The notes under the pieces are model-generated. The model was given only the letters and a program-made list of their open reading frames with translations. It had not been told where the DNA came from and did no database searches. Source: Polynucleobacter sp. MWH-Berg-3C6 (GTDB lineage Bacteria > Pseudomonadota > Gammaproteobacteria > Burkholderiales > Burkholderiaceae). From it: a stretch of 64,000 bases of DNA. Numbering within the stretch: the stretch's first letter is position 1; each line of letters begins with the position of its first letter. Positions 1 to 64,000 of this stretch are shown in pieces. The stretch covers positions 62,001 through 126,000 of the forward strand of contig NZ_JACVPN010000001.1 of the NCBI RefSeq assembly GCF_018881855.1, read 5' to 3'. A program made the translations under genes and the position numbers.

Positions 1-150
1 AAAGGTGCGGGAGACTGAGCTCAGGATGGCTTTTTGATAAGCCAGGTCAGTGCCTGGATTCTCGCTTTGGCTCATTTGAAATGAATTCACCCTTGAATTA
101 TGTCAGAGTGGGCTTGTGTTATCTGGCGCACTAAGTTGACACAAATTCCC
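1..150. other. Window edge, no convincing gene
   Basis: The first 150 bases hold no gene I can support. A plus-strand frame beginning at base 2 ends at a TGA at 35-37 after only 11 codons, and it may be the tail of an upstream gene. Another open frame runs from base 3 to a TAA at 132-134, but it shows no family resemblance. Two short hairpins (about 28-43 and 42-57) are visible, but neither has a T tract. The promoter of the symporter gene begins just after this stretch. Confidence 0.3.
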
Positions 151-180
151 TTACTGGTAAAAGTGACAAGGCCATATAAT
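151..180 (+). promoter_or_regulatory. Putative sigma70 promoter of the symporter gene
   Basis: TTACTG at 151-156 and a perfect TATAAT at 175-180 are separated by 18 bases. Transcription would start near 187, about 24 bases before the GTG start at 211. The position inside the longer open frame argues that the upstream ATG at 100 is not the true start. This is a sequence match only. Confidence 0.5.
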
Positions 181-210
181 TTCACCAAATTCTTTCGGGG
201 GAAGTTGGAC

Positions 211-1626
211 GTGCTCATTTGGTTTGTCATCATCTACTGGGTAGTCTCTGTGGGTATTGGCCTATGGGCTGCGCTGCGCGTTAAAAATACAGCCGACTTT
301 GCTGCGGCTGGTCATAGCCTCCCCTTACCGATCGTAACCGCCACTGTATTTGCTACTTGGTTTGGCTCTGAAACAGTTTTAGGTATTCCGGCCACTTTCC
401 TCAAGGAGGGTTTGGGCGGGGTGGTATCTGATCCATTTGGATCTTCCTTATGTTTAATTTTGGTCGGCCTATTTTTTGCGCGCCATCTTTATAACCGCCG
501 CATGTTAACGATTGGCGACTTCTTCCGTGAAAAATATGGTCGTACGGTTGAAGTGTTAGTAACCCTTTGCATTGTTGTTTCGTATTTAGGTTGGGTTGCT
601 GCTCAGATTAAGGCCCTAGGTTTAGTTTTCAATGTGGTATCGGAAGGTAGCATTTCTCAAACAGGTGGCATGTTGATTGGTGCTGGTAGCGTCTTGATTT
701 ACACCTTATTTGGAGGCATGTGGTCTGTAGCGATTACGGACTTCATTCAGATGATCATCATTGTGATTGGCATGCTGTATATCGGTGGCGAAATGACCAT
801 GCAAACTGGTGGTGTCGGGGTAGTGCTTGAGCATGCAGCAGCTGCAGGCCAATTTAGTAATTTCTGGCCAGACATGAATCTTGCATCCATCTTGGGGTTT
901 GTTGCCGCTCTGTGCACCATGATGCTGGGCTCTATTCCTCAGCAGGATGTCTTCCAACGCATCACCTCTTCGAAGAATGTCAATATTGCTGTGCAGGCAG
1001 CGATCTTAGGTGGTGTGCTGTACTTTATTTTTGCCTTCGTACCAATGTATTTGGCTTACTCAGCAACCTTAATTAGTCCGGACCTGGTCAAGAAATATCT
1101 TGATACTGATCCCCAAATGATTCTGCCCAAACTCATCTTGAACCATGCGCCGATCATTGCACAGGTGATGTTCTTTGGCGCCTTACTCTCAGCCATTAAA
1201 AGTTGTGCAAGCGCTACCTTACTTGCGCCTTCAGTCACTTTTGCAGAAAACATTGTGAGAGGATTCTTTAAGCATCTCTCAGATCAAGACTTGCTCAAAA
1301 TTATGCGCATCACGGTATTGTGTTTTGCAGTAGTTGTTACTTTCTTCGCGATCAATTCTGAGCTTTCTATTTTTAAGATGGTTGAGAGTGCCTATAAGGT
1401 GACTCTGGTTGCAGCATTTGTGCCCCTAGCGTTTGGGGTGTACTGGTCAAGAGCTAATTCTTTGGGCGGCTTATTGTCAGTAGTACTAGGCCTAGCCGTA
1501 TGGATTAGCTGCGAAATCTTAGCCCCTACAGCCATTTTGCCGCCCCAATTAGCGGGCCTATTTGCAAGCATTGCCGGCATGATTTTGGGCAGTCTAGTGT
1601 CTAAGGACCTCTTAAAAGCAGTTTAG
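211..1626 (+). CDS. Sodium:solute symporter family protein
   Basis: This is a 471-residue polytopic membrane protein of the SSS family (the PutP/SGLT fold), expected to import a small organic solute with Na+ across the inner membrane. About 12-13 hydrophobic segments are visible. The early segment with ATWFGSET and the glycine-rich stretch LIYTLFGGMWSVAITDF followed by IPQQDVFQRI are typical of the family. The frame is open from 100, but I chose GTG 211: a good GGGGGAAG ribosome site lies just upstream, the family N-terminus (LIWFVIIYWV) begins there, and a TATAAT promoter lies between 100 and 211. The substrate cannot be told from sequence. A ketopantoate-reductase-like gene follows on the same strand after 116 bases. 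Confidence 0.85.
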   Translation: MLIWFVIIYWVVSVGIGLWAALRVKNTADFAAAGHSLPLPIVTATVFATWFGSETVLGIPATFLKEGLGGVVSDPFGSSLCLILVGLFFARHLYNRRMLTIGDFFREKYGRTVEVLVTLCIVVSYLGWVAAQIKALGLVFNVVSEGSISQTGGMLIGAGSVLIYTLFGGMWSVAITDFIQMIIIVIGMLYIGGEMTMQTGGVGVVLEHAAAAGQFSNFWPDMNLASILGFVAALCTMMLGSIPQQDVFQRITSSKNVNIAVQAAILGGVLYFIFAFVPMYLAYSATLISPDLVKKYLDTDPQMILPKLILNHAPIIAQVMFFGALLSAIKSCASATLLAPSVTFAENIVRGFFKHLSDQDLLKIMRITVLCFAVVVTFFAINSELSIFKMVESAYKVTLVAAFVPLAFGVYWSRANSLGGLLSVVLGLAVWISCEILAPTAILPPQLAGLFASIAGMILGSLVSKDLLKAV

Positions 1627-1742
1627 ACAATCTATTGCTTAAAAAATGGGCAATCAAAATTGTTGCACCGCAATAAGTTTTCCTCTAAAGTTCTCCTCTA
1701 ATATTGCATTAATACAAAATTTTTTATTCTTGCGGGGTACTT

Positions 1743-2762
1743 ATGAAAATCTGTGTGATCGGTGGGGGTGGCGCCATTGGCGGCTACCTAGCTGTCATGT
1801 TGGCGCGAGCAGGCAATGACGTAACTGTTGTTGCGCGTGGCGCTACTTTGGCGGCAATCAAGGAGCGTGGTTTGGCATTGATCATGGATGATCAACCAGA
1901 GCCATTGGTTGCCCAAGTGAAAGCAGTAGAAAAAATTAGGGATGCTGAAACTCCAGATGTTGTGATCTTGGCAGTCAAGGCGCATCAAGTTGAGCCCATC
2001 ATCGATGACTTAGCGGCCATCATGGGTCCAGAGACTATTTTGATTCCTATGCAAAATGGTATTCCTTGGTGGTACTTCCAAAAACTCGGCGGTGAGTATC
2101 AAGATCACTCAGTCGAGACAGTTGACGCTGGTGGCGTTGCGAAAAAAACAATCAACCCAAACAACATTATTGGCTGCGTTGTTTACCCTGCAACCTTTAC
2201 TCAAGCTCCCGGCGTGATCCGTCACGTAGAAGGCAATCGCTTCCCCTTGGGCGAGTTGGATGGCAAGGCTACTGAGCGCATTCAGAAGATGTCTGAGATG
2301 ATGAGCGCGGCCAGCTTTAAATCACCAATCCTGGACGACATTCGTTCTGAAATTTGGCTCAAGTTATGGGGCAATATGACCTTTAATCCAATCAGTTCTC
2401 TGACTCATGGAACTTTGGAAGGCATCTGCCAATATCCATTAACCAAAGAGTTGGCGCGCAATATGATGGCGGAAGCTCAAACCATTGCTGAAAAGCTCGG
2501 TGTTACATTCCGGGTTGATATTGAGCGTCGTATCGCAGGCGCTGAAAAAGTCGGAAAACATAAGACTTCGATGTTGCAAGACTTAGAGGCTGGTCGTAGC
2601 CTAGAGATCGATGCGCTCTTAGGTTCTGTGATCGAGCTTGGTAAGATTACCCAAACCCCTACACCTTGCTTAAATACAGTTTTTGCTTTGACAAAGTATT
2701 TGGATGAGAACGTGCAAGCCTCCAAAGGTAGCTTGGCATTGCCATCTGTTTCAGGTTACTAA
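1743..2762 (+). CDS. 2-dehydropantoate 2-reductase family protein (PanE/ApbA-like)
   Basis: A 339-residue NAD(P)-dependent reductase of the ketopantoate reductase family. The N-terminal Rossmann motif GGGGAIGG is at residues 7-14, the family LAVKAHQ lysine at K79, and QNG at 104-106. The K-x3-N-x3-N catalytic pattern is present as K207, N211 and N215. True PanE proteins are about 300 residues, and this one is longer, with a WWYF insert after QNG. It may therefore act on another 2-oxo acid, and I give no gene symbol. The upstream 116-base gap has TTGCAC (1663-1668) and TAAAGT (1686-1691) at 17-base spacing as a weak promoter candidate. A strong terminator follows. Confidence 0.8.
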   Translation: MKICVIGGGGAIGGYLAVMLARAGNDVTVVARGATLAAIKERGLALIMDDQPEPLVAQVKAVEKIRDAETPDVVILAVKAHQVEPIIDDLAAIMGPETILIPMQNGIPWWYFQKLGGEYQDHSVETVDAGGVAKKTINPNNIIGCVVYPATFTQAPGVIRHVEGNRFPLGELDGKATERIQKMSEMMSAASFKSPILDDIRSEIWLKLWGNMTFNPISSLTHGTLEGICQYPLTKELARNMMAEAQTIAEKLGVTFRVDIERRIAGAEKVGKHKTSMLQDLEAGRSLEIDALLGSVIELGKITQTPTPCLNTVFALTKYLDENVQASKGSLALPSVSGY

Positions 2763-2796
2763 AACTATCAGCAACGTTTAATCGTTTTTGAGATCA

Positions 2797-2837
2797 AAAA
2801 ACCCCTTGCTACTCAACATAGCAAGGGGTTTTGTTTT
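2797..2837. terminator. Bidirectional intrinsic terminator
   Basis: Perfect stem AAAACCCCTTGCTA / TAGCAAGGGGTTTT with a 9-base loop lies between two convergent genes. A-rich and T-rich flanks let it act on both strands, ending the reductase gene (plus) and the FAH-family gene (minus). Confidence 0.9.
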
Positions 2838-2849
2838 GGAGCAATTGCT

Positions 2850-3617
2850 TTATTCGAAGCGATTATCTAATTGACCTACACCATCAATAATGATGCTGAC
2901 ATTGCTGCCAGGCTTCATTGAACCGACGCCTACTGAGGTTCCACAGGCAATGATGTCACCCGGCTCTAAAGGCACATCTTGTGAAACCAGGCTGACTAAT
3001 TTAGCAGGCGGAAAAATCATATCTGCTACTGGATAGTTTTGACGCTCTTGATCGTTGAGAATAGTTTTAATAGTCAATTTGCTTGGGTCTACATCCGTCG
3101 TAATATAGGGGCCAAACACGCCAAAAGTATTGAAGCTCTTAGAGCGAGTCCATTGGGCATAACCAGGATCGCGATTGAGAATCTCAATGGCGGTCACATC
3201 ATTAATACAGGTGTAACCAAAGATTGCTTTCGCCGCTTGGGCTTCATCAGCCTCATGAATTTTCTGACCAATCACAATGCCAAGCTCACCTTCGTAAACT
3301 ACTTTTCCTGAGTAGGACTTAGGCATACGAATAATTTGATTAGCAGCCAAGAAAGAGTTATTGCCTTTAAGGAAGTACAAAGGCTCAGCAGGCACCGCAT
3401 GCTCAAGCTTCGTTACTAAGGCGTGAAAGTTATCAACCATTGCCACCATTTTTGATGGGGTGCATGGAATATCAATCGTGACATCTGCCAATTGGAGGGT
3501 TTCACCGGTGGGTTTTGGATTCTGAAATAAGTCTCCCGAGTAAACCGCGATTTCCCCGCCTTGTACTTGTCCTAACCCGCTTTTCCCTTGATGCTGAAAT
3601 CTAAGCCATTGAGCCAT
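2850..3617 (-). CDS. Fumarylacetoacetate hydrolase (FAH) family protein
   Basis: A 255-residue member of the FAH superfamily, which holds C-C hydrolases, isomerases and decarboxylases of aromatic degradation and acylpyruvate metabolism. The metal-binding triad is visible as E109-x-E111 (in YEGELGIVIG) and D140 (YTCINDVTA). The C-terminal PGDIIACGTSVGVG loop is also typical. A short N-terminal region (residues 1-50) precedes the FAH fold. The gene stands alone, convergent with the reductase gene and divergent from the GrdB-like gene, whose start is 54 bases away. The substrate is unknown, and acylpyruvase or oxaloacetate decarboxylase-like activity is as likely as true FAH activity. Confidence 0.85.
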   Translation of the reverse strand: MAQWLRFQHQGKSGLGQVQGGEIAVYSGDLFQNPKPTGETLQLADVTIDIPCTPSKMVAMVDNFHALVTKLEHAVPAEPLYFLKGNNSFLAANQIIRMPKSYSGKVVYEGELGIVIGQKIHEADEAQAAKAIFGYTCINDVTAIEILNRDPGYAQWTRSKSFNTFGVFGPYITTDVDPSKLTIKTILNDQERQNYPVADMIFPPAKLVSLVSQDVPLEPGDIIACGTSVGVGSMKPGSNVSIIIDGVGQLDNRFE

Positions 3618-3671
3618 AATGAGTTCCTATGAAGTGAATATTTATTTGCAATATCTTACAGGGATGTATTG

Positions 3672-4607
3672 ATGTCCAAAACCTCCGAACCCGTTTTTGC
3701 ACCAGAATCGGATCAGCCTGTTCGCTACATTGAGCGCACTCGCAGCTATTACTTAGGTTTGGGTTACGAAAACCCCTATGTATGGGCTCATTATCTTGAG
3801 ACCCCGTTTCATCCCTTGCAAAAACCACTAAATCAATCCGTATTGGGGCTAATTACTACAGCAGTTCCCTTTGATGCCAGCAAGGGACCTCAGGGGCCTG
3901 GTGCTCCCTATAACGCCGCCGCCAAGTTTTACCAGCCTTATCAAAAACCCATTAATAGCGATCTTGATTTAAGAATTGCTCATGTAGGTATTGATCGTAA
4001 AAATGCTGATATGGAAGATAGTCATTGTTGGTTTCCATTAGAGGCTGCTAAAGATGCGTTGCAGTCCGGCAGGGTGAAAGCTTTATCACCCCATTTTTAT
4101 GGCTTACCAACCAATCGAAGTCAGCGTCATACTTTGGAGACGGATGCACCATTGATTTTAGAAATGCTGCGAGCTGACAAGGTCGATGTTGCAGTCTTGA
4201 TTCCAAATTGCCCGGTATGTCATCAGAGCCAAAGTTTATTGGCGCGGTATTTGGAAGCGAATGGTATTTCAACTGTTGTGATGGGCGCCGCAAAGGACAT
4301 TGTTGAATATTGCGGTGTACCGAGATTCCTATTTAGTGATTTTCCTCTGGGTAATGCAGCAGCAAAGCCCAACGATCCTAGTTCCCGCTCGCTGAACTTT
4401 GAATTAGCGTTAAGCCTTTTAGAAAGTGCCCCTACGGCCCGCACGACAGTGCAATCGCCCTTGATTTGGTCTACCGATCCCAGTTGGAAATTCGATTATT
4501 CGAACCTAGAAAAGCTATCCCCAGAAGAGGTTTCGCGCTTAAGTGAAGAGGCGGAGAAGGCTCGCATCACTGCCCGCGAGCTCAGAATGAAAAGCGTTGG
4601 AGGTTGA
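3672..4607 (+). CDS. GrdB-like (glycine/sarcosine/betaine reductase B family) protein, Cys form
   Basis: A 311-residue protein resembling the selenoprotein B family of glycine/betaine/proline reductases. The supporting features are a redox-type motif C180-P-V-C183 after a hydrophobic beta strand (VAVLIPNC), then ARYLEANGISTVVMG and the PRFLFSDFPLGN block, which match the family's layout. In selenoprotein members the first residue of such a motif is selenocysteine; here it is a normal TGC cysteine and no in-frame TGA is present. I chose ATG 3672 over TTG 3669 because of the upstream CAGGGA site. The neighbours give no pathway clue, and no GrdA, GrdC or GrdD homologue is visible. The biochemical role in an aerobic beta-proteobacterium is unknown. 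Confidence 0.65.
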   Translation: MSKTSEPVFAPESDQPVRYIERTRSYYLGLGYENPYVWAHYLETPFHPLQKPLNQSVLGLITTAVPFDASKGPQGPGAPYNAAAKFYQPYQKPINSDLDLRIAHVGIDRKNADMEDSHCWFPLEAAKDALQSGRVKALSPHFYGLPTNRSQRHTLETDAPLILEMLRADKVDVAVLIPNCPVCHQSQSLLARYLEANGISTVVMGAAKDIVEYCGVPRFLFSDFPLGNAAAKPNDPSSRSLNFELALSLLESAPTARTTVQSPLIWSTDPSWKFDYSNLEKLSPEEVSRLSEEAEKARITARELRMKSVGG

Positions 4608-4614
4608 TGACTTT

Positions 4615-5619
4615 TTAAGTCTGGCGTGCGAGGGAGTATTCGCATAAGGCACGCAGTGCTGATGTTGCCTCATTTGCTGGGAAGTCTTGAATACATGCTA
4701 AAGCTAAGTCTGCTTCACGTTTAGCTGCAGCTTGGGTGTAATCCAGGGCGCCAGAAGTTTGTACGGCATTTAAAATTTGTGTAAATACATCTTCAGGTAA
4801 ATCTTGATTTTGTTCAATCGCGGCGCGCACTAAAAGACGATTTTCATTACTGCCATTTTCCAGTAAGTAAATGAGCGGTAGTGTTGGTTTACCTTCACGC
4901 AAATCATCACCAGCATTCTTGCCCATCTGCGCAGCATTAGCTGTGTAATCCAGTAGATCATCCATCAGCTGGAATGCAGTACCAATGTGACGACCAAACG
5001 CAGCGGCCTGCTCGCGCTCAATATCGGTTGCATTAGCTAGGATTGCACCCAGCTCAGTAGAAGCTTCAAATAATTTTGCGGTTTTGTAGCGAATGACTTG
5101 CAAGTAGCTCGCTTCATCCACTTCAGGGTCATTCATGTTCAGTAGTTGAAGTACTTCACCTTCGGCAATCGTATTGGTCGCATCTGACAGAATCTGCATT
5201 ACCCGCAAGTCATTTGGGGCAACCATCATTTGGAAAGCTCGGGAATAGAGGAAGTCGCCCACTAACACACTGGCTGCATTGCCAAATGCAGCATTTGCAG
5301 TCTCTCGCCCCCTCCTGAGGGTGGATTCATCAACAACATCGTCATGGAGCAGGGTGGCAGTATGGATAAATTCCACTACAGCAGCCATTTCCAGGGTATG
5401 TGGAGTTTCTTTGGTGTTAGCCAGGGCCTTGGCTACCAGCATTAACAGGGCTGGCCGAACCCGTTTTCCACCCGCCTGGATGATATAAGTGGAAATTTGG
5501 TCAATTAAGGCGACTTTTGAGGCCAAACGCTGACGAATTACCCCGTCTAAGGCCTTGAAATCTAAGGCAATTGGGGCCAGGATTTGGCTTAAGTCATTGA
5601 TTTTGACAGTGCTCGTCAT
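4615..5619 (-). CDS. ispB: Polyprenyl (octaprenyl) diphosphate synthase
   Basis: A 334-residue trans-isoprenyl diphosphate synthase that makes the ubiquinone side chain by adding IPP units to FPP. The first aspartate-rich motif DDVVD is at 93-97, the second, DDLLD, at 220-224, and GGKRVRP at 50-56 binds diphosphate. It is divergent from rplU, the classic proteobacterial arrangement (ispB|rplU-rpmA-obgE). The -35 box of the rplU promoter lies inside the first codons of this gene, so the two transcription starts probably influence one another. The tail converges on the GrdB-like gene with only 7 bases between them. Confidence 0.93.
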   Translation of the reverse strand: MTSTVKINDLSQILAPIALDFKALDGVIRQRLASKVALIDQISTYIIQAGGKRVRPALLMLVAKALANTKETPHTLEMAAVVEFIHTATLLHDDVVDESTLRRGRETANAAFGNAASVLVGDFLYSRAFQMMVAPNDLRVMQILSDATNTIAEGEVLQLLNMNDPEVDEASYLQVIRYKTAKLFEASTELGAILANATDIEREQAAAFGRHIGTAFQLMDDLLDYTANAAQMGKNAGDDLREGKPTLPLIYLLENGSNENRLLVRAAIEQNQDLPEDVFTQILNAVQTSGALDYTQAAAKREADLALACIQDFPANEATSALRALCEYSLARQT

Positions 5620-5631
5620 GCAAGATATAAT
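5603..5631 (+). promoter_or_regulatory. Consensus sigma70 promoter of rplU-rpmA
   Basis: Perfect TTGACA at 5603-5608 and perfect TATAAT at 5626-5631 with the ideal 17-base spacer. The predicted start is near 5638, giving a leader of about 57 bases before rplU. The -35 box overlaps the start of ispB on the other strand. Confidence 0.85.
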
Positions 5632-5694
5632 AATGGGCTTAGCTTATCCAGGGTGGATTAGCTTAAATGTAGATATTAATTGAGGTTTCAAACC

Positions 5695-6006
5695 ATGTAC
5701 GCGGTCATAAAAACCGGTGGCAAACAGTATAAAGTTGCTGCAGGCGAAAAATTGAAAATAGAACAGATACCAGCGGAAATCGGCAGCGAAATCACTCTTG
5801 ACCAAGTCCTCGCCGTTGGCGAAGGCGCTTCACTGAAATTAGGTGATCCATTGGTTAATGGTGCAGCTGTGATGGCCACTGTCGTCTCCCAGGGACGTCA
5901 CGATAAAGTGACAATCTTTAAGATGCGCCGTCGCAAGCATTATCAAAAGCACCAAGGCCATCGTCAGAATTTCACTGAAATTTTGATCAACACGATTAAA
6001 GCCTAA
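5695..6006 (+). CDS. rplU: 50S ribosomal protein L21
   Basis: A 103-residue L21. The N-terminus [14 protein letters not shown] and the C-terminal [16 protein letters not shown] stretch, which contacts 23S rRNA, are characteristic. The frame is open from a TTG at 5680, but ATG 5695 gives the canonical N-terminus and sits after a TGAGG site. First gene of the rplU-rpmA transcription unit. Confidence 0.97.
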
Positions 6007-6025
6007 TTCAGGGTAGGAGAAAGAT

Positions 6026-6286
6026 ATGGCACAGAAAAAAGGCGGCGGCTCAACACGAAATGGTCGCGACTCAGAATCGAAACGCCTAGGCGTTAAGGTA
6101 TTTGGCGGCGAGCAGATTAATGCTGGCAGCATCATCATTCGTCAACGTGGCACACGTGTTCATCCAGGTGCTAACGTTGGTATTGGTAAGGATCACACTT
6201 TGTTCGCCTTAATTGACGGTCAAGTGGAATTCGGCGTAAAGGGTGCTTTGAAGAAGGCCCAAGTTTCAGTCTTGCCTCGTTCATAA
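6026..6286 (+). CDS. rpmA: 50S ribosomal protein L27
   Basis: An 86-residue L27 of the large ribosomal subunit, whose N-terminal tail reaches the peptidyl transferase centre. [16 protein letters not shown] is the standard proteobacterial N-terminus without the cleaved extension found in Firmicutes. It lies 19 bases after rplU with a strong GTAGGAGAAAG ribosome site, and an intrinsic terminator follows at 6344. Confidence 0.97.
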
Positions 6287-6343
6287 GGCGCCTGACTGAG
6301 ACTCGTTTGATTCAGATTTATTCCGAATTTAACTCTTAGGAAC

Positions 6344-6370
6344 AGGCCTCGCTAAGCGAGGCCTTTTTTA
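6344..6370 (+). terminator. Intrinsic terminator after rpmA
   Basis: Stem AGGCCTCGC / GCGAGGCCT with a TAA loop is followed by six Ts. It ends only four bases before the obgE ATG at 6374, so obgE must be reached by read-through or by an overlapping start. Confidence 0.85.
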
Positions 6371-6373
6371 TTC

Positions 6374-7462
6374 ATGAAATTTATAGACGAAGCGCGTATT
6401 GAAGTCATAGCCGGCCAGGGTGGCGCCGGAAGTGCTTCTATGCGCCGTGAAAAGTTCATTGAATTTGGTGGACCAGATGGTGGTGATGGCGGTAAGGGTG
6501 GAAGCGTATGGGCTGTAGCTGATCGCAACATCAATACCTTGATCGATTACCGCTACGCTAAAACGCACACTGCAAAAAATGGTGAACCTGGTCGTGGCGC
6601 TGATTGCTATGGCCGCGCAGGTGATGATATTGAATTACGTATGCCAGTTGGTACCATCATTGCTGACTACGACACTGGTGAGCCGATTGCCGATTTAACA
6701 ACCCATGGTGAGCGCCTCTGTCTTGCACAGGGTGGCGTCGGTGGTTGGGGCAATATTCACTTTAAGAGCAGTACAAATAGAGCGCCACGTCAGAAGACCA
6801 ATGGCAAGCCAGGTGAGCGCCGTAAATTGAAATTGGAATTAAAGGTGTTGGCTGACGTTGGTTTGCTCGGCATGCCTAATGCAGGCAAATCTACTTTGAT
6901 TACCGCTGTTTCTAACGCACGTCCAAAAATTGCTGACTACCCATTTACCACTTTGCATCCTAATTTGGGTGTGGTTCGTGTGGGAAATGAGCGCAGCTTT
7001 GTGATTGCGGATATTCCAGGATTAATCGAAGGCGCTGCTGAAGGCGCTGGCTTGGGTCATCGTTTCTTACGTCATTTACAGCGCACTGGTGTTCTCCTGC
7101 ACTTAGTTGATCTTGCACCTTTTGATGAAAATATTGATCCCGTTGCTGATGCTAATGCGATTGTGAATGAGTTGCGTAAGTATGATGAAGCCTTAGTGGA
7201 AAAGCCACGCTGGTTGGTATTAAACAAAGTGGATATGATTCCCGAAGAGGATCGCAAAAAGGTGGTCGCAGATTTTGTGAAAAAGTTTAAGTGGAAGGGT
7301 TCTACCTTTGAGATCTCTGCTCTTACTGGCCTTGGCTGCGATAAGCTTTGTTACGCTTTGCAAGATTATTTAGACTCTGTGCGTCGTGACCGTGATGAGC
7401 AAGATGAGCGTGCTCAAGATCCTCGTTACAAAGATCAGCTAGAAGATAAAAAACCCGATTAA
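6374..7462 (+). CDS. obgE: GTPase ObgE/CgtA
   Basis: A 362-residue essential GTPase involved in 50S maturation and the stringent response. The glycine-rich Obg domain spans residues 1-158; the G domain has G1 GMPNAGKST at 166-174, switch [11 protein letters not shown] and the NKVD base-specificity motif. A short charged C-terminal tail follows. The start [11 protein letters not shown] is canonical. Four bases separate the preceding T tract from the ATG, and the only ribosome-site-like bases (GAGG, 6358-6361) lie inside the terminator stem, which is unusual. proB follows after 27 bases. Confidence 0.95.
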
Positions 7463-7489
7463 AGTATTCATTCAAATTTCACAGTTGTT

Positions 7490-8278
7490 ATGAACACCAA
7501 ACAAACTAAACGCATCGTAGTCAAAGTAGGTTCTAGCCTTGTCACCAATAATGGTGAGGGTCTAGACCACTCTGCAATTGGGATGTGGGCTGAGCAAATG
7601 GCAGCGCTATTGAAATCGGGTCATGAAGTGTTGATGGTGAGCTCAGGGGCAATTGCTGAAGGTATGCAGCGTTTAGGTTGGACCAAGCGTCCACAAGAAA
7701 TTCATCAACTTCAAGCTGCTGCTGCAGTTGGTCAAATGGGCTTAGTACAGGTTTATGAGAGTTGTTTTGCACGCTTTAATTTACGCAGTGCTCAGATTTT
7801 ATTAACCAATGCCGACCTAGCAAACACAGAGCGCAACGCAAATGCCAAGGCAACTTTGGAAACTTTGTTAAAGCTGGGCGTTGTTCCAATTATTAATGAA
7901 AACGACACCGTAGTTACAGATGAAATTAAGTTTGGTGATAACGATAGTCTGGCTGCATTGGTAACAAACTTAGTTCACGCTGATCTGTTGGTAATTTTGA
8001 CTGATCAGGGCGGTTTATTTACTGCTGATCCTCGTCAAAATGCGGATGCAACTCTTTTAACTGATGCTATTGCGGGAGATCCAGCTTTAGAGAAGATGGC
8101 TGGTGGTGCAGCAAGCGAATTAAGTAAGGGCGGTATGTTGACGAAAGTATTGGCTGCAAAGGTTGCCGTACAAACAGGAACAACTACCGTAATCGCCTCT
8201 GGTCGTGAACCTAATGTGCTGACTCGTCTCTTGGGAGGCGAGAAAATTGGCACTTCTTTGAGGGCTAATCTCAACTAA
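7490..8278 (+). CDS. proB: Glutamate 5-kinase, PUA-less
   Basis: Phosphorylates L-glutamate in the first step of proline synthesis. The 262 residues cover the whole amino acid kinase domain: KVGSSLVT near residue 11, [28 protein letters not shown] and GGMLTK. The usual proteobacterial enzyme is about 370 residues and ends in a PUA domain; that domain is missing here and is not found in another frame, since the next gene ends 6 bases away on the other strand. The partner proA is about 41 kb away at 49608. Confidence 0.9.
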
Positions 8279-8284
8279 GCGGCA

Positions 8285-8836
8285 TCAGAACGCAGGAGCT
8301 GGGGGATCACCAGTAAAAGACTTAGGATCTAGGCTCTGTAAAACAGTCTTCAGGCTCGTTTCTTGAGAATTCAAATTGCAAAATGCACCCTGCGCTAATG
8401 CGGCTTGATAGCGATTTGGGATATTCGATTTGATGGCAGCCCATGATCCTAGAGGATTTTCGTTCCACTTGTTGTTATCGAATGTCCCATACAAACGCCA
8501 CTGAAAAGAGTCGCAGCGAATTCCTTCGTATTGAACCTGCATTCCGCCGCTCGGATTGGTAATCACAACTGTATAGCGTGTAACACCATCTTTTCCGATC
8601 GCAATAGAGTTCGTATCTACTGCAAACTTGAAAATCGTGGTTTGGGTAACATAAAAGGGTAGCAGAGTAGATTTATTAGGTGGATTTGAAGGTAGGGTAG
8701 TTGTACCTTCCTTAAATACCATTGGCGCATATGGATCAAGGCCGCTTTGCATAGGGTCGCCTGCACATGCCATCAGGCTTGCTCCAATTGAAATGCTAAT
8801 CGCGTAGGCACTGATTTTGCGTAACTTAGCATTCAT
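8285..8836 (-). CDS. CNP1-like family lipoprotein
   Basis: A 183-residue protein with a lipoprotein signal peptide: a basic N-terminus, a short hydrophobic stretch and the lipobox LMAC with Cys24. The remainder, with a [23 protein letters not shown] block, a conserved WRLYG and two later cysteines, fits the CNP1-like family found in beta-proteobacteria, whose function is not known. The start overlaps the stop of rppH by 4 bases (ATGA), so the two are co-translated. The tail converges on proB. Confidence 0.75.
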
Positions 8837-9432
8837 TTTTCTTTATCCGATTTAGTAGATGGTTTGTGTTGATCGTCATGGCCAGTATAGAAAGACTGAA
8901 TGAGATCAAGCGGAGTTCCCCAAGCAAGCTGCTGCATCCTGATTCCCCTGGAAAGGTAACGCGCTAGTTCTGAAAGGGCTAATTCATAAACTTCTCGCTT
9001 GAAATCAATGACTGTATCAAGTTGGATCCAGAAAGGCACCCAACGCCAAGCATCAAATTCCGGGTGGTCTGAGGCGCGTAATTGAATATCGCTATCTAAG
9101 CCAACTAGGCGCAGAAGGAACCAAATTTGTTTTTGGCCACGGTAGGCGGTACGGTGGATGCGAGTGGCGTGTTGACGGCGCAAGTATTCCTCAGGGACGT
9201 CATAACGAAGCCAATCCCTAGTTCGTCCAATAATTTGGACATGCTCCGGCAGCAAGCCAACTTCCTCATGCAATTCGCGGTACATGGCCTGCTCAGGGCT
9301 TTCACCATGCTGAATCCCACCCTGTGGGAACTGCCACGAATGCTGCCCAACGCGTTTTCCCCAGAAAACCTCGTTGCGGCCATTAAGGAGGACAATGCCG
9401 ACATTGGGGCGATACCCTTCACGGTCAAGCAT
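8833..9432 (-). CDS. rppH: RNA pyrophosphohydrolase (Nudix)
   Basis: A 199-residue Nudix hydrolase that removes pyrophosphate from 5' triphosphate mRNA ends and so starts RNase E-dependent decay. The Nudix box spans residues 38-60, with GG-x5-E-x7-REL-x-EE-x-GL spacing. Flanking [10 protein letters not shown] and WQFPQGGI are typical RppH elements. It is divergent from proS (48 bases between starts), an arrangement common in Burkholderiales, and it shares a 4-base overlap with the downstream lipoprotein gene. Confidence 0.93.
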
Positions 9433-9480
9433 GATCGTGCCTCAAATCCTTTAAAATCAATGATTTGATTATATCCATAC

Positions 9481-11220
9481 ATGAAAGCATCACAATCATT
9501 TCTCGCCACGCTAAAAGAAGCGCCCTCTGACGCAGAGGTGGTTTCGCACAAACTCATGGTGCGGGCAGGTTTAATTCGCAAGCTTAGCGCTGGCGTATAT
9601 AACTATTTGCCGCTTGGTTTGAAGGTGATTCGTAAGGTTGAAAACATCATTCGCGAAGAAATGAATCGTGCTGGTGCAATTGAATTACTGATGCCAATGA
9701 TCCAGCCTGCTGAATTATGGCAAGAGACGGGCCGCTGGGAAAAAATGGGTCCTGAATTGCTGCGCATTAAAGATCGTCACGATAGAGATTTTTTGATTCA
9801 GCCAACTTCTGAAGAAGTAATCACCGATTTAGCTCGTAATGAAATTAAGAGTTACAAACAGCTACCGGTGAATTTCTATCAGATCCAAACTAAATTCCGC
9901 GATGAACGTCGCCCACGTTTTGGAATCATGCGCGGTCGCGAGTTCAGTATGAAAGATGCTTACTCATTCGATCGCGATACTGAAGGTCTAAAGAAGTCGT
10001 ATCAAATCATGTTTGATGCTTACACTCGCATCTTCAAGCGTATGGGTCTGAAGTTCCGTGCAGTCACAGCGGATAACGGCGCCATTGGCGGATCTGGTAG
10101 TCAAGAGTTTCACGTGATTGCAGACACTGGTGAAGATGCCATCGTGTATTGCCCAAACTCTGATTACGCAGCAAACCTAGAGGCAGCAGAATCCCTTGCA
10201 TTGATAGCAGCAAGGGCTGCAGCAAGCGCCACTATGACTAAAGTTCCAACGCCTAATCGGAGCACTTGTGCTGATGTCGCCCAGTTTCTCAATCTTCCAT
10301 TGGAAAAAACGGTAAAGACTTTATTGTTTGCTGCCGACCAAGAAAAAGGTCCAGCCAAACTCTTCATGTTGCTAGTTCGTGGCGATCATGATTTGAATGA
10401 AGTGAAGGCCAGCAAGATTCCAGGTATGGCCGAGTCACGCTTTGCTACAGAGGCTGAGATTAAGCAAGCATGTAATGCTCCAGCAGGATACTTAGGCCCT
10501 GTAGGCATAAGCGCCGATGTGACTGTCGTGGCAGATCGTACGGTTGCCAATATGTCTGACTTTGTATGCGGCGCTAATGATGCCGGACACCATTTGACAG
10601 GAGTGAACTGGGGGCGTGATTTACCAGAGCCACTCATTTTGGATATTCGTAATGCAGTGATTGGTGACCCTTCTCCGGATGGCAAAGGTGTTGTGGATAT
10701 TTGCCGCGGCATTGAAGTGGGTCACGTCTTCCAATTGGGCACACGTTATTCAGAGGCAATGGGCTGCACCTATCTTGATCAACAAGGTAAAGCACAGCCC
10801 ATGGTGATGGGTTGCTACGGTATTGGTGTGACTCGTTTGTTAGGCGCTGCCATTGAGCAAGGTCATGATGAGCGCGGCATTATTTGGCCAATCTCGATGG
10901 CGCCATTTGAAGTGGTCATTTGTCCAATGGGTTACGACAAATCTGAGGCAGTGAAGTCCGCCTGCGATCAATTGCATGATGATTTGCTTGCTGCTGGCAT
11001 TGATGTGATTTTGGATGATCGCAATGAGCGTCCAGGCGCTATGTTTGCTGACTGGGAGTTGATTGGTGCGCCATTCCGCGTGGTGATCGGTGATCGTGGT
11101 TTAGCGAATGCAGAAGTGGAATTTAAAGGTCGCACCGATGCAGAATCGCAAAACATTCCGCTAACAGAGATCAAGGCAAAAGTGATTGCTGCTGTTCAGG
11201 CAGCGAAGAGCTCAATTTAA
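9481..11220 (+). CDS. proS: Prolyl-tRNA synthetase
   Basis: A 579-residue bacterial-type ProRS. Class II motif 1 is around residues 60-80, motif 2 ([17 protein letters not shown]) near 140-156 and motif 3 ([13 protein letters not shown]) near 445. The editing INS domain lies between motifs 2 and 3 (about 225-400), and the anticodon-binding domain is C-terminal. The start [20 protein letters not shown] is canonical although the ribosome site is weak. The stop is 4 bases from the end of the convergent ffh gene. Confidence 0.96.
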
Positions 11221-11224
11221 TAAG

Positions 11225-12607
11225 TTATTTTTTAAAGAGTCCGCCAATACCTTTGGCGGCTCCTTTTGCAGCCATGCTTGCCATGGTACGAGCCATTTTC
11301 CCGCCCTTGAATTGCTTCATCATGGTTTGCATTTGCTCAAATTGAGCTAGTAGCCGATTGACTTCTTGCACTTCCACCCCAGCACCTGCGGCAATGCGCC
11401 GTTTGCGACTAGCCTTCAGTAACTCAGGTTTACTACGCTCACGCGGTGTCATGCTATCGATAATCCCACGCATACGCGTAGTTTGTTTATCTGCATTACT
11501 CAGATTTGTTTTGGAGGCTGCTTGAGCAACTTGGCTTGGCAGTTTATCCATCAAGCTCGCCATGCCGCCCATCTTTTGCATTTGCATGAGTTGATCACGG
11601 AAGTCTTCTAAATCAAATCCACCTTTAGAAATTTTTGTAGCGAGCTTTTCAGCTTTAGCAACATCAACGTGTTGTTGGGCTTGCTCAACCAGCGCCAAAA
11701 TATCGCCCATGCCCAAAATGCGATTGGCCATGCGTTGTGCATCAAAGGCCTCAAGGCCATCCATCTTCTCAGCGACGCCAATAAATTTGAGTGGTACACC
11801 AGTGACTTGACGCACGGAAAGGGCGGCACCACCGCGTGAGTCGCCGTCTAGCTTAGTAAGAATGACACCAGTTAGTGGCAATGCTTCATGGAAGGCCTTA
11901 GCTGTATTGACAGCATCTTGACCGAGCATGGCATCAACTACAAATAAAGTTTCGATTGGATTTAAGCTTGCATGCAAAGTTTTAATCTCTTGCATGAGTG
12001 CTTCATCAATGCCTAAGCGACCCGCGGTATCGACTAAAACTACATCAAAGTAATGACGGCGCGCCCAATCTAAGGCTGCAAGAGCAATGTCGTTTGGTTT
12101 TTGATTAACGTTGCTCGGGAAAAATTCTGCGCCGACTTGTTTGGTGACCGTTTCTAACTGTTCGATAGCAGCAGGGCGATAGACGTCACAAGAAACCGTC
12201 AGAACTTTTTTCTTTTTCTTTTCTTGGAGCCATTTGGCCAGCTTACCAACAGAAGTGGTTTTACCTGCACCTTGTAGGCCCGCCATCAAAATCACGGCTG
12301 GGGGTTGAGTGGCTAAATTGAGCTCACCGCTTTGATTGGTGTCCCCCACCATCACTTGGGTGAGTTCGCGCTGCACTACGCCAACCAGAGCTTGACCTGG
12401 ACTCAGGCTGCCAACCACTTCCTCACCAAGGGCTTTAAATTTAATTTGTTCTAGTAAGGATTTGACAACTGGGAGGGCTACGTCGGCCTCGAGCAAGGCT
12501 AGACGGATCTCCCGCAGCATTTCTGCAGTGTTGTCTTCAGTCAGGCGGGCTTGTCCCCGCATCGTTTTAACAACGCGTGAAAGACGGTCGGTGAGGTTCT
12601 CTAGCAT
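11225..12607 (-). CDS. ffh: Signal recognition particle protein Ffh
   Basis: A 460-residue SRP54 GTPase that binds 4.5S RNA and delivers nascent inner-membrane proteins to FtsY. The N domain is residues 1-90; the G domain has GLQGAGKTT near 109-117, the DTAGR motif and TKLDGDSRGGAAL. A methionine-rich M domain (QLMQMQKMGG onward) ends in a basic glycine-rich tail. The start is only 20 bases from that of the divergent CcsA-like gene, so the promoters of both must lie in coding sequence. The same ffh-ypjD pairing occurs in E. coli. Confidence 0.96.
   Translation of the reverse strand: MLENLTDRLSRVVKTMRGQARLTEDNTAEMLREIRLALLEADVALPVVKSLLEQIKFKALGEEVVGSLSPGQALVGVVQRELTQVMVGDTNQSGELNLATQPPAVILMAGLQGAGKTTSVGKLAKWLQEKKKKKVLTVSCDVYRPAAIEQLETVTKQVGAEFFPSNVNQKPNDIALAALDWARRHYFDVVLVDTAGRLGIDEALMQEIKTLHASLNPIETLFVVDAMLGQDAVNTAKAFHEALPLTGVILTKLDGDSRGGAALSVRQVTGVPLKFIGVAEKMDGLEAFDAQRMANRILGMGDILALVEQAQQHVDVAKAEKLATKISKGGFDLEDFRDQLMQMQKMGGMASLMDKLPSQVAQAASKTNLSNADKQTTRMRGIIDSMTPRERSKPELLKASRKRRIAAGAGVEVQEVNRLLAQFEQMQTMMKQFKGGKMARTMASMAAKGAAKGIGGLFKK
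11237..11266 (+). terminator. Possible terminator of proS inside the ffh 3' end
   Basis: A 9-bp stem with one bulged T (GAG-T-CCGCCA / TGGCGGCTC) is followed by CTTTTG. It overlaps the last codons of ffh, as expected where convergent genes are only 4 bases apart. The T tract is short. Confidence 0.45.
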
Positions 12608-12627
12608 TTATCGATTAGACTTTCCAG

Positions 12628-13476
12628 ATGGATATTTTAGGTTACTCAAGTTCGGGATGGCTCCCGTCTGCCCTTTACTTGTTTCTTTTGCTCATTTTGG
12701 GCTCGAGAGCCAAGGGCAGCGTGGATTCCCCCTTATTCGCTGGGCTTGTGCAGGCAGGTATTTTCCTGGCCTTACTGGTTCATGCCGTTGAACTCCACGA
12801 CTCAGTCTTCACAGATCAAGGGTTTGTTTTTGGCTTTGCGCAGGATTTATCGCTCATTGCCTGGGTTGGCCTTGCCTTTTATTGGTTTCAGTCCTGGTTT
12901 TTGCCCATTTCTAGTTTGCGTTGGATGGCTTTGCTCTTTGCCTGCGTATGCACTTTGCTGCCGAACCTGTTTCCGGGAATTTTGATTTCACCTAAAGCAG
13001 TCTCGGATCCTTGGTTCAAGGGACACTTCATCGTAGCAACAATTGCTGTTGGTTTACTAAGCTTGGCTGCTATGCACGCCTTATTGATGAGCGTTCAAGA
13101 CCGCGCCTTACATCGCCAGTTTGCTTTTGTTCCAAACAGTCGTGCTGCTCATTGGTTAGAGGAGCTTCCTCCACTCATGACAATGGAGAGTCTCTTATTC
13201 AACTTGCTGTATGTTGGCTTTGCGCTTTTAACCCTGACAGTATTTTCTGGCTTGTTATTTTCCCAGGCGCTATTTGGCAAACCTTTTATCTTTGATCACA
13301 AAACAATTTTTGCATTGATTTCTTGGTTCTTATTTGTCAGCTTACTGATCGCTCGTTGGAGGGTTGGCTTGCGAGGTAGAGCTGCGATTCGTTGGGTGCT
13401 AAGCGCCTATACCGCTTTGCTGCTCGCATATGTTGGCAGCCGTTTTGTGTTGGAAGTAATTCTTCAGAGAGCATGA
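12628..13476 (+). CDS. Cytochrome c assembly (CcsA/YpjD-like) inner membrane protein
   Basis: A 282-residue polytopic protein with about eight hydrophobic segments, matching the CcsA/HemX/YpjD type of cytochrome c assembly protein. Conserved features are SDPWFKGHFIVATIAVGLLSLAAMHALL in outline, including a histidine in that segment, PPLMTMESLLFNLLYVGF, FDHKTIFALISWFLF with another histidine, and RWRVGLRGRAAIRW near the end. Adjacency to ffh supports YpjD rather than the CcmC/CcmF system. The precise role, in heme handling or metal efflux, is not settled for this family. The ampD-like gene follows after 3 bases. Confidence 0.75.
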   Translation: MDILGYSSSGWLPSALYLFLLLILGSRAKGSVDSPLFAGLVQAGIFLALLVHAVELHDSVFTDQGFVFGFAQDLSLIAWVGLAFYWFQSWFLPISSLRWMALLFACVCTLLPNLFPGILISPKAVSDPWFKGHFIVATIAVGLLSLAAMHALLMSVQDRALHRQFAFVPNSRAAHWLEELPPLMTMESLLFNLLYVGFALLTLTVFSGLLFSQALFGKPFIFDHKTIFALISWFLFVSLLIARWRVGLRGRAAIRWVLSAYTALLLAYVGSRFVLEVILQRA

Positions 13477-13479
13477 CCT

Positions 13480-14298
13480 TTGCTTAAGTGGCTTTTACTA
13501 TTTGTTGGAGCGGGTCTTTTGTATTTTTGGCTGAAGGGAAAAAAGCAAGCCAAATTTAATCAGAAGCAATCGGCTAACACCAAAGCCAACAAGGCTCAGA
13601 CCCCAACAGAGCCTGAGGTAATGGTGCAATGTCAGTGTTGCAAAGTCCACTTACCAAAACCTGATGCCATTGTTTATGACAACCGGTTCTATTGCTCAAA
13701 AGAGCACCTCAATACATTCGATCAGCAAGGTTGGATTGGTGCCGCAGATTGGCGCATGTCACCCAATCAAGATGCGCGACCAGAAAATATCAATCCTGAT
13801 TTATTCGTCATTCATCACATTAGTTTGCCGCCCGGTGAATTTAGAAGCCGCAAGTCTAGTCAACACATCATCGATTTTTTTCAAAACAGATTAGATGCAA
13901 GTGCGCATCCTTATTTTGCAGAGATTGCAGATCAAAAAGTTTCAAGCCATTTTCTGATTACTCGTGCAGGAGAATTAATTCAGTTTGTTTCCACTCGAGA
14001 TAGAGCGTGGCATGCTGGCGCATCTTCTTTTATGGGTAGAGAAAGATGCAATGATTTTTCTATTGGCGTTGAGTTAGAGGGTGACGGCGATAGCCCATTT
14101 GAGGAGGCTCAATACAGAGCATTAACAAGGCTTGTTCAGAATTTGCAACAGAGTTACCCCAATTTGCAATTTGCAGGCCATAGCGATATCGCTCCAGAGC
14201 GAAAAACGGATCCCGGAAAATATTTTGATTGGGAAAAGTTCCAAAAAGAGACAGGTATTTCGCCAGAAAAAATACCTTACGGATTAATTTCTCGTTAG
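13480..14298 (+). CDS. ampD: Membrane-anchored PP0621-AmpD fusion: 1,6-anhydro-N-acetylmuramyl-L-alanine amidase
   Basis: 272 residues with three parts: an N-terminal membrane helix (3-18) followed by basic residues; a PP0621-like cysteine/histidine domain (about 48-85, with CQCC at 51-54, YC at 71-72 and H76); and an AmpD amidase domain (about 95-260). Expected zinc ligands are H112, H234 and D244, with K242 equivalent to the catalytic lysine; NISLPPG-like, VGVELEG-like and GHSDIAPERKTDPG blocks are clear. AmpD recycles cell-wall muropeptides in the cytosol. The positive charges after the helix predict a cytosolic enzyme domain. The start is TTG, the only start codon in frame near the upstream stop; the ribosome site is weak. 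Confidence 0.85.
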   Translation: MLKWLLLFVGAGLLYFWLKGKKQAKFNQKQSANTKANKAQTPTEPEVMVQCQCCKVHLPKPDAIVYDNRFYCSKEHLNTFDQQGWIGAADWRMSPNQDARPENINPDLFVIHHISLPPGEFRSRKSSQHIIDFFQNRLDASAHPYFAEIADQKVSSHFLITRAGELIQFVSTRDRAWHAGASSFMGRERCNDFSIGVELEGDGDSPFEEAQYRALTRLVQNLQQSYPNLQFAGHSDIAPERKTDPGKYFDWEKFQKETGISPEKIPYGLISR

Positions 14299-14312
14299 TT
14301 CAATCTTTGTAT

Positions 14313-14357
14313 GTGAGCATACGCTCACTTTGTTAGCCTTTAGCTAAAAAGGGCTAA
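14313..14357 (+). terminator. Tandem hairpins after ampD
   Basis: Two adjacent stems: GTGAGC-ATAC-GCTCAC at 14313-14328 followed by TTTGTT, and TTAGCC / GGCTAA at 14333-14357. The T tracts are weak, so termination may be partial. Confidence 0.4.
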
Positions 14358-14433
14358 AAATTCCGCACCAAAATGACCCCTAAATTACTGTAAAACTTAG
14401 TAAAAATACTAATAAGTAATTGCCAGAAAAAGC

Positions 14434-14462
14434 TTACCAAACACTAAATATTTCCCTATACT
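14434..14462 (+). promoter_or_regulatory. Promoter of nrdAB
   Basis: TTACCA at 14434-14439 and TATACT at 14457-14462 with a 17-base spacer. The -10 box lies inside the upstream NrdR box, which is how NrdR-repressed promoters are usually built. The leader would be about 100 bases. Confidence 0.6.
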
Positions 14463-14468
14463 TAGTGC
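14453..14468. promoter_or_regulatory. NrdR box 1
   Basis: TCCCTATACTTAGTGC matches 11 of 16 positions of the recalled NrdR consensus ACACWATATATWGTGT, including the outer conserved bases of the right half. It starts exactly 31 bases (three helical turns) before box 2, the spacing expected for cooperative NrdR binding. Confidence 0.65.
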
Positions 14469-14483
14469 CTAATGCGCTTCGAG

Positions 14484-14499
14484 ACACTAGATGTAGTGT
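14484..14499. promoter_or_regulatory. NrdR box 2
   Basis: ACACTAGATGTAGTGT is a near-perfect palindromic NrdR box. Together with box 1 it would let the ATP/dATP-sensing repressor NrdR shut off nrdAB when dATP is high. No nrdR gene lies in the window. Confidence 0.8.
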
Positions 14500-14570
14500 T
14501 TGAATACAGCAATACCCCATTGTTTTTTAACGATTTTTTGTCCAAATAACTATATATAAGCAGGAGCAAC

Positions 14571-17555
14571 ATGACATACGCCAATCCTCAGACAGCAGGC
14601 CAGCCAAGTGGTGCCAATAACCCAGGAATGAGTCCTGTTGGAGGAATGAATCAAGCTCCTTCCGCCGGTTTTGTAGCCGGTGGTGTTGGTGGTAGCCAGG
14701 CAACCCAGTTGTCTGATTACAAAATTATTCGCCGTAATGGTTCTGTTGTTGCATTTGAGCCATCCAAGATTGCAATTGCAGTAACTAAAGCATTTTTGGC
14801 AGTGAATGGTGGCCAAGGTGCAGCATCTGCACGCGTGCGTGAGCAAGTTGAGCAGCTGACACATTCTGTAGTGCGCGCTTTATTGCGTAGCCGTCCAAAC
14901 GGTGGCACCTTCCACATTGAAGATATTCAAGATCAAGTTGAGTTGGCTTTGATGCGCAGTGGAGAGCACAACGTTGCTCGCGCCTATGTTCTCTATCGTG
15001 AGAAGCGTAATCAAGAACGTGCTGCCCAGCAAGAGGCTTCTCAAGATACGCAAGTAGCAAACCAGACTAGCGAGACCGGTATCAAGGTCACTGATGATGG
15101 TGTTGAGAAGTGGCTCGATATGGCTGCTTTGCGCACTGTAATTGAGGCAGCCTGCGAAGGCTTAGGCAATCATATTGATGCCACACCAATCATTACTGAA
15201 ACGATTAAGAATTTGTACGATGGCGTACCAATGGCGCAAGTCTATGACTCTGCGATCTTGGCTTCCCGCACCTTGATTGAAAAAGATCCAGCGTACAGTC
15301 AAGTGACAGCGCGCATTTTGATGCACACGATCCGCAAAGAGATTTTCGGTAAAGAAGTATTGCAAGGTGATACACAAGCCGAATACAGCACTTACTTTGC
15401 TAAGTACATCAATGAAGGCATCTCTGCAGAGTTGTTAGATCCACGTATGCGCGAGTTTGACTTGCCACGCTTGGCTGCAGCCTTGAATGCAAGCCGTGAC
15501 TTGCAGTTCAACTACCTCGGTTTACAAACTTTGTATGACCGTTATTTCTTGCACATTGAAGAGCGTCGTATTGAAATGCCACAAGCATTCTTTATGCGCG
15601 TAGCAATGGGCTTGGCTTTGAATGAGATGGATCGTGAGCGTCGTGCGATTGAGTTCTATGAAATCCTCTCTACATTTGATTTCATGTCCAGCACACCAAC
15701 CTTGTTCAACTCAGCAACAACTCGTCCACAGCTCTCTAGCTGCTACCTGACTACAGTTGATGATGATCTTGATGGTATCTACGAAGCTTTGAAAGAAAAC
15801 GCATTACTTTCCAAGTTTGCTGGTGGCCTGGGTAATGACTGGACGAACGTCCGTGCTTTGGGTAGCCATATCAAAGGTACCAACGGTAAATCACAGGGTG
15901 TTGTGCCATTCTTAAAAGTGGTTAATGACACTGCAGTTGCTGTGAACCAAGGTGGTAAGCGTAAGGGCGCAGTTTGTGCTTACCTCGAAACTTGGCACTT
16001 AGATATCGAAGAATTCTTGGAGTTGCGTAAGAACACTGGTGACGACCGTCGTCGTACCCACGATATGAATACATCAAACTGGATTCCTGACTTGTTCATG
16101 AAGCGCGTTATGGAAAACGGTGACTGGACTTTGTTCTCACCTTCTAATACGCCTGACTTGCATGACAAGTTTGGTAAAGCGTTTGAAGAGGCTTATGTTG
16201 CTTACGAGCAAAAAGCGGATCGCGGTGAGTTGAAGCCATTCCGCAGAATCCCTGCCCAGCAGTTATGGCGCAAGATGCTGGGTATGTTGTTTGAAACCGG
16301 TCATCCATGGATTACTTTCAAGGATCCATGCAATATTCGCAGCCCACAGCAGCACATTGGCGTAGTTCACTCCTCAAATCTGTGTACAGAGATCACTTTG
16401 AATACAAACGAGACTGAGATTGCGGTTTGTAACTTGGGTTCTGTGAACCTGACTGCTCACATGACAACCGATGCTAGCGGCAAGATGATTTTGGATCACG
16501 AGAAGCTCCAGAAGACTGTGCGCACTGCTATGCGTATGCTCGATAACGTAATCGATATCAACTATTACGCAGTTGCTAAAGCTCGTAACTCTAATTTGAA
16601 GCACCGTCCAGTTGGTATGGGCATCATGGGCTTCCAGGATTGCTTGCATATGCAGCGTATTCCTTACGCTAGCGATGAGGCTGTGAAGTTTGCTGACTCT
16701 TCGATGGAAGCGGTTTGCTACTACGCCTACCAAGCTTCATGCGAATTGGCTGAAGAGCGTGGTGTGTATAGCACTTATAAGGGTTCTTTATGGGATCGCG
16801 GCATCCTCCCACAAGACTCAGTGGCACTTTTAGCCCAAGAGCGTGGCGGCTATGTAGAGGTTGATAATTCCTCCACTATGGATTGGGGCGGTTTGCGCGC
16901 TCGCATTAAGCAGCACGGTATGCGCAACTCCAATTGCGTAGCGATTGCGCCAACAGCAACGATTTCCAACATCATTGGTGTTTCAGCCTGTATCGAACCG
17001 ACATTCCAGAACTTATTCGTGAAATCTAACCTTTCAGGCGAATTCACAGTGGTTAATGAGTACTTGGTACGTGATTTGAAGGATCGCGGCCTCTGGGATG
17101 AAGTCATGATTGCGGATTTGAAGTACTTTGACGGTACTTTGTCTAAGATTGATCGCATTCCACAAGACTTACGTGATTTGTATGCAACGGCCTTTGAGGT
17201 TGAGCCGAGCTGGTTGGTTGAAGCAGCTTCTCGTCGTCAGAAGTGGATTGACCAAGCTCAGTCATTGAATATCTACATGGCAGGCGCGTCAGGCAAGAAA
17301 TTGGATGACACCTACAAGTTGGCATGGTTGCGTGGTTTGAAAACAACCTATTACCTCCGCACAATGGCAGCTACCCACGTTGAGAAATCAACTGTTGCTA
17401 GTGGTCAATTGAACTCAGTTTCTAGTGGTGGCGGCGTAAACGGTACAGATGCAGCCGCTGCTGCAGGTGCTGGTAGTGCGGTTGAAGCAGATGGCCCAGT
17501 TTGCACAATGCGCCCTGGTGATGCTGGCTTTGAAGAATGTGAAGCATGCCAATAA
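14571..17555 (+). CDS. nrdA: Class Ia ribonucleoside-diphosphate reductase, alpha subunit
   Basis: Large catalytic subunit (994 residues) that reduces NDPs to dNDPs. A glycine/proline-rich N-terminal extension (1-45) precedes the ATP-cone (about 46-140, starting IIRRNGSVVAFEPSKI), which is the allosteric activity site. Then come the barrel with SSCYLTTVDDDLDGI, the NLGSVNL active-site region and PTATISNIIGVSACIEP. The C-terminal tail is rich in alanine and glycine and ends in CEACQ, the redox pair that re-reduces the active site. A good AGGAG site precedes the ATG. Regulation by the two upstream NrdR boxes is likely. nrdB follows after 44 bases. Confidence 0.96.
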   Translation: MTYANPQTAGQPSGANNPGMSPVGGMNQAPSAGFVAGGVGGSQATQLSDYKIIRRNGSVVAFEPSKIAIAVTKAFLAVNGGQGAASARVREQVEQLTHSVVRALLRSRPNGGTFHIEDIQDQVELALMRSGEHNVARAYVLYREKRNQERAAQQEASQDTQVANQTSETGIKVTDDGVEKWLDMAALRTVIEAACEGLGNHIDATPIITETIKNLYDGVPMAQVYDSAILASRTLIEKDPAYSQVTARILMHTIRKEIFGKEVLQGDTQAEYSTYFAKYINEGISAELLDPRMREFDLPRLAAALNASRDLQFNYLGLQTLYDRYFLHIEERRIEMPQAFFMRVAMGLALNEMDRERRAIEFYEILSTFDFMSSTPTLFNSATTRPQLSSCYLTTVDDDLDGIYEALKENALLSKFAGGLGNDWTNVRALGSHIKGTNGKSQGVVPFLKVVNDTAVAVNQGGKRKGAVCAYLETWHLDIEEFLELRKNTGDDRRRTHDMNTSNWIPDLFMKRVMENGDWTLFSPSNTPDLHDKFGKAFEEAYVAYEQKADRGELKPFRRIPAQQLWRKMLGMLFETGHPWITFKDPCNIRSPQQHIGVVHSSNLCTEITLNTNETEIAVCNLGSVNLTAHMTTDASGKMILDHEKLQKTVRTAMRMLDNVIDINYYAVAKARNSNLKHRPVGMGIMGFQDCLHMQRIPYASDEAVKFADSSMEAVCYYAYQASCELAEERGVYSTYKGSLWDRGILPQDSVALLAQERGGYVEVDNSSTMDWGGLRARIKQHGMRNSNCVAIAPTATISNIIGVSACIEPTFQNLFVKSNLSGEFTVVNEYLVRDLKDRGLWDEVMIADLKYFDGTLSKIDRIPQDLRDLYATAFEVEPSWLVEAASRRQKWIDQAQSLNIYMAGASGKKLDDTYKLAWLRGLKTTYYLRTMAATHVEKSTVASGQLNSVSSGGGVNGTDAAAAAGAGSAVEADGPVCTMRPGDAGFEECEACQ

Positions 17556-17599
17556 GCCATTCGCTTATTGGCCATAAATAGAAGAATTAGGAGAAAGTT

Positions 17600-18784
17600 A
17601 TGTTGAATTGGGAAGAGGAAGTTGCTCCAGCACTAGCGAAAGCTGGTATTGCACCGCAGCCGGTTGCAGTGGAGCCACAACGTCCACAGCCAGATCAAGT
17701 CGCAATGGCACCACAGGCTGCTGCATCTGCTCCAGTAGCAGCTGCTAATGTGTCTGGTGGCGCCGCTATGCGTGTAAACGCTGCTGATAAGCGCGTGATT
17801 AATGCTAAGACTGACGTCAATCAGCTTGTACCTTTCAAGTACAAATGGGCTTGGGAGAAGTATTTAGCTGGTTGCGCAAACCATTGGATGCCGCAAGAGA
17901 TCAATATGAACCGCGATATCGCGCTTTGGAAAGATCCAAATGGTCTGACAGAAGACGAGCGCCGCATTATTAAGCGCAATCTTGGTTTCTTTACGACTGC
18001 CGATTCTTTGGCCGCTAACAATATTGTTTTGGGTACTTATCGTCATATTACTGCTCCAGAATGCCGCCAATACCTATTGCGCCAGGCTTTTGAAGAGGCA
18101 ATTCATACCCACGCCTACCAATATATTGTGGAATCTTTGGGTCTAGACCAGTCCGAAATCTTCAATGCGTATAACGAGATTGAGTCAATTCGTGCCAAAG
18201 ATCAGTTCTTGATCCCCTTTATCGATGTATTAACTGACCCAAATTTCAAGACTGGCACATTAGAAGCTGATCAAAAATTACTTCGTTCGCTGATTGTTTT
18301 TGCTTGCGTAATGGAAGGTTTGTTCTTTTATGTTGGTTTTACGCAAATACTTGCAATGGGTCGTCAGAACAAAATGACGGGTGCTGCTGAGCAGTATCAA
18401 TACATCCTTCGCGACGAGTCAATGCACTGCAATTTTGGTATCGATTTGATTAACCAAATCAAGCTGGAGAACCCGCAGTTATGGACTTCCGCGTTCAAAG
18501 ACGAGATTAAATCCATCTTCGAAAAAGCAGTCGAATTAGAGTACCGTTATGCCGAAGATACGATGCCTCGGGGAGTGCTCGGATTGAACGCTCCGATGTT
18601 CAAAGGATACCTAAGATACATTTGTAATCGCAGATGTTTGCAAATAGGACTTGACGCGATGTTCCCAAATGAAGAGAATCCATTTCCATGGATGTCAGAA
18701 ATGATTGATCTTAAGAAAGAACGAAACTTTTTTGAGACACGCGTTATTGAGTATCAAACTGGTGGTGCGCTAAGTTGGGAGTAG
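17600..18784 (+). CDS. nrdB: Class Ia ribonucleoside-diphosphate reductase, beta subunit
   Basis: Radical-generating small subunit (394 residues). The N-terminal 55 residues are a proline/alanine-rich extension of low complexity. In the ferritin-like core, E166-x2-H169-x3-Y173 fits two iron ligands and the tyrosyl radical of class Ia enzymes, and the second EXXH-like ligand set is seen in [10 protein letters not shown]. The tyrosine is present, so this is not an NrdF-like or Ic form. It has a strong TTAGGAGAAAG ribosome site and is co-transcribed with nrdA. Confidence 0.96.
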
Positions 18785-19116
18785 TTGGCAGTAAGTAAGC
18801 GCACAGCCGGTTAAATTGGAGATTAGACGGTTGGATAGTTTAAGAAGTCAGCAAAAACAGACTCAAATCCGAAAACCCTTGCTCAAGGGTGCCTGGGCTA
18901 TTCTCTCTATTTTTTCCAGCACATTTAAGAAGCCGTTGTCCTTCGGGGCCACGGCTTTTTTTCCAGGATTCATTAGCGTGCAGCACTTAGCATCAAGCCG
19001 CGCGCCGATGAATGGCTCGCTCGTCAGCTCCAAAAGGTTGCAAAACCAGGCGGAATTAGATGGTCGGGTCTTCTTAATGTAGTTTGTACTAATCCTCACG
19101 TGAAGGAGTAACACAC
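18785..19116. other. 332-base gap between nrdB and the histone-like gene
   Basis: No supported gene. It holds a small hairpin (ACCCTT-GCTC-AAGGGT, 18875-18890), a strong terminator at 18929-18965 and, after it, about 150 bases that should contain the promoter of the histone-like gene. A GAAGGAG ribosome site lies just before the ATG at 19117. An open plus-strand frame at 18816-19082 crosses the terminator and shows no family signal. Confidence 0.6.
18929..18965 (+). terminator. Intrinsic terminator of nrdAB
   Basis: Stem AAGCCGT / ACGGCTT, extended by G-C pairs after one mismatch, is capped by a TTCG-type loop and followed by seven Ts. It lies about 145 bases after the nrdB stop, leaving a long structured 3' UTR. 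Confidence 0.85.
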
Positions 19117-19508
19117 ATGGCAACAAAGAAAAAACCTGCTGCAAAGAAACCAGCTGCTAAGAAAAAAGTAGCTGCTAAGAAACCAGCTGCTAAAAAAGTA
19201 GCTAAAAAGAAGCCAGCTGCTAAGAAGCGTCCAGCTGCTAAAAAAGCTGCTGCTAAGAAGCCTGCTGCTAAGAAGCGTCCAGCTGCTAAGAAAAAAGCTG
19301 CTGCTAAGAAGCCTGCTGCTAAAAAAGCCGCTAAAAAGAAGCCAGCCGCTAAGAAGCGTCCAGCTGCTAAAAAGCGCGTAGCAAAAAAAAAGTAAGTAAG
19401 CCTGCTGCGAAGAAAGCGGGCTCTGCTGTAAAAAAGCCCGCGGCTAAGAAAGCTGCAATAGCATCAACTGCCGCTGCTTGGCCCTTCCCAACTGGCACAC
19501 GTCCTTAA
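19117..19508 (+). CDS. Histone H1-like Lys/Ala-rich protein with apparent -1 frameshift
   Basis: A DNA-binding, chromatin-like protein made almost only of K, A and P in PAAKK-type repeats; part of the gene repeats with a 51-base period (about 19246 and 19297). In the zero frame the ORF is 92 codons and stops at 19393-19395. The stop directly follows nine As ending in A-AAA-AAG. In the -1 frame the reading continues KVSKPAAKKAGSAVKK, then the tail AAAWPFPTGTRP, and stops at 19506-19508, giving 130 residues, just before an intrinsic terminator. The same composition continues across the shift, so the tail belongs to the gene. Programmed -1 frameshifting, transcriptional slippage, a strain-specific mutation and a homopolymer sequencing error are all possible. 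Confidence 0.8.
19383..19392 (+). other. Slippery A9G run, candidate frameshift site
   Basis: Zero-frame codons are GCA AAA AAA AAG TAA. The last seven bases, A-AAA-AAG, are the strongest known bacterial -1 slippery heptamer (as in dnaX). A 7-bp hairpin GCGGGCT / AGCCCGC occupies 19416-19441, 23 bases downstream, farther than usual for a stimulatory element. One extra A in the transcript would also restore the long frame. Confidence 0.6.
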
Positions 19509-19526
19509 TCAGACGGGTGTTATTAG

Positions 19527-19554
19527 AAGGGGTCTCTAATGAGACCCCTTTTTT
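19527..19554. terminator. Intrinsic terminator after the histone-like gene
   Basis: Perfect 10-bp stem AAGGGGTCTC-TAAT-GAGACCCCTT followed by six Ts. It begins 19 bases after the -1-frame stop and faces the end of the minus-strand kinase gene. Confidence 0.9.
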
Positions 19555-19579
19555 ATTGCCTGGAATTTCTGGAGGGCGC

Positions 19580-20539
19580 TTAGTAGCTAAAGCCGAATGC
19601 CGTCTTGAAATGCTCAGCAATCTGAGCTTGGCTTAATTGGTGATTTTGTGGTCCCTGATGGGTAATCTTGATAGAGCCCATCAAGCTAGCCAGGCGACCA
19701 GTGGTTTCCCAGTCCATGCCACTTTCTAGTCCAAAAAGTAATCCACCGCGGAATGCGTCGCCACATCCAGTGGGATCTACTACTTTTGCTGCAGGTACTG
19801 GCGGAATAGAAATACATTTACCTTCGGAGTAGATGTCCGCGCCTTCAGCGCCTTTGGTCACAATCAATGCTTTTACCCGTTCAGCGACTTTTGCTAGGCT
19901 AAGCCCTGTTCTTTGGGAAAGCATTTCGCCTTCATAGTCATTTACCGCTAGGTAGCTAGCGATATCAACTAACTCAAGAAGTTCTGGCCCATTAAACATT
20001 GGCAAGCCTTGGCCTGGATCAAAGATAAAAGGAATATTGGCTTCTGCCAATTGATGGCAGTGCTCCCACATTCCTTGACGACCATCCGGAGCCACGATTC
20101 CGAATTGAGCTACGCCCTTAGAGTTTTTGCTGCGTTCGGCAATGACCGCAGAAACTTGGTTGAGATGGGATTCAGCCATGGCGCCTGGATGAAAGGCGGT
20201 AATTTGATTATTGGCTTGATCGGTTGTGATCATGGCCTGAGCAGTAAAGGACTGGTCAATTTGACGAATGTGGCTAGCATCAATCTGCAATTGCTCAAGA
20301 CGCTGCATGTAGGGGGTAGCATCGCCGCCAACAGTTGCCATGATGATGGGATCGCCACCTAAAAGCTTGAGGTTATACGCAATATTACCTGCGCAACCAC
20401 CAAATTCTCGGCGCATAGTGGGCACTAAGAAGGCCACATTCAGGATATGAATCTGCTCAGGCAGGATTTGGTCGGCAAATTTGCCTTCAAAGTTCATGAT
20501 GGTGTCGTAGGCGATAGAGCCGCAGATCAAGCTAGCCAT
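19580..20539 (-). CDS. PfkB-family carbohydrate/nucleoside kinase (adenosine kinase-like)
   Basis: A 319-residue ribokinase-fold enzyme. GGCAGNIAYNLKLLGG near 47-62 is the first PfkB signature; VDPTGCGDAFRGG near 262-274 is the second, with the catalytic aspartate and anion hole. The overall sequence resembles the bacterial adenosine kinase-like subgroup, but the substrate cannot be assigned. It is the last gene of the minus-strand run aroQ-accB-accC-prmA-kinase, 65 bases after the PrmA fusion. Confidence 0.8.
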   Translation of the reverse strand: MASLICGSIAYDTIMNFEGKFADQILPEQIHILNVAFLVPTMRREFGGCAGNIAYNLKLLGGDPIIMATVGGDATPYMQRLEQLQIDASHIRQIDQSFTAQAMITTDQANNQITAFHPGAMAESHLNQVSAVIAERSKNSKGVAQFGIVAPDGRQGMWEHCHQLAEANIPFIFDPGQGLPMFNGPELLELVDIASYLAVNDYEGEMLSQRTGLSLAKVAERVKALIVTKGAEGADIYSEGKCISIPPVPAAKVVDPTGCGDAFRGGLLFGLESGMDWETTGRLASLMGSIKITHQGPQNHQLSQAQIAEHFKTAFGFSY

Positions 20540-20604
20540 AAATTACTTTCTGTAAAGGGATGAAGATGCATCAGGGTCAAAAATAAAGAAAAATAGGATT
20601 AGTC

Positions 20605-22128
20605 TTAGGGGTAAACCACCCGCACTCGATAGCCTGCAGCATTTTGCGGCAATTGAATTGGTAAGGCGGTTTGGATTTGCTCCCCGGAGGCGATACCCGT
20701 GCGCAAAAAATCAGGATGAGACTCTTGCCAAGCAGTAGGTAACCATTCTTTTGGAGAGAGTTGGATCGATTTGATCTCAGTCTCTTCTGCATCAGTGAGA
20801 GAAATTTCTAAATTTGGGGCTAAAACAGGTATCGCAAGACGATTTTGTATTTCAACTTGCAGTATCGATTGATTTGCGCCGCTTTTAAGGCCCTCTCGCG
20901 CGTTTTCAGGCGACAGGGCGGCTGAAGTTATTTTCCACGCAGCAAAATCGCTTACAGAGCGATTTACGCAGCCTAGTACGCGACACAATTTTTCATCAAC
21001 ATGCTGCAAAACTGAAAATGCGCTGACTAAAAAAGAATTTGATGTGCCGTCAATGCGTGGTGCTAATGCTGGAAGCAAAGAATTTCTCGAAAGATGCTCA
21101 CCAAATACCAGCAGCAGAACAAAAAGGCAGGCTAATAGAGCTAACTTAACGCTTTTTTTTTGCGCAGGCGCAGCAAAAACAGTTGTTTTGTGGATGTCTG
21201 TCGATAAAGTTCCGTGCAAGCAAACCCATCCGTCATTATCTTTCCAAACAGAGAGCTTTAGCCATTGGCTGTAGGTGGCAATCACCTCGTCTGCTTGGCG
21301 AGCAAGAACTCCAGATAGAACAATTTGTCCGCCTGGACGCATTTTGTTGACCAATGCTGGAGCGAGTACTTGAAGCGGGTTAGCCAAGATATTAGCCATC
21401 ACGATCTCGTACTTAGTCTGCGCAGCAAGCTCTGGCGCATCTTCATTAGGTAGAACAAACTGAATAACGGTATTGTTAATTTGTGCATTGCTGCGTGCGG
21501 CAACCATCGCTTGAGGGTCGATATCAGTACCAACAACAGGATTGCAGCCAAGTTTTGCGGCCGCAATGGCAAGAATGCCGGAGCCACAACCGTAATCGAG
21601 CAAACTTTGATTGCTTAGTTTGCTCTGTTCTTCGAGCCATAACAAACACAAATGGGTAGTAGGGTGGCTACCGGTGCCAAAAGCTAAGCCTGGATCAACG
21701 GCCAAACAGATCGCATTTGGATCGGTGGGGGCATCATGCCAAGAGGGTACGACCCAAATTCGTTTACCAATTGGGATGGGGGCAAATTGGCTTTGGGTCA
21801 GTCTTACCCAATCTTGCTCTTCAACAATTCTTTCTTGGGGGGCTGATAACTTAAAGCCAGCCTCTTTTAGAGAGGCAAGTAATTCAGGAATAAATTCTGC
21901 GCTAGCTGAATCATCAATGTCGGGATTAAAGAGCGCGGTAACTGAAGATCTATCCCAGGCTTGCACTTCAGGGGATAGGCCGGGCTCTCCATAGAGTGGA
22001 TTCTCATCGTACCCACCAGCCGCATCATCCTCTACGGTGACAGATAGTGCGCCCAATTCCAGTAGCGCATCGCCTAAGGGTTCCGCTGTTTCAGCAACTA
22101 CCGTGAAGATCAGTTCACGATAAGACAT
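20605..22128 (-). CDS. prmA: PrmA-DUF3426 fusion: ribosomal protein L11 methyltransferase with membrane-anchored tail
   Basis: 507 residues. Residues 1-305 are a complete PrmA, which trimethylates ribosomal protein L11: FGTGSHPTTHLCL (150-162), SAM motif I LLDYGCGSGILAIAAAKLG (176-194), TDIDPQA, and MANILANPL (244-252). A linker (306-325) leads to a membrane helix (about 327-343) and a C-terminal domain (about 365-507) of DUF3426 type: LCRVLGC, WKITSAAL, IQNRLAIPVLAPNLEISLTDAE, SPKEWL. In related bacteria the DUF3426 protein is a separate gene beginning with a zinc ribbon; no CxxC pair is left here. An A9 run lies at the junction. accC is 16 bases upstream. Confidence 0.85.
   Translation of the reverse strand: MSYRELIFTVVAETAEPLGDALLELGALSVTVEDDAAGGYDENPLYGEPGLSPEVQAWDRSSVTALFNPDIDDSASAEFIPELLASLKEAGFKLSAPQERIVEEQDWVRLTQSQFAPIPIGKRIWVVPSWHDAPTDPNAICLAVDPGLAFGTGSHPTTHLCLLWLEEQSKLSNQSLLDYGCGSGILAIAAAKLGCNPVVGTDIDPQAMVAARSNAQINNTVIQFVLPNEDAPELAAQTKYEIVMANILANPLQVLAPALVNKMRPGGQIVLSGVLARQADEVIATYSQWLKLSVWKDNDGWVCLHGTLSTDIHKTTVFAAPAQKKSVKLALLACLFVLLLVFGEHLSRNSLLPALAPRIDGTSNSFLVSAFSVLQHVDEKLCRVLGCVNRSVSDFAAWKITSAALSPENAREGLKSGANQSILQVEIQNRLAIPVLAPNLEISLTDAEETEIKSIQLSPKEWLPTAWQESHPDFLRTGIASGEQIQTALPIQLPQNAAGYRVRVVYP
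21153..21161 (-). other. A9 run at the PrmA/DUF3426 junction
   Basis: On the coding strand the codons are CAA AAA AAA AGC GTT. With one more A (or a -1 ribosomal shift) the frame becomes CAA AAA AAA AAG CGT TAA and stops after 327 residues; with one fewer A it stops at TAG after 328 residues. Either slip would free PrmA from the membrane domain. Confidence 0.5.
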
Positions 22129-22144
22129 AAGGCACTCGCATTAA

Positions 22145-23509
22145 TTAAGGTTTTCCGCGACTTGCGGCTTGTTCTTCTAAGCGATGCTCTAGATAGTGAA
22201 TACTGGTGCCGCCTTCCATGAAGTTAGGGTCTAGCATTAATTCACGGTGCAAGGGTACGTTAGTCGTAATGCCATCAATCACCATCTCCGACAGGGCAAT
22301 TTGCATACGGCGGATCGCTTGTTCGCGAGTATTGCCATAGGAAATTAATTTGCCAATCATCGAGTCGTAGTTTGAAGGAACCACATAACCGCTATAGGCA
22401 TGAGAGTCGACACGAATTCCGGGGCCGCCTGGCATATGGAAAGAGCCAATTTTGCCCGGGCTTGGTGTGAACTTGAACGGGTCTTCAGCATTCAGACGGC
22501 ATTCAATTGCATGGCCGCGGAACACAATATCTTTTTGGCGATAGGCTAATTTGAGGCCAGCAGCAATCCGAATCTGCTCTTGAACAATATCTACGCCGGT
22601 AATCATCTCAGTCACAGGATGCTCAACTTGAACGCGAGTATTCATCTCAATGAAGAAGAATTCATTGTTTTCATAGAGGAACTCAAACGTACCTGCACCA
22701 CGGTAACCAATTTTTCGGCAGGCTTCTGCGCAGCGCTCACCAATTTTGGCGATCAAGCGACGATCGATGCCTGGTGCTGGAGCTTCTTCAATGACTTTTT
22801 GATGGCGACGTTGCATAGAGCAATCACGTTCGCCAAGCCAAATTGCATTGCCATGGGTATCGGCCAGAATTTGAATCTCTACGTGGCGAGGTTTTTCTAA
22901 AAACTTCTCCATATAGACCTCTGGGTTACCAAACGCGCGACCAGCTTCTTCTTTGGTCATATTGACAGCATTAATCAATGCTGCCTCAGTATGAACAACT
23001 CGCATGCCTCGACCACCACCACCGCCAGCAGCTTTAATAATGACTGGGTAACCCACTTTTTTTGCAGTAGCAACAATTTCTTTTGGGTTATCAGGAAGGG
23101 CACCTTCAGATCCAGGAACGCAAGGAACACCCGCTTTAATCATGGCGCGTTTTGCTGATACTTTGTCGCCCATGAGACGAATTGATGCAGCAGTTGGTCC
23201 GATGAAGGCAAAGCCTGATTTCTCAACGCGTTCAGCAAAGTCGGCATTCTCAGAAAGGAAGCCATAACCAGGGTGAATTGCTTCGGCATCGGTTACTTCG
23301 GCTGCAGAAATAATTGCAGGCATATTGAGATAACTTAGTGGAGAAGGCGCCGGCCCAATGCAGACGGCTTCATCAGCTAGCTTCACATATTTCGCTTCTT
23401 TGTCTGCAGTGGAATACACCACGACAGTTTTAATTCCCAACTCACGGCATGCGCGTTGGATACGGAGAGCAATTTCTCCCCGATTGGCGATCAGAATCTT
23501 ATCGAACAT
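22145..23509 (-). CDS. accC: Acetyl-CoA carboxylase, biotin carboxylase subunit
   Basis: 454 residues. It carboxylates the biotin on AccB using ATP and bicarbonate, the first half-reaction of malonyl-CoA synthesis. The N-terminal domain starts [17 protein letters not shown]; the ATP-grasp glycine loop is GGGGGRGMR near 164-172; [15 protein letters not shown] and [16 protein letters not shown] carry the catalytic and metal-binding residues. Full length. It lies 27 bases after accB in the operon. Confidence 0.97.
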
Positions 23510-23536
23510 GTCAGCTCTAAGTTAGGTAGGAATGGA

Positions 23537-24004
23537 TTAAGCAATGATGAAGAGTGGCTGATCAAATTCAACGCCTTGACCGTTTTCGCAAAGAATTTCT
23601 TTCACTACCCCAGCGTGCTCTGACTCAATCTCATTGAGTAATTTCATCGCTTCGATGATGCAAAGTGTTTGACCTACTTTTACAGTGTCGCCAATGTTGA
23701 CGAAATTCGGAGACTCCGGATTTGGTGCGCGGTAGAAAGTGCCCACCATCGGGGAGCGAGCAACAAAACCAGATTCAGCAGCAGGAGCTTCGGCTGCTGG
23801 AGTTGTAGCAGGAGCAGGTGCGGCAGCAGGAGCAGCTTGCGCAGCTTGTGCAGGCGCAGGAGTTGCATAAACTACCTGTCCAGTAGGAACTGAAGAGCCA
23901 GAGTTAACAATGCGTACACGGTCTTCGCCTTCATTAACCTCTAGCTCAGAAATGCCTGATTCAGAAACTAGGTCGATCAAGGTTTTTAATTTTCTTAGAT
24001 CCAT
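23537..24004 (-). CDS. accB: Acetyl-CoA carboxylase, biotin carboxyl carrier protein
   Basis: 155 residues: an N-terminal helix-rich part ([18 protein letters not shown]), a flexible alanine/proline-rich linker (about 46-76) and the biotinyl domain with the modified lysine in EAMKLLNEI near residue 118. The linker composition explains the open frames on the other strand. Co-transcribed between aroQ and accC. Confidence 0.97.
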
Positions 24005-24040
24005 GCGAGTACTTCCTCTCTTGTAATTCTTTAAATAAAT

Positions 24041-24490
24041 TTATTTTTGTAAACGGGCAATGGCTGCCTGCAGTGCTAATTCATAACCGATTGCGCCAAG
24101 GCCACAAATCACCCCGGTTGCGATATCAGACAGATAGGAGTGCTTTCGGAACTCTTCGCGCTGATGAATATTGGATAAGTGGATTTCCACAAAGGGGATG
24201 GCAACTCCAGCCAAAACGTCACGCAAAGCAACGCTAGTGTGGGTAAATGCACCTGGATTGATGATGATGAAATCAACCTCGTCTAGTTTGGCTTTTTGAA
24301 TGCGGTCAATAAGCTCGCCTTCATGATTGCTTTGATAAGTGCTTAGGTCTACAGATTGGGCCTTAGCCAGATCTTCTAGTTTTTGATGGATGTCTGCCAG
24401 GGTAGTTTTCCCGTAAACCTCTGGTTCACGAGTACCCAGCAGATTGAGATTTGGGCCCTGAATTACGAGAATTGAAGCTTTTTTCGACAT
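24041..24490 (-). CDS. aroQ: Type II 3-dehydroquinate dehydratase
   Basis: 149 residues. It converts 3-dehydroquinate to 3-dehydroshikimate in the shikimate pathway. [17 protein letters not shown] near 10-26 carries the catalytic tyrosine and arginine; [17 protein letters not shown] and [17 protein letters not shown] are the other signature blocks. Heads the aroQ-accB-accC operon, a common beta- and gamma-proteobacterial order. The shikimate dehydrogenase gene aroE is about 6 kb away. Confidence 0.96.
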
Positions 24491-24620
24491 AGATCCCTGT
24501 TTTTAGAGGCAGTTAGATGTTAATTGCTTCACATACTATGCCAGCAGTATACCCGCTCAATAATCTAAAAATAGGAATTTTGGGGGCTATTGGACCATGT
24601 TATTTATAGGAAATCAGCTT

Positions 24621-24645
24621 TATTGCCACATTTTTGTGCAATAAG
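24621..24645. repeat. Inverted repeat between tlpA-like gene and aroQ
   Basis: TTATTG-C-CACA-TTTT-TGTG-CAATAA forms a 10-bp stem with one bulge. It lies downstream of the TlpA-like gene and upstream of aroQ on the minus strand. Without a T tract in the minus direction it is not a classical terminator; it could be an mRNA 3' structure or an operator. The rest of this 192-base gap holds the aroQ promoter region, which I could not assign. Confidence 0.4.
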
Positions 24646-24682
24646 GGGGTAAGCTGCTAGCTGCAAAGATCAATAAAATTAC

Positions 24683-25210
24683 TTATAAAGCAGCTTTAAT
24701 TGCCTTTCTGAGCTCATCTTCGCTTATCTTTCCTAATTTTGTATAAGTTGACTTACCTTTAGTATCAATAATGACGGTATAAGGTAGGGCGCCTTGGGTA
24801 TTGCCCATTTGCTTGGATAGATTGCTGCCTTCAAGTCCGCCAATGAGGATTGGATATGAAACAGGGGTACTTTTCAGAAATTCACGAATATTAGATGGTG
24901 AATCGATGCCGATACCGACAAATAAGACATTTTGCTGTAAGTACTCCTGCTGAAGTAAATCCAAAGTAGGCATTTCTTCAACGCACGGGGGGCACCAGGA
25001 GGCCCAAAAGTTCACTACCAGGACTTTTCCCTGCCATTCGGCTGAATTAGCAGCTTTTCCATCTGGAGTTTGCCAAGGGTTAGCAAAAAAGGCTTTTACT
25101 GAAGGTTCGCTAGCCAAGCCAGTTTTAGAAATCCATTGCGAGGTAAAGATGCCGCCAAGCAAGGCTATGAGGCTAATTCCGCAGATGGTGATTAATTGTC
25201 TTCGGTTCAT
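24683..25210 (-). CDS. TlpA-like thiol:disulfide oxidoreductase
   Basis: 175 residues: an N-terminal signal anchor (about residues 7-25) followed by a periplasmic thioredoxin fold of the AhpC/TSA-Redoxin (TlpA/ResA) type, with the active site WASWCPPCVEEMP. The later cis-proline loop reads LPYTVIID. Such proteins keep cytochrome c or other periplasmic thiols reduced. The gene diverges from mpl with only 26 bases between the starts. Confidence 0.9.
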   Translation of the reverse strand: MNRRQLITICGISLIALLGGIFTSQWISKTGLASEPSVKAFFANPWQTPDGKAANSAEWQGKVLVVNFWASWCPPCVEEMPTLDLLQQEYLQQNVLFVGIGIDSPSNIREFLKSTPVSYPILIGGLEGSNLSKQMGNTQGALPYTVIIDTKGKSTYTKLGKISEDELRKAIKAAL

Positions 25211-25236
25211 TGCAAGTCCTTCGCTAAAATTCGTGG

Positions 25237-26634
25237 ATGCATATACATATCTTGGGCATCTGCGGTACTTTCATGGGCGGCATTGCCGCAATTGCTCGGC
25301 AAGCCGGACATCGTGTAACTGGTTGTGATGCTAACGTGTATCCACCAATGAGTACTCAACTCGAGGCTCAAGGTATCCAACTGATTGAAGGATTTTCACC
25401 AGATCAATTATTGCAGTTTGAGACGATGCCTGATTTATTTGTAATCGGCAATGTGGTTTCACGTGGAAATCCATTGATGGAAGCCATCCTTAACCAAGGA
25501 CTCCCTTATATCTCTGGTCCACAGTGGCTCGGTGAACAAGTTTTATACGGCAGGCATGTTTTAGCGGTTGCCGGCACCCATGGCAAGACAACTACATCTG
25601 CCATGCTTACTTGGATTCTAGAATTTAATGGTTACAAGCCGGGGTATTTAATTGGCGGAGTACCACTCAATTTCACGGTGTCTGCACGTTTGGGTGAGAG
25701 TAAATATTTTGTGATCGAGGCCGATGAGTATGACACTGCCTTCTTTGATAAGCGGAGCAAGTTTGTCCACTACAGACCACGCACTGCTTTATTAAATAAT
25801 TTGGAGTTTGATCATGCCGATATTTTTGCTGATCTGGCGGCCATTGAGACTCAGTTTCATCATTTGGTGCGTACCGTTCCGAGCGATGGTTTGTTGGTGG
25901 TCAATGGTGAAGAGCCTGCCCTGGCTAGTGTGATTACCAGGGGCGCCTGGGCACCAGTTGAACATTTTGGTCATGAGTCTACTAATGAGTGGTCATTCAT
26001 TTCTCAAGATGGCGACGGATTTATTGTGCGTCAGTCCGGCAAAGAAGTCGCGAAGGTGAACTGGGCTTCAGACTCAGGGGTGATGGGTCGACACAATCAA
26101 CTTAATGCGTTAGCAGCCATTGCATCAGCAAATCACATCGGTATTTCACCTGCAGATTCTGCGCGCGCTTTAGCAGAATTTAAAAACGTCAAACGACGTC
26201 TTGAAACGATCGGAATTGCAAATGACATTACTGTTTATGACGATTTTGCGCATCACCCAACTGCTATCACAACCACTGTAGATGGTTTGCGTCGTCGTGT
26301 TGGTAAGGCGCGCATTCTGGCCGTATTAGAGCCTCGCTCCAATACGATGAAGCTTGGCGTCATGAAGGCCCAGCTTCCTGGTAGCCTTAATCAAGCTGAT
26401 GTCGTTTTTGCCTATGGCGCCGAGACTGGTAAGGAATCTCTGGGCTGGGATTTAGCGGAGGTTTTATCTCCACTCAATGCAACAGAACAAGGTAAGGCGC
26501 AAGCTTTTAATGATCTGGATGCTTTAGTGAATGCAGTTGTCAAAGAAGCAAGACCTGGCGATCATATTTTGGTTATGAGCAATGGTGGATTTGGTGGCGT
26601 TCATCAAAAAATATTAAAAGCGATTACTGTTTAA
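25237..26634 (+). CDS. mpl: UDP-N-acetylmuramate:L-Ala-gamma-D-Glu-meso-DAP ligase
   Basis: 465 residues, a Mur ligase that reattaches the recycled murein tripeptide to UDP-MurNAc. The N-terminal UDP-binding loop is GICGTFMGG; the P-loop is GTHGKTT at 113-119; a Mur-type central domain (EADEYDTAFFDKRSKF) and a C-terminal domain (DDFAHHPTAI) follow. These distinguish Mpl from MurC. It works in the same recycling pathway as AmpD (13480). Confidence 0.94.
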   Translation: MHIHILGICGTFMGGIAAIARQAGHRVTGCDANVYPPMSTQLEAQGIQLIEGFSPDQLLQFETMPDLFVIGNVVSRGNPLMEAILNQGLPYISGPQWLGEQVLYGRHVLAVAGTHGKTTTSAMLTWILEFNGYKPGYLIGGVPLNFTVSARLGESKYFVIEADEYDTAFFDKRSKFVHYRPRTALLNNLEFDHADIFADLAAIETQFHHLVRTVPSDGLLVVNGEEPALASVITRGAWAPVEHFGHESTNEWSFISQDGDGFIVRQSGKEVAKVNWASDSGVMGRHNQLNALAAIASANHIGISPADSARALAEFKNVKRRLETIGIANDITVYDDFAHHPTAITTTVDGLRRRVGKARILAVLEPRSNTMKLGVMKAQLPGSLNQADVVFAYGAETGKESLGWDLAEVLSPLNATEQGKAQAFNDLDALVNAVVKEARPGDHILVMSNGGFGGVHQKILKAITV

Positions 26635-26674
26635 CAGGCGCGATCAGAATCAATCTAAATACAGAGAGTAAATC

Positions 26675-27409
26675 ATGGGCAATAGATTAAAAGATAAGGT
26701 AGCAATCATCACGGGTGCTGCAAAAGGAATTGGTTTTGCTACTGCCCAGCGCTTTGCCCAAGAGGGTGCAATTGTGATCATTGCGGATATGAATCTAGAG
26801 TTCGTAAAAGGCGCTGCCGCACAAATTCCAAATGCGGAAGCCTACGCCATGAATGTGACAGATCGCGCCAGTATTCAGGCAGTTGTGGATCAAGTGATGC
26901 AAAAACATGGTCGCATCGATATCCTTATTAATAACGCTGGCATTACGCAAGATGCTCGCTTAGTCAAGATGACAGAGGCACAGTTTGATACGGTGATTGA
27001 TGTCAATTTAAAGGGCGTATTTAACTGCACTCAGTTAATTGTTCCGCATATGTTGGAGGCTAAGTCAGGCGCAGTTGTGAATGCCTCTAGCGTTGTCGGT
27101 CTGTACGGTAATTTTGGTCAGACCAATTACTCGGCGACTAAGTTTGGCGTCATTGGCTTTACCAAGACTTGGGCGCGTGAGCTTGGCCCTAAAGGCATTC
27201 GTGTGAACGCGGTTTGTCCTGGATTTATTGCAACCGAGATGGTGAAAGCAATGCCAGAAAATATTTTGCAAGACATTGAAAGGCGCAGTTGGCTTGGGCG
27301 TCTTGGCACTCCAGAAGAAATGGCTAATGTCTATCTATTCTTGGCTAGTGATGAGGCTAGCTATGTCAATGGTGTTGCTTTAGAGGCTAGCGGCGGAATC
27401 TCTCTCTAA
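26675..27409 (+). CDS. FabG-like short-chain dehydrogenase/reductase
   Basis: 244 residues with every classical SDR element: GAAKGIG at 14-20 for NAD(P), NNAG at 86-89, S138/S139, Y152 and K156 as catalytic residues, and the [14 protein letters not shown]-terminus that marks FabG-like beta-ketoacyl-ACP reductases. It is not in a fatty-acid cluster, so it may be an extra 3-oxoacyl reductase rather than the essential FabG. The RNB ribonuclease gene begins 2 bases after its stop. Confidence 0.85.
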
Positions 27410-27411
27410 GC

Positions 27412-29415
27412 ATGAATCTTTTATATGAAGAAGGTGGCGATATCAAGATTGCCACAGTGCAGTCTGCATCAGGCTCGGGCGATACTGAGTCTTGGCAGGC
27501 TACTAGCCTTTCTGGAAAAAAGATCAAGCTTAAAGCTAAGGAAGTTTGGTTACGCTTTGAAAAGCCTGAAGCCCAGGCCGTCATGGATGAGGCCTCTGCT
27601 TTATCGAAAGATATCGATTTGCAACTGCTGTGGGACTGTGCTCCGGAAGAAGAGTTTGGGTTAGTCGATGTTTCTCATGAATACTTTGGTGCGCAAGCAA
27701 CTATTCCACAGCAGGTTTCGTTGGGAATTGCTTTGCAAGGAGCCCCGGTATTTTTCCGTCGTAAGGGGCGCGGCCGTTTTCAGAGGGCACCACTTGAACA
27801 ATTACAGGCTGGTTTAGCTGCGCTTGAGCGTAAGCAAAAAGAGCTGGAGCAGCAGTCTGCATGGCAACAAGAATTGGTCGCTGGTACTTTCCCAGAAACG
27901 CTCAAATCATCTGCTCAGCAGTTATTGTTTTCACCCGATAAAAATACTACCGCCTATAAAGCATTGATGGCTGCGTGCACTGAGACTGGGGAGTCTCCTG
28001 CGCAGTTAATGATTCGGTGTGCTGCAATTGATTCACCTCTGGCGTATCACCAAGGAATGTTTCTTAAGGCACATTTCCCAAATGGTGCTGCACACAGTCA
28101 AAGTGTTGGGGTTGATCAAGCTGCCTATGCGGCTGCTATTGCAGAGTTACCGCTTGCAGACGTAAAAGCTTTCTCTATTGATGACGCAGGCACCACCGAG
28201 ATAGATGATGCGCTCTCGGTGACGGAGCTAGAGGACGGCGGTCATCGTATCGGCATTCACATCGCTGCTCCTGGTTTGGCGATTTCTAAAGATGATCCCT
28301 TGGACCAAGTGGCACGGGCTCGCATGTCCACTGTGTATTTTCCGGGTGACAAAATCACGATGTTGCCGGACTCAGTGATTGAGCAATTTTCTTTGGATGA
28401 GGGCGCGCCGAGGCCAGCTCTGTCGATCTATGTGGATATTGATGCTGAAGGACTTGCAAATAGAGATTCGTTACAAATGCGCGCTGAGATGGTGCCCATG
28501 GCAGCCAATTTGCGCTTAGAGGATATCGAGCATCTCGTCAGCGAAGAGAGTTTGCAAGATGAGGGCGCTAGCTATCCTTATCGAAAAGAGCTTGCTATTT
28601 TATGGATGGCTGCTAAGCATCTGCATGCTGCACGTCAAGAAAAAAGAGTTGCTAATGGCCTGCGCGCTGAGCAGTTAGGTTTAATTGATCCAAATGCTTT
28701 AGCGAGAGATTTTCATTTTCAGATTCAGGATGCCAATGGAGTGCAGCGTGTTGAGATTGTTCCCCGTCAGCGCGGCTCTATTCTCGATACGATTGTTGCG
28801 GAGTGGATGATTTTCTGTAATAGCGCTTCCGGCCAGCTTTTAGCCGATCATGGTTTGCCTGGTTTATTCAGAACCCAGAAAGGTTGGGGTCCTTTGCGTA
28901 CTCGCATGCAAACAACACCGGGGCCACATGAGGGTCTTGGTTTGGATTACTACGCATGGTGCACCTCGCCACTGCGCCGCTATTCTGATTTAGTAAACCA
29001 ATGGCAACTCATTGCCTTAGCTAAACATGGTGTAACCGCAAAGATGGTAGCGCCCTTTCCGCCGCGTGATGCAGCTTTAATGGGTATTGCAGCTGACTTT
29101 GAATCTTCCTATCAAACCTATGGTGAATACCAAGATAGGTTAGAAAAATACTGGTGTCTGCGTTGGGTTAGTCAAGATGGTGAGTCTAAGAATGTGCATG
29201 TACGTCATTTAAAAGAAGGTATGTCTCGACTGGAGTTGGTACCACTACATCTCCCGATTCCAGAATTAGCAAGCCACCCACGTATGACTCGTGCTGAAGT
29301 AGTTTTAACAGATGTCGATTTATTGCAATTAAGTGCCGCTATCAGGGTGCTAGAGGTCGAAGCCAAGATCGAGGTGCCCCAAGTGAGTGCCGATGAAGAT
29401 GGTAGCGCGGCCTAA
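27412..29415 (+). CDS. RNB-domain (RNase II/R-like) exoribonuclease
   Basis: 667 residues. The central RNB domain shows DDAGTTEIDDALSV with the Mg-binding aspartates near residues 255-265, then GIHIAAPG, MSTVYFPGDKITMLP, and the C-terminal CTSPLRRYSDLVNQWQ. The N-terminal part lacks clear cold-shock domains; instead a diverged, partly coiled region (about 1-230) is present, and the S1 domain at the end is short. This fits the beta-proteobacterial RNase II-like subgroup, distinct from RNase R. Predicted 3'-5' RNA decay. It ends 16 bases before the TonB-like start. Confidence 0.85.
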   Translation: MNLLYEEGGDIKIATVQSASGSGDTESWQATSLSGKKIKLKAKEVWLRFEKPEAQAVMDEASALSKDIDLQLLWDCAPEEEFGLVDVSHEYFGAQATIPQQVSLGIALQGAPVFFRRKGRGRFQRAPLEQLQAGLAALERKQKELEQQSAWQQELVAGTFPETLKSSAQQLLFSPDKNTTAYKALMAACTETGESPAQLMIRCAAIDSPLAYHQGMFLKAHFPNGAAHSQSVGVDQAAYAAAIAELPLADVKAFSIDDAGTTEIDDALSVTELEDGGHRIGIHIAAPGLAISKDDPLDQVARARMSTVYFPGDKITMLPDSVIEQFSLDEGAPRPALSIYVDIDAEGLANRDSLQMRAEMVPMAANLRLEDIEHLVSEESLQDEGASYPYRKELAILWMAAKHLHAARQEKRVANGLRAEQLGLIDPNALARDFHFQIQDANGVQRVEIVPRQRGSILDTIVAEWMIFCNSASGQLLADHGLPGLFRTQKGWGPLRTRMQTTPGPHEGLGLDYYAWCTSPLRRYSDLVNQWQLIALAKHGVTAKMVAPFPPRDAALMGIAADFESSYQTYGEYQDRLEKYWCLRWVSQDGESKNVHVRHLKEGMSRLELVPLHLPIPELASHPRMTRAEVVLTDVDLLQLSAAIRVLEVEAKIEVPQVSADEDGSAA

Positions 29416-29431
29416 ATTGACGGAGGTGGCG

Positions 29432-30286
29432 ATGCCTGCAACATTGCACAAAGCCGTCCTTTACCTTCAGACTGCTTGGCGTCATCATCCTTTTCGTTTG
29501 GCACTGTGTGTATCACTATTAATTCATATTATTTTTTTATCGGTACGTTGGGGATTTGGAGAGATTGAGAATCGTCGCCTTAATACCCCTCTGAGTGTTG
29601 TCTTGGTAAATGCCAGCAATAAAATTCCACCGAAAGAGGCTGACAAATTAGCGCAAGCAGATTTACAGGGCGGCGGCAAAACCAGTAATCAAGATGCAAC
29701 TGCATTACACCGTGCTCGCTTGGGAGCAGAGGCTCGCCTTGAGGTTTTAGAAAAGCAGCAGAAGCAAATGCTGGCAAAGCTAGATGAGCAGCGGGCTCGT
29801 TCAGGTGGACGTAAGAGTGGGGATGATCAGAAGATGACACCACAACTCAATTCACTTGAAGCTGAGTTAGCCAAGCGTTTGCAGGCCGATGGTCGCGAAC
29901 CCCGTCGTAAAGTTTTAACTGGTACCAGTGCCAAAGCAGTGACATTTGCACATTACTACGATGCGATGCGTCAAAAAATTGAGGCGTATGGGAGTGCATT
30001 TTTCCCACGCGCTAATGGCCGTCCTTTATATGGCAGTCTAGTGATTGTGGTCAGCGTGGATGCCCAGGGGCGAATTACTACAAATGCTCAGGGTAAAGAT
30101 GGCTTATCAATCGGTCGTAGCTCAGGCAATCCTGAATTGGACCGGCAGGCGATCGCAATCGTGCGTGCTTCAGCACCCTTTGGACCATTCCCCTCGGAAA
30201 TGCGCAATCAGATCGACATACTGGATTGGATTTCTACCTTTGAGTTCACGCGGGACGGCGCTGACCGTCTAGAGTTGCGTCATTAA
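29432..30286 (+). CDS. TonB-like (TonB C-terminal domain) protein
   Basis: 284 residues. After a basic N-terminus comes one membrane helix (about 24-40), a long charged, coiled-coil-prone periplasmic stretch (about 75-150, rich in K/E/Q/R) and a C-terminal TonB-type domain (about 170-270: YGSLVIVVSVDAQGRI, GNPELDRQAIAIVRASAPF). Such proteins pass energy or act as scaffolds between membranes. The frame is open from 29387, but ATG 29432 follows a perfect GGAGGT site. No exbB or exbD is nearby. Confidence 0.8.
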   Translation: MPATLHKAVLYLQTAWRHHPFRLALCVSLLIHIIFLSVRWGFGEIENRRLNTPLSVVLVNASNKIPPKEADKLAQADLQGGGKTSNQDATALHRARLGAEARLEVLEKQQKQMLAKLDEQRARSGGRKSGDDQKMTPQLNSLEAELAKRLQADGREPRRKVLTGTSAKAVTFAHYYDAMRQKIEAYGSAFFPRANGRPLYGSLVIVVSVDAQGRITTNAQGKDGLSIGRSSGNPELDRQAIAIVRASAPFGPFPSEMRNQIDILDWISTFEFTRDGADRLELRH

Positions 30287-30328
30287 TTTTGAAAAATAGT
30301 TCGTAAATTCGCTTATTCTCTAGTCATC

Positions 30329-31234
30329 ATGAATTCATCTTACTCAGCCGAGCTGCATACCGATCCCAGTGCATTTTCTGGGATGGATGTGTACGCCGTA
30401 GCTGGTAATCCAATTGCCCACAGCAAGTCGCCTGTCATTCACCAGCACTTTGCAGAGCAGGCTAAGCAAAAAATGCACTATGGCCGATTACAGCCTGAGA
30501 TCAATGCATTTGCAATAGCGGCAAAAGCTTTCTTCGCTGCTGGTGGCAAAGGCATGAATGTCACCGTGCCGTTTAAATTAGATGCACAAGCGTTTGCTGA
30601 CGTATTGAGTTCGCGTGCTCAGTTGGCTGGAGCTGTTAATACCTTATGGATGAAAGACGGCAAGGTTTATGGTGACAATACTGATGGTGCTGGGCTAGTG
30701 CGTGATTTATTGGCGCAAGGAATTTCGATTCAGCAATCCAGAATTTTGCTCCTAGGAGCAGGCGGTGCAGCCCGAGGTGTGATTGGGCCTTTGTTGGAGC
30801 AATCACCCAAGTGTTTGGTGATTGCCAATCGATCTAGCTCAAAGGCGGAAGAGTTAGTAAAGCTATTTGCTGATCTTGCAGCTACAAAAGAAGTAGCGCT
30901 TGAGTCTCGAGTTTTGGTTGAGCTGGAGGATGCTACAAGAACGCCATATCCATTTGATTTGGTGATTAATGCTACTGCTGCTGGATTGGTTGATGAATCT
31001 CCACTGACCCCCGCTGCTACAGCTAATATTTTTGTGCCAAGCTCATTTGCATACGATATGGTTTACGGAAAATCGACTGCCTTTATGCAACAAGCCTTAC
31101 AAAAAGGTGCGCGTGTTAGTGATGGCTTAGGCATGTTGGTTGAACAGGCTGCCGATGCTTTTTTATTGTGGCGAGGTCAAGCCTTAGCCACAGCTATTGA
31201 TCCCCGCGCAGTATTGGCTAAGCTTCGTAGTTAA
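30329..31234 (+). CDS. aroE: Shikimate dehydrogenase
   Basis: 301 residues. It reduces 3-dehydroshikimate with NADPH. The substrate domain has [16 protein letters not shown] and GMNVTVPFK with the catalytic lysine, plus [11 protein letters not shown]; the cofactor loop is [16 protein letters not shown] and [11 protein letters not shown] slightly long N-terminus (about 18 residues before the family start) may mean a downstream start. Together with aroQ it gives two shikimate pathway genes in the window. Confidence 0.95.
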
Positions 31235-31258
31235 CTTACCCGCTGAGCATAATTTCTG

Positions 31259-32002
31259 ATGCGTTGGCTCACTTATTTAGTCAAATGCCTGCTCGCTGGT
31301 TTTTTGGCAATGCAGATTTACTTTGCGCTTCAGATTGCCCTATGGATTGTGTTTAATCCTTCTAGCACTTCGTTTCAAAGGGCTGAACGTTGGCGTTTGT
31401 GCTCATGGCATTGGTCCTGTCCGGTTTATTCCGAGTGGACACCTTATAAGCAAATTTCTAATAACCTCAAGCGCGCAGTATTGGTCAGCGAGGACGATAT
31501 CTTTTTTCAGCACAAAGGCTTTCGGATTGAGGATATGAAAAAAGCTTGGGAAAAGAATCAGCAAAAGGCTCAGGCGGCAGGTAGCTCTAAGACTGCATTG
31601 CGTGGCGGCTCAACTATTACCCAGCAGTTGGCTAAAAACCTATTTCTTTCTTCAGAGCAAAATTATTTGCGCAAAGGACAAGAATTCATCATTGCTGCAC
31701 TTCTGGAGCTCACCCTTTCTAAAGAGCGCTTATTTGAGATCTATCTCAATTCAGTCGAATGGGGTGAGGGCATCTTTGGTATTGGAGCTGCATCTCATTA
31801 CTATTACGCAACAACTCCAGCTGCATTGGGGCGCGATCAGGCTGCTGCCTTAGGTTCCGCACTACCTTCGCCAAAATGTTTTGACAAACCACCGTATTGC
31901 CGCAAGTCCAATATTCATTTTCCCACTCGCCAAGATTTCATTTTGGAAAATATGGATCGAGTGGCTTTAGCGCCTTACCCAGCGCCTAAAAGCAGTAAAT
32001 AA
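31259..32002 (+). CDS. mtgA: Monofunctional peptidoglycan transglycosylase
   Basis: 247 residues. One N-terminal membrane helix (about 8-30) is followed by a GT51 glycosyltransferase domain that polymerises lipid II in the periplasm. The catalytic glutamate block reads SEDDIFFQHKGF, and the second block is GGSTITQQLAKNLFLS; the SKERLFEIYLNSVEWGEG motif follows. No transpeptidase domain is present, as expected for MtgA. It is 24 bases after aroE, a pairing seen in other beta-proteobacteria. Confidence 0.95.
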   Translation: MRWLTYLVKCLLAGFLAMQIYFALQIALWIVFNPSSTSFQRAERWRLCSWHWSCPVYSEWTPYKQISNNLKRAVLVSEDDIFFQHKGFRIEDMKKAWEKNQQKAQAAGSSKTALRGGSTITQQLAKNLFLSSEQNYLRKGQEFIIAALLELTLSKERLFEIYLNSVEWGEGIFGIGAASHYYYATTPAALGRDQAAALGSALPSPKCFDKPPYCRKSNIHFPTRQDFILENMDRVALAPYPAPKSSK

Positions 32003-32027
32003 GGAAATAAATCTTTAGGGTGTCAGC

Positions 32028-32867
32028 TTATTTTGCTGCAGCCCTAAGTGCGTCACGTGTGGTTTGTGCAACCACTCTTGCCGCCTGAGCAAAATCATTG
32101 CCAGTGCTTGCGTACAAAATAGCCCTAGAGGAGTTGATGATCATTCCGGTGCCAGGAGCACCTGCAATCCGACCCGCATTCACTGTTGCATCGATGTCAC
32201 CACCTTGAGCGCCAATACCTGGAATCAGTAAGGGCATATCGCCAACAATGGCACGCACTTTGGCGATTTCTTCAGGGTATGTGGCGCCTACAACGAGACT
32301 AATCTGACCCGAGCCATTCCACTTTTGTGCGGCCAGTTTGGCCACATGCAAATAGAGGGGTTCTCCAGAGGCAATATTCAGAAATTGCAAATCTGAGCCA
32401 CCAGGATTCGAGGTGCGGCACAACACAATCACACCTTTGCCTGCATGCTTCAGGTAGGGCTCAATAGTGTCAAAGCCCATATAAGGGTTAACGGTGACCG
32501 CATCTGCTCCATAGCGCTCAAAGGCCTCAAGAGCATAGTGATCTGCTGTGCTGCCAATATCGCCGCGCTTGGAATCTAAGATCACGGGGATATGAGGGTA
32601 TTTATCCTTGAGGTGCCTGATGAGCTTTTCTAATTGGGCCTCGGCTCTTTGGGAGGCAAAGTAAGCAAACTGGGGCTTAAACGCACAGACTAAGTCTGCA
32701 GTGGCATCAGCAATGTCACGGCAGAACTCAAAGATCCCCTCGGGTTTGCCTTGGAGGCATTGGGGCAAGCGCTTTGGATCTGGGTCAAAACCAACACACA
32801 GCATGCTGCCTTGTGAAGCCCATGCAGACTGGAGTTGCTGGTTAAAGGTATTTGAGCGAGAGTTCAT
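32028..32867 (-). CDS. pyrF: Orotidine 5'-phosphate decarboxylase (long, type 2)
   Basis: 279 residues. It makes UMP from OMP, the last step of de novo pyrimidine synthesis. The catalytic D-x-K-x-x-D set is in [26 protein letters not shown] and VGATYPEEI are typical of the long form. It converges on mtgA. pyrR and pyrB lie about 25 kb downstream. Confidence 0.95.
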
Positions 32868-32940
32868 TGGATTTGGCTTATTTTAGTGAAACTGTCATGT
32901 TGTATAGGATAAACTAGCGCACATTCCTTAGGAGTTCACC

Positions 32941-33906
32941 ATGATCAACTTGTTCGTCCTGCAAAATGGCCGCCTCTCTCAAGAGCAAGTCGAAGATCGC
33001 AATGAATTGTTGCAATACGCTAATCCTATCTGGATCGACGTCGTTGATCCAGAGGAAGAGGAACTTATTTGGATTAAAGAGGCATTTGGCGTACTTTTGC
33101 CTGAGTTGGATGACTTAGGTGACTTAGAAGCCTCTGCTCGTTATTTTGAAGCCGACGATGGCCATCTCCATATTCGTACTGATTTCTTATTGGATGAAGA
33201 AGAAACTTCTCGTAACGTACGAGTCGCGTTTGTCCTGACTAAGCAAGTATTGTTTTCTATTCATGATGAAGATTTGCCAGTGTTCCGCTTGGTACGACTG
33301 CGTGCTCGTTTGCGCCCTGGTTCAGTGAGTAATGCAAAAGATGTCTTGCTTGATCTGTACTCTACCGATGCTGAGTACTCTGCTGATGCCTTGGAAGAGG
33401 TTTATGAAAACCTCGAACAAGCAGGTAAGCGAGTGTTATCTGACAGCATTAATGATGCCGATGCTGCAGAGGTTTTAGAGACGATTGCGAAGGAAGAAGA
33501 TACCAACGGACGTATTCGTCGTAATGTGATGGATACCCGCAGAGCCTTATCTTTCCTGATGCGCAGCAAGTTGTTATCTGATGAGCAGCAAGAAGAGGCG
33601 CGTCAAATTTTGCGCGATATTGATTCTCTTGAGAACCATACGGCATTCTTATTCGATAAGATTAACTTCTTAATGGATGCTACTGTTGGTTTCATTAACT
33701 TGAACCAATCCAAGATTATTAAAATCTTCTCGGTGGTATCTGTTGCCTTAATGCCGCCTACTTTATTAGCAAGTGTTTGGGGTATGAACTATAAGCATAT
33801 GCCAGAACTAGATGCTACTTGGGGTTATCCAATGGCAATTGCTGCAATGATTATTTCAGCCGTTATTCCACTGGGCTATTTCTATAGCAAAGGCTGGATG
33901 AAGTAA
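32941..33906 (+). CDS. corA: CorA-type magnesium/cobalt transporter
   Basis: 321 residues. A large soluble N-terminal domain rich in acidic residues (1-255), the long stalk helix, then two membrane helices. The GMN selectivity motif is at 281-283, followed by the KHMPELDATWGYP loop and the C-terminal helix ending in basic YSKGWMK. It follows a GGAGTT site. The stop touches the end of the convergent cinA-like gene with no bases between. Confidence 0.94.
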   Translation: MINLFVLQNGRLSQEQVEDRNELLQYANPIWIDVVDPEEEELIWIKEAFGVLLPELDDLGDLEASARYFEADDGHLHIRTDFLLDEEETSRNVRVAFVLTKQVLFSIHDEDLPVFRLVRLRARLRPGSVSNAKDVLLDLYSTDAEYSADALEEVYENLEQAGKRVLSDSINDADAAEVLETIAKEEDTNGRIRRNVMDTRRALSFLMRSKLLSDEQQEEARQILRDIDSLENHTAFLFDKINFLMDATVGFINLNQSKIIKIFSVVSVALMPPTLLASVWGMNYKHMPELDATWGYPMAIAAMIISAVIPLGYFYSKGWMK

Positions 33907-34401
33907 TTAGTTGTTGAGCAATTGAAGTAAACCCACTAAGGCATATTCAGTTGCTTGCTCTCGTATTGATTTCCTATCTCCGCTAAATAATTTGGTTTGA
34001 CAGGTGGTGACATACTCACCAGCAGCGTTTGGTATGGTCCACCCAAAGCAAACTGTGCCCACGGGCTTTTCTGTTGTACCTCCAGTTGGCCCAGCAATCC
34101 CCGTAATGGAAACGCCTACATGAACCCCCGCATTGCGCTGAGCGCCTTGAGCCATAGCCCTTGCCACCGGCTCACTGACTGCCCCATGGGCCAGTATTAG
34201 CGCATCTGGAACGCCTAGACATTCGGTTTTAGCCTGGTTACTGTAAGTAATGTAGCCACGCTCGAACCACTCGCTTGAGCCAGATAATTCTGTCAAGGTG
34301 GCGCATACCATTCCGCCCGTGCAAGATTCAGCGAGTGCTATTTTCCAGCCTCTCGCCAGCAAAAGGAGTGCCAGTATTTTGGCGTGATCAATCGAATTCA
34401 T
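33907..34401 (-). CDS. pncC: CinA C-terminal family nicotinamide-nucleotide amidase
   Basis: 164 residues, the stand-alone CinA C-terminal domain that deamidates NMN to NaMN in pyridine nucleotide salvage. The signature AESCTGGMVCATLTELSGSS is near residues 24-43 and VGVSITGIAGPTGG follows. Last gene of the thiL-pgpA-pncC operon, with each pair overlapping by 4 bases. Confidence 0.9.
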   Translation of the reverse strand: MNSIDHAKILALLLLARGWKIALAESCTGGMVCATLTELSGSSEWFERGYITYSNQAKTECLGVPDALILAHGAVSEPVARAMAQGAQRNAGVHVGVSITGIAGPTGGTTEKPVGTVCFGWTIPNAAGEYVTTCQTKLFSGDRKSIREQATEYALVGLLQLLNN

Positions 34402-34961
34402 AGTGGAATGATTTTTTGAATTAACGCAATCGCTAAGAGCGTGAAGAAGGCTGCAGCAAGATCATCCGCCATGATGCCAAACCCACGCCAAATAATTTGT
34501 AGCATGCTTGATGATTCCTCACTGTTGCTCTCTAGATTTTTAAAGTGACGATCGATCATTCCAATGGGGCCTGGTTTAACAGCATCAAAAAAGCGGAAGA
34601 GTCCAAAAGCAATTGCTTGCATCCAGATTGGAGTAGGCATGATCAAAATCAGAACAATCCAAAAGGCAATGATTTCATCCCAAACAATGCCCCCAAAATC
34701 TTTCTTGCCCAATTCTTCGCTGACATGACCGCAGACCCAGCAACCCAGAAGAAGACCGCCGCTAATGATCCAAAAAAAGTCCTCTGTAGATAAAAAGTAC
34801 TCGCCTATTAAGAATGCTGCCCAGGCCCAGAGAGTGCCTGCAGTCCCAGGTGCGACGGGGCTTAGGCCGCTTCCAAAGCCAAAGGCGATAGTACGACTGG
34901 CGGTTTGTCGTACCCATTTAAATGTGGGCGTTACTGAGTAGGTATCTTTGGAGCCATTCAT
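34398..34961 (-). CDS. pgpA: Phosphatidylglycerophosphatase A
   Basis: 187 residues. An inner-membrane enzyme that dephosphorylates PGP to phosphatidylglycerol. FGSGLSPVAPGTAGTLWAW near 30-48 and DEIIAFWIVL are the family motifs; four membrane segments are visible. It overlaps thiL by 4 bases upstream and pncC by 4 bases downstream, the usual beta-proteobacterial order. Confidence 0.94.
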   Translation of the reverse strand: MNGSKDTYSVTPTFKWVRQTASRTIAFGFGSGLSPVAPGTAGTLWAWAAFLIGEYFLSTEDFFWIISGGLLLGCWVCGHVSEELGKKDFGGIVWDEIIAFWIVLILIMPTPIWMQAIAFGLFRFFDAVKPGPIGMIDRHFKNLESNSEESSSMLQIIWRGFGIMADDLAAAFFTLLAIALIQKIIPL

Positions 34962-35980
34962 TTTGCAAAGTGATCGAAAGACTTGAGCAGTTTGGCCGTT
35001 TCGGTATTACTGAGTAAGTTGCCATTGTTTAGTAGTTGCAATGTTTCAGTTGGTCCAGTGTTTGCTGTGATGCGTCCAATTCTAGTAATCGGCAAATGTA
35101 ATTCTTTGCTAATTACATCAATAGCATCTCTGTGCTCAGTGGGCGCGGTAAAACAGATTTCATAATCATCGCCACCACAAGCGGCAAATTGCTTTTGAAT
35201 GGTTTCACTTTGTTTTTGTAAGCTTGCAGATTTTGGAAGTTGATCTAAAAATACTTCGGCTCCAACTTGCGATTGATTGAGGATGTGCTTGAGGTCGCCA
35301 AGTAGGCCATCTGATATGTCTAAGGCAGCGCTGGCAATGCTGCGCAGTTTGATGCCAAGTTCTATACGAGGGACTGGATCATGCATGCGATGCTCAATTT
35401 GTTTTAGCTCGTTATCGGATAAATTAATTTCTTGACGCAGTGCAGCAAGAGTAAGTCTTGCATCACCAACTGAACCGGATAACCAAATCTCATCGCCGGC
35501 TTTTGCCCCTGACCTGCGAATGGCTTTTCCAGATGGAGCGCTACCAAATGCCGTAATAGAAATGGTGAGGGGGCCAGCAGTGGTATCGCCGCCAATCAGC
35601 GGACAGGAATATTGATTCGCAATATCAAACAGCCCTTTGGAAAAGGCTTCAAGCCAGGCTGTGTCAGCCTTCGGTAGAGCAATGGCTAAAGTAAATCCAA
35701 GTGGCTTAGCACCCATCGCGGCAAGGTCAGAAAGGTTGACGGCTAGGGCTTTGCGGCCTAAAAGCGCAGGATTTGCTCCCATAAAAAAGTGTCTGCCTTC
35801 CACCAGCATATCGCTGGTAATGACAATTTCTTCTCCGGGGGCGGGCTTTAATAGAGCGCAATCATCACCAATGCCCAGGGCAATGGTTTGATCACTATTT
35901 GAGCGCATCTGATCTGCACCCGTTTTAAAGAAACGCTGGATCAGATCAAATTCACCGAGAGGCTTGGATTCAGAATGCAT
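34958..35980 (-). CDS. thiL: Thiamine-monophosphate kinase
   Basis: 340 residues. It phosphorylates TMP to the cofactor TPP. IGDDCALLKP near 36-45 and VITSDMLVEGRHFF bind ATP and metal; NLSDLAAMGAKPLGFTLAIALP and GGDTTAGPLTISITAFG are the AIR-synthase-fold motifs. First gene of thiL-pgpA-pncC. It diverges from maeB across 84 bases. TPP made here is used by transketolase (39974). Confidence 0.95.
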   Translation of the reverse strand: MHSESKPLGEFDLIQRFFKTGADQMRSNSDQTIALGIGDDCALLKPAPGEEIVITSDMLVEGRHFFMGANPALLGRKALAVNLSDLAAMGAKPLGFTLAIALPKADTAWLEAFSKGLFDIANQYSCPLIGGDTTAGPLTISITAFGSAPSGKAIRRSGAKAGDEIWLSGSVGDARLTLAALRQEINLSDNELKQIEHRMHDPVPRIELGIKLRSIASAALDISDGLLGDLKHILNQSQVGAEVFLDQLPKSASLQKQSETIQKQFAACGGDDYEICFTAPTEHRDAIDVISKELHLPITRIGRITANTGPTETLQLLNNGNLLSNTETAKLLKSFDHFAK

Positions 35981-36064
35981 ATCCCATTTTATGGCTCTTG
36001 GGAGGTAAGCGCTCGAGAGGAATAGAATTGAACACTTAAATCCGTCTTACCAAAGAGCACGCTG

Positions 36065-38386
36065 ATGAGCAAAGAAAACAATAAAGAGCAACAAATTGCA
36101 GCCTTAAGAGAGGCTGCTCTCCAGTATCACGAGTTTCCGACCCCGGGCAAGATTGAGATTGCCCCAACTAAGCAATTAACTAATCAGCGCGATTTAGCCC
36201 TTGCTTACACCCCAGGTGTAGCTGCACCCTGTGAAGAGATTGTTAAAGATCCCGCCAATGCTTTCAAATACACCGCGCGCGGAAATTTAGTTGGCGTGAT
36301 TACGAACGGTACCGCTGTTCTGGGTTTAGGAAATATTGGACCATTGGCAAGTAAGCCAGTCATGGAAGGTAAAGCGGTTCTCTTTAAGAAATTTGCTGGC
36401 ATTGACGTGTTTGATATCGAAGTCAATGAAAATGATCCCGATAAGTTGGTTGAAATCATTGCTGCATTAGAGCCAACTTTTGGCGGTATTAACCTGGAAG
36501 ATATCAAAGCGCCAGATTGCTTTGTAGTCGAGCGCAAGTTACAAGCTCGCATGAAGATTCCGGTCTTTCATGATGATCAGCACGGTACTGCGATTGTGGT
36601 TGCAGCGGCCATCCTGAATGGCTTAAAGGTTGTTGGTAAGGATGTGAGTAATGTAAAGCTTGTGACATCTGGTGCAGGCGCAGCTGCCTTGGCCTGCTTA
36701 GATCTCTTGGTTGATCTTGGCATTCCACGTAAAAATATTTGGGTAACCGATTTAGCTGGCGTTGCTTATAAGGGCCGTAAAGAATTAATGGATCCAGAGA
36801 AAGAGCCGTTCTGCCAAGAAACAGAATTACGTACCTTAGATCAAGCAATTGAAGGTGCTGATATTTTCTTAGGCCTTTCTGCTGGCGGTGTATTGAAGCA
36901 AGACATGGTGAAGAAGATGGCGCCGAAGCCATTGGTTTATGCCTTGGCAAACCCAACCCCAGAAATTCTGCCTGAAGAAGTAAAAGCAGTTCGCCCAGAC
37001 GCAGTGATGGCAACGGGTCGTACTGATTACCCAAATCAAGTAAATAACGTTTTGTGCTTCCCATTCATCTTCCGCGGTGCGTTGGACGTGGGCGCCACAA
37101 CAATTACTCGTGGCATGGAAGTCGCAGCGGTAAAGGCTGTAGCAGAGTTGGCACAAGCAGAGCAGAGCGAAGTTGTAGCTTCTGTTTATGGCATCGAGAA
37201 CCTCTCTTTTGGTCCAGAGTATTTAATTCCGAAGCCGTTTGATCCACGTTTGATCACGGTGATTGCTCCCGCAGTAGCAAAGGCTGCTATGGATGACGGC
37301 GTTGCCTTGCGTCCGATTAAAGATTTCGATGCTTACCGCAATCAGCTGCAACAGTTTGTGTACCACTCTGGTACTTTGATGAAGCCGCTCTTTAGTATTG
37401 CGAAGCGAGTAGCCCCAAATCAAAAACGGATTGTGTTTGCTGAGGGTGAAGATGAGCGCGTATTACGTGCAGTCCAAATCATTATTGACGAGCACCTTGC
37501 CACCCCGATTTTGATTGGTCGTCCCGCAGTGATCGAGCACCGCATTGATAAGTTTGGTCTGCGTATGAAGATGGGCGATGACTTTGAAGTTGTTAATCCA
37601 GAAAATGACGCGCGTTTCCGTGATTTCTGGCAAACCTATTTAGATTTGACCGAGCGCAAAGGTGTTACTGAGTCTTTTGCCAAACTGGAGATGCGTCGTC
37701 GCAATACTTTGATTGGCTCAATCATGATCATCAAAGGCATGGCGGATGGCATGATTTGTGGAACGATCGGTAATTCCGCAACACATCTGAAATATGTTGA
37801 TGAGGTAGTAGGTCGTGAGCCTGGCGCAAATGTCTATGGTGCTATGTCTGGATTAATTCTTCCGGGGCGCCAAGTATTTTTGGTAGATACACACATCAAT
37901 ATTGATCCAACTGCTGAAGAGTTGGCAGAATTGACTTTGATGGCTGCCAGTGAAATGCGTAAATTGGGCATTGTGCCAAAAGTAGCATTGCTATCCCACT
38001 CGAACTTTGGTTCCAGTAATGCACCTTCTGCAGTCAAAATGCGTGAAGTGTTGGCATTAATTCAAAAAGCAGCACCTGATTTAGAAGTTGATGGTGAAAT
38101 GCATGGCGATAGCGCTTTAGATGAATCGATTCGCGCTGGTGCCGTGACCTCTTCGCCGCTGAAGGGGGATGCAAATCTTCTCGTTCTGCCAAATATTGAC
38201 GCTGCCAACATTTCTTACAATTTGTTAAAAACGGCTGCGGGTAACGGTATTGCAATCGGTCCATTGTTGCTGGGTGTGGCTAAACCAATCCATATTCTGA
38301 CTCCAGCAGCCACGGTTCGCCGGATCGTCAATGTGACAACTTTGGCAGTAGTAGAGGCTGCTGGCAACGCGAGAGGCATCTCCTAA
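36065..38386 (+). CDS. maeB: NADP-dependent malic enzyme with phosphotransacetylase-like domain
   Basis: 773 residues in two parts. Residues 1-430 are the malic enzyme (oxidative decarboxylation of malate to pyruvate): LAYTPGVAAPCEEI, FHDDQHGTAIVVAAAILNGL, and the GAGAAALACLDLL nucleotide loop. Residues 431-773 are a Pta-like domain, which in MaeB proteins is regulatory (acetyl-CoA binding) rather than catalytic. Full length, single gene. Confidence 0.95.
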   Translation: MSKENNKEQQIAALREAALQYHEFPTPGKIEIAPTKQLTNQRDLALAYTPGVAAPCEEIVKDPANAFKYTARGNLVGVITNGTAVLGLGNIGPLASKPVMEGKAVLFKKFAGIDVFDIEVNENDPDKLVEIIAALEPTFGGINLEDIKAPDCFVVERKLQARMKIPVFHDDQHGTAIVVAAAILNGLKVVGKDVSNVKLVTSGAGAAALACLDLLVDLGIPRKNIWVTDLAGVAYKGRKELMDPEKEPFCQETELRTLDQAIEGADIFLGLSAGGVLKQDMVKKMAPKPLVYALANPTPEILPEEVKAVRPDAVMATGRTDYPNQVNNVLCFPFIFRGALDVGATTITRGMEVAAVKAVAELAQAEQSEVVASVYGIENLSFGPEYLIPKPFDPRLITVIAPAVAKAAMDDGVALRPIKDFDAYRNQLQQFVYHSGTLMKPLFSIAKRVAPNQKRIVFAEGEDERVLRAVQIIIDEHLATPILIGRPAVIEHRIDKFGLRMKMGDDFEVVNPENDARFRDFWQTYLDLTERKGVTESFAKLEMRRRNTLIGSIMIIKGMADGMICGTIGNSATHLKYVDEVVGREPGANVYGAMSGLILPGRQVFLVDTHINIDPTAEELAELTLMAASEMRKLGIVPKVALLSHSNFGSSNAPSAVKMREVLALIQKAAPDLEVDGEMHGDSALDESIRAGAVTSSPLKGDANLLVLPNIDAANISYNLLKTAAGNGIAIGPLLLGVAKPIHILTPAATVRRIVNVTTLAVVEAAGNARGIS

Positions 38387-38396
38387 GCCATTTGGG

Positions 38397-38456
38397 TATA
38401 TGTAAGTTAGTAATAGCTTACATATATTTATCCTATATAAATCAATGGTTTATATA
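38397..38456. repeat. Two AT-rich inverted repeats upstream of the barstar-like gene
   Basis: TATATGTAAG / CTTACATATA (38397-38406 and 38417-38426) is a perfect 10-bp inverted repeat with a 10-base loop. Eight bases later TATATAAA / TTTATATA (38434-38441 and 38449-38456) is a perfect 8-bp one with a 7-base loop. Neither ends in a T tract. They sit between maeB and the barstar-like gene and could be operators or an mRNA end structure. Confidence 0.6.
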
Positions 38457-38514
38457 AAATGCACTGTATTTGGGCTTGATTTGATGGCGTGTTACGGGTA
38501 ACCTAACACCCATC

Positions 38515-39135
38515 ATGAATAATCGCATTGAAAACACCGATTTAGCCAGCTTCGAAGAACATAGCCGCGCTGAAAGTTGGGACAGTAATGATCGACTAGA
38601 AACTGAATCATCCGCTGCCAATGTTTATGCCCAAGGCGGTTTATCTCGTTTACAAACCTATGCAGCAAATCAAGTTTCGGGGAAAAAAGTGACAGCTTCT
38701 TGGCGTGCCGCTTTGGCCGTTCGCGATGCCGGACCGCCGGCAATGTTGCGCAGTGTGCGCACTAATATTGTGCAATCAATTCGTGCTTTTCGTACTCCAG
38801 ATTTACAGGAAGCAGCAACTGAACTCGGTCAACATTTCATCTACGCCAATTGCACAAATGCAATGACCAAGGGTGAGGTTCTCGAAGCAATTGCAATTGC
38901 TTACACCTTTACAAAGCAACAAGCCAAAAACTTTGATCCTTTATTGGATGCATTGACTACAACTACAGATAAAGCAGGTCAACAACCTGGATTTGTCGTT
39001 GTTCTCGAAGGCTTGCCATGCACACAGAAATTTGACAAAGAAGCGCGTGAAACCCTCTTAGATGTTTTCCGTGATGCTGTTGATTTTTGGGCTGAGCGCC
39101 GCACACCATATCGGGTTTTCTATTCTTTTGCTTAA
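38515..39135 (+). CDS. Barstar-family protein with N-terminal extension
   Basis: 206 residues. The C-terminal part (about 106-206) fits barstar, the intracellular RNase inhibitor: a first beta strand (FIYANC), a helix (KGEVLEAIAIAY), the inhibitory loop/helix AKNFDPLLDAL in which D141 and D145 align with barstar D35 and D39, a beta strand FVVVLEGL and a final RVFYSF strand. The first 100 residues have no recognised domain and start with an acidic, low-complexity stretch. No barnase-like RNase is visible next to it. Two inverted repeats lie upstream and a terminator follows. Confidence 0.7.
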   Translation: MNNRIENTDLASFEEHSRAESWDSNDRLETESSAANVYAQGGLSRLQTYAANQVSGKKVTASWRAALAVRDAGPPAMLRSVRTNIVQSIRAFRTPDLQEAATELGQHFIYANCTNAMTKGEVLEAIAIAYTFTKQQAKNFDPLLDALTTTTDKAGQQPGFVVVLEGLPCTQKFDKEARETLLDVFRDAVDFWAERRTPYRVFYSFA

Positions 39136-39159
39136 TCGCTAGCAGACTGCAAACCCACG

Positions 39160-39186
39160 AATCGCCTCTATCTGAGGCGATTTTGC
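39160..39186. terminator. Bidirectional terminator, barstar-like gene / rsmE
   Basis: Perfect 9-bp stem AATCGCCTC-TATCT-GAGGCGATT followed by TT on the plus strand. It includes the rsmE stop codon at 39168-39170, so one arm is coding sequence of rsmE. Confidence 0.75.
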
Positions 39187-39929
39187 ATTTCAGGGTTCCA
39201 GATACTGTGGACGGTTGTAATAGCAACGATTCCCGCAGTTTCTGTTCTGAGTACACGCTCTCCAAGCGAAACAATTTGATAGCCCGCAGCTTGAGCTTGA
39301 GCCTCTTCTTCTGGTGAGTGACCACCTTCTGGTCCGATCATCAGAACAATATCTTGAGGAGTATTTTCTATGAGAACGGAATACATACTTTTCGTGGCAT
39401 CAGGACTTAAGAGTAGCTTTAATGCCGGTGTTGAATTCGACTTTAAATAGGCATCAAAAGTTTGAATAGGTTCTATTGAGGCAAATACTGTTCGATCGCA
39501 TTGTTCGCAGGCTGCCTGAACAATTCCCTCCCAATGGCTAAGACGTTTTTGGGCGCGCTCCTGATCGCTTGAGCGGGTGAGTTTTAAGATGGAGCGCTCA
39601 CACTGCATGGGGGCAATAACTTGGGCTCCAGTTTCAACGGCTTTCTCGACAATCCAGTCCATTTTGTCGCCGCCAGCCAAGCCTTGGGCCAATGTAATGG
39701 AGTAAGGGGTCTCGCGGTGGGTGTCATTGCGGATATCGCTGAGTTGAACTTGACCTGTTTTTCCGGTTAAAGACAGCAGTTCGGCCTGGGCTACCTGCCC
39801 CTTACCATCAAATACGGGAAAGGATTCCCCGCTCTGGATACGCCGAACTCGTAAGTGATGGGCGACCTCAGCGGTGAGGGTAGTTGGCTTTTGGGATTCC
39901 CATGGCCCGGGAAGATAAAATTGAGGCAT
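39168..39929 (-). CDS. rsmE: 16S rRNA (uracil-1498-N3)-methyltransferase
   Basis: 253 residues, a SPOUT methyltransferase. The N-terminal PUA-like part ([19 protein letters not shown]) binds RNA; the C-terminal trefoil knot has [32 protein letters not shown] and the usual ends. It diverges from tkt with 44 bases between the starts. Confidence 0.93.
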
Positions 39930-39973
39930 TACTGAAATATAGCCAATTTATTTTCCTCGAGAGCACTTTTACG

Positions 39974-41968
39974 ATGTCAAACCTTCAAATTCGCATGGCT
40001 AATGCCATACGTGCTTTATCCATGGATGCTGTTCAACAGGCAAATTCCGGTCACCCTGGTATGCCAATGGGAATGGCTGATATTGCTGTTGGGCTTTGGA
40101 ATGAACATCTAAAACACAATCCAACTGATCCCCATTGGATTGATCGTGATCGTTTTGTTTTGTCCAATGGTCATGGCTCGATGTTGCTGTATTCCTTATT
40201 GCATCTTTCCGGATATGACTTACCGATTGAAGAGTTAAAAAATTTCCGTCAATTGCACAGTAAAACCCCAGGCCATCCTGAGTATGGAATTACACCTGGC
40301 GTTGAAACAACTACTGGTCCACTTGGTCAAGGTATTTCCAATGCAGTAGGTATGGCGCTTGCTGAAAAATTATTAGCAGAAGAATTTAATCGTCCCGGTC
40401 TCAATATCATTGACCACTACACCTATGTATTTTTAGGTGATGGTTGTTTGATGGAAGGTATTAGCCATGAAGTGTGTTCTTTGGCTGGCACATTAAAACT
40501 GAATAAGTTGATTGCACTTTGGGATGACAACGGTATCTCAATTGATGGCAAGGTAGTTTCTTGGTTTAACGAAGATACGCCTAAGCGTTTTGAGGCTTAC
40601 AACTGGAATGTCATTCGCAATGTTGATGGCCATGATGCGGAAGCAGTTTCTGCTGCAATTACGAAGGCTAAAAAGAGCGACAAGCCAACACTCATTTGCT
40701 GTAAGACGGCCATTGGCCAAGGCTCGCCGAATATGGCTGGTAGCGATAAGGTGCATGGTTCGCCATTGGGCGCAACAGAAATTGCTGCAACTCGTGTTGC
40801 ATTGAATTGGCCATATGCACCGTTTGAAGTTCCAAAGGATATTTATGCTGCATGGGATTTCAAAAAGCGTGGCCAAGCTGCTGAGCATGAGTGGAATAAA
40901 GATTTTCAGAAATACAAAACTAAATTCCCAGAACTTGCCTCTGAGTTACAACGTCGTATGCAAGGGGATTTGTCAAAAGACTTTTCAGCCACGCTGAATG
41001 CGTACTTAAAGACTTGCCAATCTAAAGCGGAAACGATTGCTACTCGTAAGGCTAGTCAAAATGCGATTGAAGCATTAGCACCAGCTTTACCAGAATTCAT
41101 GGGAGGCTCTGCTGATTTAACGGGATCAAACCTGACCAATTGGTCTTCCTGTAAGCCAGTGCGTGGTGACCAATGGGGTAACCACATAAATTATGGTGTA
41201 CGCGAATTTGGTATGAGCGCCATCATGAATGGTATTGCTCTACATGGTGGCTACATTCCATTTGGGGGCACCTTCTTAACTTTCTCAGATTACAGCCGCA
41301 ATGCTTTACGGATGGCTGCACTGATGAAGTTACGGAGTATCTTTGTTTTCACCCATGACTCTATTGGTCTTGGAGAGGATGGCCCAACCCATCAATCTGT
41401 GGAGCATGTTTCTAGCTTGCGATTAATCCCGAACCTGATGGTTTGGCGCCCTTGTGACACCACGGAGAGCGCGGTAGCTTGGGGTTCTGCTATCGAGCGT
41501 AAGAATGGCCCTAGCGCCTTGATTTTCAGCCGTCAGAACTGCCCATTTGTTTCTCGCAATAGCCAGCAAATGAAAGACATTGCACGTGGCGGCTATGTCT
41601 TACGCGATCCACAATCTGGAAAGATTGATGCAGTCATCATTGCTACCGGCTCTGAAATCGCACTCGCTTTGCAAACAGCAGAGCGCTTACAAAAAGATGG
41701 GCTTGGTATTCGCGTGGTTTCTATGCCATCAACTACGGCTTTTGATCAGCAAGATGCTGCATATAAAGCGAAGGTATTGCCCGCTAAGATTCCACGTATT
41801 GCTGTTGAGGCAGGCGTGACAGACTTCTGGTGGAAGTATGGATGTGCAGCAGTGCATGGCGTAGATACTTTCGGTGAGTCTGCACCTGCAGGTCAGTTAT
41901 ATGAATATTTTGGTTTGACAGTGGATCACATTGCCAAGACTGTTAAGCAATGCATCTCGAAGAAGTAA
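39974..41968 (+). CDS. tkt: Transketolase
   Basis: 664 residues. It transfers C2 units in the pentose phosphate pathway using TPP. The start [20 protein letters not shown] is canonical; the frame is open 30 codons further upstream, but that would overlap rsmE. Catalytic and cofactor parts: [26 protein letters not shown], and the TPP-binding GDGCLMEG near 155. The C-terminal domains are complete ([15 protein letters not shown] block, [14 protein letters not shown]). gap follows after 39 bases, a typical Burkholderiales pair. Confidence 0.95.
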
Positions 41969-42007
41969 ATCGAAATAAATAAATTCAATATTAGCAAGGG
42001 GAAATAA

Positions 42008-43036
42008 ATGACAATTCGTGTCGCAATTAATGGTTATGGTCGTATCGGACGCATGGTATTGCGGGCCTTGTACGAAGATCAGATCAATGGCAAGCCACGT
42101 CGTGATATTCAGATTGTTGCGATCAACGCAATGGGTGACATCGCCATCAATGCCCACCTTACCCAGTACGACTCTGCGCACGGTCGCTTCCCTGCAGAGG
42201 TTAGCGTAGACGGTGATTACATGGTGGTGAATGGCGATCGCATCAAAATGTTTTGCACTCGTAATCCAGCCGAAACACCCTGGGGCGAGTTAGGCGTAGA
42301 TTTGGTTTTGGAGTGCACCGGTAAATTTACCTCCAAAGAAAAAGCCATGATTCATATTCAGCAGGGCGCGAAGAAAGTATTAATTTCTGCTCCTGGTGAA
42401 AAAGATGTGGATGCAACCATTGTTTATGGCGTGAATCAAAATGTATTAAAGCCAAATGATGTAGTGGTATCGAACGCAAGCTGTACAACCAACTGCCTCG
42501 CGCCTTTGGTCAAACCATTGTTAGAAAAAATTGGCATTGAATCTGGTTTGATGACAACTATTCATGCCTTTACAAATGATCAAGTATTAACTGATGTGTA
42601 TCACAAGGATATGCGCCGGGCACGCTCTGCTGTCACTAGCATGATCCCAACGAAGACTGGCGCTGCTAAAGCGGTTGGTTTGGTGTTGCCAGCATTAGCC
42701 GGTCGTTTTGATGGTTTTGCGATGCGCGTGCCAGTAATTAACGTATCCGTTGTTGACTTAACGTTTGCGGCAAGTCGTGCTACCAGCGTGGATGAAGTAA
42801 ATGCCATTCTGAAGACTGCTAGTGAGGGTGAGCTCAAGGGTATTTTGGGCTTTAATACCTTGCCCCTGGTTTCCATCGACTTTAACCATGACCCGCGCCC
42901 AAGTATTTATGACGCATCCCAGACCCGCGTTTCTGCGGACGGAAAGTTGGTGAAAGTATTGGCTTGGTATGACAACGAATGGGGTTATTCAGTGCAGATG
43001 CTCAATGCAGCTGAAGCATTAATGGCTGTAAAGTAA
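42008..43036 (+). CDS. gap: Glyceraldehyde-3-phosphate dehydrogenase, type I
   Basis: 342 residues. Rossmann start [13 protein letters not shown]; catalytic C159 in SNASCTTNC and H186; SDEC-like C-terminus [11 protein letters not shown]. Unlike typical NAD enzymes, the aspartate at the end of the second strand (AIND) is replaced by alanine (A41 in AINAMGD), and the Leu-Pro pair that packs against NAD ribose is replaced by V197-Y198. Both changes point to NADP or dual cofactor use. A terminator follows. Confidence 0.94.
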
Positions 43037-43077
43037 TTAAAAGTGCCTAAAATTCAGTAAAAGTAGCTAAAAAGCAG

Positions 43078-43105
43078 AAAAGACCTCAATTTGAGGTCTT
43101 TTTTC
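43078..43105. terminator. Intrinsic terminator between gap and fur
   Basis: Stem AAAGACCTCAA / TTGAGGTCTTT with almost no loop, followed by a T tract and preceded by As; it can act on both the gap and fur transcripts. Confidence 0.85.
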
Positions 43106-43138
43106 ATTTCCTGGCTACTGAAAAGCCTTAAAAATCAT

Positions 43139-43594
43139 CTATTTTTGCTTATTTCGGCAGTTTTTCTTCTGGCAGTGACCGTACATTGCTAAAGAGTGTT
43201 CCTGGAGCTTAAACCCGAGGTTTTTGGCGATATCTCGCTGTCTTTTCTCGATTGCCTCATCAACAAACTCCTCCACATGGCCGCAATCAAGGCAAACCAG
43301 ATGGTCGTGGTGTTGGCCTTCATTGAGCTCATAGATTGCCCTGCTATCACCCTTGCTGGACTCAAAATGGCTGCGCAGCAGCAAACCCGCCTGTTCAAAT
43401 TGGGTGAGGACGCGATAGACCGTGGCTAGACCAATTTCTTGATCCTCTTTTGCCAAGGCCATAAAGACGTCTTCGGCGCTAAAGTGGGTGCCGCCATTTT
43501 GATGAAAAAAATCCAGAATTTTCATGCGTGGACCAGTGGCCTTTAGGCCAATGTCGCGCAAATCTGCAGGAGTAGGGTTTTGGTTCGTATTCAT
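43139..43594 (-). CDS. fur: Ferric uptake regulator Fur
   Basis: 151 residues from the start at 43594 (MNTNQNPTPADLRDIGLK); the frame continues 15 codons upstream, but that stretch overlaps the bamE start and is not family-like. DNA-binding helix TGPRMKILDFFHQ through IGLATVYRVLTQFE; metal sites EGQHHDHLVCLDCGHVEEF with H-x-H and C-x2-C, and a C-terminal CQKKNC. A global iron-dependent repressor. Divergent from bamE with 43 bases between, as in most beta-proteobacteria. Confidence 0.95.
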   Translation of the reverse strand: MNTNQNPTPADLRDIGLKATGPRMKILDFFHQNGGTHFSAEDVFMALAKEDQEIGLATVYRVLTQFEQAGLLLRSHFESSKGDSRAIYELNEGQHHDHLVCLDCGHVEEFVDEAIEKRQRDIAKNLGFKLQEHSLAMYGHCQKKNCRNKQK

Positions 43595-43637
43595 GGCTTT
43601 GGGAGCTAAAATCAATGTCTTAATGATACGGCCAGCC

Positions 43638-44372
43638 ATGCAAAATTGCCTCGAACTTTTTAGTCGTTTTTTGAACCCTCTTTTTTCGGGGGTTTATAGC
43701 TTTAACCGCCTAGGGCTTGCCGCTTTTGCTGTGACCGCTTTTTTGGGGCTGAGCGCATGTACCTCAGCTGTAGATAATACCCAGCGCGCCTGGATGAACA
43801 AAGTGTTCAGACCTTATGTTCCAGATGTTGTTCAGGGCAACTTTATTTCCAGCGAGCAATACTCAAAGTTGCAATTGGGGATGAGCCGCGAGCAGATTCG
43901 TCAAATCTTAGGCACACCCTTATTAGCCAGCTATTTCCATGCGAATCGCTGGGATTATGTTTTTGAATTTAAACGTTCTGGACAGCGTATTGCTAAAGAA
44001 CGTCATGTCACTGTATTTTTTGATGGTGACAAAGTAGTCAAATTTGAAGGCGATGCACTGCCAACAGAAATCGAGTTGGTTGCTGAGATCGATAACTACG
44101 CCAAAACAAAACGTTCTTTCTGGGATGTTATGACGGGCTCTAATAAGCCGCCAGTAACACCCCCATTACAACAACCAGAGTTGCTGGTAGCAAGCCCAAC
44201 AGATAATTTGCCAAAGGGCGCAGCTGTGCCAGCAGCCCCTGCTGCAAATCAAGGTGCATTTTGGGATTTATTCGGTTCCTCAAAGTCATCGGATGGCCAA
44301 GCTGTATCGCAACCTGAAACTTTAGGGCCTGGCACCATGAATGTTCCGCCTGCCACTGAGGCAAAGAAGTAA
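43638..44372 (+). CDS. bamE: Outer membrane assembly lipoprotein BamE
   Basis: 244 residues. A signal peptide with a long n-region ends at lipobox LSAC, Cys41. The BamE/SmpA core follows (about 70-160: GNFISSEQYSKLQLGMSREQ, ILGTPLLASYFHANRWDYVF, HVTVFFDGDKVVKFEGD). A C-terminal extension of about 85 residues rich in P, S and A has no known domain and is longer than in E. coli (113 residues in total there). The start chosen is ATG 43638; the open frame extends upstream into the fur region. Confidence 0.92.
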   Translation: MQNCLELFSRFLNPLFSGVYSFNRLGLAAFAVTAFLGLSACTSAVDNTQRAWMNKVFRPYVPDVVQGNFISSEQYSKLQLGMSREQIRQILGTPLLASYFHANRWDYVFEFKRSGQRIAKERHVTVFFDGDKVVKFEGDALPTEIELVAEIDNYAKTKRSFWDVMTGSNKPPVTPPLQQPELLVASPTDNLPKGAAVPAAPAANQGAFWDLFGSSKSSDGQAVSQPETLGPGTMNVPPATEAKK

Positions 44373-44437
44373 GAATTATTGTTGCATTGGTACCCAAGTC
44401 AAACTGTACTTACCTTTAATTTGAAGTGATGAAATAA

Positions 44438-45241
44438 ATGATGAAGATCGCAATTGCTGGAGCAACTGGTCGCATGGGCAAGATGTTGATTGAGGCCGTG
44501 CTCAATACCTCTGATGCCCAATTGGTTGGCGCACTTGAGCACACGTCTTCCCCTCAGTTGGGCGAGGATGCTGGCGCATTCTTGGGTAAAAAAACTGGCG
44601 TCATGATTTCGGCTGACGTAGGCCAGGTTTTAGCGGGTGCTGAATTTTTAATTGACTTCACTAGGCCTGAAGGCACGATGGCCCATTTAGCGGTTGCAGA
44701 AAAAACGGGCACCAAAATGATTATTGGTACAACGGGTTTGAGTGCCGAGCAAATTGCTAGCCTCAAAAAGGCATCTACCAAGTTGGCGATTGTGTTTGCT
44801 CCTAATATGAGTGTTGGCGTGAATGCCACATTCAAGTTACTTGAGATTGCCGCGAAGATGCTCAATCAAGGTTATGACATTGAAATTATTGAAGCTCACC
44901 ATCGCCATAAAGTAGATGCGCCTTCAGGAACTGCATTGAAGATGGGCGAGGTTATTGCTCAGGCTTTAGGTGAAAAGTTAAACGATGTCGCTGTGTATGC
45001 CCGTGAAGGTCATACTGGTGAGCGTAAGGAAGGTTCGATTGGATTTGCAACGATTCGTGGTGGCGATATTGTTGGTGATCACACCGTTTTGTTTGCAGGT
45101 GATGGCGAGCGTATTGAAATTAGCCACAAGTCCTCTAGCCGCCAATCCTATGCACAAGGTTCCTTGCGTGCCGCACGCTTCTTGCAAAGCCAAAATTCTG
45201 GCTTGTATGACATGCAAGACGTTTTAGGTTTACGTAAATAG
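44438..45241 (+). CDS. dapB: 4-Hydroxy-tetrahydrodipicolinate reductase
   Basis: 267 residues. A step in lysine and meso-diaminopimelate synthesis. Nucleotide loop [10 protein letters not shown] near 8-17; catalytic [20 protein letters not shown] near 152-171; [12 protein letters not shown]. It begins with two ATGs at 44438 and 44441. Lies in the fur|bamE-dapB-leuS block characteristic of beta-proteobacteria. Confidence 0.96.
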
Positions 45242-45290
45242 CATCCAGCATTAACTAATGACCAAAAATAGAAGAAAAGAGTTGTCTTGA

Positions 45291-47963
<2,673 letters not shown>

Positions 47964-47978
47964 CTAGAAAATAACTAC

Positions 47979-48506
47979 ATGAGCGCAAATCAGATTCGAC
48001 GTGCATTAATTGGCTTAGTTGTTACGGCACCTTTGGGTGGATTGATAGCTTGCGGTTATCGCATGCGCGGAATGGTTGACGTACCCTTTAAAGCAATCGC
48101 GATTACCGGCAATCCTTCGCCTCCATTGCGAGCTGATTTACAAACTGCCATTTTGACTGGTACTGATGTCAAGGTTGCGATTAATCCTAAAGATGCGGAT
48201 TTAATTTTAGAAGTTGGCAATGAGCTTAATGGCCGAGAAATTTTGGCCTATAACTCCAATGGCCAGATCTCTGCATATCGCTTAAATATTCGCGTTACCT
48301 TTAGAGCCTATGATATTACCGGTGGAGATGTTGTTCCTGAAAGTGAGATCTATATGACTAGGGATATGGACTTCTCGAATACCACTGTTTTGGCAACGGA
48401 TGTTCAGCAGCAGCAGTTCTTGACATTGATGCGCAAAGATCTGGCTGTGCAGATTTTGCGTCGTATTGCAGCTGCAGCTAAAAATCCACAAGCAAGATCT
48501 TTCTAA
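47979..48506 (+). CDS. lptE: LPS-assembly lipoprotein LptE
   Basis: 175 residues. Signal peptide with lipobox LIAC (Cys25), followed by GYRMRG, the typical LptE start of the mature protein. It plugs the LptD barrel and helps insert lipopolysaccharide into the outer leaflet. Sequence conservation is low across the family, but the position between leuS and holA is diagnostic. Confidence 0.92.
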   Translation: MSANQIRRALIGLVVTAPLGGLIACGYRMRGMVDVPFKAIAITGNPSPPLRADLQTAILTGTDVKVAINPKDADLILEVGNELNGREILAYNSNGQISAYRLNIRVTFRAYDITGGDVVPESEIYMTRDMDFSNTTVLATDVQQQQFLTLMRKDLAVQILRRIAAAAKNPQARSF

Positions 48507-48525
48507 AGACAGATAGAGACCTGCC

Positions 48526-49587
48526 ATGGTGAAAGTTGATGCCTTACAAACGCATCTCAAATCATTAAGTTCTGGCGCTGCTATGTTGCCACTTTATGTC
48601 TTTAGTGGTGATGAGCCGCTATTGATGATGGAAGCAATGGACCAGTTGCGTGCCACTGCCAAAAAATTGGGATTTACTGATCGCGAAGTGTTTGTGCAGG
48701 AGCGCGGGTTTGACCGGAGTGCTCTCATGAATGCCGGCCAAACGATGTCCTTGTTTGGTGATAAGCGCTGGGTAGAACTCCGCATTCCAACTGGTAAGCC
48801 AGGTCGAGATGGGGCGGATGCTTTAAAACAATTTGCTGCGCAAATCGCTTCACAACAAGATGGTGCCAATGGTCCTGATACGGTGGTTTGTATTGTGCTA
48901 CCTAGGTTAGATGGAAAAACCAAAACCTCTGCGTGGTTTACTGCTCTAGACGATGCCGGGATGGCTATTCAGGTGGATACCTTGGATCGCAGTCACTTGC
49001 CATCATGGATTGCTGGCCGACTCAAGAAGCAAAATCAAGAAGTTGAGGCTGGACCTGAGGGTCAGCGCGCTCTGGAGTTTATTGCCGATCAGATTGAGGG
49101 TAATCTGATTGCTGCCCACCAAGAAATATTGAAATTGGGTTTGTTATACCCCGTAGGTAAGTTAACGGAAGAGCAAATTCGATCCTCTATTTTGAAGGTA
49201 GCGCGCTATAACGTTTTTGAATTAACCGAAGCTATGCTTGCTGGTGATTTGCCAAGGTTAAATCGCATGTTAGATGGCTTAAAAGGTGAGGGCGAGCCTT
49301 TGGTATTGATTTTGTGGAGCGTAACCGAAGAGCTTAGGCTACTATCTAAATTAAAGGCTGCGAGTGATGCTGGGGAGTCTGTCCAACAGCTCATGCGGGC
49401 CAACCGGATTTGGGGCAACAAAGAGCGTTTATACCCGGCTGCTATTAGAAGAGTGCAACCTCTCAAGTTGCGCAGAGCAATGCAGCTTGCTGCAGGCTTA
49501 GATCGACAGTCCAAGGGTCTACATGCAGCAGAGTTGCCAGCAGACCCATGGGATGGTTTACGTTTGCTGGGGAATTTATTGCGGTAA
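48526..49587 (+). CDS. holA: DNA polymerase III delta subunit
   Basis: 353 residues, the clamp-loader subunit that opens the beta sliding clamp. The N-terminal region PLYVFSGDEPLLMMEAMDQLR is the delta signature; the helical domain III with EELRLLSKLKAASDAG and the RVQPLKLRRAMQLAAGLDRQSKG stretch is typical. It follows lptE by 19 bases. Confidence 0.94.
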   Translation: MVKVDALQTHLKSLSSGAAMLPLYVFSGDEPLLMMEAMDQLRATAKKLGFTDREVFVQERGFDRSALMNAGQTMSLFGDKRWVELRIPTGKPGRDGADALKQFAAQIASQQDGANGPDTVVCIVLPRLDGKTKTSAWFTALDDAGMAIQVDTLDRSHLPSWIAGRLKKQNQEVEAGPEGQRALEFIADQIEGNLIAAHQEILKLGLLYPVGKLTEEQIRSSILKVARYNVFELTEAMLAGDLPRLNRMLDGLKGEGEPLVLILWSVTEELRLLSKLKAASDAGESVQQLMRANRIWGNKERLYPAAIRRVQPLKLRRAMQLAAGLDRQSKGLHAAELPADPWDGLRLLGNLLR

Positions 49588-49607
49588 TGGTTTAGGAAGC
49601 TAGAAAT

Positions 49608-50897
49608 ATGAGTGCAGGGACAACTTTAAATATTCAAGAGATGATGCAAGACATCGGCAAGCGTGCACGTAGCGCATCGCGTGCGATGGCGCGTGCATCG
49701 TCTGAACAAAAGAATCAAGCTCTCCTACATATTGCAAAGCTTGTGCGTCAAAAAGCCAGTGAAATTGAGAAAGTCAATTTACAAGATGTAGGGCGCGCAA
49801 AAGTAAATGGTCAAGATGCTGCATTTGTAGATCGCCTCACGATGACTCCAAAGACTATTGAAACAATGGCTTTAGGTCTTGAGCAAATCGTTTCACTAGA
49901 TGATCCGATTGGCAAAATTTCTGCTTTTCAAAAGCAAGCTTCTGGTATTGAAATTGGTCAAATGCGTGTTCCACTAGGCGTTATTGGCATCATCTATGAG
50001 TCACGCCCAAACGTCACGATTGATGCAGCTGCGCTCTGTCTGAAATCAGGTAATGCCGTGATCTTGCGAGGCGGCTCCGAGGCAATTGATTCCAATACTT
50101 TGTTGGCTCACATTATTCAAGAGGGCTTAGCAGCAGCAAATCTCCCTAAAGACGCTGTTCAAGTGGTTACTACGACAGACCGAAGTGCCGTTGGCGAAAT
50201 GATCACGATGACTCAATACATTGATGTGATCGTGCCACGGGGCGGCAAGAGTTTGATTGCACGCTTGATGGCCGAAGCACGTGTGCCAATGATCAAGCAT
50301 CTAGATGGCATCTGCCATACCTATATTGATGCCGATGCAGACATTGCGATGGCAGTGAAGGTTTGTGATAACGCTAAAACTCAGCGTTATGCACCATGCA
50401 ATGCGATGGAAACACTCTTAGTGAATAAGGCTGTTGGGCAAAAGGTGCTACCTACGCTTTGTAAGATTTATCAAGACAAGGGTGTAGAGTTACGTGTTGA
50501 TGGTTTAACACGCAAAACACTTGAAGAAAATGGTTTCAAGAACTTAGTCGATGCTACGGAAGAAGATTGGCAAACAGAATATTTAGCACCCATTTTGTCA
50601 ATCAAGACAGTCGCTGATATCGAGGAAGCCATGGATCATATCGAGCGTTATGGTAGCAAGCATACCGATGCAATTATTACCAATAACAAAGCTCAAGCAG
50701 ATCGTTTCTTGCGCGAAGTCGATAGTGCGAGCGTAATGGTGAATGCCAGCACCCGTTTTGCGGATGGTTTTGAGTACGGCTTGGGCGCAGAAATTGGCAT
50801 TTCTAATGACAAGTTACATGCCCGTGGCCCAGTAGGTCTAGACGGCTTAACTTCACTGAAATATATCGTCATGGGTCATGGCGAGATTCGCACTTAA
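49608..50897 (+). CDS. proA: Gamma-glutamyl phosphate reductase
   Basis: 429 residues, an aldehyde dehydrogenase-fold enzyme, the second step of proline synthesis. Catalytic cysteine in [14 protein letters not shown] near 260-273; [19 protein letters not shown] near 122; [16 protein letters not shown] near the end. It is 20 bases after holA. Its pathway partner proB is 41 kb away and lacks the PUA domain. Confidence 0.96.
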
Positions 50898-50902
50898 AAA
50901 AT

Positions 50903-51328
50903 ATGACGAACTCTTATCTCTGGATTAAAACTTTTCATATTGTCTTGATAACTTCATGGTTTGCGGGTTTGTTCTATCTGCCACGTATTTTTGTGAACTT
51001 GGCGGATGAGAAAAATGTAGATGCTTATACGCGTCTTATAGGTATGGCCGATCGCCTCTTTCGGTTTATGACCATCTTGGCTGTGCCAGCTGTTCTGCTG
51101 GGTTTAATACTCTGGCTGTATTTTGGTATTGGTGCCGGTGATGTCTGGATGCATGCGAAGTTATTTTTTGTCTTGCTGATTATCGGCTACCACCATGCAT
51201 GCTTTGGCTTGCTCAAGAAATTTCGTGCTGGCCTGAATACCAAGTCTGGCGTTTGGTATCGCTGGTTTAATGAAGTGCCAGTTATTTTGCTAGTGATTGT
51301 TGTTGCGCTGGTGCTATTTAAGCCCTAA
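50903..51328 (+). CDS. hemJ: HemJ-like protoporphyrinogen IX oxidase (CopD family)
   Basis: 141 residues with four membrane helices. The signature WIKTFHIVLITSWFAGLFYLP near 7-27 with H12 and the MHAKLFFVLLIIGYHH helix with conserved lysine match HemJ. It would oxidise protoporphyrinogen IX in heme synthesis. The presence of hemL 2 kb downstream supports the assignment. It begins 5 bases after proA. Confidence 0.85.
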   Translation: MTNSYLWIKTFHIVLITSWFAGLFYLPRIFVNLADEKNVDAYTRLIGMADRLFRFMTILAVPAVLLGLILWLYFGIGAGDVWMHAKLFFVLLIIGYHHACFGLLKKFRAGLNTKSGVWYRWFNEVPVILLVIVVALVLFKP

Positions 51329-51375
51329 GTACGACCCTATCTTTTCCTGATTACCCTTTTTAGATTGTTAGCCTC

Positions 51376-52827
51376 ATGAGATTTTTTGTTGTTTGTCCAG
51401 GCGGTTTAGAAGTGCCGCTGGCTCAGGAGCTTGCAGAGATTGCGGCGCGTCCGGATTCTAAAGCGTTGGGGGCTTGGGTGATTGATCCAACGCCAACTAG
51501 TCCAACAGGCGGAATTGGTCTTGCAGCGCCGATTTCTGGAGCAATGGCTTTGAATTTACATTCCAGAATTGCTAGTCGCGTTTTATTGCAGATGGCACAA
51601 GCGCCCTATAGACAAGAGGAAGATCTTTATAAATTGGCTAGCGGCTTGGCCTGGGAAGATTGGTTTACCTCTAAACAAACTTTGCGGGTTGATGTTACTG
51701 CCCATCGCTCTCCCTTAAAGAGCTTGAACTTTGCGACGCTGAAAATTAAAGATGCCATCGTAGATCGCTTACGCGATGTTACTGGCGATCGCCCTAGTAT
51801 TGATACGGCGTTCCCAGATGTGCGAGTTCAGGCGCACTTAACTGCGACCCAAATCACCATTTACTTAGATACTTCTGGCGAGGCTCTCTTTAAGCGCGGC
51901 TGGCGTGATGAGAAGGGCGATGCGCCTCTCAAAGAAAACTTGGCTGCTGGCATCTTGTCGATCACGGGTTGGAAGCCAGGCCAGTCTTTATTTGATCCGA
52001 TGTGCGGTAGTGGTACTTTCTTGATTGAAGCTGCTCAGATGGCGCTCTCTATTCCACCAGGAGCAATTCGGGCAGGGATGTATGGCGATGATGCCAAGCC
52101 CAGTAGATTAGCTTATCGCCCACTCATCACATCTGCAAACGGCTTTGGCTTTCAGAGATTGAAGCCCTTTAATGAAGCTGCTGAGCAAAAGCGCTGGGGT
52201 AATTTAAAAGAAGCTGCCTTGGCACAAATACTAGACAAGCGTCAGCAATATCCAAATGTAGATTCCTTAAGAATTAGCGGCGGAGATATTAATGAAAAAT
52301 TGGTTTCCATGTTTAGAGGCAATTGGCAGAGAGCACAGTTGCTAGATCAACCGCTGGTCCGTCAGGTTGACGCTCTAGCAAGCAAGCCCCCAACGAATGC
52401 TCAAGAGGGTGTGATGTTATTAAACCCACCTTATGGTGAACGTCTTGTCATTAAAGGTGGCAGAGGTGGTGGTGCACAGGATCGTGACTCAAGTGATGCT
52501 GAGTATGATGAGCCAGAGAATCGTTTTGAGATGAATTTAGAGACGGGCCGTCAGAGCGCGAAGCGCTCTAGTCGCGAGTCTTTGAAAAAACTTCAGGCCC
52601 AAGAGGAGCAGGACCCTAAATTTGTGGAGTTTTTACGCCAATTTGGCCAGCACCTGAAAGATGCTTTTGGTGGGTGGAATGTCTTTGTATTAACTGCCGA
52701 TATGGCTTTGCCTGGGCAGTTGCGCATTAAGGAATCTAAGCGCACCCCGTTATTTAACGGCCCGCTAGAGTGCCGTTTATTTAAGTTTGAGATGCATTCA
52801 AAGCGCTCTTCATCAACTGAAGACTAA
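51376..52827 (+). CDS. THUMP-domain RNA methyltransferase (RlmL/YcbY-like)
   Basis: 483 residues. An N-terminal THUMP domain (about 45-165) binds RNA; the Rossmann methyltransferase part has FDPMCGSGTFLIEAAQMA near 211-228 and LLNPPYGERL near 352 (the N-P-P-Y of N2-guanine methylases). This corresponds to the first half of E. coli RlmL (23S rRNA G2445). A hydrophilic insert (about 363-415, rich in G, D, E, R and S) separates NPPY from the C-terminal part. The second RlmK-like half of RlmL is absent. Confidence 0.88.
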   Translation: MRFFVVCPGGLEVPLAQELAEIAARPDSKALGAWVIDPTPTSPTGGIGLAAPISGAMALNLHSRIASRVLLQMAQAPYRQEEDLYKLASGLAWEDWFTSKQTLRVDVTAHRSPLKSLNFATLKIKDAIVDRLRDVTGDRPSIDTAFPDVRVQAHLTATQITIYLDTSGEALFKRGWRDEKGDAPLKENLAAGILSITGWKPGQSLFDPMCGSGTFLIEAAQMALSIPPGAIRAGMYGDDAKPSRLAYRPLITSANGFGFQRLKPFNEAAEQKRWGNLKEAALAQILDKRQQYPNVDSLRISGGDINEKLVSMFRGNWQRAQLLDQPLVRQVDALASKPPTNAQEGVMLLNPPYGERLVIKGGRGGGAQDRDSSDAEYDEPENRFEMNLETGRQSAKRSSRESLKKLQAQEEQDPKFVEFLRQFGQHLKDAFGGWNVFVLTADMALPGQLRIKESKRTPLFNGPLECRLFKFEMHSKRSSSTED

Positions 52828-52888
52828 GCCCCTTAAAATAAAGATACTAGTGATTAAATCCTAAAGAAATCGAGCGGAGAGCAAGTAA

Positions 52889-53059
52889 ATGGAATTTAAA
52901 ACCTATATGTGCCTGATCTGTGGCTGGGTCTATGATGAGGCTGCTGGCTTGCCTGATGAGGGCATTGCCCCAGGAACTCTCTGGAAAGATGTGCCAATGA
53001 ATTGGACTTGTCCAGAATGTGGTGCCCGCAAAGATGATTTTGAAATGATGGCGATTTAA
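52889..53059 (+). CDS. Rubredoxin
   Basis: A 56-residue one-iron electron carrier. The four cysteine ligands C8-x2-C11 and C41-x2-C44 and the aromatic core (Y6, W13, Y15, W32, W39) are all present; the end is KDDFEMM. An AGCGGAGAG site lies about 10 bases upstream. It lies between the RlmL-like gene and hemL, ending 10 bases before hemL. Its redox partner cannot be told. Confidence 0.95.
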   Translation: MEFKTYMCLICGWVYDEAAGLPDEGIAPGTLWKDVPMNWTCPECGARKDDFEMMAI

Positions 53060-53069
53060 TTAGGAACTC

Positions 53070-54374
53070 ATGATGGCAAAGGTAGATCAAAACGAGATTT
53101 TATTTGAGCGTGCTCAAAAGACGATCCCTGGTGGAGTGAATTCTCCAGTACGTGCTTTTCGTCAGGTGGGTGGTACACCCCGTTTTATTACTAAAGCCAA
53201 AGGCCCGTATTTTTGGGATGCCAATAATAAGCGTTATATCGATTTGATTATGTCCTGGGGTCCCATGATTGTTGGGCATGCAAACCCAGAGGTTGTAGAG
53301 GCAGTGCAAAAAGCAGCAGAAACCAGTTTTAGTTATGGCGCTCCCACAGAGGGCGAGATTGAATTAGCGGAGCGTATTTGCGCTGTAATGCCGAGCGTTG
53401 AGCAAGTCCGCATGGTGTCGAGTGGTACGGAGGCGACGATGAGCGCGCTCCGTCTTGCACGTGGCTATACCGGTCGTGACTTAATTATTAAATTTGAAGG
53501 CTGCTATCACGGTCATGCAGACAGCCTCCTGGTGAAGGCAGGCTCTGGTTTATTAACCTTTGCTGACTCTACTCAAAATGCACCATCTTCTGGTGGCGTT
53601 CCGCAAGACTTGGTAAAGCACACCTTGGTATTGCCCTATAACGATGTGGCCGCGATTGAGGAAGTCTTTAAGAAGCAAGGTGACCAAATTGCAGCAGTGA
53701 TCTTGGAGCCTATTGCGGGCAATATGAATTTGATTAAGCCCTCAAAAGAATTTTTATCGGCGATTCGTAATCTCACAAATCAGTATGGCAGTGTATTGAT
53801 TTACGACGAAGTGATGACAGGCTTTAGGGTTGCCCTAGGCGGCGCTCAGTCTTTGCAGGACATCACCCCTGACCTGACTTGCTTGGGCAAAGTGATGGGT
53901 GGTGGTATGCCTATGGCAGCCTTTGGTGGGAAAAAAGAAATCATGTCTAAGCTTGCACCGTTAGGCAGCGTATACCAAGCAGGCACTTTATCTGGTAATC
54001 CAGTGGCTGTGGCGGCAGGTCTGAAGAGTCTAGAGATTATCTCTAGAGATGGTTTTTATGAATGCCTAGGTGGGCAAACTCAAAAGCTCATGACTGGTTT
54101 GAAGCAGGCGGCAGATAAGGCAAATATTCCATTTTCAGTCGATAGCGAAGGTGGTATGTTTGGCTTCTATTTTGCGAGTCAGGTTCCAACTTCCTACGAA
54201 GCGGTGACTAAATCAGATGTTGAAGCATTCAAGAAATTTTTTCATCTGATGCTAGATGAGGGTGTGTATCTTGCGCCATCGGCGTATGAGGCTGGGTTCA
54301 CCTCGATTGCGCATGACAATGAAGTCGTCAATGCCATTATTGCTGCAGCTGAGAGCTCCTTTAAGAAGCTTTAA
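53070..54374 (+). CDS. hemL: Glutamate-1-semialdehyde 2,1-aminomutase
   Basis: 434 residues, a PLP enzyme that makes 5-aminolevulinate in the C5 heme pathway. Start [22 protein letters not shown]; two ATGs at 53070 and 53073. [13 protein letters not shown] and the PLP lysine in [11 protein letters not shown] near 272; GTLSGNPVA. Together with hemJ it supplies heme synthesis. It converges on apaH with 7 bases between them. Confidence 0.96.
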
Positions 54375-54381
54375 GTAGCAA

Positions 54382-55221
54382 TTACATTTTGAGTGGATGG
54401 TCATATCCATCCACCTGAATAATCTCAAGGCCCTTTGAATCTTGATTGGAGTCTGCAATTTCTAGGGCTGTCAATTTGCCGCCCCAAACACAGCCAGTAT
54501 CTAAGCCAATCACATTATTGCGTCGTAATAATCCTAAGGTTGACCAATGGCCGAAGTAAACAAGGGTGTTAGCAGTTTTGCGTTTCGGTACTTTAAACCA
54601 GGGAATGTAACCCTTGGGACCATTCTCTAAGCCTTCTTTACTATCAAATTCCATCTGTCCGCTCGGCGTACAAAAACGCATGCGGGTGAGCGCATTGGTT
54701 ATGACGCGTAGGCGCTCATAACCTTTTAGAGAGTTACTCCATTTGTTAGGGGTATTGCCATACATATTCGCTAAAAATTGCTTATAGGATTTACTGCGCA
54801 GAGCTTTTTCAACTTCCTGTGCACATTCAATCGTTTGTTGTAAGTCCCATTGCGGAAGAACGCCGGCATGTACTGTGAGTACCTTGCCATTACTCAGAGC
54901 CATAGGCCGATTACGTATCCAGTCCATGAGTTCTTTGCGATCAGGTGCCTTGAGAATTCCATCAACCGTATCTAAACCTTTGGTATTGCGAAGTCCCGCA
55001 TCTATTGCTAATAGGTGAAGATCGTGATTTCCAAGAATGCATTCAGCCTGGCCAGATTCTTGTAAAGATTTCAGTTGCCTTAGGGCGCCAAGAGAGTCGG
55101 GGCCGCGGTTTACTAAATCTCCTAAAAAAATCATTTTTGATTTTTTGGGAAGATTTTTTACTAGGGCTTTCAGTGAGGGGGCGCATCCTTGGACATCGCC
55201 CACAGCATAAATTTTGCTCAT
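54382..55221 (-). CDS. apaH: Bis(5'-nucleosyl)-tetraphosphatase, symmetrical
   Basis: 279 residues, a metallophosphatase that splits Ap4A into two ADP. Metal-binding blocks: YAVGDVQGC near 5-13, LGDLVNRGPDSL near 33-44, LGNHDLHLL near 63-71, HWSTLGL near 233. In a stress or RNA-decapping context it may share substrates with RppH (np4-capped RNA). Confidence 0.93.
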   Translation of the reverse strand: MSKIYAVGDVQGCAPSLKALVKNLPKKSKMIFLGDLVNRGPDSLGALRQLKSLQESGQAECILGNHDLHLLAIDAGLRNTKGLDTVDGILKAPDRKELMDWIRNRPMALSNGKVLTVHAGVLPQWDLQQTIECAQEVEKALRSKSYKQFLANMYGNTPNKWSNSLKGYERLRVITNALTRMRFCTPSGQMEFDSKEGLENGPKGYIPWFKVPKRKTANTLVYFGHWSTLGLLRRNNVIGLDTGCVWGGKLTALEIADSNQDSKGLEIIQVDGYDHPLKM

Positions 55222-55255
55222 CCCCTATCTTAGTGGAAAAGCCTCCGCTAGACGA

Positions 55256-56731
55256 TTAGGCGCTCACTTTTTTTACTACGCTGTAACGCACTAAAGTTTG
55301 TTTGCGTGCTTCGTCGTGATCAACAACGGGCAAGGCATAGTCTCTACCCAAGACTACGCCAGCAGCTTCAAGCTCAATATGCCCCGCTTTCCAGGGCGCA
55401 TGAATCGACTTCTTTGAGAGCTTTTCCAGTTGCGGTAAATAGCGTCGAATAAATTTGCCTTCGGGATCAAATTTCTCTGATTGAGTGATGGGATTAAAGA
55501 TGCGGAAATAGGGTTGAGCATCGCAACCTGAAGAAGAGGCCCATTGCCAGCCCCCATTATTAGATGAGAGCTCAAAGTCGTTGAGGTGTTCGGCGAAATA
55601 GGCTTCGCCCCAACGCCAGTCAATACCCAGATCTTTCGTCAGAAAGCTAGCCACCACCATACGCAGACGATTGTGCATATACCCGCTTTGATTGAGTTGG
55701 TGCATAGCTGCATCAACTAGCGGGTAACCTGTTTTGCCTTCACACCAGGCTGCAAAAAGTTTTTTTGCATTGGCACCACTTTCCCAAACGATGTTGTCAT
55801 AGTCTGGTTTAAATGAGGCGCCTTGTGCAAGTCTTGGGTGATTAGCCAAAATCATGAAATAAAAATCACGCCAAATGAGTTCGCTTAACCAAATCGTGGC
55901 ACCCATACTTCCAGCGAGCATGCGACGATGCGCTTCTCGCACTAGGCCTCTAATGGAGAGCATGCCAAAGCGCAAATGGGTTGATAAATAACTGACGCCC
56001 TTAATGGCAGGAAAATCTCTGCCAATTTGGTATTGGTCAATCCGGGAAAGAAAGTCTTCTAAAAATGCTTGCCCACCTTCAGAGCCTGGCGGCAAATAGG
56101 CTTCAATACCAGTGGGGCAAAAGCCCATCGATTCCAGAGAGGGGAATGGAGTGTCTAGCTTTTTGGGAATGGCTGCAAATTGGCCTGGCTTAGCATTGCA
56201 TTCATGAGTAGCCAAATCTTTTTCTTGTAGTGTTTTGAGCCAATTATTTTTATACGGCGTAAAGATGGAGAAAACAGTATTGGAGTTGGTGAGAATTTCT
56301 TTTTTCTCAAAGATTACTTGATCTTTAAAATCTTCAAACTGAATATTGAGTTTTCCTAATACGGCTTTCACGGATTCATCTCGCGCAATTGCAGATGGTT
56401 CATAGTCGTGATTAGCAAAGACAGTATCAACACCCAATTCTTTAGCAATCTGGGGAATGCATTCGAGGGGTTTACCAAAGCGAACAATGAGACCTCCGCC
56501 CATGGTGCGTAGCTCTTTATCGATTTGCTTGAGACCTTGCCAAATAAAATCAACGCGGCGCTCGTGTTTTAAACCCTTGGCATCTAGCTCGCCCTGAATC
56601 AGTGGCTTCAGAATGTCAGTATCAAAAATGAAGCTTACCCAGACCTGTTTGGCCTCCTTTAGGGCGTGGGAAAGTGCGGCATTGTCATATAGGCGAAGAT
56701 CGCGACGGAGCCAAACCAGAGCTTTTTGCAT
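55256..56731 (-). CDS. phr: Deoxyribodipyrimidine photolyase
   Basis: 491 residues, a class I CPD photolyase that repairs UV dimers with FADH- and a folate-type antenna. The N-terminal antenna domain starts LVWLRRDLRLYDNAALSHAL; the FAD domain has TWLSELIWRDFYFMI-like and RLRMVVASFLTKDLGIDWRWGE blocks, with NNGGWQWASSSGCDAQPYFRIFNP. Consistent with life in sunlit surface water. It is followed by apaH 34 bases away on the same strand. Confidence 0.94.
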   Translation of the reverse strand: MQKALVWLRRDLRLYDNAALSHALKEAKQVWVSFIFDTDILKPLIQGELDAKGLKHERRVDFIWQGLKQIDKELRTMGGGLIVRFGKPLECIPQIAKELGVDTVFANHDYEPSAIARDESVKAVLGKLNIQFEDFKDQVIFEKKEILTNSNTVFSIFTPYKNNWLKTLQEKDLATHECNAKPGQFAAIPKKLDTPFPSLESMGFCPTGIEAYLPPGSEGGQAFLEDFLSRIDQYQIGRDFPAIKGVSYLSTHLRFGMLSIRGLVREAHRRMLAGSMGATIWLSELIWRDFYFMILANHPRLAQGASFKPDYDNIVWESGANAKKLFAAWCEGKTGYPLVDAAMHQLNQSGYMHNRLRMVVASFLTKDLGIDWRWGEAYFAEHLNDFELSSNNGGWQWASSSGCDAQPYFRIFNPITQSEKFDPEGKFIRRYLPQLEKLSKKSIHAPWKAGHIELEAAGVVLGRDYALPVVDHDEARKQTLVRYSVVKKVSA

Positions 56732-56800
56732 AGCCCCTATCTTATGGCGTATTGGTAAAAACTGCTTGATAGTGGGCTAATTTCTGTAAAATAGCATCAT

Positions 56801-57445
56801 ATGAGTTCGGCCAAAAAAGCACCCCCTGCTTCAGACCCAGCGTCTGCATCCGAGCCTTTAATTTCTTTTTCAGCCGATCATTTAGCCAATCAGTTTCTGA
56901 TTGCCATGCCTGGCATGGTCGATCCTAATTTTGCAGGTTCTGTGATCTATCTCTTTGAGCATACCGAGAGAGGTGCGATGGGTTTGGTCGTGAATCGACC
57001 AACTGAGTTGGATCTAGCCACTTTATTTGACAAGATTGAACTGAAATTAGAGATCGCTCCTTTACTAGAGCAGCCCGTATATTTTGGTGGGCCAGTGCAA
57101 GTAGAGCGCGGCTTTGTTTTGCATGAATCGAGTCCCAGTCCATCCTATAGCTCCTCATTAATTATTCCAGGTGGCTTAACAATGACAACCTCTAAGGATG
57201 TTCTAGAGGATGTTGCGATTGGGAATGGCCCCCGCAAGTTTTTGATGACTTTGGGCTATGCTGGTTGGAGTGCTGGCCAGCTTGAGGAGGAGATCACCTT
57301 AAATGGGTGGATGAATGTGCCCCTCTCGTGTCAACAAATGATCAATATTATTTTTGATACCCCCTCAAGCCAGCGCTATGAAAAGGCAATGAGTCATTTG
57401 GGCTTTGATCCCTCGCACTTATCTGGGGAGGCAGGACATGCCTGA
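56801..57445 (+). CDS. algH: YqgE/AlgH family protein
   Basis: 214 residues. LANQFLIAMPGMVDPNFAGSV in outline, YLFEHTERGAMGLVVNRP and FGGPVQVERGFVLH are the UPF0301 signatures. The function is not established; in Pseudomonas the gene affects alginate regulation. An N-terminal tail of about 25 residues is Ser/Ala/Pro-rich. It overlaps ruvX by 8 bases and begins the algH-ruvX-pyrR-pyrB run. Confidence 0.93.
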   Translation: MSSAKKAPPASDPASASEPLISFSADHLANQFLIAMPGMVDPNFAGSVIYLFEHTERGAMGLVVNRPTELDLATLFDKIELKLEIAPLLEQPVYFGGPVQVERGFVLHESSPSPSYSSSLIIPGGLTMTTSKDVLEDVAIGNGPRKFLMTLGYAGWSAGQLEEEITLNGWMNVPLSCQQMINIIFDTPSSQRYEKAMSHLGFDPSHLSGEAGHA

Positions 57446-57848
57446 TCCACTCAAGAAGCCGATGACGATACTGGCTTTTGATTATGGAACGCGACGGGTT
57501 GGCGTAGCAGTGGGTAATACAGAGACAAAGGCAAGTCAGGCGTTGAAGACTATTGCTGCTACAAATGCAGACGGGCTGTTTAGAGAAGTCGAAAGCCTTC
57601 TAAAAGAGTGGCAACCCGATCAGATCGTAGTGGGGCTACCCACCCACCCTGACGGCGCTGAACATGAGATGACTGCTCGGGCAAAGCGTTTTGGCAACCA
57701 AGTCAACGGGCGCTTCAATTTACCGGTCACTTGGGTGGATGAGCGCTATACATCGGCAGTTTTGGAGGGAGATCCTCAGATGCACGACAATCTAGATGCG
57801 CATTCTGCTGCGCTCATTTTGGAGCAATATTTTACAGAATATCAATAG
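57438..57848 (+). CDS. ruvX: Holliday junction resolvase-like RuvX (YqgF)
   Basis: 136 residues with an RNase H-like fold: ILAFDYGTRRVGVAVGN (first aspartate), VVGLPTHPDG and VDERYTSA with DNLDAHSAALIL at the end. YqgF proteins act in 16S rRNA 5' maturation and possibly recombination. I chose ATG 57438 behind GGGGAGG; ATG 57462 is an alternative. Overlaps algH. Confidence 0.92.
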   Translation: MPDPLKKPMTILAFDYGTRRVGVAVGNTETKASQALKTIAATNADGLFREVESLLKEWQPDQIVVGLPTHPDGAEHEMTARAKRFGNQVNGRFNLPVTWVDERYTSAVLEGDPQMHDNLDAHSAALILEQYFTEYQ

Positions 57849-57863
57849 CACCGGAATTAAAGA

Positions 57864-58364
57864 ATGAACGCTGAATCCTTATATAAAAAATTACTAGAAA
57901 ATCTGCAAAGCAGGATGCAATGTGGACCTTTTGAGCTGGCTGGCTTGGCTATAGGTGGCGCATGGATTGCGGAGCGTCTAGCAAAAGATTTAAATCTGCC
58001 CCATTTTGGCGTGATTAATGTTGCCTTTCATCGCGATGATTACGCAGAAAAAGGGATGACTGCCTTGAGAACGGCAGATAGCATGCCCACTCAGCTGCCT
58101 TTTGATGTGAACGGAGCAAATATCATTTTGATTGATGATGTCTTGCTCACGGGCAGAACTGTGAGGGCAGCTTTGAATGAGTTATTCGACTTTGGTCGGC
58201 CCGCACAGGTGGAATTAATGGTCTTGGCTGATCGGGGCAAGCGTGAATTACCTATCACTGCAAATTTTGTAGGGGAAGTGATTGAGGTTCCCGATCAACA
58301 AATTTTAGTTTTAGAAAAAGATGCGGCTGGCAAGTTCAGCTTTCAGCTTGAGGAGCGTGAATAA
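57864..58364 (+). CDS. pyrR: PyrR bifunctional regulator / uracil phosphoribosyltransferase
   Basis: 166 residues. The PRPP-binding loop is [17 protein letters not shown] near 91-107; [17 protein letters not shown] is typical of PyrR. In Gram-positives it is an attenuation protein; in beta- and gamma-proteobacteria its role is unclear. The last A of its stop is the first base of the pyrB ATG (1-base overlap), so the two are coupled. Confidence 0.92.
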
Positions 58365-59320
58365 TGAACGCGGTGAATCAATTTAATGCTGCCGGTGAGT
58401 TAACCCATCTTCTGACCTTGGAGGATCTGCCTAAAGAGCAAATTCTCCATATTCTGGATACCGCCAAGCAGTTTGTCAGCGTTACTGACCCCTCTAGAGA
58501 GGTTCGTAAAGTTCCTTTGCTGCGCGGCAAGAGCGTTTTCAATCTCTTTTTTGAGAACTCGACACGCACCAGAACCACTTTTGAGATTGCTGCTAAGCGC
58601 CTATCTGCAGATGTTATTAATTTAGATATTTCCACTTCATCAACCGCAAAAGGCGAAAGTCTTCTCGATACGATTGATAACTTAGTAGCGATGCAGGCAG
58701 ATATTTTTGTGGTGCGACACAGCGCGTCTAAGGCGCCGATTGAAATTGCGAACCATGTACCTTCCCATGTACACGTGGTGAATGCAGGAGATGGTAGTAA
58801 CCAACACCCTACCCAAGGCCTCTTGGACATGTACACGATGCGCCACTTTAAGCAGAATTTCAAAGGCTTAAAGGTGGCGATTGTTGGCGACATTGTTCAT
58901 AGTCGTGTAGCCAAATCAAATATTCATGCGCTGACTACATTGGGCTGTGAGGAGATTCGCGCTATTGGCCCTGAAAGCTTATTGCCAAGCAATCTGGATA
59001 TGTTGGGCGTCAAGGTCTATCACAGCATGGAAGAGGGCTTAAAGGATGCTGATGTCGTGATGACATTGCGTATTCAGAAAGAGCGTATGGAAGCTGGGCA
59101 AGTGCCTGAAGGGGATGCTTTCTTTAAGCAGTATGGTTTAACGCCTGCCCGCTTAGCCTTGGCTAAATCAGATGCGATTGTGATGCATCCGGGGCCTATG
59201 AATCGTGGTGTAGAAATCGATTCAGTAGTCGCCGATGGGCCGCAGTCAGTGATACTGAATCAGGTCACCTTTGGTATTGCAGTTCGCATGGCAGTGATGT
59301 CGATTGTTGCTGGCAACTAG
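58364..59320 (+). CDS. pyrB: Aspartate carbamoyltransferase catalytic subunit
   Basis: 318 residues. Carbamoyl-phosphate loop [19 protein letters not shown] near 62-80, SSTAKGES, and [11 protein letters not shown] near 148-158. Makes carbamoyl aspartate in pyrimidine synthesis. No pyrI is present. In related genomes pyrC usually follows; here a surface-polysaccharide locus starts instead, on the opposite strand. Confidence 0.96.
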
Positions 59321-59350
59321 AGATTTAGTTCTGCTCAACTCTTCAGCAGC

Positions 59351-60409
59351 TTAGGATTTTCCTTGGACTTCTTGGAACTTTTCTAAGATCACTCTAGCCA
59401 TTTCGTCGTATGAAAATCGGTTCTGAATAAACTCTCTGCCTTTGGCGGAAATCTCTTCGATTTCTGCATTATTGCTCAGAATTTTCTGAAGTGAGCTTTT
59501 AAACTCATCAAGGTTATTAAAAAGAATGAGATTTTGATGATTGACTAATTCAGGATGTAGTTCTTCATAGTTATCTGAGAATAAAAGAGACCCCGATGCA
59601 AGTATTTCATAGGGCCTCATATTAATTCCACTTTGAGTCTTGCCTGAATCCTCCGGCTTCGCAATGATGCTTAAAACAATCTTTGAGGAGTTGTAAAGCG
59701 TATTCAATTTTGTGCCGTAACAACTTTTGCCCTTAATCGAGCGCAGTAAAGAAAAATGAGACATGGCAGGAGAAAGCCAACGCGATCCATAGATACTGAT
59801 ATTTTTTGTGACTTCTAGCGCCGCCAAGATAAATTTTTCACGGTGAACGCTATGTTTTCCAACAAAAGCGATGTCGGTTACTTTTTTAGTACCCGGCAGA
59901 TAGCAAAACTCTTGATGATCAACTGCATGGGGCAAGTAGCTGACATTGGTTCGGCCTTGTTGATTTAAAAGTGAAATAGCCTGCTTGCTATAAGAGAAGT
60001 ACCAATCGAGCTGATTGATAAAAAGCAGCAGCTTCTGAGGATCCTGAACGGGGTCAACTAACCAAGCAATTTTTGGACAACCTATCTTAGAGATGGTGAA
60101 TTCAGAGTAATGAATGCCATGAATAAAGAAAACATAATCAGGCTTAACCCTCTCGTAAAAATCTACCAGCTTCGTATTCAGGTAGTTCCAATGAGTCAAT
60201 GGGTGTTTCTGAAAAAGAAACTTGCCCTTTTTCAGAATGCGTAGGTTATGCACCCACTTGTTAATTGCATGGAAAACATACTTATCCACCCAGTGATGAT
60301 GTTCATTGGCCAGGAAGGTAGAAACTTCCAGGCCGACGTTTTCAAAACCCCGCACGAGACCAGGCGTGATCACTGGTACGGCTTGATAAATAATAAGAAT
60401 ACGAGTCAT
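59351..60409 (-). CDS. CgeB-like glycosyltransferase
   Basis: 352 residues. An N-terminal Rossmann-type half (RILIIYQAVPVITPGLVRGFE; KPDYVFFIHGIHY) and a C-terminal half with the pattern of the CgeB / glycosyl transferase group 1 family: GINMRPYEILASGSLLFSDNYEELHPEL near 264-292, then FIQNRFSYDEMARVIL. Likely a cytosolic sugar transferase for surface polysaccharide. Higher AT content than the pyr genes, as in the rest of this locus. The exact sugar is unknown. Confidence 0.7.
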   Translation of the reverse strand: MTRILIIYQAVPVITPGLVRGFENVGLEVSTFLANEHHHWVDKYVFHAINKWVHNLRILKKGKFLFQKHPLTHWNYLNTKLVDFYERVKPDYVFFIHGIHYSEFTISKIGCPKIAWLVDPVQDPQKLLLFINQLDWYFSYSKQAISLLNQQGRTNVSYLPHAVDHQEFCYLPGTKKVTDIAFVGKHSVHREKFILAALEVTKNISIYGSRWLSPAMSHFSLLRSIKGKSCYGTKLNTLYNSSKIVLSIIAKPEDSGKTQSGINMRPYEILASGSLLFSDNYEELHPELVNHQNLILFNNLDEFKSSLQKILSNNAEIEEISAKGREFIQNRFSYDEMARVILEKFQEVQGKS

Positions 60410-60526
60410 GGAGAAAGCGAAGTCTTGGTGGTAGAGATCGTATAATTTTACAATGAATTAGTTCGATAAAAATATCAATCAAATTAGCAGATTAAGTTCA
60501 ATAAGCTTTTTATAAGAGTGATAAAA

Positions 60527-61522
60527 ATGGTTACTCAGAGCAAGAGGGATATCACTAGAGAATCAAAGACTCTAGTAATCTATCATTACTATGAAAAAGA
60601 CAAGTCTTATATCGACAATTTTTCTCATTTCTTAAGGTTTGGATATGATGCAGATCTAAGTTATCTCATTATTGTTGCTGGTGAATACACAATTGATTTC
60701 CCTGCCCTGGATAACATCCAGTATCTTTTTACTGAGAACAAAAATTTTGACTATGGTGGCTATTGTGAAGCAGTTAGTAAGCTATCCATATGGCAAAAAT
60801 ATGATTTTTATTTTTTTGTGAACTCCTCCGTTCGCGGCCCCTTTGCCCCAGCCTACTGCGCCCAAAAATGGGCTGATCTCTTTATTGATCAAATATCGGC
60901 CGATGTTGGTATTGTTGGCGCTGCTATTAGCATTACACCCTCTCAGCACTCAATTGCAAAAATGTATCATGATAAATATGGAAAGCTTGAAAGAAATCAT
61001 CAGTTCCTCGGGCATGTACAAACAACTTGTTATGTATTAAGCCAGCAGGTATTAGGGCGACTTATCAAGGCTGGCTTTTATGAAGTGAATGAAGCTCTCA
61101 ATAAGGATGAAACAGTAAGAGACTATGAAATTCGACTCTCACAACTTCTTTTAGATATGGGTTTGAATTTACGCTGTATGCTGCCTGAATATAATCAGAT
61201 TGATTACCGTGAAGTGCTTACCGATTTAAATCCTGCATCACGCGAGGGAGATAGTGGATTTGAGCATTCTTACTTTGGAAGGAGCGCTCATCCATATGAA
61301 TCCATTTTTATTAAGACAAGTAGAAATACTTTTTCTACGGAGGATCTGATGCGCTTGGCTTATTCAATGTCGATGCATCACAAGCTGCCTATTTACTTGG
61401 AGGAGCTAGGTTTTATGCAGTCATTCATTGGAACCGTGAAATCCTTCGCATTGCAATTAGTGAAGGCTCCGACACTAGGTCGTAAGAATATTTTCAAGTC
61501 ACTTTTTAAGCGAGAAACTTAA
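60527..61522 (+). CDS. Glycosyltransferase-like protein of unclear family
   Basis: 331 residues from ATG 60527 (GTG 60518 is an alternative; the AAGAG ribosome site is at 60513-60517). LVIYHYYEKDKSYIDNF, ENKNFDYGGYCEAV and YDFYFFVNSSVRGPF recall the 'aspartate-glycine ... N-S-S-x-x-GPF' layout of RgpF/rhamnan-synthesis-type and other capsule transferases, but overall similarity is too weak to assign. A C-terminal basic stretch could touch the membrane. It stands alone on the plus strand between two minus-strand genes. Confidence 0.5.
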   Translation: MVTQSKRDITRESKTLVIYHYYEKDKSYIDNFSHFLRFGYDADLSYLIIVAGEYTIDFPALDNIQYLFTENKNFDYGGYCEAVSKLSIWQKYDFYFFVNSSVRGPFAPAYCAQKWADLFIDQISADVGIVGAAISITPSQHSIAKMYHDKYGKLERNHQFLGHVQTTCYVLSQQVLGRLIKAGFYEVNEALNKDETVRDYEIRLSQLLLDMGLNLRCMLPEYNQIDYREVLTDLNPASREGDSGFEHSYFGRSAHPYESIFIKTSRNTFSTEDLMRLAYSMSMHHKLPIYLEELGFMQSFIGTVKSFALQLVKAPTLGRKNIFKSLFKRET

Positions 61523-61531
61523 CTTAATCAC

Positions 61532-62506
61532 TTATTTACAAAAGAAATCGGCGATTTGTTGTTTGAAAATTCTAGGCTCATCTTGTAGCCATTTCCGGTA
61601 GGGATTGAGTGCCGCATAATGCTGCGGAAAATGATCCATGACATCTTTTGTAAGCTTGCCAAACTGCTCTACAAAATCAGGCGCAGAGCTATCAAATTTA
61701 TATTGCGCTGGAATAGGGAGGTCAACATCATTGCCTGCAGAGCCCAATTTACCGGTGATGAGGCAGCAGCCATGCATTGCAGCCTCTCTAGGCATGCGAT
61801 CTCTACCAGGGTGGTGCCCAAAGTCAATATAGAGTTTTGCTTTATAGAGTTTTTCTGAGAGTTGATCTCGATTCAGGCCCTTGAGCGGAAGAAATTGCCA
61901 CTGGGGATACTTCGCAATTAATTGCTGTGTAACCTTCCAGCCTTTTGTTGGGTTATACAAAATGATATTTTCTTTGTGATCAATGCGATCTAAGTATTTA
62001 TCGGTCAGAAAGTCTTCATTGATGGAATCAATTAAAGGAATTGGCTCGATTCCGCAAGATTTGAGGTACTGGGTGGAATGCTCTGTTTGGGAGAAATGTA
62101 AAAGGCTCTTGAGATTCTTTGCGCCACCCCAAGGCCTGCGTCCTTGGATTACTCGCTTCAGATAGCGGACGCGATCATGGAGTGACCAAATATGTCTGCG
62201 CTCTAAAAAGTTTTCAAGCGAGAGCCACCACAAGGCTGCTTGCGCATTTTTTACCTTCAGGGCGAGCATTGGGTCTACTTCTGGAAAAATAATTAAATTG
62301 CCAGCTACATCCTCATAGGGGGCAGACTGGGTGTTATATCGCGTATAGGGCGCTGGAGGGATAGCTGTTTCTGAAAATGGTAAGTAGCACATATAAGCGG
62401 GTAAACCCAAGCTATTCATATGCGCAGTCAGTTGATGTAGCGCCTCTGGACCACCGGTTACTGCTCCAGCAGGACAAACGACTAATATCTTTTTATATTT
62501 TTGCAT
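61532..62506 (-). CDS. Putative glycosyltransferase (GT4-like)
   Basis: 324 residues. The N-terminus KKILVVCPAGAVTGGPEALHQL has a glycine-rich nucleotide-sugar loop; the C-terminal FGHHPGRDRMPREAAMHGCCLITG and the D-x-x-x-P pattern resemble the donor site of retaining GT-B transferases. Domain boundaries are not sharp. Located 30 bases downstream of galE on the same strand, so probably co-transcribed with it. Confidence 0.65.
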   Translation of the reverse strand: MQKYKKILVVCPAGAVTGGPEALHQLTAHMNSLGLPAYMCYLPFSETAIPPAPYTRYNTQSAPYEDVAGNLIIFPEVDPMLALKVKNAQAALWWLSLENFLERRHIWSLHDRVRYLKRVIQGRRPWGGAKNLKSLLHFSQTEHSTQYLKSCGIEPIPLIDSINEDFLTDKYLDRIDHKENIILYNPTKGWKVTQQLIAKYPQWQFLPLKGLNRDQLSEKLYKAKLYIDFGHHPGRDRMPREAAMHGCCLITGKLGSAGNDVDLPIPAQYKFDSSAPDFVEQFGKLTKDVMDHFPQHYAALNPYRKWLQDEPRIFKQQIADFFCK

Positions 62507-62536
62507 TTATTGTAGGCGGTTTCTATGCGACATTGT

Positions 62537-63550
62537 TTAAGAATGTGAAAGCTCTACTTGTTGGTAAAAACGCCACGTATCTTCACACATACGCTCGATG
62601 CCATGCTCTGCTTGCCAGTATAGTAACTTTTTGGCTAGGCTTGGATTAGCATAATACTCTGCTAAATCGCCAGATCGACGATCCACAAATTCATAAGGAA
62701 TATTTTTTCCGCTCACTTTTTCAAATGCGGCAATCATTTCTAAAACGCTATAAGGCTTTCCGGTGCCAAGATTAACTGTTAATGCGCCTGAGTTTTTCTC
62801 TAGATAGCTTAAAGCCAGAACGTGACCTTTAGCTAAGTCGTCCACATGAATATAGTCTCTTAGCCCAGTTCCATCAGGGGTTGGATAGTCGTTTCCGAAA
62901 ACTTTTAGCATCGGCAGCTTGCCCATGGCGATTTGCCCTACATAGGGCATCAGGTTGTTTGGTGTACCTACGGGATTTTCTCCAATTAGCCCAGACTGAT
63001 GCGCCCCAACCGGGTTGAAGTAACGTAAACACGCTACGCTGAAATCCGGATTTGCTTGAGCGCAGTCTCGCAACACTTCCTCAATCATGAACTTGGTTCG
63101 CCCGTATACATTAATCGGTATGGTGCTCATACCTTCTTCGTATTGGGTGCTGCCGGGTTCGCCATAGACGGTAGCTGATGAAGAGAAGACAAAAGTCTTC
63201 ACGTTTGCTTTGAACATCTCATTGAGAAGGGTGATGCTGCCGGTTACATTGTTCTCGTAATACTTCAGAGGTTCTTTTTGAGATTCACCAACAGCTTTGA
63301 GGCCTGCAAAATGAATCACTCCAGAGATTGGATGATTCTTAAAGATAGACGCAAGTAGAGTGGCATCTCGAATATCGCCCTGATAGAAATCAGGAGTCTT
63401 GGATGATATTTTTTCAATACGAGCTAGAGTGCTAATTTTGCTATTGCATAAGTTGTCAAGAATGACAACCTTGTAATTATTTTCAAGGAGCGAAACTACC
63501 GTATGCGAGCCAATATAGCCAGTGCCGCCGGTGACCAAAATTGTCTTCAT
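62537..63550 (-). CDS. galE: UDP-glucose 4-epimerase
   Basis: 337 residues, an extended SDR interconverting UDP-glucose and UDP-galactose. Nucleotide loop GGTGYIGSHT near 7-16, catalytic S124/T126 region in FSSSATVYGEP and Y149-x3-K153 in YGRTKF; RYFNPVGAHQSG and GTGLRDYIHVDDLAKGH are GalE-specific. It provides UDP-Gal for the polysaccharide locus. Its start is 156 bases from the divergent ligase-like gene. Confidence 0.94.
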   Translation of the reverse strand: MKTILVTGGTGYIGSHTVVSLLENNYKVVILDNLCNSKISTLARIEKISSKTPDFYQGDIRDATLLASIFKNHPISGVIHFAGLKAVGESQKEPLKYYENNVTGSITLLNEMFKANVKTFVFSSSATVYGEPGSTQYEEGMSTIPINVYGRTKFMIEEVLRDCAQANPDFSVACLRYFNPVGAHQSGLIGENPVGTPNNLMPYVGQIAMGKLPMLKVFGNDYPTPDGTGLRDYIHVDDLAKGHVLALSYLEKNSGALTVNLGTGKPYSVLEMIAAFEKVSGKNIPYEFVDRRSGDLAEYYANPSLAKKLLYWQAEHGIERMCEDTWRFYQQVELSHS

Positions 63551-63706
63551 ATTCTTCTTGATATTAAAAGTAAAGTGCTGCTGAGGTACTAGTGGTATTC
63601 TCTATGAAATGGCGCTCGCGGAGCAAAAAATAAATTATTTAAGAGATATTCTTCGTAAATAATAATCCTCATTGGCCGATGATTACACTAAATTTTTACA
63701 ATAATA

Positions 63707-64000
63707 ATGAAAAATAACTTAGATCGTGCCTATACCAAGCTAGATTGGTTTGTAATTTTGGCTATTTTCATGTTTCCCCTCACCTTCTTAACGGTGCGTC
63801 ATGGAGTGCATGCTTCTTTATTTGCCTTACTTCTGATGGCTGTCTATCAATTTTGGCGAGTCAAAACAAAAAATATTCAATTTGATTATCCCCGGGATTT
63901 CCTCATTCTCTTAATTTTTTCAGGATTATTTGTCTCGGTATTTCTATCCCAGTTATTTCGCGGCGCAATTCATTTCGCAGCATTTGACGGCCCATCCCGG
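63707..64000 (+). CDS. O-antigen ligase-like membrane protein (5' part)
   Basis: The first 98 codons, cut by the window edge. Three hydrophobic helices are visible (about 14-32, 34-47 and 66-82), and the last codons read FDGPSR, a motif of the O-antigen ligase (WaaL/Wzy) family that follows the early helices. AT-rich and with a weak ribosome site. Consistent with a surface-polysaccharide locus extending beyond the window. Confidence 0.65.
   Translation, partial: MKNNLDRAYTKLDWFVILAIFMFPLTFLTVRHGVHASLFALLLMAVYQFWRVKTKNIQFDYPRDFLILLIFSGLFVSVFLSQLFRGAIHFAAFDGPSR

Follow-up and report, generated by a model that had tools for sequence, protein, structure and literature searches.

A candidate programmed −1 frameshift site in a histone H1-like gene of most sampled Polynucleobacter species

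To our knowledge, few programmed frameshifts have been demonstrated in ordinary (non-mobile) bacterial genes. In E. coli dnaX, −1 frameshifting takes place at an A_AAA_AAG site with a downstream hairpin. Frameshift stimulators generally begin 5-8 nt downstream, according to passages of PMC4066793. In a few bacteria the dnaX layout is reversed: the longer product is made by the shift and the zero-frame stop abuts the site, as described in part of PMC5009743. Slippage can also take place during transcription, and slippage on nine As is described in the same source. According to passages of PMC1088944, selection against slippage usually becomes visible once a run reaches nine, a conserved run of nine As (A9) is likely to be used, and some IS elements likely slip on eight As. 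As for proteins, Hc2-like proteins occur in Bordetella, Burkholderia and Ralstonia, as noted in part of PMC2848022.

The locus described here combines elements of these systems in a single lysine-rich gene. It lies in a window of 64,000 nt from Polynucleobacter sp. MWH-Berg-3C6 (the window being the whole stretch of DNA that was analysed), whose genome assembly is 2.0 Mb in 28 contigs. On the forward strand, a zero-frame ORF of 92 aa, made up of K/A/P repeats, extends over 19117..19395 with its TAA stop included, and an SD-like GAAGGAG (19102..19108) is placed 8 nt 5' of its ATG. The ORF ends in GCA AAA AAA AAG TAA, in which a nine-A run (19383..19391) overlaps the zero-frame slippery heptamer A AAA AAG (19386..19392), and the stop codon (19393..19395) abuts the heptamer. 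The −1 frame starts with GTA at 19392 and stops with TAA at 19506-19508, so that the tail of 38 codons plus stop (19392..19508) adds VSKPAAKK...AAAWPFPTGTRP after the A run. The initial annotation had read both the stop directly behind the run and the 38-codon continuation ending in AAAWPFPTGTRP correctly. It had also named a terminator past the tail and a hairpin downstream of the site. A GC-rich hairpin with a T-run (19527..19554, forward strand) can indeed be seen by eye about 18 bases after the stop of the tail, but a consensus scan did not list it. As a frameshift stimulator this terminator was rejected, beginning more than 130 nt past the heptamer. The downstream hairpin that is likely to be relevant is instead a predicted one at 19400..19421 on the same strand (GCCTGCT / AGCGGGC, 7 bp, loop of 8), which lies 7 nt 3' of the heptamer and fits better as a candidate stimulator. 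A second possible hairpin (GCGGGCT / AGCCCGC, 19416..19441, forward strand) has an arm in common with it, and the two are mutually exclusive: they compete for GCGGGC within 19400-19441, and in the clade of locus L022, where the first is missing at that place, only the second is clearly seen. A promoter scan found none, and the three Rfam matches were all far under their gathering scores.

The lysine-rich protein is likely a histone H1-like DNA-binding protein, DNA binding being suggested by similarity to the NF038053 family. Scores of the short form (32.2 bits) and of the joined form (38.1 bits) fall below the NF038053 cut-off of 80 bits, and the tail gives a weak match to the end of the profile (184-195 of 195; 15.4 bits, E 0.017). 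The C-terminal WPFPTG tail that characterizes the family is present, also by sequence. Among relatives with the tail fused in one frame, L213 (97.5 bits) and L223 (120.5 bits) pass this cut-off and L007 (70.9 bits) fails. With PF07382 (HC2, gathering score 40 bits) the short form reaches 25.9 bits and L007 35.7 bits, both below, while L213 (83.8 bits) and L223 (138.4 bits) pass. WPFPTG-type tails in H1-like proteins of Burkholderiales, which the initial annotation had pointed to, are real, being found in other genera and in NF038053. A protein search with a fused relative returned 32 matches, several of them of low identity or without an alignment, and was left unused. Outside the H1-like proteins, a 505-aa protein without a Pfam match from another genus of the family (L181:1488-3005, minus strand) ends in LDPAAAWPFPTGGAK, which is close to the H1 tail and would be consistent with a portable interaction motif.

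The genus set consisted of 186 genomes. The WPFPTG DNA pattern was present in 170 of these, yielding 171 loci (one genome carries two), and two more loci (L237 and L238) were added by DNA similarity from genomes with no match to the pattern. The total is 173 loci from 172 genomes, whose assignment to Polynucleobacter follows the names on neighbouring records. Of the 16 genomes that lacked the pattern, 11 had no match at the DNA level, including G134 (99% complete) and G161 (92% complete), and three more had weak or partial ones; tail-less genes are undercounted because loci were picked via the tail. A pfkB-type kinase neighbour, from records with Polynucleobacter names or metagenome bins, was used to find loci; it is present in 189 of the 203 loci tested, outgroup genera counted in, and the 14 loci in which it was not found include contig ends and chance loci.

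The 173 loci fall into 141 that are split with a −1 tail, 28 that are fused and four with the tail in another frame, all locus counts here being inflated by shared descent. The split is shared far too widely to be a chance arrangement. The class of L063 was assigned by hand. Of the four loci with the tail in another frame, L024 and L055 have an A8 out of phase, and L008 and L057, on which two frame classifications disagree, look like contig errors. A-AAA-AAG followed by a stop closes the K/A-rich frame in every split locus (TAA in 140, TAG in one), and the A run is A9 in 129, A8 in nine, A10 in one and A6 in two, namely L060, which has an additional A10 upstream, and L237, a worn-looking gene. 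The heptamer is retained in 11 split loci with fewer than nine As (the nine A8 and the two A6). In L237 (genome G033) a G interrupts the A run, yet A-AAA-AAG-TAA is intact; this gene may be decaying, given its WPSPTG tail and the acidic residues in its repeats. A second set of 80 titled loci, which overlaps largely in species with the first, contains 69 loci split at heptamer plus stop, five fused and one in another frame; of the remaining five, three have no tail in the stretch and two no classifiable ORF. The split is found with A9 in P. sinensis, P. yangtzensis, P. necessarius, P. meluiroseus and P. brandtiae, and with A8 in P. campilacus and P. nymphae, while the P. sphagniphilus gene is fused. 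P. hirudinilacicola (L252, the same site as L024) carries an out-of-phase A8. For the out-of-phase A8 of L024/L252 and of L055, real loss, use by RNA polymerase and assembly error are all candidates.

The tails of the split loci are open in the −1 frame in 141 of 141 cases, over a length of 37 to 46 codons, and 138 end in WPFPTG(T/S/A)RP. Summed column entropy of the 141 tails is 10.8, 9.5 and 27.5 bits at codon positions 1, 2 and 3, respectively. With no tail interrupted and most of the variation at third codon positions, the tail is under selection as a translated sequence. Its first codons show little synonymous variation (GTA for 134 of 134 Val, and GCG in 116 of 116 cases at the third tail Ala), which fits an overlapping signal, with the stop codon explaining part of the effect. 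These observations weigh on three accounts of the locus that do without recoding. Single-base errors in A runs are common in some data, and the initial annotation had kept a homopolymer error as an alternative. L008 and L057 (two of 173) do resemble such errors, but the same phase recurs across 141 of 173 independent assemblies, and this conservation of site, stop and tail throughout the genus rules out a sequencing error at the A9 and leaves assembly error with next to no credibility. The notion that the tail is a separate gene with its own start codon fares no better. An in-frame TTG occurs in many relatives' tails (107 of 122 Leu codons of LNPAAAW), but other genera carry the tail fused, and the window tail contains no in-frame ATG, GTG or TTG, by which a separate gene is ruled out there. 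The split could, finally, be a fixed accident that leaves the cell with the short form alone and the tail as a remnant. Bordetella can do without its related BpH1 (stated in part of PMC2848022), as such an accident would allow, but open tails with mostly third-position variation, together with the retained stop and heptamer, make this very improbable.

The comparison of A-run length and tail across related genomes, which the initial annotation had proposed, thus recovers the same split in most loci, and it also sheds light on origin. Elsewhere in the family, the tail is in one frame in 27 of 30 loci (from one genus) and, in a further search of fifteen genera, in 24 of 30 loci, three of these 24 being short (65-80 aa) and less repetitive; leftover outgroup loci are other proteins or chance matches. 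The one-frame state of these other genera makes the split a derived one. Some fused members of Polynucleobacter have A10 GTA GTT at the same place, in a single frame. On a pfkB tree (186 rows, 627 columns) fused genes characterize the outgroup and the deep branches; the split groups contain four nested fused loci (L037, L039, L121 and L172). Placing the two split groups in one clade is not rejected (AU p 0.31, or 0.247 with L060, for 82 of the 186 pfkB rows); an earlier topology test that omitted the nested fused loci (p 1.3e-5) was badly posed and has no bearing on origin. With outgroup and deep branches fused, fused loci nested and a single origin not rejected, the split was gained at least once, possibly more often, and was followed by several returns to one frame. 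The initial annotation would have taken one-frame relatives that lack a slippery run as evidence against its reading. One-frame relatives exist, but as outgroup genera, early branches or the four nested loci they show the source of the split rather than refute it. The tailed form matches the family's ancestral one-frame protein; most of the genus has made two frames of it and kept both. Sister lineages still hold the one-frame form, so it is possible to follow directly how recoding was gained, reversed and maintained.

The best reading of the locus is probably programmed −1 recoding at A-AAA-AAG-TAA, mainly by the ribosome, with a short and a tailed form predicted, as the initial annotation had suggested and as the conservation of site, stop and tail supports. 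Ribosomes would slip back one base at A-AAA-AAG-TAA in the last codons of the K/A-rich gene; without a slip a 92-aa form lacking the tail would result, and with a slip a 130-aa form with the WPFPTGTRP tail, so that the ratio of the tailed to the short form would be set by how efficiently the ribosomes slip. The hairpin 7 nt 3' of the heptamer may stimulate the slip, and both forms presumably serve the nucleoid. Besides conservation across species (141 of 173 loci, 69 of 80 titled loci) and an open −1 frame that is selected as protein, the site has the X_XXY_YYZ form, as A AAA AAG, in all 141 split loci. Elsewhere in 129 of the ORFs, A_AAA_AAG is depleted, accounting for 19 of 379 KK pairs after A against 57.7 expected, or for 10 of 85 against 21.1 expected when repeated contexts are taken once (p 0.009, uncorrected for descent). 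A_AAA_AAA (seven As) is likewise depleted, with 29 seen against 151.3 expected, so run length may account for some of the avoidance; the last four codons were excluded from both counts, so the site itself is uncounted. Runs of A6 are common in these ORFs (844), yet rare in the phase that gives A_AAA_AAG; in other long ORFs of the window, A6G runs are too few to separate phases.

The 19400-19421 hairpin has a z of −2.25 in the window, and its 7-nt spacer is within the range usual for stimulators. At least six of its seven pairs form in 122 of the 141 split loci, against 0, 6, 0, 1 and 9 of 141 when the partner is shifted by −2, −1, +1, +2 and +3; a −3 shift (113 of 141) is invalid as a control, since a longer loop lets it meet the true register. 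Against codon shuffles the signal is moderate (mean z −1.1; nine of 48 distinct windows under p 0.05). No SD-like stimulator was found within 20 nt upstream in any of the 141 loci. A pattern search, which could miss odd tRNAs, found no tRNA-Lys in the genome other than one with the UUU anticodon.

RNA polymerase slippage on the A9 is a serious rival to ribosomal slipping, although on balance we consider it rather unlikely as the main mechanism. A fraction of the mRNAs would then contain ten As and be translated into the tail without a shift; selection would act on the run, and the heptamer would follow from the Lys codons. The retention of A9 in 129 of 141 split loci, although the heptamer requires only six As, counts against the ribosomal reading and is also what polymerase slippage would select; the window's run is one of just five exact A9 runs genome-wide, and the avoidance of A_AAA_AAA noted above points the same way. 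A conserved A9 in a different codon phase in the nearby prmA-DUF3426 gene likewise makes the run the common element, and in L024 and L055 the phase of the A8 would not let a −1 ribosomal slip reach the tail. Set against a threshold of at least nine As, however, the tally includes nine A8 and two A6 loci besides the 129 with A9 and the one with A10 (of the A6 pair, L060 has its upstream A10 and L237 is worn); the A8 loci are compatible with slippage given the IS elements that likely slip on eight As. The rarity of A6 runs in the A_AAA_AAG phase and a hairpin at ribosomal distance in 122 of 141 loci also speak against it. We rank ribosomal slipping first, with the ribosome and not mainly RNA polymerase as the probable agent, and polymerase slipping second; both may act.

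The prmA-DUF3426 fusion ORF (20605-22128, minus strand) is the next gene but one from the H1-like gene, and contains an A9 (21153-21161, minus strand) at the join of its PrmA and DUF3426 domains. In 62 of 80 sequences (the window plus 79 of the 80 titled loci, one locus having no PrmA) A9 is the longest run at the join and keeps the same phase; of 66 A9 sequences, 53 have a stop in the −1 frame one full codon past the run. A slip there would end translation just past PrmA, releasing PrmA alone. In G123 and G143, which are fused-H1 members of the genus, no single open frame covers both PrmA and DUF3426. Of ten loci with A8 at the H1 site, seven (L260, L264, L266, L272, L289, L299 and L304) have a run of A7 or A8 in prmA; of 62 with A9 at the H1 site, 58 have A9 in prmA, three have A6 and one is not covered. 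Because the loci belong to few clades, this link of run lengths may be shared descent. It is a speculative and, in our judgement, doubtful idea that this is a two-gene slippage locus, in which a slip at the H1 A9 adds the tail, a slip at the prmA A9 drops DUF3426 and a shared slip rate sets both. If true, the ribosome, tRNA-Lys modification or RNA polymerase would, through that slip rate, set the forms of a nucleoid protein and of the ribosomal L11 methyltransferase. The loci with A8 at the H1 site, which mostly have A7 or A8 at prmA, would look like a joint tuning of the two sites.

The main-text literature searched contains no description of a frameshift at the H1 site, which may nevertheless be listed in a database cluster; the portions of PMC3711429, PMC5009743, PMC4066793, PMC10885494 and PMC9227772 that were covered mention none in an H1-like gene. 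Most sampled species of this freshwater genus carry the candidate recoding site, which lies in the gene for a nucleoid-type protein; gene finders that halt at the TAA would overlook the tail in the majority of species.

The class of mechanism is known; the gene and the genus-wide spread are the new parts. NF038053, PF07382 and BpH1 proteins resemble the present one in their K/A/P repeats and in the same C-terminal tail, but are encoded by single-frame genes; the present tail lies out of frame, and the window protein scores below the curated cut-offs. The conserved nine-A run is common to this gene and to cases of transcriptional slippage on A9 such as Thermus dnaX and IS elements (parts of PMC1088944), from which it differs in having shorter runs with the heptamer in 11 of 141 loci, plus a predicted hairpin behind the site. 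With E. coli dnaX it has the A_AAA_AAG site and the predicted downstream hairpin in common, and with the reversed dnaX layout the predicted longer product by shift and the abutting zero-frame stop; unlike dnaX, the gene encodes a nucleoid-type protein rather than a polymerase subunit, and no SD-like stimulator was found within 20 nt upstream.
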